Assembly (NCBI RefSeq): GCF_016888165.1
Contig: NZ_JACSWC010000284.1
Span: 1 to 46,378, forward strand
From: Halomicronema sp. CCY15110
GTDB taxonomy: Bacteria; Cyanobacteriota; Cyanobacteriia; Phormidesmidales; Phormidesmidaceae
Direction of reading: 5' to 3'
Length of the DNA stretch: 46,378 nt
The translations under genes and the position numbers were made by a program. Positions 1-46,378 of the stretch are shown here, piece after piece (position 1 is the first letter of the stretch; every line of letters starts with the position of its first letter). The notes beneath the pieces were generated by a model that searched no databases, was not told where the DNA came from, and saw nothing but the letters and a program-made list of their open reading frames with translations.

Positions 1-194
1 TGCCCAGCCAGCGACATCGGGCAGTTGGTAAAGACAGTGGTCAAACTAATCATATTGAGCGGTTCAACTGCACGCTGTGGCAACGGGTTTCCAGGTTAGT
101 GCGCAAAACCTTATCCTTTTCAAAAAAGCTTGAAAATCACATTGGCGCAATCTGGTATTTCATCCACCTCTACAATGCATCCTTACAGCTTTAG
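1..194 (+). pseudogene. IS1-family transposase (InsB type), C-terminal tail, cut by window edge
   Basis: The frame beginning at base 3 is open from the window edge to a TAG at 192-194 and encodes 63 residues. It contains HIERFN, LWQRVSRLVRKTLSFSK and GAIWYFIHLYNASL, the characteristic C-terminal half of IS1 InsB-type DDE transposases. The E in HIERFN is the usual catalytic Glu. There is no start codon because the gene begins outside the window, so I cannot tell whether the full copy is intact. The right terminal inverted repeat should lie within some tens of bases after the stop, but I could not delimit it. Identity as an IS1 transposase is confident; intactness is unknown. Confidence 0.85.
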
Positions 195-341
195 GACTAC
201 CTTAAATTGTATTGCCTATTCATGTTCGGAATTTGCAAGGGCATCTAAGCGCATCAAAGTACTAGAAAGTAGATGCTCAAAGCGACTGATGCGTTTGTCC
301 CGGCTGCGACTCTGCTCAGTGTTTGTCTTTATGAACCCCAA

Positions 342-379
342 AAAAAACAGCGAGGCGCGATCGCGCCTCGCTGTTTTTT
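342..379. terminator. Perfect 38-bp palindrome, bidirectional intrinsic terminator
   Basis: The arms are six A, CAG, CGAGGCGCGA and the exact reverse complement, ending in six T. The centre of symmetry is between 360 and 361. A GC-rich stem flanked by an A-tract and a T-tract works as an intrinsic terminator on both strands. It lies 35 bases past the EF-G stop, which is read leftwards, and would also stop transcription leaving the IS1 tail. The core carries a GCGATCGC-type HIP1 site. Confidence 0.85.
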
Positions 380-413
380 CAATTAAACGGGAACGGTGAA
401 ATATCCAGAGTGA

Positions 414-2501
<2,088 letters not shown>

Positions 2502-2916
2502 AACTGCTCTCTAGATTTCTGTGCGACAAACTATTTACGACGACTATTTACGATGATAGTCGTCGGCAAGGTATTTTTGCTGCCTCCATGGTGGAGCGTT
2601 TGCACTCTGGCTGTCAGAATAAACTCGCGCTAACTTCAAAAAATGGCAGCATTGCTAATTGTAAAGTGTTACGACCGAAATATGTAAGCCTTGGCTGTAG
2701 GTTGTGCCGCTCAGACCTAACCACTTGCGTTGAGAAAACGCAGTTGCGAGCGATCGCGTTGCCCTGCGATGTCAGCAGCCTGAGCCTTCTTGGCGGCTCC
2801 AACGCCAGACCCAAAGCGGGTTTACCAACTAACTGCTACGTTCATAAAGTCCGTGGGCACTGAGCAAGCAAATGCCGACCCAGTATCAGAGAAACTTGCC
2901 TGAAGGCTAATTGTTG
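2502..2916. other. Intergenic region upstream of the EF-G gene
   Basis: About 415 bases with no frame that looks coding. The region must contain the promoter of the leftward EF-G gene. I see AT-rich stretches just before its start (2520-2560), but no promoter boxes I would defend. A GCGATCGC site lies at about 2750. Confidence 0.4.
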
Positions 2917-2950
2917 AAAAGAACCCTAAGCAACCACCTAGGATTCTTTT
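2917..2950 (-). terminator. Hairpin downstream of the carotenoid protein gene
   Basis: AAAAGAACCCTA pairs with TAGGATTCTTTT across a short loop with one mismatch. A-rich and T-rich ends flank the stem. It lies about 65 bases past the stop of the leftward gene ending at 3017 and is well placed as its terminator. Confidence 0.6.
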
Positions 2951-3016
2951 GATGATCAACACCATCTAAACACGACCGCAGATTGGTCAGCGATCGCTCA
3001 CCAGCAAATTGCCGAG

Positions 3017-3505
3017 CTAGATAATAGCGTCAGCTTTAGGGGCAGCCCCCATCGGTTCCACGGCGTTTCGCAATAATGTAATCTGAGCTTCAAAATCTAG
3101 CGTCTCGATCGCCGCCAGCAATTCGTGTCCCTGCTGACTTAATTCATAGTGATCAGGCATCGCAATGATTTCACCACGATCCATACCAATGGCTAAGGCA
3201 TACCAGAAAGCCAATTTGGTATTTGCACTCAAAGAACCATATTCACGACTAATGAGGTTATCAGCATCTTGCTGAGCGATCGCTCTCATCGTCTCTAGTT
3301 GATCTTGCTTAGATTGATGCTTGACCTGCGCATACAATCCTTCAGCAATTTTCGCCGCTGCTGCTCCAGGAGCAGCAGGCGTGATCGTTTCACCTACTTT
3401 CTCATACACGAACCACAACCAAGCTAATTGGTCGTCAACGCTTAATCTGTGAAAAAACTTACGAGCTTGTTCAAGATCATTGACGGCATTGGTAAAGGTC
3501 GTCAT
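3017..3505 (-). CDS. Helical carotenoid protein (OCP N-terminal domain homologue)
   Basis: 162 aa matching only the all-helical carotenoid-binding N-terminal domain of orange carotenoid protein. Seen: WLWFVY at 29-34, aligning with the OCP segment that holds Trp41 and Tyr44; TITPAAPGAAA at 40-50; FWYALAIGMDRG at 100-111, whose W101 aligns with OCP Trp110; and ITLLRNAV at 142-149, whose R146 aligns with OCP Arg155. The NTF2-like C-terminal domain is absent, and no C-terminal-domain homologue lies next door. Stand-alone proteins of this type (HCPs) bind keto-carotenoids; some quench singlet oxygen and some quench phycobilisomes. Which subclade this one belongs to cannot be read by eye. It starts with ATG at 3505. 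The family call is firm and the precise role is unknown. Confidence 0.9.
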   Translation of the reverse strand: MTTFTNAVNDLEQARKFFHRLSVDDQLAWLWFVYEKVGETITPAAPGAAAAKIAEGLYAQVKHQSKQDQLETMRAIAQQDADNLISREYGSLSANTKLAFWYALAIGMDRGEIIAMPDHYELSQQGHELLAAIETLDFEAQITLLRNAVEPMGAAPKADAII

Positions 3506-3676
3506 TCAAAAAATCCTCTGTTGTTCCATAGACAAGCACAAGCCAAACATCACTGATCCAAAAAATTTTGATCAGCAAGCGAAGTACCCGTCCTTATGTC
3601 AAGGATCACTTAAATAACAAGACTTCGACATCCTACAGTCGCTAGATAAACTCTCTCCTTCGTCCGAGAGAGATCA

Positions 3677-4897
3677 TTACCCAACAACTTCCATAATCTT
3701 AAACATGGGCAAGTACATCGAGACCAGAATCGAACCGACCATCCCGCCCAAAATCACAATCATGAAAGGCTCCATGATGCTAGTGAGCGCTTTCACCGCT
3801 TGCTCAACTTCGTCTTCATAAAAGTCAGCCACCTTCATGAGCATGGAATCCAGTTCACCTGTTTCCTCGCCAATACTAATCATCTGAATTGCCATTGCTG
3901 GAAAGACCCGATGCTTCTGCAATGCCAGACTGATCATGCCACCTGTCTGGATTTCGTCTCTCGCGTCGTCAATAGCATCGGCAATTACGCGGTTGCCAGC
4001 AGTGTCGCGCACAATTTCCAAAGACGTCAAAATCGGTACGCCAGAGCGCGATAGGGAACCAAAAGTTCGACAGAAACGAGCTGTTGCTGTCTTCTGAACC
4101 AAATCACCAAATAAAGGCAGTTTCAAAAACAGACCGTCCATTGTGCGCTCGCCACTATCAGTCGCGTAGTAGCGCTTATATGCGAATGAAACCCCGAATA
4201 CGACTCCAGCAATAATTACCCAATTCACAAGGTTGCGGAGGAAGGCACTAATGCCCAGCATGATGCGGGTAAAGAGAGGCAATTGAGCCCCGAGTTCTTC
4301 AAAAATCTCGGCAAAAGTTGGCAGCAAAAAGACGGTCATTGCCACAAAAATAATGATGGCAAGCAGAGACACCGTCACAGGATAAGCCATGGCCGACTTG
4401 ATCTGATTCTGCAATCGGTTTAAGTCTTCCAGGAGCTTGGCTAAACGGTTTAGTACCTCATCCAAAACACCACCGACTTCCCCCGCTTGCACAAGACTGA
4501 CATACAGCTTGTCAAAGCAACCGGGATGCTTGGCCATCGCCTCAGAAAGACTGGTGCCTTGCTGGACATCACCATTAATATCTTCTAATGCTCGCTTGAG
4601 CTTTGGATTAGGGCACTCTTCAGACAAAACCCCTAAACCCCGGACAAGGGCTACGCCAGCATTTACCAAGGCCGCAAACTGACGCGAAAAAACCGCCTTA
4701 TCTTTAACCGAGACAGAAGTGAGGGCCATGCTGATGGAATCCATCGAGAAGCTAAAGCCTTTCTCTTCTTTCAAATCCTGGATGAACAGCCCTTGTTCTT
4801 TTAACAGATTGCGAGCTTCACTCGGATTTGATGCCGCGACTTTCTCTTTGCGCTCGCGACCTGAACTATCTCGCCCAGTAGCAACATAAGTAGGCAT
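3677..4897 (-). CDS. pilC: Type IV pilus inner-membrane platform protein PilC
   Basis: 406 aa with two tandem type II secretion F (GspF) domains, roughly residues 68-190 and 270-392. Hydrophobic membrane segments lie near 168-200, 215-240 and 370-395. The N-terminus MPTYVATGRDSSG is typical of PilC, and SIGEETGELDSML is the conserved signature of the second domain. It is the platform on which PilB and PilT act. It is the last gene of pilB-pilT-pilC, about 260 bases downstream of pilT, a gap that holds a hairpin. Length and start are normal. Confidence 0.96.
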   Translation of the reverse strand: MPTYVATGRDSSGRERKEKVAASNPSEARNLLKEQGLFIQDLKEEKGFSFSMDSISMALTSVSVKDKAVFSRQFAALVNAGVALVRGLGVLSEECPNPKLKRALEDINGDVQQGTSLSEAMAKHPGCFDKLYVSLVQAGEVGGVLDEVLNRLAKLLEDLNRLQNQIKSAMAYPVTVSLLAIIIFVAMTVFLLPTFAEIFEELGAQLPLFTRIMLGISAFLRNLVNWVIIAGVVFGVSFAYKRYYATDSGERTMDGLFLKLPLFGDLVQKTATARFCRTFGSLSRSGVPILTSLEIVRDTAGNRVIADAIDDARDEIQTGGMISLALQKHRVFPAMAIQMISIGEETGELDSMLMKVADFYEDEVEQAVKALTSIMEPFMIVILGGMVGSILVSMYLPMFKIMEVVG

Positions 4898-5079
4898 AAT
4901 TTTCAGACATCAGTAAGAAACGACGCGGTGTCAACTGACACCTTTGTGAGAAGCCCGTAGATTAACTCGCAACCGAGTGGTGAATTTGATACCGATACGT
5001 TAGCACACAGTATTTCGAGTGGTTCACAACGGTGTAAATTCTTCGCGCTGAACGTATGTATATCGGGTTGAGCAGCGAC

Positions 5080-5121
5080 CTGTTACCTGGCTATGTGCTG
5101 GACGGGCAACCCAGGTAACAG
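5080..5121 (-). promoter_or_regulatory. 11-bp inverted repeat between pilT and pilC
   Basis: CTGTTACCTGG (5080-5090) and CCAGGTAACAG (5111-5121) are perfect reverse complements around a 20-base loop. The element lies in the 260-base gap after pilT and before pilC. No T-run follows it on the minus strand, so it is not a classical terminator. It could be an RNA processing, stabilising or attenuating element that sets the pilT/pilC ratio. That role is inference only. Confidence 0.5.
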
Positions 5122-5157
5122 TAGTAATTTGGTGATTTTGTGATGGTGCCCAACCAA

Positions 5158-6273
5158 TTATCGACGTCGGCCAGCCACTGCCTGCTGTTTACCAGCACCA
5201 GCAGACTCTAATAGTCGCTGCAATTCATCAGGACGTGATGTTTTAGACATGGCAGCTTCGAAGGAAATTGTGCCGGCTTTATACAGGTCAGCCAGGACTT
5301 TTTCCAAGGTTTGCATGGATAATTTGCCGCCAGTTTGAATAGCCCCATAAATCTGGGCCGACTTACCTTCGCGAATAAGGTTAGAAATTGCTGGCGTAAC
5401 TACCATGATTTCTTGAGCCATGATCCGCCCAAATTCACCAGGTTTTGGATTGGCTTTGGAAACCAGACACTGGCTGAGGACGGCGACCAGCGAGTTTGAT
5501 AACTGTACGCGAACCTGAGTTTGTTGTTCTGGGGGAAAGACGTCAATCATCCGGTCAACAGTTTGGGAGGCTGAACTAGTGTGCAATGTCCCGAATACTA
5601 AGTGCCCTGTTTCAGCGGCTGAGATGGCAAGAGAAATGGTCTCTAAATCCCGCATTTCGCCCACTAGAATAACGTCTGGGTCTTCCCGTAAAGCTGCTCT
5701 TAGGGCATTGCCAAAGCTCTTGCTATCTTCACCAATTTGGCGTTGGTGAATCAGGCTTTTGATCGGTTCGTAGACAAATTCGATAGGGTCTTCAACGGTC
5801 AAAATATGCTCTGGCCGAGTCAAGTTGATTTCGTTGATCATGGAGGCTAGAGTGGTGGATTTGCCGGATCCCGTTGGCCCAGTGACCAAAATCAGGCCAC
5901 GAGGCTTTTCAGACAGTTCGCGGACGATAGGGGGCAAGCCCAGAACATCCATGCTGGGAATCTTTGAGCTTAGCGCCCGTAAACAAGCAGCATACGTGCC
6001 TCGATCTTTATAGACATTGACCCGAAAACGCGCCAGGCCTTTTACACCATAAGAACAATCGAGTTCCCAGGTCTGCTCTAGAGCTTTCCGTTGGCTATTA
6101 TTTAACATACTGAAGATCAGCCGTTGGCAAGCTTCTGGGCTCATAGGCTCGTGCTCGGTCGGCGTGAGCTTGCCGCTGATCCGAATGTAGGGAGGGAGTC
6201 CCGCTGAGAGGTGAAGATCTGACCCCCCGCGTTCAATCACTTCTTCCATCAGATCTTCAATCATCATTTCCAT
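5158..6273 (-). CDS. pilT: Type IV pilus retraction ATPase PilT
   Basis: 371 aa. Secretion ATPase that powers pilus retraction and twitching motility. It has a PAS-like N-domain, Walker A GPTGSGKST at residues 132-140, Walker B DPDVILVGEMRD at about 195-206, and the PilT-specific AISNLIREGK box near residue 300, which is the family's AIRNLIREGK with a Ser. The start ATG at 6273 is preceded by AGAGGT about 8 bases upstream, which fits a ribosome binding site. It lies between pilB and pilC on the same strand. The C-terminus is basic (AGRRR). Confidence 0.97.
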   Translation of the reverse strand: MEMMIEDLMEEVIERGGSDLHLSAGLPPYIRISGKLTPTEHEPMSPEACQRLIFSMLNNSQRKALEQTWELDCSYGVKGLARFRVNVYKDRGTYAACLRALSSKIPSMDVLGLPPIVRELSEKPRGLILVTGPTGSGKSTTLASMINEINLTRPEHILTVEDPIEFVYEPIKSLIHQRQIGEDSKSFGNALRAALREDPDVILVGEMRDLETISLAISAAETGHLVFGTLHTSSASQTVDRMIDVFPPEQQTQVRVQLSNSLVAVLSQCLVSKANPKPGEFGRIMAQEIMVVTPAISNLIREGKSAQIYGAIQTGGKLSMQTLEKVLADLYKAGTISFEAAMSKTSRPDELQRLLESAGAGKQQAVAGRRR

Positions 6274-6358
6274 AGCATTACCTCTTGTTGGTTACTGTGA
6301 TTAAGGAATTCTCGGGGAAGCCGCTGGCTCACCGACTAAACTGACTGTGGGCTTAACA

Positions 6359-8362
6359 CTAGGACTTAAATCTCGGTGTTAAACAGTAGGGACAATCCAG
6401 CCAATCTTGTTGCAGTTCTGCGTGACAGGTTTCACACGTTAGAGAACTCTTACGTCGGGCTTTAAGTTCGGCTTCTAGCCCCGTATCTGTAAACGTGACC
6501 CGCTCGACCTCATCGAGGGTCGTGTATCCCTGGCGCACTAGATTGAGACTGTAGGCGAGGAGAGTTTTCATGCCTTCTTCCACTGCAACTTCTTTGAGTT
6601 GCTCAGTGGGGACACCGTCGGATACTAGTTTTTGAAGGGTTTCGGTCATTTGCATGACTTCATAAACGCCGACTCGCCCTTTGTAGCCAATGCCTTGGCA
6701 TTTTTCACAGAAGTTGCCTGATGTTTTGGCCTCGTTAATTTGTTCAAGGGATAAAACATTGGCTTTATAGATGGTGAGTTCCGAATCACCGGCTGTCGTC
6801 AGACCAAATCGTGCGAGTTCTTCGGCGCTGGGAGTGTAAGCAATGCAGCATTCATCGCACACTTTTCGCATCAGGCGTTGGGCAAGGACACCGATGAGGG
6901 AGCTGGATACCTGGAAGCCTTCCATGCCCATTTCTTCGAGGCGGGAGATCGCTCCTGCCGCATCGTTGGTGTGTAGGGTCGTTAGGACAAGGTGTCCAGT
7001 CAGGGCTGCTTCGATCGCGGTCTTGGCTGTTTCAGGGTCACGAGTCTCACCGACCAGAATGACATCCGGGTCTTGTCGCAAAAAGGCGCGCAAAATCGAG
7101 GCGAAATTCATGCCTTTTTCGCGGATGACTTGTACCTGGGTAATACCCGGCAAAGCATATTCAATTGGATCTTCAGCGGTACTGATATTAATACCGGGAT
7201 CGTTGCGTTCAGACAGTAGAGAATACAAGGTTGTGGTTTTACCGGATCCCGTTGGCCCGGTCACTAAAATTAAGCCATATGGTCGAGATGCCATTTCCCG
7301 AACGATCTTGAGAGATTCTTCATCTGAGATCAGCTTGTCGATCCCCAACTGCGTCGATGAGTTGTCCAAGATGCGGAGTACCACTTTCTCGCCATATCGA
7401 CTAGGTAGTGTGCTGACGCGAAAGTCGATCTTGCGACCTTGAAACATCCGCCGAATCCGACCGTCCTGGGGCATCCGTCGTTCAGCAATATCCAGTTCGG
7501 AAATAATCTTGAAGCGAGCTGTGACCGCAGGAATAATCTTCTTGGGAAATTTGGGAAACGACTCACGCAACACGCCATCTTTACGGAAACGAATCCGCAG
7601 AAATTCTTCTTGGGGCTCAATGTGAATGTCGGAAACGCCCTCTTGCAGGGCTTTCACCAAAACTTTATTGACCAATGCGATGACGGGGGCTGCGCCGGCA
7701 TCTTGCAGGGCATCGTTGAGGTCAGCTTCTTCTTCATTAACGTCTTCGAGCGCCGACGCATCAAAATCTAAATCTTCCAGATCAGACTGTACGTCTACGG
7801 CCTGTTCCATATCCCGCTGCTTTTCTTTGGCTACTTTTTCATCTAAATAGCCAGAAATTAAGCGCTGGTAGTCTTCTACCGTGATGACCATCCGCCGCAG
7901 CCGGAGTCCTTGCGGCCGCAAGATCCGGTTCAAGTCATCTTGGGCCTCCAAGTTTTCAGGATCGACCATCGCCACCAAAACCGAAGGATCCTCACCTTCC
8001 TCACGAGATAGGGGGACGAGTTGATGCCGACGGCAGATATCAACCGGGATCAGCGTATCAATGAACTGTCCAACCTGATTTGATGACAAGGCATCAAGTT
8101 CGGGGTCAACCGATTCAATCCCGTAGAGAATTTTGAGCTCGAATAGCTGCTGCTTCTTGTATTGACGAACTAGCTCTGGAGAAAGCTGTTGTCCAGTCAA
8201 AGATTCCAGAACGTCGGTGAGGGCTCGGCCCGAGCGCCGACTTTCCGCCAAAGCCTGCTGCATCTGCTCCCCATCGACCAAGCCTGATTGAATGAGCTTG
8301 TTGCCAAAGGGAGAAAAACTGCGTTGTAGAACAAGAGCGCGGCGCTGTGAGGAATTCGTCAT
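6359..8362 (-). CDS. pilB: Type IV pilus extension ATPase PilB
   Basis: 667 aa. GspE/PilB-type ATPase that drives pilin polymerisation. An N-terminal MshEN/GspE-N-like region (about residues 15-170) is followed by an acidic linker rich in Asp/Glu near 190-215 and the ATPase core. The core has Walker A GPTGSGKTTTLYSLL (about 365-380), DPDVILVGETRD and ISRLEEMGMEGF. The zinc-binding cysteines are CDECC and CEKCQGIGYKGRVGVYE. A second C-terminal cysteine pair set, CETCH and CPYC at about 645-660, forms a zinc-ribbon-like tail beyond the usual PilB end. It is the first gene of pilB-pilT-pilC, with an 85-base gap to pilT. Confidence 0.96.
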   Translation of the reverse strand: MTNSSQRRALVLQRSFSPFGNKLIQSGLVDGEQMQQALAESRRSGRALTDVLESLTGQQLSPELVRQYKKQQLFELKILYGIESVDPELDALSSNQVGQFIDTLIPVDICRRHQLVPLSREEGEDPSVLVAMVDPENLEAQDDLNRILRPQGLRLRRMVITVEDYQRLISGYLDEKVAKEKQRDMEQAVDVQSDLEDLDFDASALEDVNEEEADLNDALQDAGAAPVIALVNKVLVKALQEGVSDIHIEPQEEFLRIRFRKDGVLRESFPKFPKKIIPAVTARFKIISELDIAERRMPQDGRIRRMFQGRKIDFRVSTLPSRYGEKVVLRILDNSSTQLGIDKLISDEESLKIVREMASRPYGLILVTGPTGSGKTTTLYSLLSERNDPGINISTAEDPIEYALPGITQVQVIREKGMNFASILRAFLRQDPDVILVGETRDPETAKTAIEAALTGHLVLTTLHTNDAAGAISRLEEMGMEGFQVSSSLIGVLAQRLMRKVCDECCIAYTPSAEELARFGLTTAGDSELTIYKANVLSLEQINEAKTSGNFCEKCQGIGYKGRVGVYEVMQMTETLQKLVSDGVPTEQLKEVAVEEGMKTLLAYSLNLVRQGYTTLDEVERVTFTDTGLEAELKARRKSSLTCETCHAELQQDWLDCPYCLTPRFKS

Positions 8363-9406
8363 AGCGGATGCAAGGGGTCTAAGTGAGTAAATCGGCAGGA
8401 CCGAAAGCGTTTGGCATGATGCACGGCATTAGTGTGCCCTCAAAGTCCTGAGATGTCATCATATCGAGCCTGCCATGAATAAGCTGCAAGGATGTCACTG
8501 AGGCTGATGTGAGTCGGGAAATACCTCATGCCAATGGAATGGTAATTGAGATGGCTCGATGATAGCTTTCTCATCACCAGTCTGTATGTTAGTCGGTCAA
8601 CTTTGTTAAGGGATGTCAACTTTGATGGGCTGAAGGCGAGCGATGAGGACGTTGTAGGTGGATAGCGTTGCCCGGTGAAGCCGAATTGAGGGCAGGGGCG
8701 TGTTAACGCAATCTCGTGCGTCAGGGGCGCAACTATCAGCCAGGGAGCGGCGGCAACTGTCGAGCAAAATTCAAAAGGCAAAGCTCAAGGTTCAAAGGTG
8801 AAACCCTCTGATTACAAGGCTCTTAACATTTTAAGGCGCGCAAACTTGACAGCGGATTGCTATAACCACTCGTGCTGTTGAAGGGCCGCAGTTCAATGCA
8901 GCAGTTCAATGACTGATCGCTGAATAGCTGAATATTGGAAGCGTGGCTCTCATTGTGGTGAAGCTGGGGCCAAATCTTTGAATTGGGGGCGGGCGATCGC
9001 TACGACTGCCGCTTGATTCACGCATCGCTTTGACGGCGGCTCAGTTATGGGCCGCTCAAGCCTCTGTTCGCCGTCATAGCGCCGCCAAAGATCGGTCAAC
9101 CTTGCCAAAACCGACTCATACAATCCGCTTTGCCAATTCACAGAGATTTCATGAAAGGCTTGTCCCTTTTAATGACACAAAATGTAGCTCACTGGGCAAC
9201 TTGATTCATGGGGAGCATCGCCTGGTTAGGGGGACGCTGACTAAATAGCACTAGGCTGCATAACGATTAGCCGCTAACATTAGTGGTCTGTTGGCGCAAT
9301 AAATTGATATTTTTGCTAATAAGTCCTTAGATTGGCATTGGCGCGATCGCTCTTGAGCATGCTTGAGGGTTGAACGTCGCGCTCCCTGTGTAGAACTGTT
9401 TAGGTT
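8363..9406. other. 1.04-kb region without a recognisable gene between pilB and grpE
   Basis: The region separates divergent pilB and grpE and must carry both promoters. The open frames here are short and look unlike proteins. Visible structure: GTCAACTTTG twice at 8596-8605 and 8615-8624; GCAGTTCAATG twice at 8888-8898 and 8901-8911; and TGACGGCG (9031-9038) facing CGCCGTCA (9069-9076), with a nested GCGGC/GCCGC pair. No CIRCE operator (TTAGCACTC-N9-GAGTGCTAA) is seen upstream of grpE. The region could hold a decayed element or a small RNA; I cannot decide. Confidence 0.5.
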
Positions 9407-10153
9407 ATGAGCAACATGGTTGACGAATCTCGACCCACAGAAACTTCTCCGGAGAACATCAATATGGCGGAAGAAAAGCCAGTGGATGAGGTCGAAGAGT
9501 TGCGTGTGGAGGATGGTGCTGTGGATATTGATGTCGAAAGTGCATTCATGGAAAGCACGGTTGAAGAATTAACCCAAGAGACCGACGGTTCTCCTGAAGC
9601 AACCAGCAGTTCCGAACCCGCTGCTAATGATGCTGGCATGGCAAGTTTGCAGTCTGAAGTGAATGCCCTCAAAGCTCAATTAGAGGATCGCACCAGCCAA
9701 TATATGCGGATTGCGGCTGATTTTGAGAATTACCGCCGCCGCAATAGCAAAGAGCGGGATGAGCAAGAAGTGCAGATCAAGCGCACCACCATCACCGAGT
9801 TGCTGCCTGTAATTGATAACTTTGAGCGAGCACGGGCTCAGATCAAGCCACAAACTGAAGCTGAAATGACGATTCATAAGAGCTATCAGAGTGTTTACAA
9901 GCAGCTGGTCGATTGCTTGAAGCGATTGGGTGTGTCGGCGATGCGGGCAGAAGGACAAGAATTTGATCCCAATCTGCACGAAGCCGTCATGCGGCAGCCC
10001 ACAGCAGAGCATGCAGAAGGCACCGTCATGGAAGAATTGGTGAGAGGCTACATGATTGGCGATCGCGTCTTACGGCATGCGATGGTCAAGGTGGCGGCCG
10101 AGCCTGAACCCACCAACGACGACGCTAGCAATGAAGCAACGGCAGAGAGCTAA
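9407..10153 (+). CDS. grpE: Nucleotide exchange factor GrpE
   Basis: 248 aa. Releases ADP from DnaK. The first ~75 residues are acidic and low in complexity, a long disordered leader common in cyanobacterial GrpE. The coiled-coil (about 78-135) contains ADFENYRRRNSKERDE. The C-terminal beta domain contains GQEFDPNLHEAVMRQ and GYMIGDRVLRHAMVKVA, both family signatures. ATG at 9407 is taken as the start; an in-frame ATG three codons later is possible. It leads the grpE-dnaK-dnaJ cluster, about 320 bases upstream of dnaK. Confidence 0.96.
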   Translation: MSNMVDESRPTETSPENINMAEEKPVDEVEELRVEDGAVDIDVESAFMESTVEELTQETDGSPEATSSSEPAANDAGMASLQSEVNALKAQLEDRTSQYMRIAADFENYRRRNSKERDEQEVQIKRTTITELLPVIDNFERARAQIKPQTEAEMTIHKSYQSVYKQLVDCLKRLGVSAMRAEGQEFDPNLHEAVMRQPTAEHAEGTVMEELVRGYMIGDRVLRHAMVKVAAEPEPTNDDASNEATAES

Positions 10154-10472
10154 GGGTAGTCGGTTAGCGAGCGGATTGCTTGATGGCATTGGTCAAAATC
10201 ATGGCCATTCGAGACGCGATCGGTTATGGACAGGTGGCTGAGTTTGCGGTTTGCCCACATGGCGACCATTTCTAAACATTGGGCTGACTAGCTTTTTTTA
10301 AGGTTTTTTGAACAAAACTTATGGCTTAGAGGCAATGTTGGGAATGCTGAACAGCAGGGAGGCAAATTCAGGGGAAGAGCCGGTTTATTCGGTGATTTCT
10401 TGGAAGATGAGCTAACGTTGAGTGGCGAAGGCGCTCCTGCACATTCATCTGAATCGTAAGAAGCTGCGAGTT

Positions 10473-12428
10473 ATGGGCAAAGTCATCGGAATCGACCTGG
10501 GAACTACCAACAGCTGTGTTGCCGTTTTAGAAGGTGGACAACCTTTTGTGATTACCAATGTTGAGGGGGGCAGGACTACTCCCAGCATTGTTGGTTTTGG
10601 TAAAAGCGGTGAACGGTTAGTTGGACAGCTCGCTAAGCGGCAAGCTGTGACCAATGCAGAAAACACCGTCTATAGCATTAAGCGCTTTATCGGGCGTCGA
10701 TGGGATGACACCGAGACGGAGCGATCGCGGGTGCCTTATGTGTGCGTTTCCGGTCGCGACAACACGGTTGATGTCGAAATTCGGGGGACAACTTATACTC
10801 CCCAAGAAGTCTCGGCGATGATCTTGCAAAAGCTGAAGCAAGATGCCGAAGCTTATCTGGGTGAAGGCGTCACCCAAGCTGTCATCACCGTGCCAGCCTA
10901 TTTCACTGATGCGCAACGCCAAGCCACTAAAGATGCCGGCACGATCGCGGGCTTAGAAGTGCTGCGGATTATTAACGAGCCGACTGCAGCGGCCTTGGCC
11001 TACGGACTCGACAAGCAAGACCAAGATCAAACCATTTTGGTGTTTGACTTGGGGGGCGGCACATTTGATGTCTCGATCTTGCAATTGGGAGACGGCGTCT
11101 TTGAAGTGAGAGCCACTTCGGGCAATAACCACCTAGGCGGCGATGACTTTGATAACGCGATCGCGCAATGGATGATTGCCGCCTTTCGCGAAACTGACGG
11201 CATTGACTTGTCCGCCGATCGCATGGCCCTCCAACGAATTCGGGAAGCGGCCGAAAAAGCCAAGATCGAGCTGTCTGCGATGCAAACCACTTCGATCAAC
11301 TTGCCTTTCATTACTGCGGACGAAACCGGCCCCAAGCATTTAGAAATGAGCTTAAGTCGGGCGCAATTTGAACAACAGGCGAAAGACCTCATCGATGGCA
11401 CCTTAGAGCCCGTCAAACAAGCGCTGAAAGATGCCGACCTCGGTCCTGAAGAAATTAATCGAATTTTGCTGGTCGGTGGTTCGACTCGGATTCCCTCAGT
11501 ACAGTCAGCTATTTCAGAGTTTTTCGGAGGACAAGCCCCCGATCGCTCAGTCAACCCCGATGAAGCCGTCGCTCTCGGAGCCTCCATTCAAGCCGGAGTG
11601 TTGGGGGGCGAGGTCAAAGACCTACTCCTGCTCGACGTTACGCCACTTTCCTTAGGCATTGAGACCTTGGGCGAAGTCTTCACAAAAGTCATTGAGCGCA
11701 ACACCACCATTCCCACCAGCAAATCTCAAATCTTTTCAACCGCCACTGACGGTCAGACCTCGGTTGAGGTGCACGCCTTACAAGGCGAACGCGCCATGGC
11801 TAAAGACAATAAGAGCCTGGGTAAATTCCAGCTCACGGGCATTCCCCCGGCCCCCCGAGGCGTGCCGCAAATTGAAGTGGCGTTTGAAATTGACGCCGAC
11901 GGTATTTTGCAGGTCTCTGCCCGAGATAAAGGCACTGGCCGCGCTCAGAGCATTCGCATTACAAATACTGGCGGCCTCAGTAAAGACGAAGTCGAAAAAA
12001 TGCGGCTAGAAGCCGAAAGCTTTGCTGATGAAGACGAGCGCCGTCGCCAGGTGGCCGACCTCATCAATCAGGCCGACAGCCTGTTCTACAGCTACGAAGC
12101 GACCATGCGCGACAACAGCGAACTCATGAAGCCGGCGTTAAAAGCTTCTGCCGAAGAAAAAGCCACTGAGTTGCGCGTGGCGATGCAGGATAAAGGGATT
12201 GCCCCCGAAGAGTTGCGCAGTGCGATGGATGGCTTGCAGCAGGCGTTATTTGATATTGGGGCCACCTTATATCAGCAGAGCGAAGAGCCCGATAGCGACT
12301 CGGTCGATTTCAACGTCGATGTCTCAGAAACATCGGAAACCATGGCTCAACCAGCCGAGCCCCAAGAGACAGATGATAGTATCGACTTAGATGCAACCAT
12401 TACTGCTGATTACGAGGCGATTGATTAG
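10473..12428 (+). CDS. dnaK: Hsp70 chaperone DnaK
   Basis: 651 aa from the ATG at 10473, giving the invariant N-terminus [14 protein letters not shown]. An in-frame GTG at 10422 would add 17 residues with no family match and is rejected. The nucleotide-binding domain shows [41 protein letters not shown] and [11 protein letters not shown]. The substrate-binding domain shows [13 protein letters not shown]. The C-terminal tail is acidic and ends in YEAID rather than the EEVD-like end of some bacterial paralogues. With GrpE upstream and DnaJ downstream, this is the copy with dedicated co-chaperones, like cyanobacterial DnaK2. That orthology is inferred from gene order. Confidence 0.96.
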
Positions 12429-12530
12429 TCCCGTTATCGGTTGGGAAAAGTCGGGACTGTAATGCAGACGACCTCCCGTAAAATAGATGAATGTATCTTA
12501 ATGTTGACTCAGCATTGGCAATAAACGTCC

Positions 12531-13661
12531 ATGGCGCGTGATTACTATGAAGTCCTTGGTGTTGCTCGCAGCGCCGACCAAGAAGAAATAAAGCGAGCCT
12601 ATCGTCGCCTCGCGCGCAAATATCATCCTGACGTCAATAAAGAAGACGGTGCGGAAGAACTCTTCAAAGAGGTCAACCGGGCCTATGAGGTGCTATCAGA
12701 GCCTGACGTCAGAGCCCGATATGATCGGTTTGGTGAAGCTGGGGTCGGCGGAGCCGCTGCTGGTGGTGGCTTTCAAGATATGGGAGATATGGGCGGTTTT
12801 GCCGATATCTTCGAGAGCTTTTTTGGCGGCTTTGGCGGACCCGCAGCGGGAACTGGGCGTCGTCGTGGGCCAAAACGCGGAGACGATTTACGCTTAGACC
12901 TGAAACTCAGCTTCAAGGAAGCAGTGTTTGGGGGTGAAAAGGAAATCAAAATTGGTCACTTAGAGACCTGCAACACCTGCAACGGATCAGGCGCGAAGCC
13001 AGGCACGCGTCCAGTCACCTGCAGTACCTGTAGCGGTAACGGCCAAGTGCGGCGCACGACCCGCACGCCGTTTGGGAGCTTTGCGCAAGTGTCGGCGTGC
13101 CCGACCTGTAGTGGTACGGGTGAAATGGTCGAAGAACGCTGTGAGACTTGTGGCGGTAGCGGCCAGCGACAGGAAAGTAAGAAGCTGAAAATCACCATTC
13201 CCGCTGGGGTCGATAATGGGACTCGCTTGCGGGTTTCGGGCGAAGGGGATGCAGGCCAAAAAGGCGGCACGGCAGGTGACCTATACGTCTATCTCTTTGT
13301 CGAAGAGGACAGCCATTTTCGCCGTGACGGCATCAATATCCTCTCTGATTTGAAAATTACTTATTTGCAAGCCATCTTGGGAGCCAAGATCGAGGTGGAC
13401 ACGGTGGATGGCAAGGTTGACTTAGAGGTGCCAGCGGGGACTCAGCCGAATACGGTGTTGACGCTGGACAATCGTGGCGTGCCGAAGTTGGGCAATCCTG
13501 TCAGTCGGGGGGCGCATTTGATTACCGTGCAAGTCCAAATTCCGACGCGCCTGAAGCCAGAAGAGCGCGAGCTGATTGAAAAATTGGCGGAAATGCGGGG
13601 CGATCGCGTGAGCAAGGGCGGGGGCATTGAAGGCTTCTTAGGGGGCTTGTTTCGCGGATGA
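12531..13661 (+). CDS. dnaJ: Type I J-domain co-chaperone DnaJ
   Basis: 376 aa. Stimulates DnaK ATPase and delivers substrates. The J domain has HPD at 32-34, followed by a Gly/Phe-rich region (about 75-110, with [10 protein letters not shown]). The zinc domain has four CxxCxGxG repeats ([32 protein letters not shown]). A C-terminal client-binding region contains [17 protein letters not shown]. Length is normal for the class. It lies 102 bases after dnaK. Its stop overlaps the start of the next gene by 4 bases, which indicates translational coupling. Confidence 0.97.
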
Positions 13662-13918
13662 GTGACCGTCCTACCAAGCCTGTCGCGAGACCAGACCGTC
13701 AGCTCGATCTTCGAGGCACCCCTTGCCCGATCAACTTTGTCCGGACAAAGCTACAGCTTCAGCAAATGCCCGATGGCGACTTGCTAGAGGTGTGGATTGA
13801 CGGCGGTGAGCCCGTTGTGCAAGTGCCCCATAGCCTCAAGATGGATGGCTATGTCATTGAGCAGCTGATCGAAAAAGACCGTTACTATGCCTTACAGGTA
13901 CGCAATACGCGGTCGTAA
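13658..13918 (+). CDS. TusA/SirA/YedF-family sulfurtransferase-like protein
   Basis: 86 aa. The family consists of small two-layer proteins that relay sulfur through a single Cys in a CPxP motif. Here [14 protein letters not shown] keeps the Cys but has CPIN in place of CPxP. The rest ([28 protein letters not shown]) fits the fold. It overlaps dnaJ by 4 bases and lies 4 bases before the rsgA ATG, so it is co-translated with the chaperone and ribosome-maturation genes. A partner cannot be deduced from this window. The family is likely; the activity is uncertain because of the altered motif. Confidence 0.85.
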
Positions 13919-13922
13919 CTTT

Positions 13923-15065
13923 ATGGCATCATCGGCGGCTGACTCCCCGAAACTGACCAGTCCCGCACTGCTGGGTACGGTGGTTGCGGTGCAAGCCAAT
14001 TATTACCTCGTCCAACTACAGACGACCACTGAACAAGCACCGTACCCAGTGGGTGAACTGCTGTGTACGCGGCGGGCGCGACTCAAAAAGGTGGGTCAGC
14101 AAGTGATGGTGGGCGATCGCGTGGCGGTTGAGGAACCTGACTGGGCGGGACAGCGGGGGGCGATCGCCGCCGTGCATCCTCGGTCTACCCAACTGGATCG
14201 CCCCCCGGTAGCCAATGCGAATCAGATCCTGCTGGTGTTTGCGATCGCTGAGCCAGGCCTAGACTGCCATCAACTCACCCGATTTTTGGTCAAAGCTGAG
14301 CTCACCGGACTAACCATCTGCCTCTGCTTGAACAAATGCGATTTAGTCACCGCCACCGCCCAAACTGAATGGCAGCAACGACTCATCCAATGGGGCTATC
14401 AGCCACAGTTCATCAGCGTACAGGCAAACCTGGGTTTAGAGGCCCTGAAACCTCGGCTTCAAGACCGCATTACTGTGGTTTCTGGCCCTTCGGGCGTGGG
14501 TAAATCGAGTTTGATCAACACCTTGATTCCCGCTGCTCAGCTACGGGTGAATGCGGTGTCTGGCAAGTTGGGCCGCGGTCGCCACACCACCCGCCACGTC
14601 GAATTGTTTGACCTGCCACAGGGGGGCTTATTGGCCGATACGCCGGGATTCAACCAGCCGGATATCGGTTGCGCCCCCACAACGCTCGCCACCTGCTTTC
14701 CCGAAATTCGAGCGCAGTTAGCCGAACACCGATGTCAGTTTGCGGATTGTCTACATCGCGGCGAACCGGGCTGCGCCGTTGCTCAAGATTGGGAGCGGTA
14801 CACCGATTATCGACAGCTCCTAGAGGAATGCGAGACACAGGCCCAGGCCGCCCATGATTCGGCTACACCGGACGCGGCATTTAAGCTTAAGATTGCGGAT
14901 GATGGGCAGGTACAGCAGGAACCACGGCTACAGGCGAAAAAGTATCGGCGCGTGTCTCGCCGGAGCCGCAAGCAGTCACTTGAGGACTTGCGGTATGAGC
15001 TGGATGGCAATCTCGATCAGCTTGACGCCTGGGAAGATATGGATGCCTTTTCTGAGTATGAATGA
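13923..15065 (+). CDS. rsgA: Small-subunit ribosome maturation GTPase RsgA
   Basis: 380 aa from ATG at 13923; an ATG 12 codons upstream lies inside the previous gene and is unlikely. Circularly permuted GTPase for late 30S assembly. It has an N-terminal OB-fold, then G4 NKCD (about 137), G1 GPSGVGKSSLIN (about 188) and G3 DTPG (about 239), in the permuted order expected. The zinc site is C-x4-C-x-H-x5-C (CQFADCLH...C, about 270). The C-terminal ~60 residues are basic then acidic. It follows the TusA-like gene by 4 bases, an arrangement I know from other cyanobacteria. Confidence 0.95.
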   Translation: MASSAADSPKLTSPALLGTVVAVQANYYLVQLQTTTEQAPYPVGELLCTRRARLKKVGQQVMVGDRVAVEEPDWAGQRGAIAAVHPRSTQLDRPPVANANQILLVFAIAEPGLDCHQLTRFLVKAELTGLTICLCLNKCDLVTATAQTEWQQRLIQWGYQPQFISVQANLGLEALKPRLQDRITVVSGPSGVGKSSLINTLIPAAQLRVNAVSGKLGRGRHTTRHVELFDLPQGGLLADTPGFNQPDIGCAPTTLATCFPEIRAQLAEHRCQFADCLHRGEPGCAVAQDWERYTDYRQLLEECETQAQAAHDSATPDAAFKLKIADDGQVQQEPRLQAKKYRRVSRRSRKQSLEDLRYELDGNLDQLDAWEDMDAFSEYE

Positions 15066-15198
15066 TGCTGTAGTGCTGCCGATACTGGCTCTTGGCTATC
15101 CCTGAAAAGTATTCAAGCTGGCTGCTGGAATCGCTTGAGACCTGGAAGTCACAGCTCTGATTGACGATGATCGCGTTCACCTTTGCAACCCCGATAAC

Positions 15199-15732
15199 AT
15201 GATGAAATCTCGACTCAGTCAATGTTTACTTGTGGGCTTTTTATTGCTCACGGCCTGCAACAGCACGCCACCGCCCTCTGAGGTTTTTATCTCCGATTCT
15301 GGGCAGTTTGAGATTGCTGCTCCGGCTCCTTTTGAGGAGACTCAACAATCCGTTGAGACTCCGGTGGGGCCAGTCGAAATTTATACCTTTACGGCGGAGA
15401 CCGAAAATACGGCTTACGTGGTCGCCTACTCTGACTATCCCGCTGAGATTATCGAACAGACCGATCCGCAAGCTTTGCTGGATAGCAGTCGTGATGGCGC
15501 GGTCAACAATTTGGGCGGCACATTGGTCAGTGAAGAGGTGATCGACCTGGCAGGCAATCCGGGGCGATCGCTCGTCATTAGTGCCAATGCGAATCAAGAA
15601 CAGACGGCGACGATCAATTCCCGCATTTATCTGGTGGAGAATCGGCTTTATCAAGTGCTCGTTGTGTCACCCGAGGGAGCCGAAACCCTTGAAGAGTCTT
15701 CGTCTTTCCTGGATTCTTTTGATTTGCAGTAA
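15199..15732 (+). CDS. Predicted lipoprotein, function unknown
   Basis: 177 aa. It has an N-terminal signal with lipobox LTAC at residues 17-20 (Cys20), giving a predicted lipid anchor after cleavage. The mature part starts with a Pro-rich spacer (STPPPSE) and continues as one globular domain of about 150 residues. The pattern FISDSGQFEIAAPAPFEE followed by paired strands and a C-terminal FLDSFDL resembles PsbP-like/DUF1795 lipoproteins, but I cannot confirm this. Two adjacent ATG codons (15199 and 15202) make the exact start ambiguous. It lies 133 bases after rsgA and may be in its own transcription unit. Confidence 0.8.
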   Translation: MMKSRLSQCLLVGFLLLTACNSTPPPSEVFISDSGQFEIAAPAPFEETQQSVETPVGPVEIYTFTAETENTAYVVAYSDYPAEIIEQTDPQALLDSSRDGAVNNLGGTLVSEEVIDLAGNPGRSLVISANANQEQTATINSRIYLVENRLYQVLVVSPEGAETLEESSSFLDSFDLQ

Positions 15733-16165
15733 TGCTAGTTTGAGCGGTTACGTTCGGCCCGAAGACCGCATTTGAGGTAGCTGTGGGGTTTGAGCGATCG
15801 CCCTGTTCTGCCAGTGCTGATCGAATTTGCTTGATTTCGACGGCGACTTTTTGCCTGTACTTATAAGGCATGAAGATTGCTCGCGGTGAGGCGCAGCGGG
15901 TGATTTGAGGATTGTGGATCGCCCTGTGAAGCAGGGGGACGGCGGGCTCGGCCAGAGCGCAGCAGAGTGCCCAGCGGCAAAGCAACTTCCAGGTGGGGAT
16001 GGTAGTGACGCGATTGAGTTTGATGAGCAGGTCTCTATTGGCTTGGAAGCATTTGAGGCGATCGCCGGGCAGGGGCAGGGCCTGCGAGGCAGTAAATCGG
16101 TTGATCAGTGAACAAATTTTAGCGATTAGAATTGGGCTAGCGGATCGTCGAACAAGGTTACTGGC
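15733..16165. other. Intergenic region before the first Uma2 gene
   Basis: About 430 bases, GC-rich, with several overlapping open frames on both strands. The minus frame stays open for a long distance, but none of its translation matches a family I know. HIP1 sites occur at about 15795 and 16060. I see no gene I would support. Confidence 0.4.
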
Positions 16166-16744
16166 ATGTCTGGTCTTCCCATGGTTTTGAGTCTGGATCA
16201 GGTGGAATTGACTGATGAGCAGTTCTACCGATTGTGTGAAGCTAATCCAGATACGCCATTGGAAAGATCGGCTTCAGGAGCGCTGATTATCATGTCGCCA
16301 GTTGGGGGAGAGGGAGGAGAGCGGGAAGCAGACCTCATTAGTTTGTTGTGGACATGGAATCGGCAAGCAAAGATAGGTAAAGTATTCAGCTCCTCAGCTT
16401 TGTTCAAACTACCGGGCGGGGGCGATCGCTCGCCAGATGCAGCTTGGATAGAAAGCTCTCGGTGGGAGGCATTATCGCCAGAAGAGAAGGCCGGATTTCC
16501 CCCGATCTGTCCTGATTTTGTCATTGAGCTGCGGTCTAAGACGGATGCGTTGCCGCCGCTACAGGAAAAAATGGCGGAGTATTTAGCCAGTGGTCTGCGT
16601 TTGGGCTGGTTGATTAATCCCCAGGGACAAGAAGTTGAGATTTACCGACCGACAGCCGTTGTTGAAAAAGTTGCCTTCCCGGCTCGGTTGTCTGGGGAAG
16701 CGATTTTACCGGAGTTTGAGCTGATTTGGTCTTTGCCGAATTAG
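16166..16744 (+). CDS. Uma2-family (DUF820) restriction-endonuclease-fold protein
   Basis: 192 aa. Uma2 proteins have a PD-(D/E)xK nuclease-like fold, are greatly expanded in cyanobacteria and have no settled cellular role. Seen: an N-terminal RLCEANPDTPLERSASGAL, SPVGGEGGEREADLISLL, the acidic SPDAAWI, and CPDFVIELRSKTD, where the usual ExK appears as ExR. The C-terminal GLRLGWLINPQGQEVEIYRP is typical. The start ATG at 16166 could instead be the in-frame ATG at 16181. It stands alone on the plus strand at the edge of the accessory island. Confidence 0.88.
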   Translation: MSGLPMVLSLDQVELTDEQFYRLCEANPDTPLERSASGALIIMSPVGGEGGEREADLISLLWTWNRQAKIGKVFSSSALFKLPGGGDRSPDAAWIESSRWEALSPEEKAGFPPICPDFVIELRSKTDALPPLQEKMAEYLASGLRLGWLINPQGQEVEIYRPTAVVEKVAFPARLSGEAILPEFELIWSLPN

Positions 16745-16888
16745 GTCTATCCTCCAGCGGCTTTCTCTTCTAAATAATCTATTAGATTGCTTGTGAATCT
16801 TCTGAAGTGGTTGGGAGGATACCGATAAGGTGTGAGATCAGGAATGAAAATAAATGATCGGCTTCAACGCTGAGATGTATCAACAACT

Positions 16889-17092
16889 TTATCGTTTCTT
16901 CCTTTTTCTCCTGCCCTTGTTTCTATAGTGTCCTTTAACCGTAACAGTTCTTTTATGAGGTGAAACATAAGTTTTTTTGCCACCTCGGAAAAAACTCTTG
17001 AATTTTCTTTTTAGTCTTCTAAGCTCTTTTTGGGTTGCGCTATAGACGAAAAGAGCGCCCAATATCGCTAAAATAATGAAAAGTAATTCCAT
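16889..17092 (-). CDS. Small membrane protein with a strongly basic tail
   Basis: 67 aa. Residues 1-18 form one hydrophobic helix (LLFIILAILGALFVY). The rest is rich in Lys/Arg and ends GRRKRKKR, so the tail is probably cytoplasmic and may bind nucleic acid or acidic lipid. A TVTVKGHYR motif sits in the tail. It starts 36 bases past the stop of the FGE-domain ORF on the same strand, so the two are likely co-transcribed. No clear ribosome binding site is seen, and the surroundings are AT-rich compared with the core genes. I do not recognise the family. Confidence 0.55.
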   Translation of the reverse strand: MELLFIILAILGALFVYSATQKELRRLKRKFKSFFRGGKKTYVSPHKRTVTVKGHYRNKGRRKRKKR

Positions 17093-17128
17093 GGTATTTA
17101 TAAATTATTCAATCGTATAAACACACAC

Positions 17129-17911
17129 TCACGCAGAGCAGACTACTCTGAATCCAATAAAGTCAGACTTTTCTTCAGGCTCTCTACGTCTGAAATGAGA
17201 GGAATTACACCCGACAGATAAATCTCTCCATGAACCTCCTCGAATAACGCCTATAAGTCTTTGCCGATCTTCTGCGGGTAGAGTAATATCAGCTTCATGG
17301 ATTTTCAGCCAATCTACACTTTGCTCGAGACACCATTCATAAACATTACCATGCATATCATATAGACCAAAGAGGTTAGGATAGGGGAAATGTCCGACTG
17401 GTGTCGTAGACTTTGATTTAGAGCCTAATTTTCCATCAAGAAAATTTGCATATTCAGGACTTATAGTGTCCCCAAAGTTGAATTTAGTTGTAGCACCTGC
17501 TTGGCAGGCATATTCCCATTCAGACTCTGTAGGCAAGCGATAATTTCGTTTGAACTCAGTTGATAATCTTTTGCAAAATTCGATTGCATCATATAGAGAA
17601 ATATTCTCTACAGGCAAATCTTTTCCCTTGAATTTAGATGGAGACTTTGGTAGGACTCGATCAAATTTGGGGAGGCAAGAAACTGCTTTCCATTGAGCTT
17701 GAGTAATTGGATATTTGCCGACAAGAATCTTAGACTCTGGCGAATGAAAATCTCGGCCTGGCATGGATCTCTCAGGGATGTAAGTTTTTGACTTTTCTTG
17801 AGCAGGAATGACAACCATCTCTAACTCAATTCCGCCACCAAGCTCTTCAGTAAAAAGTTGTGCCTGCTGTAATCTACAGAGAGATTCTATTTTTGAGCCA
17901 AAGGGTAGCAA
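17129..17911 (-). CDS. Formylglycine-generating-enzyme/sulfatase-modifying domain protein (3' part of a split TIR-FGE gene)
   Basis: 260 aa. Seen: LEMVVIPA, VGKYPITQAQWKAV, LPVENISLYDAIEFCKRLS, YRLPTESEWEYACQAG, GLYDMHGNVYEWC, IRGGSWRD and FRRREP...GFRVV, the order of a full FGE/SUMF1 (C-type-lectin-like) domain. I do not see the two-cysteine catalytic site of true FGEs, so it is more likely a binding or non-catalytic member. The listed start is TTG; the first in-frame ATG (residue 32) is already inside the domain. The frame runs on upstream without a break to the stop of the TIR gene, 10 codons away. In other cyanobacteria TIR and FGE domains are commonly fused, so this is probably the second half of one ancestral gene. 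Confidence 0.82.
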   Translation of the reverse strand: MLPFGSKIESLCRLQQAQLFTEELGGGIELEMVVIPAQEKSKTYIPERSMPGRDFHSPESKILVGKYPITQAQWKAVSCLPKFDRVLPKSPSKFKGKDLPVENISLYDAIEFCKRLSTEFKRNYRLPTESEWEYACQAGATTKFNFGDTISPEYANFLDGKLGSKSKSTTPVGHFPYPNLFGLYDMHGNVYEWCLEQSVDWLKIHEADITLPAEDRQRLIGVIRGGSWRDLSVGCNSSHFRRREPEEKSDFIGFRVVCSA

Positions 17912-17941
17912 CCTATTTCGTATTTCCTTGAATTCAGTGTA

Positions 17942-18475
17942 TTAGAATTTAAATCTTTTAAGCTGAGCACTCGAAGGAAATTCGCTCTTTCCTATTTGAA
18001 GTTGCTTTGTTTGAGGTGAAGGAAGATTTTGGAATTTAGAAGCCGGAAAATTAGCCTTTTCTTTTATTCCTGTGATGCCCCAGACTAATTGTTGCAATGG
18101 GTCCGGTACTGGTCTTCGAAAATCTACCCAATGGCGATTTCTCAAGAAAATGGGTAATTCAAGTCTCTCTGGAGCATTATTTAATATTACAGGGATTACC
18201 GGGCATTGACGTATTCTACATTCCTCTAGAAAGGCAGAAACTTCTTCACTTTGCCAGGAGCCAAGACCTTTTTGACCGATAAAGACTGCGGCAGCAGCAA
18301 TGTTCGTGATTTGCGTTTGCAGTTCATCTTGCCAAAGAACACCTGGTCTTAGATTCCATATATCAAGCCAAGGTTTTATTCCGTTTTTCTGAAGTTTTAG
18401 AGCCATTTGCTCGACAACAGCTTTATCTTCACTGTTATGGCACAGGAAAACGTCAAATTGCTGCGTTTTCGACAT
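17942..18475 (-). CDS. TIR-domain protein (5' part of a split TIR-FGE gene)
   Basis: 177 aa. The TIR domain covers about residues 6-135: FDVFLCHNSEDKAVVEQMA, GIKPWLDIWNLRPG, AAAVFIGQKGLGSWQSEEVSAFLEE and CPVIPVIL. The acidic residue after SWQS is in the position of the catalytic Glu of NAD-cleaving TIRs. Residues 140-177 are a Pro/Lys/Ser-rich linker. ATG at 18475 has AGGAG 10 bases upstream, a good initiation site. It ends in TAA, followed in the same frame by 10 codons and the FGE domain. NADase activity and a defence role are inferences from the family. Confidence 0.88.
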   Translation of the reverse strand: MSKTQQFDVFLCHNSEDKAVVEQMALKLQKNGIKPWLDIWNLRPGVLWQDELQTQITNIAAAAVFIGQKGLGSWQSEEVSAFLEECRIRQCPVIPVILNNAPERLELPIFLRNRHWVDFRRPVPDPLQQLVWGITGIKEKANFPASKFQNLPSPQTKQLQIGKSEFPSSAQLKRFKF

Positions 18476-18537
18476 CTATCAATTGCTCCTGTTAACCTTG
18501 CTCAATGACAAATCAGAAAGGCATTGCATGCCTATAT

Positions 18538-18750
18538 CTATTTTGAGAGTAATTCCGGAGTCAGCAACCCTTTCGAATCCAATCTCTTCAAATTGACCTT
18601 CGATGAGGCCAGGTCAATCTCAGAACCCACGACGCCTCCATCCTCATCAGAATCCACCACCGCATCTAGACGCAATCTCCTCCGACTCATTACTGGTGTG
18701 TCATTCAACCGGATCGATAGCGTATCCGTATCTGGAAGATATTAAATCTT
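18538..18750 (-). pseudogene. DUF2283-family remnant without a start codon
   Basis: Reading leftwards, the frame that ends in TAG at 18538-18540 encodes PDTDTLSIRLNDTPV, then DAVVDSDEDGGVVGSEIDLASS, close to the DUF2283 pattern (YDPxxDxLyIxLsd ... vDyDxdGxvvGiEIldAS). The start is destroyed: where MKIxYLPD would be expected there is AAG ATT TAA TAT CTT CCA (18733-18750), that is K-I-stop-Y-L-P, and no ATG precedes it. It is probably a decayed antitoxin-like or stand-alone DUF2283 gene. Family match is by eye only. Confidence 0.55.
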
Positions 18751-18933
18751 TAAGCTTCTCAGCTCTTCAGTAAACGACAGAGGAAATTGCAATCAAACTA
18801 AGCAGGATGAAGATATGCTTCATCCTTCAGCGTAATCACTACGACGCCACGATCGCTTCAGAAGGTAATTGCGCAGTTTGCAGGCGGCCACCACTTTGTT
18901 ATGCACAACTATGGAGACGGAGATAGTCATCTT

Positions 18934-19503
18934 TCAAGCACTCCCGCAAGGATTCAGAAGTTGGGCAACAGTCATTGAAAACTCAGGAAACCGGGGTGAA
19001 GTGAGTGTGTCGCTGCCCGTGAGTTCCTGTGCCTCGTATAGGCCATCCACCAGCGTCAACACCGTCACCCGATCTCGGCTGGGGTCAAGAATCCAATACT
19101 CCCCAATCCCCCGCGCCGCATACTCCGATCGCTGGTAGCGATAATCGCGATCCTCATTCACCTTTCCCGGCGACACCACCTCCACCACCAACAGCGGCGC
19201 AGGCATCTCCTCCGCGATCGTGCTGCGGCCTGCATTCTCTAACGCCTCCGCTAATGGCTCACCCAGCACCATCAGGTCAGGCAGTCGCACCCGCCCCGTG
19301 ACGACTAACTGCGTATCCATCCGCCGCAACCACCGCAATGATACTTGTTGCAAAAGCTGACTAAGCAAAAAGAGCGAGATCAAATTGTTTTGTGGGCTTT
19401 CCGGTGGCAGCTCAACGATTTCTCCATCCACAAATTCACAGCGACTTTCCGGGCCATCTTCCAGACTCAGATAATCGGCAAGCGTCAGTTTGGTGGAGAT
19501 CAT
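18934..19503 (-). CDS. Uma2-family (DUF820) restriction-endonuclease-fold protein
   Basis: 189 aa. Complete Uma2 domain: LTLADYLSLEDGPESRCEFVDGEIVEL at the N-terminus, then VRLPDLMVL (acidic residue), LLVVEVVSPGKVNED (acidic core and downstream segment) and AARGIGEYWILDPSRDRVTV. The position of the usual ExK is occupied by EVVSPGK. It starts 30 bases after the stop of the broken glmS copy, on the same strand, and may have arrived with it. It has no visible operon partner apart from the DUF2283 remnant downstream. Confidence 0.88.
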   Translation of the reverse strand: MISTKLTLADYLSLEDGPESRCEFVDGEIVELPPESPQNNLISLFLLSQLLQQVSLRWLRRMDTQLVVTGRVRLPDLMVLGEPLAEALENAGRSTIAEEMPAPLLVVEVVSPGKVNEDRDYRYQRSEYAARGIGEYWILDPSRDRVTVLTLVDGLYEAQELTGSDTLTSPRFPEFSMTVAQLLNPCGSA

Positions 19504-19533
19504 GCTCCGGCATCTCCCAAGCGATCGGTGCCC

Positions 19534-19790
<257 letters not shown>

Positions 19791-19813
19791 CGACCCTGGC
19801 AGGTTGATTTACA

Positions 19814-20158
19814 TCAGCCTGCCTCTAAGCTGTCTAACAAACTTTTGATTCGGTGCTTTAACCCCGGTAAATCTTGCTCAATAACCTCCCAAACCCGAGT
19901 AAGCTTTACCTTCATGTAATCGTGGATTAACACATCTCTAAAGCCAGCCATTTGTCGCCAGGCAAGCTCTGAATTCTCCTGCTTAACCTCATCTGACAAG
20001 CGCTTAGTCGCCTCGCCAATGATTTCAAAGTTTCGAATTACCGCATCTTGAATGATTGGTGTGCTCATAAAAGCCGCTCGCCCACTCTCGGTATAGCTCT
20101 CGATTTTAAGAGCGGCTTCATAAATGTTGCTCAAATACAGCTTGTCTTCAGGAATCAT
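19814..20158 (-). CDS. hepT: HepT-like HEPN toxin (DUF86)
   Basis: 114 aa. HEPN RNase toxin of the HepT/MntA system. The motif Rx4HxY is seen as RDVLIHDY (R74, H79, Y81); R and H form the RNase centre, and the Tyr is the residue that MntA-type antitoxins AMPylate in characterised systems. IIQDAVIRNFEIIGEATKRLS is the typical DUF86 helix. Its ATG overlaps the mntA stop by 4 bases. Downstream, after about 20 bases, lies the broken glmS copy. Function follows from the family. Confidence 0.92.
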   Translation of the reverse strand: MIPEDKLYLSNIYEAALKIESYTESGRAAFMSTPIIQDAVIRNFEIIGEATKRLSDEVKQENSELAWRQMAGFRDVLIHDYMKVKLTRVWEVIEQDLPGLKHRIKSLLDSLEAG

Positions 20159-20448
20159 AGGGCAGTTGCATCCTTCAGAACCTGATCCCGTATGAGTTCG
20201 TGCAGGGTATCCGTTTCTACGATATCGACTGATCGCCCCAGCAAATCGGCTAAATCTTGCATCAGGCCAATATGATCTAGTAGGCTCCGTCCCGGTTCCA
20301 GGTCTACCAGCAAGTCAATATCACTGTCCTCATTTGCCTCCCCCCGTGCCACCGAGCCAAACACCCGAATATTGCTAGCCCCATACTGCTCAGCAATTTC
20401 CAGAATCTTGGCCTTCTGGCTTTGCAAGGTTTCCAACAGCGTCGTCAT
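20155..20448 (-). CDS. mntA: MntA-like minimal nucleotidyltransferase antitoxin
   Basis: 97 aa from ATG at 20448. The catalytic motif GSx10DxD is intact: GSVARGEANEDSDID (G31, S32, D43, D45), as in antitoxins that AMPylate HepT. An in-frame ATG at 20490 would add 14 residues and has GAGG upstream, so it is a real alternative; the N-terminus MTTLLETLQSQKAKIL fits the family better. The gene precedes hepT with a 4-base overlap, the standard order. The pair lies between intact glmS and the broken glmS copy. Confidence 0.9.
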   Translation of the reverse strand: MTTLLETLQSQKAKILEIAEQYGASNIRVFGSVARGEANEDSDIDLLVDLEPGRSLLDHIGLMQDLADLLGRSVDIVETDTLHELIRDQVLKDATAL

Positions 20449-20563
20449 CGGTGGGTACCGGATAAACGGCAACAGCATTGGGAAGCCCATGATCGCCTCA
20501 CATCAGCCAACCTGCTTTTCAGGCAGCTTCAGTCGATAGGCGATCGCTCCTGCTTCTTAATCG

Positions 20564-22462
<1,899 letters not shown>

Positions 22463-22767
22463 AGAAGTGCTCCTTACATGAAAATGACGCCAATGCAGGG
22501 AGGATGGCGCAGTGACTCCAGCCACGACTGCGATCGCCTCCTTGCCCAACTGTACGAACTGGAGTGAATTCCGTATGGGTGTGAATGATACAACTTATCT
22601 GCCGAGGTCGGGGGCAAATCGGCCCGAAAGCAGCTCAACTAAACGAACGGTGACGAATTTTACCCACGATGCAAAATTCGCCGTGGGCAGCGGGCATGTT
22701 GAGACCGGGACCGGGGTTAGCCATGGCCCCAAACGCTAGCTGAACTGCACCGTAGCAAGGAGTCACT

Positions 22768-23811
22768 ATGACCCGCGATCGCATCCGACTGGCTCAATTT
22801 GGTGTGGGGCGCTGGGGCAACCATCTGCTCAGAAACTTTTTGGCCTTGGCGGCGGTCGATGTGGTCGCTGTCGTGGAACCGCGCCGTGACCAGCATGAGG
22901 CGATTCGCGAGAAATTTCAGCTCGCCCCAGCGTTTAACTTAACTACGGATGCCGAGGCAGTATTGGCAGACCCAGCGGTGGATGCGGTGGCGATCGCCAC
23001 CCCCGCCGCCACTCACTACAACTTGATTAAAACCGCCCTCAAACATGGCAAACACGTCCTCGCGGAAAAACCCCTGACCCTAGACGTGGCGGAATGCGCG
23101 GAGCTGTGTCAACTGGCCGCCGACAACCATGTGCAGTTAGTCATCGACCACACCTATCTCTTTCATCCGGTGGTGCGACAAGGGGCCGCCGTCCTGAGTG
23201 AGCAACCGCTGGGAACGCTCCGCTACGGCTATGCCACCCGCACCAATCTCGGCCCCGTGCGCCCCGATGTCGATGCCCTATGGGATTTATCAATCCATGA
23301 CATCGCCATCTTCAACCACTGGCTGGGTGAAACGCCGATCGCTGTCACCGCTCAGGGGCAAACCTGGCTCCAGAGCGATCTCCCCGCCGAGCCACTCTTC
23401 CCGGCTGGACTGGCGGATGTCGCCTGGTTACGCCTGTTCTATCCCAGCGGTTTTGAGGCGACCATTCACGTGAGTTGGGCCAATCCGGACAAGCAGCGCC
23501 GCTTGGGGCTGGTGGGCGATCGCGGGGCGCTGATTTTTGACGAAATGCAGGCCGATGCGCCCCTGGTAATCCAATGCGGCGAATTCACCCCAGACGGCAT
23601 CTACTTTATTCCCACCAATCTGTCGCAAGAGGCGATCGCGATTCCCCCAGGTGAACCGCTGAAACAGGTCTGTGAGCATTTCGTCGATTGTGTAGTTCAG
23701 CAGCAGCCCTCGCCGATTTCCTCCGGTCAAGTGGGGACTGGCTTGGTCAAAGTGCTGGTCGCCCTGTCGCGATCGCTGAACCAGGCGGGGCAGCGGGTGG
23801 CTGTGGAGTAG
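22768..23811 (+). CDS. Gfo/Idh/MocA-family NAD(P)-dependent oxidoreductase
   Basis: 347 aa. N-terminal Rossmann fold with GVGRWG at residues 12-17; AEKPLTLDVAECAELC, the EKP motif of the family, near residue 100; DLSIHDIAIFNHWLGE for the C-terminal alpha/beta domain with its active-site His. AAGGAG lies 7 bases before the ATG. It is transcribed divergently from glmS, so the ~300-base gap between them holds both promoters. A sugar or sugar-nucleotide substrate is likely, but the sequence does not say which. Confidence 0.92.
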   Translation: MTRDRIRLAQFGVGRWGNHLLRNFLALAAVDVVAVVEPRRDQHEAIREKFQLAPAFNLTTDAEAVLADPAVDAVAIATPAATHYNLIKTALKHGKHVLAEKPLTLDVAECAELCQLAADNHVQLVIDHTYLFHPVVRQGAAVLSEQPLGTLRYGYATRTNLGPVRPDVDALWDLSIHDIAIFNHWLGETPIAVTAQGQTWLQSDLPAEPLFPAGLADVAWLRLFYPSGFEATIHVSWANPDKQRRLGLVGDRGALIFDEMQADAPLVIQCGEFTPDGIYFIPTNLSQEAIAIPPGEPLKQVCEHFVDCVVQQQPSPISSGQVGTGLVKVLVALSRSLNQAGQRVAVE

Positions 23812-23882
23812 GTGAGTGGCTGGGTGTGAGGGTGGCTGGGTGTGAGGGTGTGAGGGTGGCTGGGTGGATGGGTATGCGGGTA
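23812..23882. repeat. G-rich imperfect tandem repeat after the oxidoreductase gene
   Basis: Immediately after the stop, a run of GGCTGGGTGTGAGGGT units repeats, with shorter GGGTGTGA and GGGTGGAT variants, for about 65 bases. The pattern is of 7-8-base units as in cyanobacterial short tandem repeats. The strand asymmetry (G/T against C/A) is strong. No coding frame explains it. Confidence 0.7.
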
Positions 23883-23984
23883 GCTCACTGAAGACATCAG
23901 TGCCTTCGCACTCAAACCCTAAAACCTAGAAATCAGTACCTCATCCCCTCATCCCCCTGCTCCCTGTGCCATCTTGTTAGCAGT

Positions 23985-25166
23985 ATGGAGAACGCAGCCA
24001 TGATGATGCGATGGTGGCAAAACTGGTTGACGGGGCTGGAAACCCGGTGGGTGGCTCCGGCTTACGCTGGCGGAGTGTTGCTGGGGTTGTCGATCGCGCT
24101 CTTGGGGGCTGCGGTCAACAGTATGGCCGGGTGGCTGTATGCCATGGGGGGCGTGATGATCGCGATCGCGCTGATTAATATTTGGGCTGCCCCACGCAGT
24201 TTGCAGGGCTTGCAGGTGCATCGCCAACCAATTCGGCCCATTAGCGTGGGGGAAGCTTTAACTGCTGAGATGGCGATCGAGAACCCCACTGCCCAAGCCA
24301 AGGTATTGCTGCAAGTGCGCGACCAAATACCGGCCGCCCTGGGAGAGCTGCCGGAAACGGCGATCGCCACCCTGGCCCCGCATCAGTCCCACCGCTGGAC
24401 GTATACGGTACAGCCGACCCGACGCGGCGTTTATCAATGGCAGACGGTCACTTTGCGCACGGCGGCTCCGTTTGGACTGTTTTGGTGTCAGCGATCGCGT
24501 TCGACAGTAGCTCACGCCACCGTTTATCCGCAAATCTTGCCCCTCACCCACTGTCCCCTAATTGATCAAATGGGCATTGCCGAAGGCTCCCGGTGGCAGG
24601 CGTTTCGGCAGGCTCAGCAAGCGACCCAGGGATTAACACGGGCCATGCGGCCCTATCGCTGGGGCGACTCCACGCGACTGATTCACTGGCGCACCAGTGC
24701 CCGCTATGGGGATCTGCGCGTGCGGGAATTGGAAGAGCAAACCGCCGATAATCAGGTCATGATTGGGCTCGATACCCGCGATCGCTGGCATCCCGAAGCG
24801 TTCGAGGCCGCCATAGTGGCCGCTGCCAGTTTATATATCTATAGTCTGCGGCAGCAACTCACCGTCGCCCTGTGGCTGCCCCATATCGGCCTGCTGCAAA
24901 ATCGACACACTGTACTCGCCGCGCTAGCCGAGGTCACGCCTGGACAGCCCCAAACCCAGCGTCTTCCTGCCCAACCCCTCATCTGGCTCGGTTCGGCTGC
25001 CTCGCCTCCGTTGCCGCCAGGGAGTGTCTGGGTGCAGTGGCCCGCAACGACTTCGGCTCTGCTGGTTCCGACTGCCGCCGCTCCCACGTTGACCATTAAT
25101 CCAGAAATCCCGCTGGCTGAGCAACTCGCCGCTGATTTGCAAGGGTCACTAGCCACGTCCCGGTAA
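23985..25166 (+). CDS. DUF58-family membrane protein
   Basis: 393 aa. Two hydrophobic segments at about residues 25-45 and 47-65 are followed by a large soluble part. The DUF58 signature RPYRWGDSTRLIHWRTSAR, then GDLRVRELEEQ, is at about residues 225-250. DUF58 proteins have a von-Willebrand-like region and usually sit beside MoxR ATPases and transglutaminases; neither is present here. The ATG at 23985 is followed by several in-frame ATGs (MMMRWW), so the start may be up to 7 codons later. Role unknown. Confidence 0.88.
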   Translation: MENAAMMMRWWQNWLTGLETRWVAPAYAGGVLLGLSIALLGAAVNSMAGWLYAMGGVMIAIALINIWAAPRSLQGLQVHRQPIRPISVGEALTAEMAIENPTAQAKVLLQVRDQIPAALGELPETAIATLAPHQSHRWTYTVQPTRRGVYQWQTVTLRTAAPFGLFWCQRSRSTVAHATVYPQILPLTHCPLIDQMGIAEGSRWQAFRQAQQATQGLTRAMRPYRWGDSTRLIHWRTSARYGDLRVRELEEQTADNQVMIGLDTRDRWHPEAFEAAIVAAASLYIYSLRQQLTVALWLPHIGLLQNRHTVLAALAEVTPGQPQTQRLPAQPLIWLGSAASPPLPPGSVWVQWPATTSALLVPTAAAPTLTINPEIPLAEQLAADLQGSLATSR

Positions 25167-25393
25167 GGGGTACCCCCAGCGCGGCGGTTCAGTGCGCCTA
25201 GAACCCCGGCTTCTGCACTTGCGAGTCCACGGGTTGCGTTGTTACAACCAGCGAAACTGGGTTTCTGTCCCGGCGTTCTAGGTGATCCGTTGGGGGGTGT
25301 GACATAAACGGCAACTTGGATTACCGTTTGGGCAACCAGATGCCATCGAAGCCGTTCTGGGAATGTGTCCAACGATTCGTCGCCCATCGCACC

Positions 25394-25888
25394 ATGCAAA
25401 AAGTGAAGTCAATTAGCGCCGGATTGCTGCTCTTGCTGGGGTTTTGGTGTCTCGGTAGAGCGGTGGAAACGAGACTCAACCGCAATCCGAATATTCTCGA
25501 CCAGCGAGAAACAATTACCGCTGGGCTGCTGCTGGGGCTCCCCGCCGTCACGGGTGGCAGTTGGCTCCTGTGGGATGTTCGCCGTCAGCGCCGTCAGCAG
25601 GCCGAGCATCGACTCCGGCAGATTTTTTTCGATTTAGTGCAGACGCACAGGGGGCAAGTGAGCCCACTCCAGTTCGCGATCGCCGCGCAATTAAACGGCG
25701 ATGCGGCCAATGCCTACCTCCGCGATCGCAGCGTGGAATTTAACGCCACGTTTGAAGTCGATGCAGCAGGCAACATCACCTACTGCTTCCATCTGGGAAC
25801 CGCCCAGCCGCCCCCGATCGCCCCCTCCGTGGCTGACGACGGCCCCTCATTCGGCCCGCCCCATCGGCCCAACAACCCGGCACAATAA
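25394..25888 (+). CDS. Conserved-type membrane protein, function unknown
   Basis: 164 aa from ATG at 25394; upstream in-frame starts (25340, or TTG near 25316) would add up to 26 residues. Two short hydrophobic stretches (ISAGLLLLLGFWCLGRAV and TAGLLLGLPAVTGGSWLLW) form a membrane hairpin, followed by a basic region. A small domain at about 65-135 (LRQIFFDLVQTHRGQVSPLQ ... GNITYCFHLG) looks like a winged-helix or helical module seen in cyanobacterial proteins. The C-terminus is Pro-rich. I do not recognise a named family. Confidence 0.65.
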   Translation: MQKVKSISAGLLLLLGFWCLGRAVETRLNRNPNILDQRETITAGLLLGLPAVTGGSWLLWDVRRQRRQQAEHRLRQIFFDLVQTHRGQVSPLQFAIAAQLNGDAANAYLRDRSVEFNATFEVDAAGNITYCFHLGTAQPPPIAPSVADDGPSFGPPHRPNNPAQ

Positions 25889-25931
25889 AGTGAATACCCA
25901 AACTTGGTGACGTGATTTACTGGAGGGCTCA

Positions 25932-26402
25932 ATGACTGCTGCCAACGAAGCCGCTAACTATTCTCATCCGCTGCTCAAGGCTGCTGCGATCGCAGCCCTG
26001 CCCGAACAAGTCTTTGTGCATCCCCTCAATGCCAACGCCGTGCGCCATACGCGATCGCTCGCCGGGGCAACGGGCTGCTTGCACCTGGGCATCTACCTAG
26101 TGCGGGTACAACCTGGACAACACTCAACGGAATACCATCGCCATCGCGGTGAGGAAGAATTTCTCTACATCCTTTCCGGGCGGGGCATTGCCACCATTGA
26201 TGACCAACCCTTTGAAGTCGGCGCTGGCGATTTTATGGGCTTTCGCCCCGACAGCCCGGCCCACGACATGCACAACCCCTTTGACGCAGATTTAGTGTAT
26301 CTGCTGGGCGGCTACGACCTCGACTACGACGTGGTGGAGTATCCCCACCAGGGCACCCGCCTGTATCGCCTGGGCGATCGCCGCACCTACGAACCCATGT
26401 AA
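25932..26402 (+). CDS. Cupin-domain protein
   Basis: 156 aa. One complete cupin barrel. Motif 1 is GQHSTEYHRHRGEEEFLYIL, with two His and a Glu as metal ligands. Motif 2 is GDFMGFRPDSPAHDMHN, with the fourth ligand His. A ribosome binding site GGAGGG precedes the ATG. Enzymatic or regulatory role cannot be read from the sequence. It lies about 40 bases after the membrane protein gene on the same strand and may be co-transcribed. Confidence 0.88.
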   Translation: MTAANEAANYSHPLLKAAAIAALPEQVFVHPLNANAVRHTRSLAGATGCLHLGIYLVRVQPGQHSTEYHRHRGEEEFLYILSGRGIATIDDQPFEVGAGDFMGFRPDSPAHDMHNPFDADLVYLLGGYDLDYDVVEYPHQGTRLYRLGDRRTYEPM

Positions 26403-26424
26403 GGGCAACTGGTGAGCACCATCC

Positions 26425-27342
26425 CTAAGTCGTGATCGCGTAGGTCACGGCTAGACGAAACTCGCCCTGGGCGGGCACGGTCACCACATCATCCGCCGCA
26501 TTTGTCGTTTCCACACAAACAAAATGTTGGTAGGCATCGTCGGTCAAATCGCCCGACTGTGCGGCGACATCAATCCACGGATTCCACACCACAGCAGTCT
26601 GGTTCCCTGATGAGGTGATCCGAATTTGTCGCTGTAATGCGGGGTCGTCAATCACTAACTCGGGAGGCACACCCTGATAAATGCGATCCACTTCTGACGC
26701 GATCGCGATCGGCCCAGTTTGCGGCTTCACGGTGCCAGCATCCACCTTATCGATGTAAGTCGTGCCGTCGAGACCGAGCACCGTGGTTTGCGTGATGTCG
26801 CCCACGGTGAAATAGGTATGCAGCGCTTGGGTGATCTCAAAGGGGCGATCGCTCAAATTACGACTCACCAGGGCCAGCTCCAGAGTGTTGCCCACCGTGA
26901 TCTCAAGCTCCAAGGTAAACGCATAAGGCCACAATGCCCGCGTATCCTCGCTATCCCTAAAGCCCAACATCACCTGCGTCGCCCCACTCGGCAGCGCCTG
27001 AGTTTCGTGGATGCTCCAGAGGCGATTGCGCGCAAATCCGTGATTCGGACGCCCTAACCCTTTTGGGTCAGGGCCAAACCAAGGCCAGCAAATTGGCGTC
27101 CCGCCTTTGATCGCTTTGCCTGGCTGATAGTAGGCGTTTTCACTCACAAACAGGAGATCGTGGGTGGCATTGCGAGGTTTGAACGACAGCACCTGACCAC
27201 CATAGAGCGAAATCAATGCCGTCGCCTGCTCGTTGGTCACCTCAATGTACGGCCAGCCGCCTTCGCCAGCGATCACTTGCACCTGTCCCGCGAGGCCATA
27301 GTCCTGATTGAGTTGTGCCAAATCCATCACGCCCATCCTCAT
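26425..27342 (-). CDS. D-hexose-6-phosphate mutarotase (aldose-1-epimerase family)
   Basis: 305 aa. The fold and motifs fit the YeaD-type glucose-6-phosphate 1-epimerase: GGQVLSFKPRN, KAIKGGTPICWPWFGP, NHGFARNRLW, ALHTYFTVGD with the catalytic-region His, and HFVCVETTNA with the Glu. It interconverts the alpha and beta anomers of hexose-6-phosphates. The listed start is ATG at 27342; an in-frame ATG at 27327 has GAGG about 9 bases upstream and is possibly the true start. It is convergent with the cupin gene and divergent from the next gene. Confidence 0.92.
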   Translation of the reverse strand: MRMGVMDLAQLNQDYGLAGQVQVIAGEGGWPYIEVTNEQATALISLYGGQVLSFKPRNATHDLLFVSENAYYQPGKAIKGGTPICWPWFGPDPKGLGRPNHGFARNRLWSIHETQALPSGATQVMLGFRDSEDTRALWPYAFTLELEITVGNTLELALVSRNLSDRPFEITQALHTYFTVGDITQTTVLGLDGTTYIDKVDAGTVKPQTGPIAIASEVDRIYQGVPPELVIDDPALQRQIRITSSGNQTAVVWNPWIDVAAQSGDLTDDAYQHFVCVETTNAADDVVTVPAQGEFRLAVTYAITT

Positions 27343-27470
27343 GTCTGCCGTTCTATTAAACCGCAGTCGGATTAATCGACGCCAAAAACCCGACCTCTCG
27401 CCAGCGATCGCCTACGCTAAAATTGGCGCATTCAGTGGCAATACATTGCTCTGTAAAGGAAACCAACGCC

Positions 27471-28535
27471 ATGTATCAGCCCTTTGATGCTGCCCCCACC
27501 GAAGCCCGAGTCCAGCGGTTTTGGGAACTGGGCGCGAGCTTTGGGATGGAGCGCAATGCTTATCACAACTATTTGAACGAGATCGTTAGCGATCGCTATG
27601 CGCTGATTAACGGGTTGCAGCTCTTGCGCGACGAATTGCAGTTTGCGGCGGCCAGCGAAACGGACGTGAAAGCCTGCGGGGCCGACATGAGTTTGCCCAG
27701 CGTGGTGACGACCCTGGCCTACACCAACTGCGGCGATCGCGTGCATCAGGGCGAGGCCACCAAACGCTATCGTGATGTCGTTGCTTCCCGCTTTGCCACC
27801 ATGTCAGAAATTGGCGAACTCAAGCTGGAAGCGTTTTTCCCAGCGGGCGGCGGTACCGATAATGGCGCGACGTTGGCCCATGTCACGGTGGCTCACGAAC
27901 TAGATGAAACCCTGAAGCAAAGAGTGTATGACGGCAATGCCCAGTCGATTTCGCTGGTCGCGATCGACCTCAAAACCCATGTCGGTCGCCTGCGCGAAAA
28001 TGGGCGACAAGTCTATGGCAAAACCCGCGAGTCGCCCTGGCGCGAACCCCGCGCGGCCTGCGGGGCGATCGTCGGTGCGCTGACCCATTACGACCCCAAT
28101 AATCTGATTCATCGCCGCATTCGCGATGACCTGCGGGGGCGCAATTTTCAATACCTGTCCAATCACCAAATTTTGACGCAAGACGGGGTCGATATCACCA
28201 TGGCGATCGCCTCTGCTTTAGTCGCCATTCGGGGTATTCGCGACACGGCGATGGCCGTGGCGCAAGAGATAGACGAGCGCGGCCTGGCCCACCTGACTGC
28301 CAGCACCACCGTGAACCGTCCGTCGCGGGATGACCTGGTGATTTATCTCGCTCGCGCCACGGTCTTTAATGGCAAAATTCGCATCCAAAGCCTGGGCACC
28401 GAGGCCGACAAGTACGGCGGTCGTCTGGTGGATTATCGCGGCGAGAAACGGTTGCAGCTGTCCTACGGTGACTGGGATACCAACAACCTACCGATCGAAG
28501 AAATTCCCTATCGGGTGCGATCGTCGGGGTTGTAA
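27471..28535 (+). CDS. Uncharacterised protein
   Basis: 354 aa from ATG at 27471, which has AAAGGA about 9 bases upstream; a longer frame from 27423 lacks such a site. No signal peptide or membrane segment. Codon use and GC match the neighbouring core genes, so it is a real resident gene. Noticeable segments are KACGADMSLPSVVTTLAYTN, FFPAGGGTDNGATLAHVTVA and AACGAIVGALTHYDPNN; conserved Cys/His/Asp residues within them might be catalytic. I do not recognise the family and assign no function. Confidence 0.75.
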   Translation: MYQPFDAAPTEARVQRFWELGASFGMERNAYHNYLNEIVSDRYALINGLQLLRDELQFAAASETDVKACGADMSLPSVVTTLAYTNCGDRVHQGEATKRYRDVVASRFATMSEIGELKLEAFFPAGGGTDNGATLAHVTVAHELDETLKQRVYDGNAQSISLVAIDLKTHVGRLRENGRQVYGKTRESPWREPRAACGAIVGALTHYDPNNLIHRRIRDDLRGRNFQYLSNHQILTQDGVDITMAIASALVAIRGIRDTAMAVAQEIDERGLAHLTASTTVNRPSRDDLVIYLARATVFNGKIRIQSLGTEADKYGGRLVDYRGEKRLQLSYGDWDTNNLPIEEIPYRVRSSGL

Positions 28536-28759
28536 TCGTGGGCGATCGCCCCTTCAACCCCACACATCTGAGCGGCGATCGCACTCGCTCGTATAACGAG
28601 GCGATCGCCGGATGACCATGCCAGTTGTAGCGAACTGCCTTCCCGAAATCGCTCCCCATTGGTTTGAAGTCTGTTTGCGGGCACCCTATGTCAGCGGCCA
28701 GCCAGACTAAACCCCACCGGGTGCCGTGCTTTCAGGTAATTCAGCGAGAGACTAAGGAG

Positions 28760-29875
28760 ATGACGAAACGCTTGTCAATCAAACATTTGGATAGCCTGAG
28801 AAGGGGGCACCACTGGCGCTATTGGCTCATGGCGTTATGCACCACTGCTGTGCTGTGGCTGTCGTCCGGCGTTGCCTTGGCCCAAGCCCAAGGCACCTAT
28901 CCAGCCTTTGAGCACCCCTATGTCAATGATTACGGCGACGTACTGTCGCCTGAGCAAGAGACCAATGTCGGTAGCCGTTTGGAACAGTTTCGGTCTGAGA
29001 CTGGGGTACATGCGGTATTGCTGACGGTCGATACCTTTGGCCGCTACGAAACTGGGGACAGTACGATCGAATCTTTTGCCACCAACCTGTTCAATACTTG
29101 GGGCATTGGTGATGCTACGCGCAATGATGGCATTTTGGTACTGGTAGCACCGGGCGATCGCCAGATGCGCATCGAAGTCGGGGCCGGGTACGATAGCCAG
29201 GCCGACCAGACCGCTCAAATCATCATCGATAATCAAATGCTGCCCTACTTTCGCGACGGGCAAATGGCAGCGGGTACGGTGTCGGGAGTCGATGCCGTGA
29301 TCCAGTATTTTGCTCCCGGTGCTTCACAGCCGGCCCAGCCGTCATCGGCTGCCACCGCCACCCAGGGGAGCTTTTGGGGGCGGATCATTGCCTTTCTGTT
29401 GATTCCGCTGAGTGCCTTAGGGGGGCTTTTGCGGCTGGTCTATGGCTGGTGGAATCGGCAGCGATCGCGCCAGTGTCCCACCTGCCAAACTGAGATGCGC
29501 CGCCTCTCTGAACAAGACGATGACCAATATCTCGAAGCTGGTGAACGTCGTGAAGAGTCCTTGAAGTCAGTCGATTATGACGTTTGGCTGTGCCCGACTT
29601 GTGGTTACCACACCACCCTGTCTTACAACAGTCTGTTTTCGCGTTATCGCAAATGCTCCCAATGCCACCACAAAACGCTGTCAGAAAATAGTCATACCCT
29701 GGTTAGCCCCACTTACAGCAGCACCGGCACCGCTGAAATCACGCAAGACTGCAAGCACTGCGGCCACCACCATGTGTTTACCCGCACCATTCCCCGCAAA
29801 CAGAGATCGAGCTCTAGCAGCAGTTCGGGCGGTGGGGGGAGTTCTTCCGGCGGTGGGGCCTCTGGGAGTTGGTAA
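28760..29875 (+). CDS. TPM-domain protein with zinc-ribbon C-terminal region
   Basis: About 371 aa from ATG at 28760; an upstream start at 28664 adds 32 residues without a signal. An N-terminal hydrophobic segment (LMALCTTAVLWLSSGVALAQA) is a signal peptide. The TPM domain, about residues 40-175, has YVNDYGDVLSPEQE, NTWGIGDATRNDGILVLV and IEVGAGYD. One transmembrane helix follows (IIAFLLIPLSALGGLL). Then come four CxxC knuckles (CPTC, CPTC, CSQC, CKHC) that could form two zinc ribbons, and a Ser/Gly-rich tail ending SGGGASGSW. TPM proteins act at membranes; the plant/cyanobacterial TLP18.3 relative is linked to photosystem II repair, but nothing here proves that role. Confidence 0.88.
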   Translation: MTKRLSIKHLDSLRRGHHWRYWLMALCTTAVLWLSSGVALAQAQGTYPAFEHPYVNDYGDVLSPEQETNVGSRLEQFRSETGVHAVLLTVDTFGRYETGDSTIESFATNLFNTWGIGDATRNDGILVLVAPGDRQMRIEVGAGYDSQADQTAQIIIDNQMLPYFRDGQMAAGTVSGVDAVIQYFAPGASQPAQPSSAATATQGSFWGRIIAFLLIPLSALGGLLRLVYGWWNRQRSRQCPTCQTEMRRLSEQDDDQYLEAGERREESLKSVDYDVWLCPTCGYHTTLSYNSLFSRYRKCSQCHHKTLSENSHTLVSPTYSSTGTAEITQDCKHCGHHHVFTRTIPRKQRSSSSSSSGGGGSSSGGGASGSW

Positions 29876-30086
29876 ATCACGTCGCCCCCAGCGGCATCAA
29901 TTTTTTCACCAGCCGCCCTTGTCCTTGCCTGTGTAGGCACTTGATTGCAGCTTCGTTACAATGGGCTGCCATACCCGCAAAAGGTCGTCAAAACGGGAAA
30001 GCTATAGTGAAAACACGTGATCCCTGCGATGTCGCTGAATTGATAACGCATTGGGGACGTGTGACAACGCCGTTGAGACCCTGGGT

Positions 30087-32030
30087 ATGGCTATGAATGA
30101 CTTCTTCAAAGGCTTTGAGCAACTGCTAGAACTGGCAAAAACGCTAGAAGAAAAAGCCGAAAATGGCGAGCTGAAGACAGACATTCGGGTCAACGCGCGG
30201 GGCTTGGGCAACATTCCTCGCCAGGGCAATATGCCGGATATTGGCGTTTCGCGCATTCGCACCCCGGGCGCGGGAGATGATGACGACGGCGGCATTAGTG
30301 AAGAGGTGATTATCACGCCCCCGCCTGCCGATACCAGCAAGGGCGCGGATGCCACGGTCGCCTCGGAGAACGCCACCACCGCCGATGCCTCACCCTCGCC
30401 ATCAGCTCAAACACCGCCCCAGCAAGCCGCTCCCAAGGCTCCCGAAATGCCCTCTCTCAAAGATGTCGGGGGGCTGGCTGCCGTCATTCAAGAACTCAAA
30501 GAGCTAATCGAAATTCCCCTCAAGCGGCCCGATGTGCTGACCAAGTTGGGACTGGAACCGCCTCGGGGCGTGATGCTCGTGGGGCCACCGGGCACAGGCA
30601 AAACCTTGACGGCCCGATCGCTGGCCGAGGAGTTGGGCGTCAGCTACATCGCGATCGTCGGCCCCGAGATCATGGGCAAATACTATGGCGAGGCCGAAGG
30701 CCGCCTGCGCAAGGTGTTTGAAAAAGCGGCCAAGTCCGCTCCCTGTCTCATCTTCATTGACGAAATCGATAGCCTCGCCCCCGATCGCAGCAAGGTCGAA
30801 GGGGAAGTCGAAAAACGCCTGGTGGCGCAACTCCTGAGTCTGATGGATGGCTTTGCCAAAACCCAGGGTGTAGTCGTGCTAGCGGCGACGAATCAGCCGA
30901 ACCATATTGACCCAGCCCTGCGGCGTCCCGGTCGACTTGATCGCGAAGTGCATTTCCGGGTGCCCGATCGCGATGGGCGGTTAGAAATCCTCAAAATTCA
31001 AACCCGCGAGATGCCCGTGGATGACACCGTGAGTCTGGATGCCGTTGCCGATGTGGCGGTGGGCATGGTCGGTGCCGACCTCAAAGCCCTCTGCCAAAAG
31101 GCCGCTTACCTGGCCCTGCGGCGACAGGTGTCTTCCCTCAGCGATCCCATCCCGCCCGACCTGCACGTCTCCCAAGCGGACTTTGCGGCGGCACTGAAGG
31201 AAATCAAGCCGTCGGTGCTGCGCTCGGTGGAAGTGGAATCGCCCCAAGTCGAGTGGGATGATATCGGTGGGTTAGCAGCGGCCAAGCAAACTCTGCAAGA
31301 GTCGGTGGAAGGCGTGCTGCTGTATCCCGAGCTCTATCAACAAACGGGAGCCACGGCCCCGCGCGGCATTTTGCTGTGGGGGCCACCGGGCACCGGCAAA
31401 ACCCTACTTGCCAAAGCCGTCGCCGCCCAAGCCCGGGCCAATTTCATCGCCGTGAATGGGCCAGAGCTGATGAGCCGTTGGGTGGGCGCGGCGGAACAAG
31501 CCGTTCGAGAGCTTTTCATCAAAGCGCGCCAGGCTGCCCCCTGTGTGGTGTTCATTGACGAAATTGATACGCTGGCTCCCGCTCGGGGGCAGCACCAAGG
31601 CGACTCGGGGGTCAGCGATCGCGTGGTGGGGCAACTGCTCACCGAACTGGATGGCCTGCAAGACAGCACCGATGTCCTGCTAGTCGGGGCCACCAATCGT
31701 CGTACAGCGCTTGACCCAGCGTTGCTACGGTCGGGACGGCTAGATCTGCAAATCGAGGTGGATTTGCCGACGGTAGAAAGCCGCCTCGCGATCTTGCAAG
31801 TGCATAACAGCGATCGCCCCCTCGAAAACATCGACCTGGCGGACCTGGCGGCCCAAACCGACGGCTGGAATGGGGCCGACCTCGCCCTGCTCAGCAACCA
31901 AGCTGCCCTCGAAGCGATTCGCGAATATCGGGCCTCTGGCGCGGACGATCCCACCCAAATTCACATTCAGCCCCAGCATTTCGCCGCTGCCCTCGCGGCC
32001 TTACAGCGTCAAAAACAGCTCAAAGGGTAA
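30087..32030 (+). CDS. Tandem AAA+ ATPase of the Cdc48/VCP type
   Basis: 647 aa from ATG at 30087 (a GTG at 30051 or an ATG at 30093 are alternatives). Two AAA modules: D1 with GPPGTGKTLTARSLAEE, CLIFIDEIDSLAPDRSK and LRRPGRLDREVHF; D2 with GPPGTGKTLLAKAVAAQ, CVVFIDEIDTLAPARGQ and LLRSGRLDLQIE. Both Walker A, both Walker B and the Arg-finger regions look intact, so both modules should hydrolyse ATP. The N-terminus is not the Cdc48 N-domain: about 40 residues of amphipathic helix (NDFFKGFEQLLELAKTLEEK), then an acidic DDDDGG and a Pro/Ala-rich linker to about residue 115. Substrate unknown. Confidence 0.92.
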   Translation: MAMNDFFKGFEQLLELAKTLEEKAENGELKTDIRVNARGLGNIPRQGNMPDIGVSRIRTPGAGDDDDGGISEEVIITPPPADTSKGADATVASENATTADASPSPSAQTPPQQAAPKAPEMPSLKDVGGLAAVIQELKELIEIPLKRPDVLTKLGLEPPRGVMLVGPPGTGKTLTARSLAEELGVSYIAIVGPEIMGKYYGEAEGRLRKVFEKAAKSAPCLIFIDEIDSLAPDRSKVEGEVEKRLVAQLLSLMDGFAKTQGVVVLAATNQPNHIDPALRRPGRLDREVHFRVPDRDGRLEILKIQTREMPVDDTVSLDAVADVAVGMVGADLKALCQKAAYLALRRQVSSLSDPIPPDLHVSQADFAAALKEIKPSVLRSVEVESPQVEWDDIGGLAAAKQTLQESVEGVLLYPELYQQTGATAPRGILLWGPPGTGKTLLAKAVAAQARANFIAVNGPELMSRWVGAAEQAVRELFIKARQAAPCVVFIDEIDTLAPARGQHQGDSGVSDRVVGQLLTELDGLQDSTDVLLVGATNRRTALDPALLRSGRLDLQIEVDLPTVESRLAILQVHNSDRPLENIDLADLAAQTDGWNGADLALLSNQAALEAIREYRASGADDPTQIHIQPQHFAAALAALQRQKQLKG

Positions 32031-32043
32031 CCCATTGAACCGA

Positions 32044-33450
32044 TTAGATACCTGGTTCAGCGGCGATTTTGCCAGACTTTATCGCTTGGGCTAATTGCTC
32101 GTAGTCACGTTCGGTTTGGTCGGCATAGGCGATCGCAAATTTCGCGATCGCCTGCGCAAATTTATCATTTTTACCGATATAGCCCAGGGTGGTGGCGGCA
32201 TCACCCGTGCGAGCATGGGCGCGAGCCAACGTCCAGCCACAGAGTTCCAAATAGGTTTCTAAGCCTTTTGCATCGAGGTCTTCTATCTCTACAGAACCCT
32301 TCATATCTTTGAGTTGTCGCCAGTAGTAATCCACTCCGGTAGGGAGGCTACGATGCCAGCCGAGAAAGATATCACTCACGGCTTGCATTAGGCTTTGGCC
32401 CGTCACCACTCGCTCTGCATGGGTTTCGTAGGTGTGCGCGGGCAAACAAGGTTCCAGCACCGACGCGCTGGCTTCTTTGAGTTGCAGAACGATCGCGTCA
32501 TCTTCGCTCTGGCCGGCGAGCAGTACAATCAGACACCGAGTGCCCACACTGCCAATCCCCCCTACCCGCAGCGCGCCATCCACAATGCGATAGCGACTCA
32601 ATAGAAATTGCTGTTCTTTTGACAAACTTGCTAAATAGTCGTGCCAGTTCGACTCAATGGCGGCGCGCAGAGCGTCTGGAGAGAGGCCAAAATCGCCCAA
32701 AAATTCCGCGTCGGCACCGGCAGCGCTTAAAGGCACTAATAGCGGCGGTTCACTGATGAACCGCCGCTGCCCGTCTTGTTGTGTAGTGAGCTTTTCGAGA
32801 GTTTGGGCTTGGGTGCGCTGACGGGCCTTTTTCACCATTTCTCGGGCGGTTTTGTGCCCCCGTTTCGAAGAGGCGTCTTTGAACAGATCGAGCACATACT
32901 CGGCATCAATGTGGTAGTACCACATCTCCAAAGTCGTATGGTCGTCAAAGTACTGCATCGCCTTTTGATACGCCCGGCCCACGGTCTCTGCTAGATCACG
33001 ATTATCAGAATCTTTGCAACCGTTCGATCGCCCCGCTAGCACCGCACTCGCCGCAAGGCGTTTCACATCCCATTCCCACGGGCCGGGATACACTTCATCA
33101 AAATCGTTGATGTCGAAGATCAGGTTGCGCTCGGGGGAGGCAAAGACCCCGAAATTACACAAATGGGCATCACCGCAGAGCATCGCATTAATGCCAGACA
33201 CCGGGGTAGAAGCCAAATCGGCAGCCATCACCCCCGCCGACCCCCGAAAGTAAGCAAAGGGCGACTCGACCATGCGGCCATATTTGATCGGGAGCAGGTG
33301 AGTCAGCCGATCGCGATCGCTCTGCTGCAGTCGCGCTAACGGATCAACGCGATTGGCCACAGGCGACCAGTTACCGTGGCTGCTGCGACCAGTTTGAGAG
33401 CGTAGCGCTTTACCCTGATCATATTTATCAGCTCGCGTGAGGGTGGCCAT
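32044..33450 (-). CDS. DUF2252-family protein
   Basis: About 468 aa from ATG at 33450; an ATG at 33471 would add 7 residues. The conserved core GDAHLCNFGVF and FDINDFDEVYPGPWEWD resembles the catalytic HxD...N and DxD of the aminoglycoside-phosphotransferase/kinase-like fold. Other family segments are FRGSAGVMAADLA and YYWRQLKDMKGS. No membrane segment. DUF2252 is uncharacterised and its substrate is unknown. It is convergent with the AAA+ gene, with about 13 bases between stops. Confidence 0.9.
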   Translation of the reverse strand: MATLTRADKYDQGKALRSQTGRSSHGNWSPVANRVDPLARLQQSDRDRLTHLLPIKYGRMVESPFAYFRGSAGVMAADLASTPVSGINAMLCGDAHLCNFGVFASPERNLIFDINDFDEVYPGPWEWDVKRLAASAVLAGRSNGCKDSDNRDLAETVGRAYQKAMQYFDDHTTLEMWYYHIDAEYVLDLFKDASSKRGHKTAREMVKKARQRTQAQTLEKLTTQQDGQRRFISEPPLLVPLSAAGADAEFLGDFGLSPDALRAAIESNWHDYLASLSKEQQFLLSRYRIVDGALRVGGIGSVGTRCLIVLLAGQSEDDAIVLQLKEASASVLEPCLPAHTYETHAERVVTGQSLMQAVSDIFLGWHRSLPTGVDYYWRQLKDMKGSVEIEDLDAKGLETYLELCGWTLARAHARTGDAATTLGYIGKNDKFAQAIAKFAIAYADQTERDYEQLAQAIKSGKIAAEPGI

Positions 33451-33649
33451 AGGGGTGAGGATAGGTTGCAAAGGGTGAGGTCATGGTAACGCGTGACTTA
33501 ACCCCCTTTGCCATCCTCACGCACCTTGTCCCGAGTGAGCTGTTCACCTTTTCATCATTTCCCTGGTAGGGGTAGGGAGACCAAGCCTTTACAATGAAAG
33601 CAATCGCCATCGCCTTTGTCTAATCAAGAGTGGCGTAATTATTGTTGAT

Positions 33650-34084
33650 GTGGTCAGGATTGAGCATACCGTGACGATTTCTTCAGCAGATAAAACAACG
33701 ACCTTGCAACCCAGTTACAACCTTCCCATCGCCTTGATTTTCGGCGGTCTTGGTTGGGCCTGTTTGTCCTGGGTGATGTGGGGAATGACATTTGCGATCA
33801 TCGCGGGCATTGTGGCCTTGTTAGGCGGTTTTTTGCTTTACCAGGCGGCTACTTTACGGCTAGTATTTACCGTCACGGATCTAGATATTTACCGGGGGGA
33901 CAGTCGCATTCGCCGGTTTCCCTATCAAGACTGGCAAGTTTGGGATATTTTTTGGTCGCCTGTACCGATTTTGTTTTATTTTCGGGAAGTCAACAGCATT
34001 CATTTTCTACCGATTTTGTTTAGCCCCGCCCAGTTGCGATCGCAGCTCGAACAGCATGTGCCGCCTCAGGCCAGCGATCGCTAA
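33650..34084 (+). CDS. DUF3119-family membrane protein
   Basis: 144 aa with a GTG start at 33650; the in-frame GTG at 33671 is an alternative and is closer to the usual family start. TLQPSYNLPIALIFGGLG is followed by two adjacent membrane helices at about residues 25-65. A small C-terminal domain (TVTDLDIYRGDSRIRRFPYQDW, LFYFREVNSIHFLPILF) is typical of this cyanobacterial/plastid family. It lies about 70 bases upstream of the DUF3086 gene, a neighbourhood I associate with cyanobacterial genomes. Function unknown. Confidence 0.85.
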   Translation: MVRIEHTVTISSADKTTTLQPSYNLPIALIFGGLGWACLSWVMWGMTFAIIAGIVALLGGFLLYQAATLRLVFTVTDLDIYRGDSRIRRFPYQDWQVWDIFWSPVPILFYFREVNSIHFLPILFSPAQLRSQLEQHVPPQASDR

Positions 34085-34154
34085 CGGTAACCCGCTGCCG
34101 ATTGCCGATTGACTTTTCGTTTTTATTGATTGTTTGGATTGTTTGAGATTGCTT

Positions 34155-35111
34155 ATGCCTGCTGATGAATCGCCGCTATCGTCTGCCCAGTCTGCCTCAG
34201 GAGACAGCAGCACCTCGCGGACAGACGCGCGAGTGCAAGCTGATTTGGCTCGCATGGTACGGGAGGCGGCCAGCGATTTGGAGCGCCAGAAGCGATCGTT
34301 AGAGCTCGAAATCGAAAAGCTCGAACGCCGCCGCGATCGCATCAACGCCGAGATGAAAACCTCATTTGCCGGGGCCTCCCAAGATTTGGCGGTGCGCGTC
34401 CAGAGCTTTAAGGAATATCTGGTCGGTAGCCTGCAAGATTTGGCGACCTCTGCCGAGCAACTGTCATTATCGCCCCCAGAACCGCCGCCCAGTCGCCCCG
34501 CCGCTGCTCCCTCTGCTTCCCCCGCCCCTGAACCCACGTCGGCTCCATCCCCCCCGGCGACTCGCTCCCCTCATCTGTTAGATGCGGAACGGATTCAGAG
34601 CTTGTTAGACCAATACCGTTTGCGGCCTGACTACTACGGCCCAGTCTGGCAATTACGCCGCACCTTTGAGCCCATTCACGCTGATCGGGTCGCCAACTGG
34701 ATGCTCAATCAAGGGGGGCGCGGAGCCGTCAAAACCCTCAACAGCCGCTTGCAAAATGTGCTGGTAGCTTCAGCCGCGATTTCGATGTTGCACACCATGC
34801 ATGGCGATCGCCTGCGGGTGCTGGTGCTCGCTCGGAGCCCGGAGCGCTTAGGTGACTGGCGACGGGGTTTTCAAGACTGTTTGGGGGTGTCACGGGCCGA
34901 CTTCGGCACCCGCAGCGGCATCATGCTGTTTGAGTCGTCAGAGCCCATGGCGCAACGCGCCGAACGCTTACTGGAAAACAACTATCTGCCCTTCATCATC
35001 ATTGATGAGTCAGAGGGCAAAGTGGCTCTGTCAATCTTGCAGTTCCCTCTCTGGTTAGCGATCGCTCCCGACCCCAACAACCCCACTTCGGAAGCATACG
35101 AATTCTATTAA
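34155..35111 (+). CDS. DUF3086-family protein
   Basis: 318 aa from ATG at 34155. Residues about 25-90 form a coiled coil (ARMVREAASDLERQKRSLEL...). A Pro/Ala/Ser-rich linker runs to about 145. The conserved C-terminal domain begins SLLDQYRLRPDYYGPVWQL and contains LNSRLQNVLVASAAISMLH, a cyanobacteria-specific family. It follows DUF3119 on the same strand and probably shares its transcript. Function unknown. Confidence 0.87.
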   Translation: MPADESPLSSAQSASGDSSTSRTDARVQADLARMVREAASDLERQKRSLELEIEKLERRRDRINAEMKTSFAGASQDLAVRVQSFKEYLVGSLQDLATSAEQLSLSPPEPPPSRPAAAPSASPAPEPTSAPSPPATRSPHLLDAERIQSLLDQYRLRPDYYGPVWQLRRTFEPIHADRVANWMLNQGGRGAVKTLNSRLQNVLVASAAISMLHTMHGDRLRVLVLARSPERLGDWRRGFQDCLGVSRADFGTRSGIMLFESSEPMAQRAERLLENNYLPFIIIDESEGKVALSILQFPLWLAIAPDPNNPTSEAYEFY

Positions 35112-35303
35112 GCGATCGCTCGACAAGGGGCTCTTTGCCCGCCATCTCAACTAAGGGATCAGGATTATATAAAATCCAATTTTGGTCAAAGCAATACTGT
35201 ACCTGCCAGTGGACAGCCGAGACGGCTGTTCCAACTGATTCAATCCTTATGCCTAACTACTCGGGGCCTCGTCCAGACTGGCGACCATCGCTGCACTATC
35301 CCG

Positions 35304-36788
35304 TTATTCGGTCGGCACTTTCGGCAACGGTGGAAAGTTGGGCAGCTCCACTGCGGACAACGATTTACGTTTCCGTTGAGATGGGCGTAACGGATGTACT
35401 AGCGGCGAAGGGGAGCTTTGCCCCGCTTGCATGGCCTCTAACGCTGGCACCGCTGATGTTGCAGGGCGGTCAATTTTAGGTTTAGTTGGTGGCTCCGGCT
35501 CGGTCATTAGTGTCTCGAATGCGGGCACCGAACTGATCGGTTCACTGATGGCGGGCGCACCGCTATTTTCTTCGTCAGGCGTGGGCACCGCTGGGGGAGT
35601 CGCATTCACCGGGGCTCCCCAAGGAATCGGCTCAGTAAACTCAGTGGTCGCTGTCGTGGGTTCACTGGGGGCAGAGACCGTTACTTCAGGACTTGCGGAT
35701 GAAAGATCAGTGGAGTCTACCGCCGACTCCGCCGGAGCAGTGCCCGTGACCGTTTTTTCCATCACGCGCTCGACGTCTTGCCAAAGTTGCTGTTCAGCAG
35801 CTCGATCAATCGCAGCTGGCGGCTCTGCCTCAGGGGCTGCAGCGGCGGCGGGTTGGTCACTGGTCCAATCCGCTAACTGCTCAGGAGGGTGGGAACGAGC
35901 TGTCGTGGGTGTCGTTGGGGGGTCTGAAGCGCGCGCTCCAGGAGATTGCAGCAATGAATATAGCTGGGGATCAGTCGCCGCCTGCGCCGGGTGGGCCGAC
36001 CACGGACGAATGCTCTCAGAACGAGGCATTCCAATGGTGGGAGATGACGGCCCCGATGGGGCGGCAACAGACTCACTCGCCGGGCTCACACCGTGCTCAA
36101 TGCTGTGAGAAGCATGTTGAAAGGCCGTTGTATCCAGGCACTTTTCCAGCGCCGATTTAAATTGCAAGGTGTACTGCTGCTGCCGTTGTAGGCGCGATCG
36201 CAGGTCCGCGCAAGTGTCTTCGGCAACCTGCAGTTGCTGGGCCCGTTCCGTTTTGCGTTTCCGCAGAATATTGCCTTCTTGTTCGAGGCGCTGCGCCCGG
36301 TCTTCGGCAGTCTTGAGCTGAGCACTCAGGGTGTTGGCTAATAGGGTTTGTCGCTTGAGGGCGGCATTCGCCTCATCCAGTTCGCTGAGCAACTGAGCCA
36401 CCGAGCGGGTTTGGGCGACAGCCACTTTTTCTTCTTCGGTGAGCCGCGGCGATCGCTCAACCTCTTGCTGCAAAGCTTGTTGCGATCGCTCCAACGCTTC
36501 TTCTAGCTGCTGCACTCGCGATAACAGCGCTTCATTGCACTGTTTCAAGTCGCCAATCCGGCTTTGCAACTCAACTGTTTCGTCCGGCGTATTCATCGCT
36601 TTTACATTAGATGGGGGCTCGCCTGGGGCCATCGCGCTTAAGGGGGGCATTCCTACAATGGCAACCGTTTCCCAATCATCATTGCCAGCTTGGCCGTCAG
36701 ACGGCAACGGCAACTGACCTTGAGCAGCAGCTAACGAATCAGCCGAATTAGCATCGTGAGAACGGGGCGGCACGTTTCCTTTGCTCAT
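35304..36788 (-). CDS. Coiled-coil protein with long disordered region
   Basis: 494 aa. Residues about 70-215 are predicted coiled coil (Leu/Glu/Gln heptads such as SRVQQLEEALERSQQALQQE). Residues about 230-430 are low-complexity Pro/Ala/Ser/Thr. The C-terminus is basic then hydrophobic (QRKRKSLSAVELPNFPPLP), which may be a short linear binding motif. No enzymatic domain is seen. It is convergent with the DUF3086 gene, about 190 bases apart. I would call it a cyanobacterial conserved hypothetical; a scaffold role is speculative. Confidence 0.75.
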   Translation of the reverse strand: MSKGNVPPRSHDANSADSLAAAQGQLPLPSDGQAGNDDWETVAIVGMPPLSAMAPGEPPSNVKAMNTPDETVELQSRIGDLKQCNEALLSRVQQLEEALERSQQALQQEVERSPRLTEEEKVAVAQTRSVAQLLSELDEANAALKRQTLLANTLSAQLKTAEDRAQRLEQEGNILRKRKTERAQQLQVAEDTCADLRSRLQRQQQYTLQFKSALEKCLDTTAFQHASHSIEHGVSPASESVAAPSGPSSPTIGMPRSESIRPWSAHPAQAATDPQLYSLLQSPGARASDPPTTPTTARSHPPEQLADWTSDQPAAAAAPEAEPPAAIDRAAEQQLWQDVERVMEKTVTGTAPAESAVDSTDLSSASPEVTVSAPSEPTTATTEFTEPIPWGAPVNATPPAVPTPDEENSGAPAISEPISSVPAFETLMTEPEPPTKPKIDRPATSAVPALEAMQAGQSSPSPLVHPLRPSQRKRKSLSAVELPNFPPLPKVPTE

Positions 36789-36975
36789 GATCTTCGGGGG
36801 AGTTTCAACAGTGAATCGCAGGAATCAGCAGCATATCTAGCGTGATGGCTGCGCTAATCACTATGGTGTAGCACAAAATCTCAAAGTCAACTCACCAATG
36901 TCAAAAAAATATCCCAAATGAGGGGGCCGAACCCTCTCCCGAGGGCCTTCCTCGTCAGGTTATGTTGGCAACGTG

Positions 36976-36995
36976 AATCACTGTTATCAGTGATT
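36976..36995. repeat. Perfect 8-bp hairpin
   Basis: AATCACTG, TTAT, CAGTGATT: a perfect stem with a 4-base loop. It lies about 190 bases upstream of the coiled-coil gene start and could be an operator or a small transcript end. Confidence 0.6.
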
Positions 36996-37018
36996 ATCCC
37001 TACCATCAGTGTGTTTTG

Positions 37019-37098
37019 AAAACCTGAAGGCTCTCAGTGCCACCCTGGTCTTTTGCTCAGAAAATGACCTGTTAGTGCTGTCAATGCCTTCAGGTTTT
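37019..37098. repeat. 13-bp inverted repeat with nested stem
   Basis: AAAACCTGAAGGC (37019-37031) and GCCTTCAGGTTTT (37086-37098) pair perfectly over a 54-base loop. The loop holds a second stem, GGTCTTTT against AAAATGACC with one bulge. On the plus strand the right arm ends in TTTTCTTT, so the whole could be a structured RNA or a terminator. Confidence 0.6.
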
Positions 37099-37139
37099 CT
37101 TTATGGCAGTTTTGGTGCATCGCATTTTGCCGCCCAATT

Positions 37140-37176
37140 ACAAACCCCTTCCAACCGTCAGTTAGAAGGGGTTTGT
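37140..37176. terminator. 12-bp inverted repeat after clpC
   Basis: ACAAACCCCTTC (37140-37151) and GAAGGGGTTTGT (37165-37176) form a perfect stem with a 13-base loop, 57 bases past the clpC stop. The T-rich arm gives a partial U-tract, but no long T-run follows. Placement suggests the clpC terminator. Confidence 0.6.
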
Positions 37177-37232
37177 CAGCACTTTTCACGGCTTAAGCAG
37201 AGCCCGCTATACAGCCCGATCATGGCTCAGCA

Positions 37233-39707
37233 CTAGCGCTGCATACCAGCCAAAGCGGGAGCTTGCTGTAGCTCGGCTCGAACGTTGCCATCGTCATCGA
37301 TGGTTAGCAACACCGCATTACCATCCTGAACTGAACCGGCCAGAATGGCCTCAGCTAGAGCATCCTCAACCAAGCGAGCGATCGCGCGCCGCATGGGGCG
37401 GGCTCCGTACCGCTGGTCATACCCGGAGTTGATGAGCTTGTCTTCAAATTCGGGGGTAACACTGACGGTAATGCCTCGCTCCGCCAACCGCTGATTTACA
37501 CCGACCAGCATTAAATCAGCGATCTCCTTCACTTCGGGCTTCGTGAGCTGACGGAAGACGATGATCTCATCGAGACGATTCAGCAGTTCAGGCCGGAAAT
37601 ACTGTTTCATCTCTTCCTGCACCAAACTGCGGATGTTGTTGTACCGAGTGGTGGCTTCATCCTCGATCGCGGTGTCAAAGCCCATGCCGCCGCCACCCTT
37701 TTCGATGACCTGTGAACCGATGTTCGAAGTCATGATGATCAGGGTGTTTTTAAAGCTCACCGAGCGACCTTTGGCGTCCGTCAATCGGCCATCGTCCAAA
37801 ACTTGCAGCAGGATATTGAACACATCAGGATGCGCCTTCTCAATCTCATCTAACAAGATGACCGAGTAGGGCTTACGCCGCACCGCTTCGGTGAGTTGTC
37901 CCCCTTCGTCATAACCAATGAATCCCGGAGGCGAGCCCACCAGCTTCGAGACCGTGTAACTCTCCATGAATTCCGACATATCTAGCCGGATCATTGCCTC
38001 TTCGGAGCCAAACAGCGCGGCAGCAAGCGCTTTGGTGAGCTCGGTCTTACCCACCCCGGTCGGGCCTGAAAAGACCAGGCTAGCGATGGGACGATCCGGA
38101 CTGGCGAGTTTCACTCGCGATCGCCGAATGGCTCGGGCTGAGGCTTCCACGGCTTCGTGTTGACCAATCACCCGCTCGTGCAAGGTGTCTTCTAAGTGCA
38201 TGAGCTGCATCGCCTCTGACTCAGTCATGCGCGTGACGGGTACCCCTGTCCAAGAGGCCACAATTTCCGCAATGTCATCATCTTCGACGACGGGCTGGGT
38301 CATCGGCGGCGCTTCCGCCGCTTCCGGCTGAGGACCTTGAATCTGGGCCAGCAATTCATGCTTGCGTTGGCGTAATTCTTGGGCCTGGGCAAATTCCTGA
38401 GACCGCACCGCAACTTGCAAGTCACTCGAAACCTGACGTAACTCTTGCTTTACCTCTGGCGAAGGATAGCTGATTTGGTAGCGCAACTTGATGCGTGAAC
38501 CCGCTTCATCAATCAGGTCGATCGCCTTATCCGGTAAATGGCGATCGCTGATGTAACGATCCGATAGCTCGGCCGCAGCGTTCAGTGCGGCATCGGAGAT
38601 CAGAACATTGTGGAACTGTTCATAGCGGCTACGGATCCCTGCCAAAATTTCAATTGTGTCGGGCACCGAAGGCGGTTCCACCATAATCGGTTGAAAGCGC
38701 CGCTCCAGCGCTGCGTCTTTCTCGATATGTTTACGGTATTCGTCGAGGGTGGTGGCACCAATGCACTGCATTTCACCTCGGGCGAGGGCGGGCTTGAGCA
38801 TGTTAGCCGCATCCATTCCACCTTCTAAGGAACCGGCCCCAACCAACGTGTGAATTTCGTCAATCACCAAGATGATGTCGTCATCGTTGCGGACTTCGTC
38901 CACCAGCTTGGTCAGGCGTTCTTCAAAGTCACCTCGGAAGCGGGTGCCGGACACGAGTGAACCCATGTCGATGGCATAAACCTTTTTGCCGATCAGCGTT
39001 TCCGGCACATCTTGATTGACGATGCGCTGAGCTAAGCCTTCTGCGATAGCGGTTTTACCGACACCCGGTTCGCCAACGAGCACGGGGTTATTTTTGGTGC
39101 GACGCCCCAGGATTTGCACGACACGCTCGATTTCTTTGGCGCGGCCCACCACAGGGTCAAGTCGTCCCTCTGCGGCTTTCAGGGTGAGGTCAGTACTGTA
39201 CTCTTCAAGCACATTGCTCTTGCGACGGCGATCGCTGGTGCGCGATTTGCGCCCCCCTGCCGGAATCGCCGCTGCCTCGCCCAAATCTTTGATCAAGCGA
39301 GTCCGCACCTTACTGGGGGAAACCCCAAGGTTTTCCATGACTCGGTAGGCCACGCTCTCACGGCTTTGCGTCAAGCTCAGCAGCAGATGCTCGGGTTCAA
39401 TGTAGGAGGCGTCAAGCTTACGGGCCTCCTGAAAAGCGCTCTCAAAAACTTGCTTGACTTTAGGTGTAAACGGCACCTCCGAAGGGGGATTGCCGCTGCC
39501 GCGACCGATGATGGCTTCGACTTCCGTACGTGCGTCGGTCAAGTTGACGCCAAACTCGGTCAAAACTGCCGCGGCCACGCTGGAATTTTCGCGCAGCAGT
39601 CCCAGCAGCAATTGCTCGGTGCCGACGAAATTATGCTGCAATCGACGGGCCTCTTCTTGGGCCTTCATGATGACGGCGATCGCGGTGTTGGTGAAGTGCT
39701 CAAACAT
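37233..39707 (-). CDS. clpC: Clp unfoldase ClpC
   Basis: 824 aa. HSP100 ATPase that feeds ClpP/ClpR proteases. Two N-terminal Clp_N repeats (about 1-150); AAA-1 with [15 protein letters not shown]; a middle UVR-type segment (about 420-455, [18 protein letters not shown]) that marks ClpC rather than ClpB; AAA-2 with [15 protein letters not shown]; and a ClpP-binding loop MGF after [15 protein letters not shown]. Full length. ATG at 39707. Essential in cyanobacteria in general. Confidence 0.97.
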
Positions 39708-40051
39708 AGCCCCGTGTTGGTTCTGGTGTGCAAGGAAGACGGACTTCCCTAAATGGCTGCTCTGGCGACGAGGTGACTGCCGTCTGCGGAGACTGCACTA
39801 CCTCTGTAAAGAAACTGTACAAAGAAACTTTACTAAACGGCAGTAGGGAGAGCCGAATACAATTCGTAAAAACCCTCAAATCCAGTTATGGCAGAGAAAA
39901 TTAACAAGGTGAAAGTTCTGCGAATACTCTCTGACAGAAGACTAAACTTAGAGGTTATTTACATAATTTAACAAGTTATGCTCCGGAATGGATGCTTTTT
40001 GCAACAAATGGAGATAAAATCACTCCTCGAAAAACCGATTCATAATTCTCA
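39708..40051. other. Divergent intergenic region upstream of clpC
   Basis: About 345 bases. The part from 39830 is AT-rich (for example 39955-40020) and likely holds the promoters of clpC and of the small gene to the right. I see no defensible -10/-35 pair or operator. Confidence 0.4.
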
Positions 40052-40315
40052 ATGTACGAGATTTCCATGTTCCAACCGACTCACTGGCTAGTTTCTCGTT
40101 CCCGCAAGGTGCCTGTCGTGGTGCAGGGGCGAGGTGAGAAATCACTCGTGTTCACTGAAGGCGAGTGGGGAAAGACGGATGCCCCAGCCTTCGAGTTGCA
40201 CGTCAGAATGGGGATGTACTGCAAGGGAGTGCAGGTTTTGGGGTACTCGCTGGAGCCGATGCCGGTGGGCGCTACTGAGGCCGTCGAGGCATCGCCGTGG
40301 CGGTGTTGCCCTTAG
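40052..40315 (+). CDS. Small protein, function unknown
   Basis: 87 aa; the in-frame ATG at 40070 gives 81 aa beginning MFQPTHWLVSRSRK, which looks like a more natural start. The stretch VVVQGRGEKSLVFTEGEW and AFELHVRMGM has the feel of a real small beta-rich protein. The last ~15 residues run into the degenerate transposase region and may be altered. No membrane segment. I do not recognise a named family. Confidence 0.5.
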   Translation: MYEISMFQPTHWLVSRSRKVPVVVQGRGEKSLVFTEGEWGKTDAPAFELHVRMGMYCKGVQVLGYSLEPMPVGATEAVEASPWRCCP

Positions 40316-40876
40316 AACGTGGTTTGAATGACTGTCGGCATCGGCTTGCTAGGCTGCCAATGTGATCACCAATTAATGACCAGCCCGACTGACCCCTCAA
40401 AATAATCCAAGGCGACTTGTTCTGCCCCGTCAGTTTACGAGCCGCGTCTTTGAATGTCGCTTTGATTTGCTCTGTCAACATCAGCATCAGCACCACTCGT
40501 CGCTGATCGTCTAACCGAACTTTGGGGGACTTATTTCAACGCTACTCCCTAACGGGGCAACGTCGAAGAATTGCGCCAAGGCGGTGGAGTCGGCTTGATA
40601 ATCCACCTTCAGCAGCACACGTCGAATCGTGCTGTAGGAGGGTAAACGCTGCTTCGGCGGGTCAAACAGTTCTAGCAAGTCCCGACGGTAGCTGTTCAGC
40701 CAGTCGCCAATGGCGAGAAAGCCCTGATTTCCGGCAGTAACGGCCAACGTAAACAGTGCCAAGCACAAGGTCATCTGGTGTCGTTTACCGGAAGCCTGTC
40801 GAACATCCGGGAGTTCGGCAAAGGCTTCTAGAATCCCAATCCGACCCGTTGCCGGGGAGACGGGTAGACTCATCAT
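40272..40876 (-). pseudogene. ISAs1-type transposase remnant plus a second transposase fragment
   Basis: Bases 40511-40876 (121 codons, minus strand) match the N-terminal DDE_Tnp_1-associated region of ISAs1-family transposases: FAELPDVRQASGKRHQMTLCLAL, FLAIGDWL and LPSYSTIRRVL. The catalytic part is missing. From about 40515 leftwards a different frame reads DDQRRVVLMLMLTEQIKATF and KDAARKLTG, which looks like the start of another transposase, and then degenerates. The two pieces overlap at SPPKFG/KVRLDD. The ISAs1 match is firm; the second fragment is tentative. Confidence 0.7.
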
Positions 40877-40956
40877 GTTTCCAGAGACTTGCTACAGTTT
40901 GAAACCCTAGCATATGAAAGCTTCTGGGAGAATGAAATAGCCCTGATATTCAGGTG

Positions 40957-41591
40957 CTAAAACCAGCCGATTTTACTTGTGAGTTGTTTGCCATTGAGAA
41001 GACTACTTATCGGGGAAATTAGTTGGCAAGGACGGGTGCGATCGCTGGCGATTTCTAAGGGAAAGCTCATCTGAATATCGGCGGCGGAAAAATCCCTTGC
41101 TAACCAGTCTTGGTCCTGCAGGCTGGCTTCAATAAAGGCTAAATTCGTCTGCAGTTGAGGATCGAGAAACTGAGCTTGTACTTGGGTCATAATCTTCTTG
41201 GCTACCGGACGCAGGCAAAACGGCATGCCTGGGCTTTTCGGAATGCGGTTAAACACGAGCTTCATCACCAGCCATGGCATCAGCGAGCCTTCGGCATAGT
41301 GCAGCCAGTGCGGTAGTGGCGGCGGTTCTCCGGCGCGGTCGGCACCAGTTGGCCTTGACTGTAGGTCTCAAGCAGATATTCGATGATGGCTCTGGACTCG
41401 GCCACCGTGATCTCGCCGTCAGTAATCACGGGAGATTTTCCCAATGGATGCACGGCCTTCAAGCTTTCCGGCACCAGCAGGGTTGGCGGGTTGCGCTCAT
41501 AGGATTTGAGGTCGTAGTCTAGTTCGAGTTCTTCTAGCAGCCAGAGCATGCGCTGGGAGCGGGAGTTTTCAAGGTGATGAGCGGTAATCAT
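40957..41591 (-). pseudogene. Glutathione S-transferase, frameshifted
   Basis: 41280-41591 encodes the thioredoxin-like N-domain (ENSRSQRMLWLLEELEL, HPLGKSPVITDGEITVAESRAIIEYL). 40957-41280 encodes the helical C-domain (WLARDFSAADIQMSFPLE). The join needs a change of frame near 41300: after RRHYR the other frame reads WLHYAEGSLMPWLV, the expected continuation, so about one base is missing. After ASDR (about 41037) the end of the protein also loses the family pattern, so a second lesion is likely. It would be a normal ~215-aa GST if repaired. A sequencing error is possible for the first shift, less so for both. Confidence 0.8.
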
Positions 41592-41669
41592 AAATCAGCC
41601 CCTGGTGTGATCGGATCGCGGCGCATAACGATCACCGTCAGGGTAACACCGAGACGAGCAAGGCCAGGG

Positions 41670-42848
41670 TTAGTCGGTCGATTGCAGCGCCCAAGCGAGA
41701 AAGCGCTCGGTATAGTACAGTGCCAACTGGTTACTGAGGCCGTTAAAGACGGTGTCAAAGGCATGTTCCGCCCAGGGAATTTTGAGCCAAACGGCTTGAT
41801 TAGCCGTGGCTTGGAGCTGTTCATAAAGCTGGCGGCCATACTGGGCCTGCACAACGTGGTCACGACCGGCATACACCAGTAGAGTTGGCGGTAAATCGGT
41901 GGTCACGTAGTTGATTGGCGACGCCTGCCGATAGAGCTCTGGGGCGGCCTCCGGGGGTCCCCCTAAAAACGCCCTCAAGACAGCCCGAGTCTCAATGGGA
42001 TCGGGGACGGGTGGGTCGCGGTAGCCAGCGACGAGATCCACCGGCCCATAGTAGTTGACGACCGCCTGTACGGGGATCGCCGATGCATACGCGGCGATCG
42101 TCGCGAGTTGTGCGCCAGCGGATCGTCCAAGCATCGCCAGGTGATTGAGATCCACGGACAACTCCTCAGCGTGGGTTTGAATATAAGTCAGGGCTGTCCT
42201 CACATCCACCAACTGCGCTGGAAAGCGATACTGAGGGGCGTGACGGTAGTCAATGGCGATGACGGTATAACCTTGGGCCGCCAGGTAGCGGTTGAAGTTG
42301 GTTTTGTTGTCGGGGCTGCCGCGCTGCCACGCCCCCCCGTAGATCGTCACGATGGTTGGATAGCGACCAGGATTGAGCGGTCGGTAGACATTCAGCGTCA
42401 GGGGAATCTCGTCGGGCCGAGCAAAGACGATGCCCCGATCCGTGTGGACTTCCTCTAGGGCAATGCCGCGCAAGCTATCCGCTAACACCAAAGGCCGGGA
42501 GCGCAGGGACTGCAGTGTCGTTGCTGGGACGTTAGCCAGAAAATCATCACCTAGCACGGAGCGCATCTCGGCATCGATCTGTCGGTTAGCGGCGGGAAAC
42601 TGAGCCAGCGGCAGTAGACTGAGCCCGAGCCCCAGCAGGCTACCGATCAGTATGAGGAGATGGAGTCGACTGCCAGTCCAGCTCAGGCTAACGAGTAAAA
42701 GCGCGATCGCATTGATGCCAATCAGCCAGGGACTGATTTCTGGTGCGCCCACGCCCAGTGGCAAGAGGAACGCCGTGGGCGCGGGGATGACAATCCAGAG
42801 ACTAAGAAAAAGCCCCACTAAACTGAGGAGTAGGATGGGCAAAGTCAA
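41670..42848 (-). CDS. Alpha/beta-hydrolase (esterase/lipase, HSL/BD-FAE type) with membrane anchor
   Basis: 392 aa with TTG as the only upstream start, because an in-frame stop lies five codons before it. Three hydrophobic segments (about 1-35, 40-60, 62-80) precede the hydrolase. Seen: TIVTIYGGAWQRG (HGGG-like oxyanion loop with Tyr for His), GRSAGA with the nucleophilic Ser, YAGRDHVV with the Asp and WAEHAFD with the His, so the catalytic triad is complete. Probably an esterase facing the periplasm or the membrane surface; substrate unknown. It is 123 bases downstream of the amidase on the same strand. Confidence 0.88.
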   Translation of the reverse strand: MTLPILLLSLVGLFLSLWIVIPAPTAFLLPLGVGAPEISPWLIGINAIALLLVSLSWTGSRLHLLILIGSLLGLGLSLLPLAQFPAANRQIDAEMRSVLGDDFLANVPATTLQSLRSRPLVLADSLRGIALEEVHTDRGIVFARPDEIPLTLNVYRPLNPGRYPTIVTIYGGAWQRGSPDNKTNFNRYLAAQGYTVIAIDYRHAPQYRFPAQLVDVRTALTYIQTHAEELSVDLNHLAMLGRSAGAQLATIAAYASAIPVQAVVNYYGPVDLVAGYRDPPVPDPIETRAVLRAFLGGPPEAAPELYRQASPINYVTTDLPPTLLVYAGRDHVVQAQYGRQLYEQLQATANQAVWLKIPWAEHAFDTVFNGLSNQLALYYTERFLAWALQSTD

Positions 42849-42971
42849 GAAAACAGCTCAGTAATTTGCATCAGTAAAAGGACTCCAAGTTTGTAGAAGT
42901 AGCCCATTTTTACAGGAATCTTGGCATCCTCTTGATTAGCCCTATTTTGGGATCTTGAAGCCGCTTTGGCA

Positions 42972-44585
42972 TCAGTATTCAAAGCGCTCGCCGGGCAAAG
43001 GCGGAGTGGTTTGCGGCGGTTGAGATAGCTGACTGGCTTGCTCATAGGCATAGGCAAACCCAAGCAACTTCGGTTCGCTGTACGCTTCAGCCATAAACGA
43101 CAGGCCAATCGGCAGTCCGGCCTCAGTAAAGCCCATGGGTAGGGTGATGTCTGGAAAACCGGCAATATTGGCGAGATAGCCAGCACTATAGGGGTCACCC
43201 GCTTCACAGACGTAAGTTGGATCAGACTCGACTGTGTAAATCGGGCTGGCCGGACAAGCCATTGTCGGGTAAATCAGGGCGTCAATATCGGCCGCCGCCA
43301 TGACGTCTAGCAAGGTTGCCCGTATTGTCGGAATTTCATTCGAGAGGGAATATAGCAATCCCGTGTCGGCTAAGCCGCCCGTTGCGACCATCGTGAGTAA
43401 ACTTTCTAACCGTGCCGGGTTGACTGGGGTGGCCGAGTCCATGATCGCCGGGGCCATACTGGCTTCTACCAGAGCCGCTAACGACTTGGGAAAGGGCTCT
43501 GGTAGAGTTGCTAGATACGCCTCAATTTGGGGCTTAAATTCATTGTCCCAAGCGGGTCCCATATAGCTCCAGGGATTTTCGAGGGACGCGGGCAGGTCAA
43601 CTGTCACCACCGTCGCGCCCTGGGCCTCTAGCTGGTCAACCGCCAGTTTCGTCAGCGCATCAACCTCGGCATTGCCCCCGAGAAAATCAGTGATCAGGCC
43701 AATGCGAGCGCCATCGAGCGCATCCGCTTCTAAAAACTGGGTGTAGTCTGCAACTGCATCGGCTTCGCTTTCGAGCGTGCGAGGGTCAGCCGAGTCCGGG
43801 CCCGCCATCACGCCCAGAGCGATCGCGGCATCCGTCACAGTGCGGGCGATCGGGCCACCCACATCAAAGGACAGGGTCAACGGCACAATGCCATCGCGGC
43901 TGACCAAGCCCATGGTTGGTTTAATGCCGACCAAACCCGTCACCGCTGCTGGCCCCCGAATCGAACCGGCGGTGTCGGAGCCGGTACCCAGTGCCGCAAA
44001 GTTGGCGGCGATCGCGGCGGCTGTACCACTGCTAGACCCGGAAGCATTGCGGCTTAAGTTATAAGGATTCAGCGTCAGCCCCCCCCGAGAGCTATAGCCC
44101 AAGCGACCATAGGAGGCCGCAAACTCGCTCATATTGGCTTTGCCGAGGATAATCGCCCCGGCCTCTCGCAACCGGCTCACCACAAACGCATCATCGGGGG
44201 GAATCGCCTCGGCCAGCACGGCAGAACCGGCCGTCGTCGGCATATCAGCGGTGTCATAGTTGTCTTTGAGAATAATGGGAATGCCGTGGAGGGGACCCAT
44301 GTTTTCTCCCCGAGCGCGAGCGGCATCGAGCGCGATCGCCTCGGCCAACGCATTGGGATTAATGGTGATTAACGCGTTAATGGCGGGTCCTTCGTCGTCA
44401 TAGGCCGCGATGCGATCAAGGTAAAGTTGCACCAATGCTTCCGAGGTCAAGGCTTCGGCCGTCATCGCGGCTTGCATGTCCGCGATCGTGGCAGTTTGCA
44501 GATCAAAGGTTTCGGCTCTAACTGGGGAGACAAAAATCGTGGCGGCGATCGCCAATCCGCCTGCGCTCAATCCCAAACATTTCAT
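42972..44585 (-). CDS. Secreted amidase (amidase-signature family)
   Basis: 537 aa. An N-terminal signal peptide ends at about residue 24 (LAIAATIFVSPVRA). The Ser-cisSer-Lys triad is present: ILKDNYDT (Lys), SGSSSGTAAAIAA (cis-Ser region) and GSDTAGSIRGPAA (nucleophile Ser). LHGIPI and GLVGIKPT are typical. This is a periplasmic relative of GatA/6-aminohexanoate-type amidases, too divergent for GatA because of its export signal and context. Substrate unknown; peptides or amides are plausible. It may form an operon with the esterase. Confidence 0.93.
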   Translation of the reverse strand: MKCLGLSAGGLAIAATIFVSPVRAETFDLQTATIADMQAAMTAEALTSEALVQLYLDRIAAYDDEGPAINALITINPNALAEAIALDAARARGENMGPLHGIPIILKDNYDTADMPTTAGSAVLAEAIPPDDAFVVSRLREAGAIILGKANMSEFAASYGRLGYSSRGGLTLNPYNLSRNASGSSSGTAAAIAANFAALGTGSDTAGSIRGPAAVTGLVGIKPTMGLVSRDGIVPLTLSFDVGGPIARTVTDAAIALGVMAGPDSADPRTLESEADAVADYTQFLEADALDGARIGLITDFLGGNAEVDALTKLAVDQLEAQGATVVTVDLPASLENPWSYMGPAWDNEFKPQIEAYLATLPEPFPKSLAALVEASMAPAIMDSATPVNPARLESLLTMVATGGLADTGLLYSLSNEIPTIRATLLDVMAAADIDALIYPTMACPASPIYTVESDPTYVCEAGDPYSAGYLANIAGFPDITLPMGFTEAGLPIGLSFMAEAYSEPKLLGFAYAYEQASQLSQPPQTTPPLPGERFEY

Positions 44586-45034
44586 CAGCCTGATTCCTCA
44601 CTTTGTAACCGGTCTTAACCAAACTTTGAACAGCTGGGTTATTGGCACCCTAAGTCAGGACTCGGATTTGCTTTGTGGCAAAGGCTACCGGCCCCTACAC
44701 CACTCGCCGAAACCTATAGGGGTGCGGATTGCGCGGGAGCCGGTCACTTTCTATGTAAGTAGGAAAGCAGGATTAAACGTAGCATGAGTGAACGGAGGAT
44801 AACCCATGCCGGCCATGAGTCCTGGGCTTTGTGAAGAGGTTGCGGGGGTTTACAAATGATTGCTCCCTCCTACTTAGCCCCAAAGTAGCGAAGATACGGT
44901 AGTCAGAGGCCACGCTGATTGTTGCTCCTGAGTAAAAAAAGAAACCGGCTAAATTAGGGCCTTTAGAGTCGACCAAAAATAAATTCAGAACCCTTGTACA
45001 TCAATGCTTTTGAGCTTGTTTCACCTGGTTTCAG
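44586..45034. other. Intergenic region upstream of the amidase
   Basis: About 450 bases with no supported gene. It must hold the amidase promoter. Short frames on both strands look random. I see no strong repeats. Confidence 0.4.
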
Positions 45035-45457
45035 CTACGCTTGCATTGGGCCAATTGAAGAGTCGCTGTCGCCTTCGAGTTCTTGGACCGCATTCTCTAG
45101 CTCGGACTCCAACTGCTCGGCGCTAGGTAAGACCTTGGGAAACCGGTGCTCGGCAACGGCAATGGGATTCTTGAGGTGTCGCAGGGAGTATTCGGCGATC
45201 GTTCTATCCTTGGTCTTGCAGAGAATGATACCAATGGTGGGTTGATCTTCTGCTTGCCGCTCTTGGTCGTCGATCGCGGACAGATGAAGTTCATCAAGCC
45301 TGACTGTTCGGGTCTGAAGCTACCCATCTCCAGTTGAATGACGATGAAGCACTGTAATTTCAGATGATAGAAGAGCATATCGATGCTGGAATTCTTTTCC
45401 ACCGATCTCAATACGATAGTTTTGGCGGACAAAGGAGAATCCGACTCCGAGCTCTAA
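45035..45457 (-). pseudogene. DUF1016/YhcG-type PDDEXK nuclease, C-terminal remnant with two frameshifts
   Basis: Three minus-strand frame pieces add up to the C-terminal nuclease half. Piece 1 (45457 down to about 45390) reads LLELGVGFSFVRQ and IEIGGKEF. Piece 2 (about 45390-45290) reads SIDMLFYHLKLQCFIVIQLE and FRPEQSGLMNF. Piece 3 (about 45290-45035) reads LSAIDDQERQAEDQPTIGII, LCKTKDRTIAEYSLR and PIAVAEHRFPKVLPS, to TAG at 45035-45037. One extra base and then one missing base explain the joins. The upstream end is cut by the insertion sequence at 45458. YhcG proteins are linked to DNA metabolism; this copy is dead. Confidence 0.8.
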
Positions 45458-46126
45458 GAGGGTGTTTTAAAAGTCGTGCAATGAGTAAAAAAGCTTTCTC
45501 AGTATAGGCTGCAAGTATTGATGTACGGAGCCCTGAGAAAGCTGATGGTTAAAGAGTATCCCAGCAACCTGAACCGTGACCAGTTCGACTTATTCAGCGA
45601 CTTGCTGCCGCCCGCGAAACCTGGGGGACGACCGCGCACAGTGGATGTCTATGCGGTGATTAACGCCATTCTGTATGTGCTCGTCGAAGGGGTTCGCTGT
45701 CGCGCCCTGCCGGGTGACTTTCCCCCGTGGCAAACGGTGTACATGTACTTCCGGAACTGGCGTAAAGATGGCACCTGGCAACGGATTCATGACCGATTGC
45801 GGGAGTGGTATCGCATCGAGCAAGGTCGGCAACCGAGTCCGTCCGAGGCCGTCATTGACAGTCAAAGTGTCAAGCGTGCTGCGGGGGTGAACGCCGCCGT
45901 CGGCTTCGACGCCGGGAAACAGATTAAAGGGCGGAAGCGCTTTCTGGCAGTCGAGACCCTGGGTCTGGTGATGGCTATATTCGTCACGGCAGCGAGTACC
46001 CCGGAACGGGACGGGGCAAAAACTCTATTGCCGCGAGTCAAAGCTCTCAAACCCCGCAGTATTCAACGCCTATCGCCAGTTTGTCGCGGCCTGCAATCTC
46101 AACAGTCTGAGTAACTTTGAACTTGA
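45458..46126 (+). mobile_element. IS5-family (IS1031-like) element, left end present, right end lost
   Basis: The left end is taken at GAGGGTGTTTTAAAAG (45458 onward), preceded by TAA, which fits the 3-base TNA target duplication of IS1031-type elements. It lies inside the DUF1016 remnant. The transposase follows. No matching right inverted repeat (ending AACACCCTC) occurs in the window, and the transposase is cut short, so the right end has been deleted. The exact right limit is uncertain; the transposase homology ends near 46045. Confidence 0.7.
45518..46114 (+). pseudogene. IS5-family transposase, truncated
   Basis: 198 aa against about 260 for intact relatives. N-terminal region DQFDLFSDLLPPAKPGGRPR and LYVLVEGVRCRALPGDFPPW are the usual IS1031-group DUF4096 domain. 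EAVIDSQSVKRA holds the first catalytic Asp; GRKRFLAVETLGL follows. Homology stops after KTLLPRVKALKP. The second Asp (ADAGY-like) and the catalytic Glu region are missing. The last ~20 residues are an out-of-frame read of another sequence. It cannot transpose by itself. Confidence 0.85.
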
Positions 46127-46134
46127 TTTTTGAG
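46040..46134 (+). pseudogene. Possible 3' end of an unknown gene joined to the IS
   Basis: In a frame different from the transposase, bases from about 46040 read NPAVFNAYRQFVAACNLNSL then SNFELDF and a TGA at 46132-46134. The composition looks like a real protein C-terminus and could be what remains of a gene after the deletion that removed the IS right end. I do not recognise it. Confidence 0.35.
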
Positions 46135-46143
46135 GCGTTGACC

Positions 46144-46235
46144 AGGGACCAGGTGCCTTGAGGTGGTTAGGGACCGGGTGCCTTGGGACTCACCGATGCA
46201 ATATGTGTCAATAAGCTCCAAGGCACCCGGTCCCT
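46144..46235. repeat. REP-like cluster: two direct and one inverted copy of an 18-bp unit
   Basis: AGGGACCAGGTGCCTTG (46144-46160), AGGGACCGGGTGCCTTGG (46169-46186) and CCAAGGCACCCGGTCCCT (46218-46235). The second and third are exact reverse complements (18 bp) with a 31-base loop, followed by TTTTT. The first differs from the second at one position over the 17 bases they share. The stem plus T-run can act as a plus-strand terminator. Confidence 0.8.
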
Positions 46236-46336
46236 TTTTCGCGTAGAGACGACAACAATGCCCGTAGCGTAATAGGGGATGAAGAGGACTGGGCCATCGG
46301 TCTGGGCGCAGACCTTTGTCACTCTATGGATTAAGC

Positions 46337-46378
46337 CTAAAGCAACTCTGATATTGGCTCGTCCGCTAAAGTCTGGGG
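46337..46378 (-). CDS. Possible C-terminal end of a minus-strand gene leaving the window
   Basis: The minus-strand frame from the window edge reads QTLADEPISELL and stops at TAG (46337-46339). It is only about 13 codons, so this is weak; the rest would lie to the right of the window. Confidence 0.2.
   Translation of the reverse strand, partial: PQTLADEPISELL

What the first reader, a model, noticed from the sequence alone, without database searches (positions are those of the whole stretch)
17129..18475. TIR and FGE domains in one frame, separated by a single stop codon
The TIR ORF (177 codons plus TAA) and the FGE ORF are exactly in phase (18475-17911 is a multiple of 3). Between the TAA at 17942-17944 and the annotated FGE start are ten open codons (YTEFKEIRNR), and the stop falls in the linker just before the FGE domain. 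The FGE part has only a TTG start, and its first ATG is inside the domain. TIR-FGE fusions are common in cyanobacteria, so this looks like a fusion gene cut by one nonsense change, or one that uses readthrough or re-initiation. Both domain cores look undamaged, which argues against long decay.
Basis: partly seen in the sequence, partly recalled or inferred. Interest (0 to 1): 0.65.

Follow-up and report, generated by a model that had tools for sequence, protein, structure and literature searches.

The report
Sensor gene broken by one stop
In this cyanobacterium a gene that joins a TIR signalling domain to a sensor-like domain is interrupted by one stop codon that its intact relatives do not have, so it is probably a recently broken copy of a two-gene cassette whose second gene, for a small membrane protein, is still whole.

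Summary
A TIR ORF (17942-18475, minus) and an FGE frame (17129-17941, minus) share one frame, separated only by TAA at 17942-17944. Three intact single-frame TIR-FGE relatives of the same family carry a glutamine codon at the aligned site, in a motif that continues across the stop. Both halves match the same relatives (53-61% identity). The FGE half shows no accelerated change and no second stop. In a model of an intact relative the site lies in the first strand of a beta-hairpin before the FGE core, not in a loose linker. I found no typed suppressor tRNA (one tRNA hit unresolved), no RNA structure after the stop, no ATG before the core and a poorly placed TTG. Most likely this is a recent nonsense mutation separating TIR from its presumed sensor; sequencing error and two-product expression are less likely. 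New: a 67-aa basic membrane protein gene directly downstream (16889-17092) follows all four TIR-FGE genes at 35-42 nt and was found in none of the other 59 genomes of the order. The pair is a low-GC cassette. A Microcystis MAG and one further genome carry other stops in TIR-FGE frames, so breakage recurs sporadically.

The parts
17945..18475 (-). TIR ORF, 177 codons; TIR_2 domain (residues 9-130) plus tail; presumed effector half
   Evidence: weak sequence matches to solved TIRs including AbTIR NAD(+) hydrolase (E 0.0006-0.0075); AGGAG at 18486-18490, 10 nt before the ATG (sequence)
17942..17944 (-). in-frame TAA; the aligned codon is a glutamine codon in all three intact relatives
17132..17941 (-). 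FGE half, 270 open codons after the stop: rest of the beta-hairpin and FGE/C-type-lectin-like core
   Evidence: on the window's own sequence; on relative L066
17909..17911 (-). only ATG/GTG/TTG in frame before the FGE core (TTG); AAGGA lies 13 nt upstream, a poor spacing
   Evidence: sequence
16889..17092 (-). small gene, 67 aa: N-terminal hydrophobic segment and basic tail; conserved downstream partner, 36 nt after the FGE stop
16800..18600 (.). low-GC stretch (0.37-0.42 per 300 bases against 0.54 for the window) that coincides with the two-gene cassette

Best explanation
The locus is probably a horizontally acquired two-gene cassette: a TIR-FGE fusion followed by a small basic membrane protein. 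In the intact form the FGE/C-type-lectin-like domain probably senses a ligand and switches on the TIR domain (presumably an NAD-consuming effector), with the small protein as membrane partner; this working model is inferred. In this genome a recent nonsense substitution turned a glutamine codon in the first strand of the FGE hairpin into TAA. The likely product is a 177-residue TIR protein without its sensor; the FGE half is not made or only weakly, so the cassette is off or crippled. Shown: same frame, motif continuing across the stop, intact relatives, no second stop, intact downstream gene. Inferred: that it is recent, that function is lost, lateral transfer, and the roles of the domains.
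For: Three uninterrupted fusions of 425, 425 and 433 codons, all with a glutamine codon at the site; both halves match the same relatives (TIR 56-58%, FGE 53-61%). Full-length frames in 4 of 63 genomes of the order, only this one with an internal stop. The FGE branch of this sequence is not longer than its TIR branch (0.46 against 0.58 substitutions per site), and 270 codons hold no further stop; under unconstrained drift, with indels assumed at a tenth of substitutions, the chance of no further lesion falls to 0.03 at 3% divergence. The site is residue 11 of a model of relative L066, in strand 6-19, mean pLDDT 84.6. No stop-reading anticodon among the 42 of 43 tRNA hits that ARAGORN typed. 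No RNA structure after the stop, z 0.34. Of 37 other FGE places with a stop within 60 codons upstream (window and L084 set aside), 33 have an ATG before the domain; the window's frame has none. Sporadic internal stops in other TIR-FGE frames: L084 and G364.
Against: Both halves and the downstream gene are undamaged, which is also what retained function would give. Intact relatives are only about 53-61% identical in protein, so the stop cannot be dated from them, and no same-species copy was available. Another TIR-FGE gene (L084) carries its stop three codons from the same aligned place, which a purely random model would give about one time in twenty (my estimate, 20 of about 430 codons). One tRNA hit (L225) stayed untyped. 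No expression data.
Confidence: 0.74

Rival explanations
1. Split but working: the ribosome stops at TAA and restarts at the TTG 30 nt on, so TIR and FGE are made as two chains that still act together.
For: Both halves and the downstream gene are intact; a TTG lies ten codons after the stop with AAGGA upstream; FGE domains do exist as separate genes in these genomes; L084 shows a similar layout, a TIR ORF then an FGE ORF with a TTG start.
Against: AAGGA is 13 nt from the TTG, a poor spacing (sequence); no TTG at that place in L063 or L066; the restart would lose the first strand of the hairpin (model); 33 of 37 other FGE frames with a nearby upstream stop have an ATG, this one does not.
Confidence: 0.11
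2. Sequencing or assembly error: the real gene has a sense codon and is a normal fusion.
For: Draft assembly of 443 contigs; one base separates it from the relatives' codon; no reads could be inspected.
Against: Substitution errors are rare in good short-read assemblies (general knowledge; the sequencing method here is unknown); long housekeeping-type ORFs of the window (EF-G, DnaK, DnaJ, GlmS and ClpC, named by eye) look open at full length; genome completeness 99.93%, contamination 0.17%.
Confidence: 0.09
3. Readthrough: TAA is decoded at a low rate and gives a little full-length fusion, as a dosage control.
For: Frame open on both sides.
Against: TAA is the least leaky stop (general knowledge); no suppressor-type tRNA among the 42 typed of 43; no structure after the stop; the stop is absent from all three close relatives.
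Confidence: 0.03
4. Two unrelated neighbouring genes that happen to be in one frame.
For: One frame in three by chance.
Against: The sequence across the stop matches single-frame relatives residue by residue.
Confidence: 0.01

Closest known systems
Cyanobacterial fusion proteins with a C-terminal FGS/FGE domain (eLife 2020 9:e52696; passages seen)
   Same: Another domain N-terminal and FGE C-terminal; [quoted passage not shown]
   Different: No vWA or MoxR gene was recognised next to it; a small membrane protein follows instead; the window's fusion is interrupted. The paper files FGS among miscellaneous effector domains, whereas I read it as a sensor.
Targets of diversity-generating retroelements with CLec/FGE folds (PNAS 2024 e2316469121, passages; BMC Genomics 2020 21:664, passages)
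   Same: Best sequence match of the window's FGE half among solved structures is Treponema denticola variable protein 1, also the best structural match for the model of L066 (Z 25.7, rmsd 2.2, 201 aligned); TIR-like domains are reported in such proteins.
   Different: No reverse transcriptase family match in the draft genome; the C-terminal segment is conserved in the four members of the subfamily.
Bacterial TIR effectors (AbTIR, Thoeris, SAVED-TIR)
   Same: TIR_2 domain with weak or partial matches.
   Different: The partner is an FGE domain, for which PADLOC gave no match at E<=0.001.

Membership tests
TIR domain (Pfam TIR_2) | profile match over the curated cut-off | tested here: met
   86.8 bits against 28, profile positions 1-121 of 122
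TIR domain (Pfam TIR_2) | NADase activity | not testable with these tools
   a W-x-x-x-E pattern (W74, E78) is invariant in four sequences; its equation with the catalytic Glu is recalled, not tested
FGE/SUMF1 fold (Pfam FGE-sulfatase) | profile match and fold | tested here: met
   122.6 bits against 23.3 for the window; the model of the intact relative L066 matches TvpA, PvdO and FGE structures
Formylglycine-generating enzyme (active) | pair of copper-binding cysteines | tested here: inconclusive
   no residue alignment to an active FGE was printed; the pair is recalled knowledge; the three best sequence matches are TvpA, PvdO and ToxD
Single-chain TIR-FGE fusion | one uninterrupted frame through both domains | tested here: not met
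   TAA at 17942-17944; met in the relatives L063, L065 and L066
DGR target protein | reverse transcriptase in the genome | tested here: not met
   no PF00078 match in G000 (a draft of 443 contigs); the control rang in 3 of 14 genomes
DGR target protein | hypervariable C-terminal region | tested here: not met
   the C-terminal RGGSWRDL, GC.SSH and K.DF.GFR are shared by all four sequences of the subfamily
vWA-MoxR (VMAP) ternary system | adjacent vWA and MoxR genes | tested here: inconclusive
   four neighbouring genes are Uma2, Uma2, HepT-like and nucleotidyltransferase; the other genes of the window were only read by eye
Stop-codon readthrough gene | suppressor tRNA or recoding structure | tested here: inconclusive
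   none among 42 typed tRNAs and no structure; but one of 43 hits (L225) scored over the cut-off, was not found and was not typed

The most novel reading that the evidence does not exclude
TIR-FGE plus the small basic membrane protein is an undescribed two-gene conflict cassette that moves between cyanobacteria: the lectin-like domain senses, the TIR domain kills or signals, and the small protein places or restrains it at the membrane. The window holds a natural sensor-minus allele that separates effector from sensor, and stops at this hinge are a repeated way of switching such genes off.
Probability: 0.35. Interest if true: 0.5.

Novelty: new member of a known kind. Interest (0 to 1): 0.32.

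Why it matters
On its own a nonsense allele of a TIR-FGE gene is ordinary. It is useful because it points to a compact TIR-FGE cassette with a small membrane partner that has no Pfam or NCBIfam match over cut-off, and because intact relatives and a natural sensor-less allele give a direct way to ask whether the FGE domain controls TIR activity.

Tried and rejected
Diversity-generating retroelement: no reverse transcriptase match in the genome and a conserved C-terminus. Suppressor tRNA: none among 42 typed of 43 hits; the remaining hit, L225, gave conflicting results (41.1 bits, no match, untyped) and stays unresolved; one search scored 150 of 196 candidates. RNA structure after the stop: nothing beyond shuffles. 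Internal promoter for the FGE half: 3 sites in the region against 3.9 expected. Carriage on plasmids or viruses: no plasmid record covered 80% of the intact fusion, no plasmid match of the small protein, no viral contig relative of either. Wider phylum sample: only G066 of 386 genomes, itself the centre of the search; since the tally was one, the window's genome and the other relatives cannot have been in that sample. The first structure model (pLDDT 63.6) was weak, so a deeper alignment was used. G020, reported with a TGA, showed only its terminal stop in the frame; L069 and L070 carry stops inside FGE; G034 contig C1, reported with three stops, was not looked at. Gene-order check: no ORF of at least 80 codons elsewhere in the window matched L063; L065 shared only ATPase matches; L066 has an RsgA-family gene 31% identical to the window's, on the same side about 2 kb away, and one further match, so shared context with L066 is not fully excluded. 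A search for papers holding 'FGE-sulfatase', 'TIR domain' and 'cyanobacteria' gave none; two searches gave listings only. dN/dS was not computed, because relatives this distant are unsuitable.

Full report
Observation. The TIR ORF (17942-18475, minus strand, 177 codons) ends in TAA at 17942-17944, and the same frame stays open for 270 further codons to the stop at 17129. The ten codons before the only start-like codon ahead of the FGE core (TTG, 17909-17911) read YTEFKEIRNR, as reported. Pfam finds TIR_2 in the first half and FGE-sulfatase in the second, both far over cut-off.

Relatives. A TIR search of 115 related genomes gave, among others, TIR relatives in frames of 425-433 codons. Fetching them and aligning them showed three single-frame TIR-FGE fusions: L063 (G066, 425 codons), L066 (G078, 425) and L065 (G072, 433), all in the window's family and all three in one other genus. 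Against the window they are 56-58% identical in TIR and 53-61% in FGE. Across the stop the match is continuous: window FKF*YTE, relatives FKFQYTQ, FKFQYTE and SKIQYIE, each with a glutamine codon at the site. A profile of the four finds full-length matches in 4 of 63 genomes of the order and, at E<=1e-95, matches in 6 of 388 of the class (the four plus two more distant fusions, G219 and G277). Among these only the window's copy has an internal stop. The four match by construction, since the profile was made from them; the informative part is how few others do. The five other genomes of the same genus have no match at that level, so no closer copy was available.

Where the stop falls. A model of the FGE part of L066 from 54 aligned sequences (mean pLDDT 84.6) has a first strand at residues 6-19. 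The glutamine is residue 173 of L066, which is residue 11 of this model. In the structural alignments the matches to TvpA, PvdO and human FGE start at model residues 36-48, while some others (PorK and some bacterial FGE chains) list ranges from residue 1. So the core lies downstream of the stop, and the stop is in an ordered element attached to it rather than in a loose linker. This is carried over from L066; the window's own sequence was not folded. [quoted passage not shown]

State of the FGE half. On maximum-likelihood trees the window's terminal branch is 0.58 for TIR and 0.46 for FGE, so there is no sign of long relaxed change after the stop. 4.85% of single substitutions in the FGE half would create a stop; with indels assumed at one tenth of substitutions, the chance of seeing no further lesion is 0.30 at 1% neutral divergence and 0.03 at 3%; counting stops only it is 0.31 at 3%. 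Either the stop is recent or the half is still kept. I prefer recent, because the restart is poor: TTG with AAGGA 13 nt upstream, no ATG until codon 42, and no TTG at that place in L063 or L066. Of 39 FGE places with a stop within 60 codons upstream, six lack an ATG before the domain: the window, L084 and four others. Only the window and L084 also have a same-frame upstream ORF of 120 codons or more; the longest of the rest is 111, in L138.

Recoding. 43 tRNA hits were found in the genome; 42 were typed and none has an anticodon for a stop codon. The last (L225) stayed unresolved. The RNA after the stop folds no better than shuffles.

Other broken TIR-FGE genes. L084, a Microcystis MAG, has TGA three codons beyond the aligned place, where L072, L090 and L229 have a glycine codon. 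Among 14 full-length TIR-FGE frames that I count in the class survey (a capped list, so a lower bound), internal stops occur in the window's genome and in G364, where the stop is within the FGE core; the stops reported there for G066 and G154 are their terminal ones. The pattern looks like sporadic inactivation, with a mild hint of clustering at the hinge (two of three).

The cassette. Directly downstream of the FGE half lies a 67-codon gene (16889-17092, minus). The same gene follows all three intact fusions; gaps in the four are 35-42 nt. It has a hydrophobic N-terminus (best 15-residue Kyte-Doolittle mean 2.8-3.4) and 13-15 Lys/Arg in its last 35 residues. A profile of the four finds it in 4 of 63 genomes of the order and 4 of 388 of the class, the same four genomes. 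These again match by construction and three share a genus; the point is that no other genome in either sample has it. None of its Pfam or NCBIfam matches passes a cut-off. The cassette is poor in GC (GC3 0.30-0.32 against 0.49-0.75 in seven genes of the window), and the low-GC stretch coincides with it. Neighbouring genes are mostly not shared with the relatives, with the exceptions given under Tried and rejected. This suggests lateral transfer.

Working model. The C-terminal lectin-type domain has been proposed to sense invasion in related conflict systems (PNAS 2024 e2316469121, passage), although eLife 9:e52696 lists FGS among miscellaneous effector domains; the latter also states that TIR domains cleave NAD+ (passages). 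I infer that the intact fusion couples sensing to TIR activity, with the small protein at the membrane. The window's allele would make TIR without its sensor. None of this was tested.

Verdict. As a biological event it is ordinary (a nonsense allele); the cassette it leads to is the more useful result.

Noticed in passing
window 16889-17092 (-): Small basic membrane-type protein gene, the next gene after TIR-FGE in four genomes and found in no other of the 63 genomes of the order.
   Followed up: yes
window 19814-20490 (-): HepT-like and nucleotidyltransferase pair, which looks like a HepT-MntA toxin-antitoxin pair, about 1.3 kb from the cassette.
   Followed up: partly
window 16166-16744 (+) and 18934-19503 (-): Two Uma2 (putative restriction endonuclease) genes flank the cassette.
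   Followed up: partly
L084 5998-7356: Microcystis MAG TIR-FGE frame with one in-frame TGA in the same motif; intact in the related sequences L072, L090 and L229.
   Followed up: partly
L234 (G364): TIR-FGE frame with TAA inside the FGE core.
   Followed up: no
L068 (G000 contig C331): Row of three FGE-bearing genes with an AAA-type ATPase gene next to them, resembling a MoxR/VMAP-type locus, in the same genome (the ATPase read by eye).
   Followed up: no
L225 (G000 contig C196): tRNA-like hit of 99 bases that one search scores over the cut-off and another does not find; anticodon unresolved.
   Followed up: partly
window 40511-40876 (-) and 45518-46114 (+): Short transposase-like ORFs: a DDE_Tnp_1-associated domain alone, and an IS4/5-type transposase whose DDE match ends early in the profile.
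   Followed up: no
window 15199-15732 (+): ORF that looks like a lipoprotein by eye, without a Pfam match at E<=0.001.
   Followed up: no
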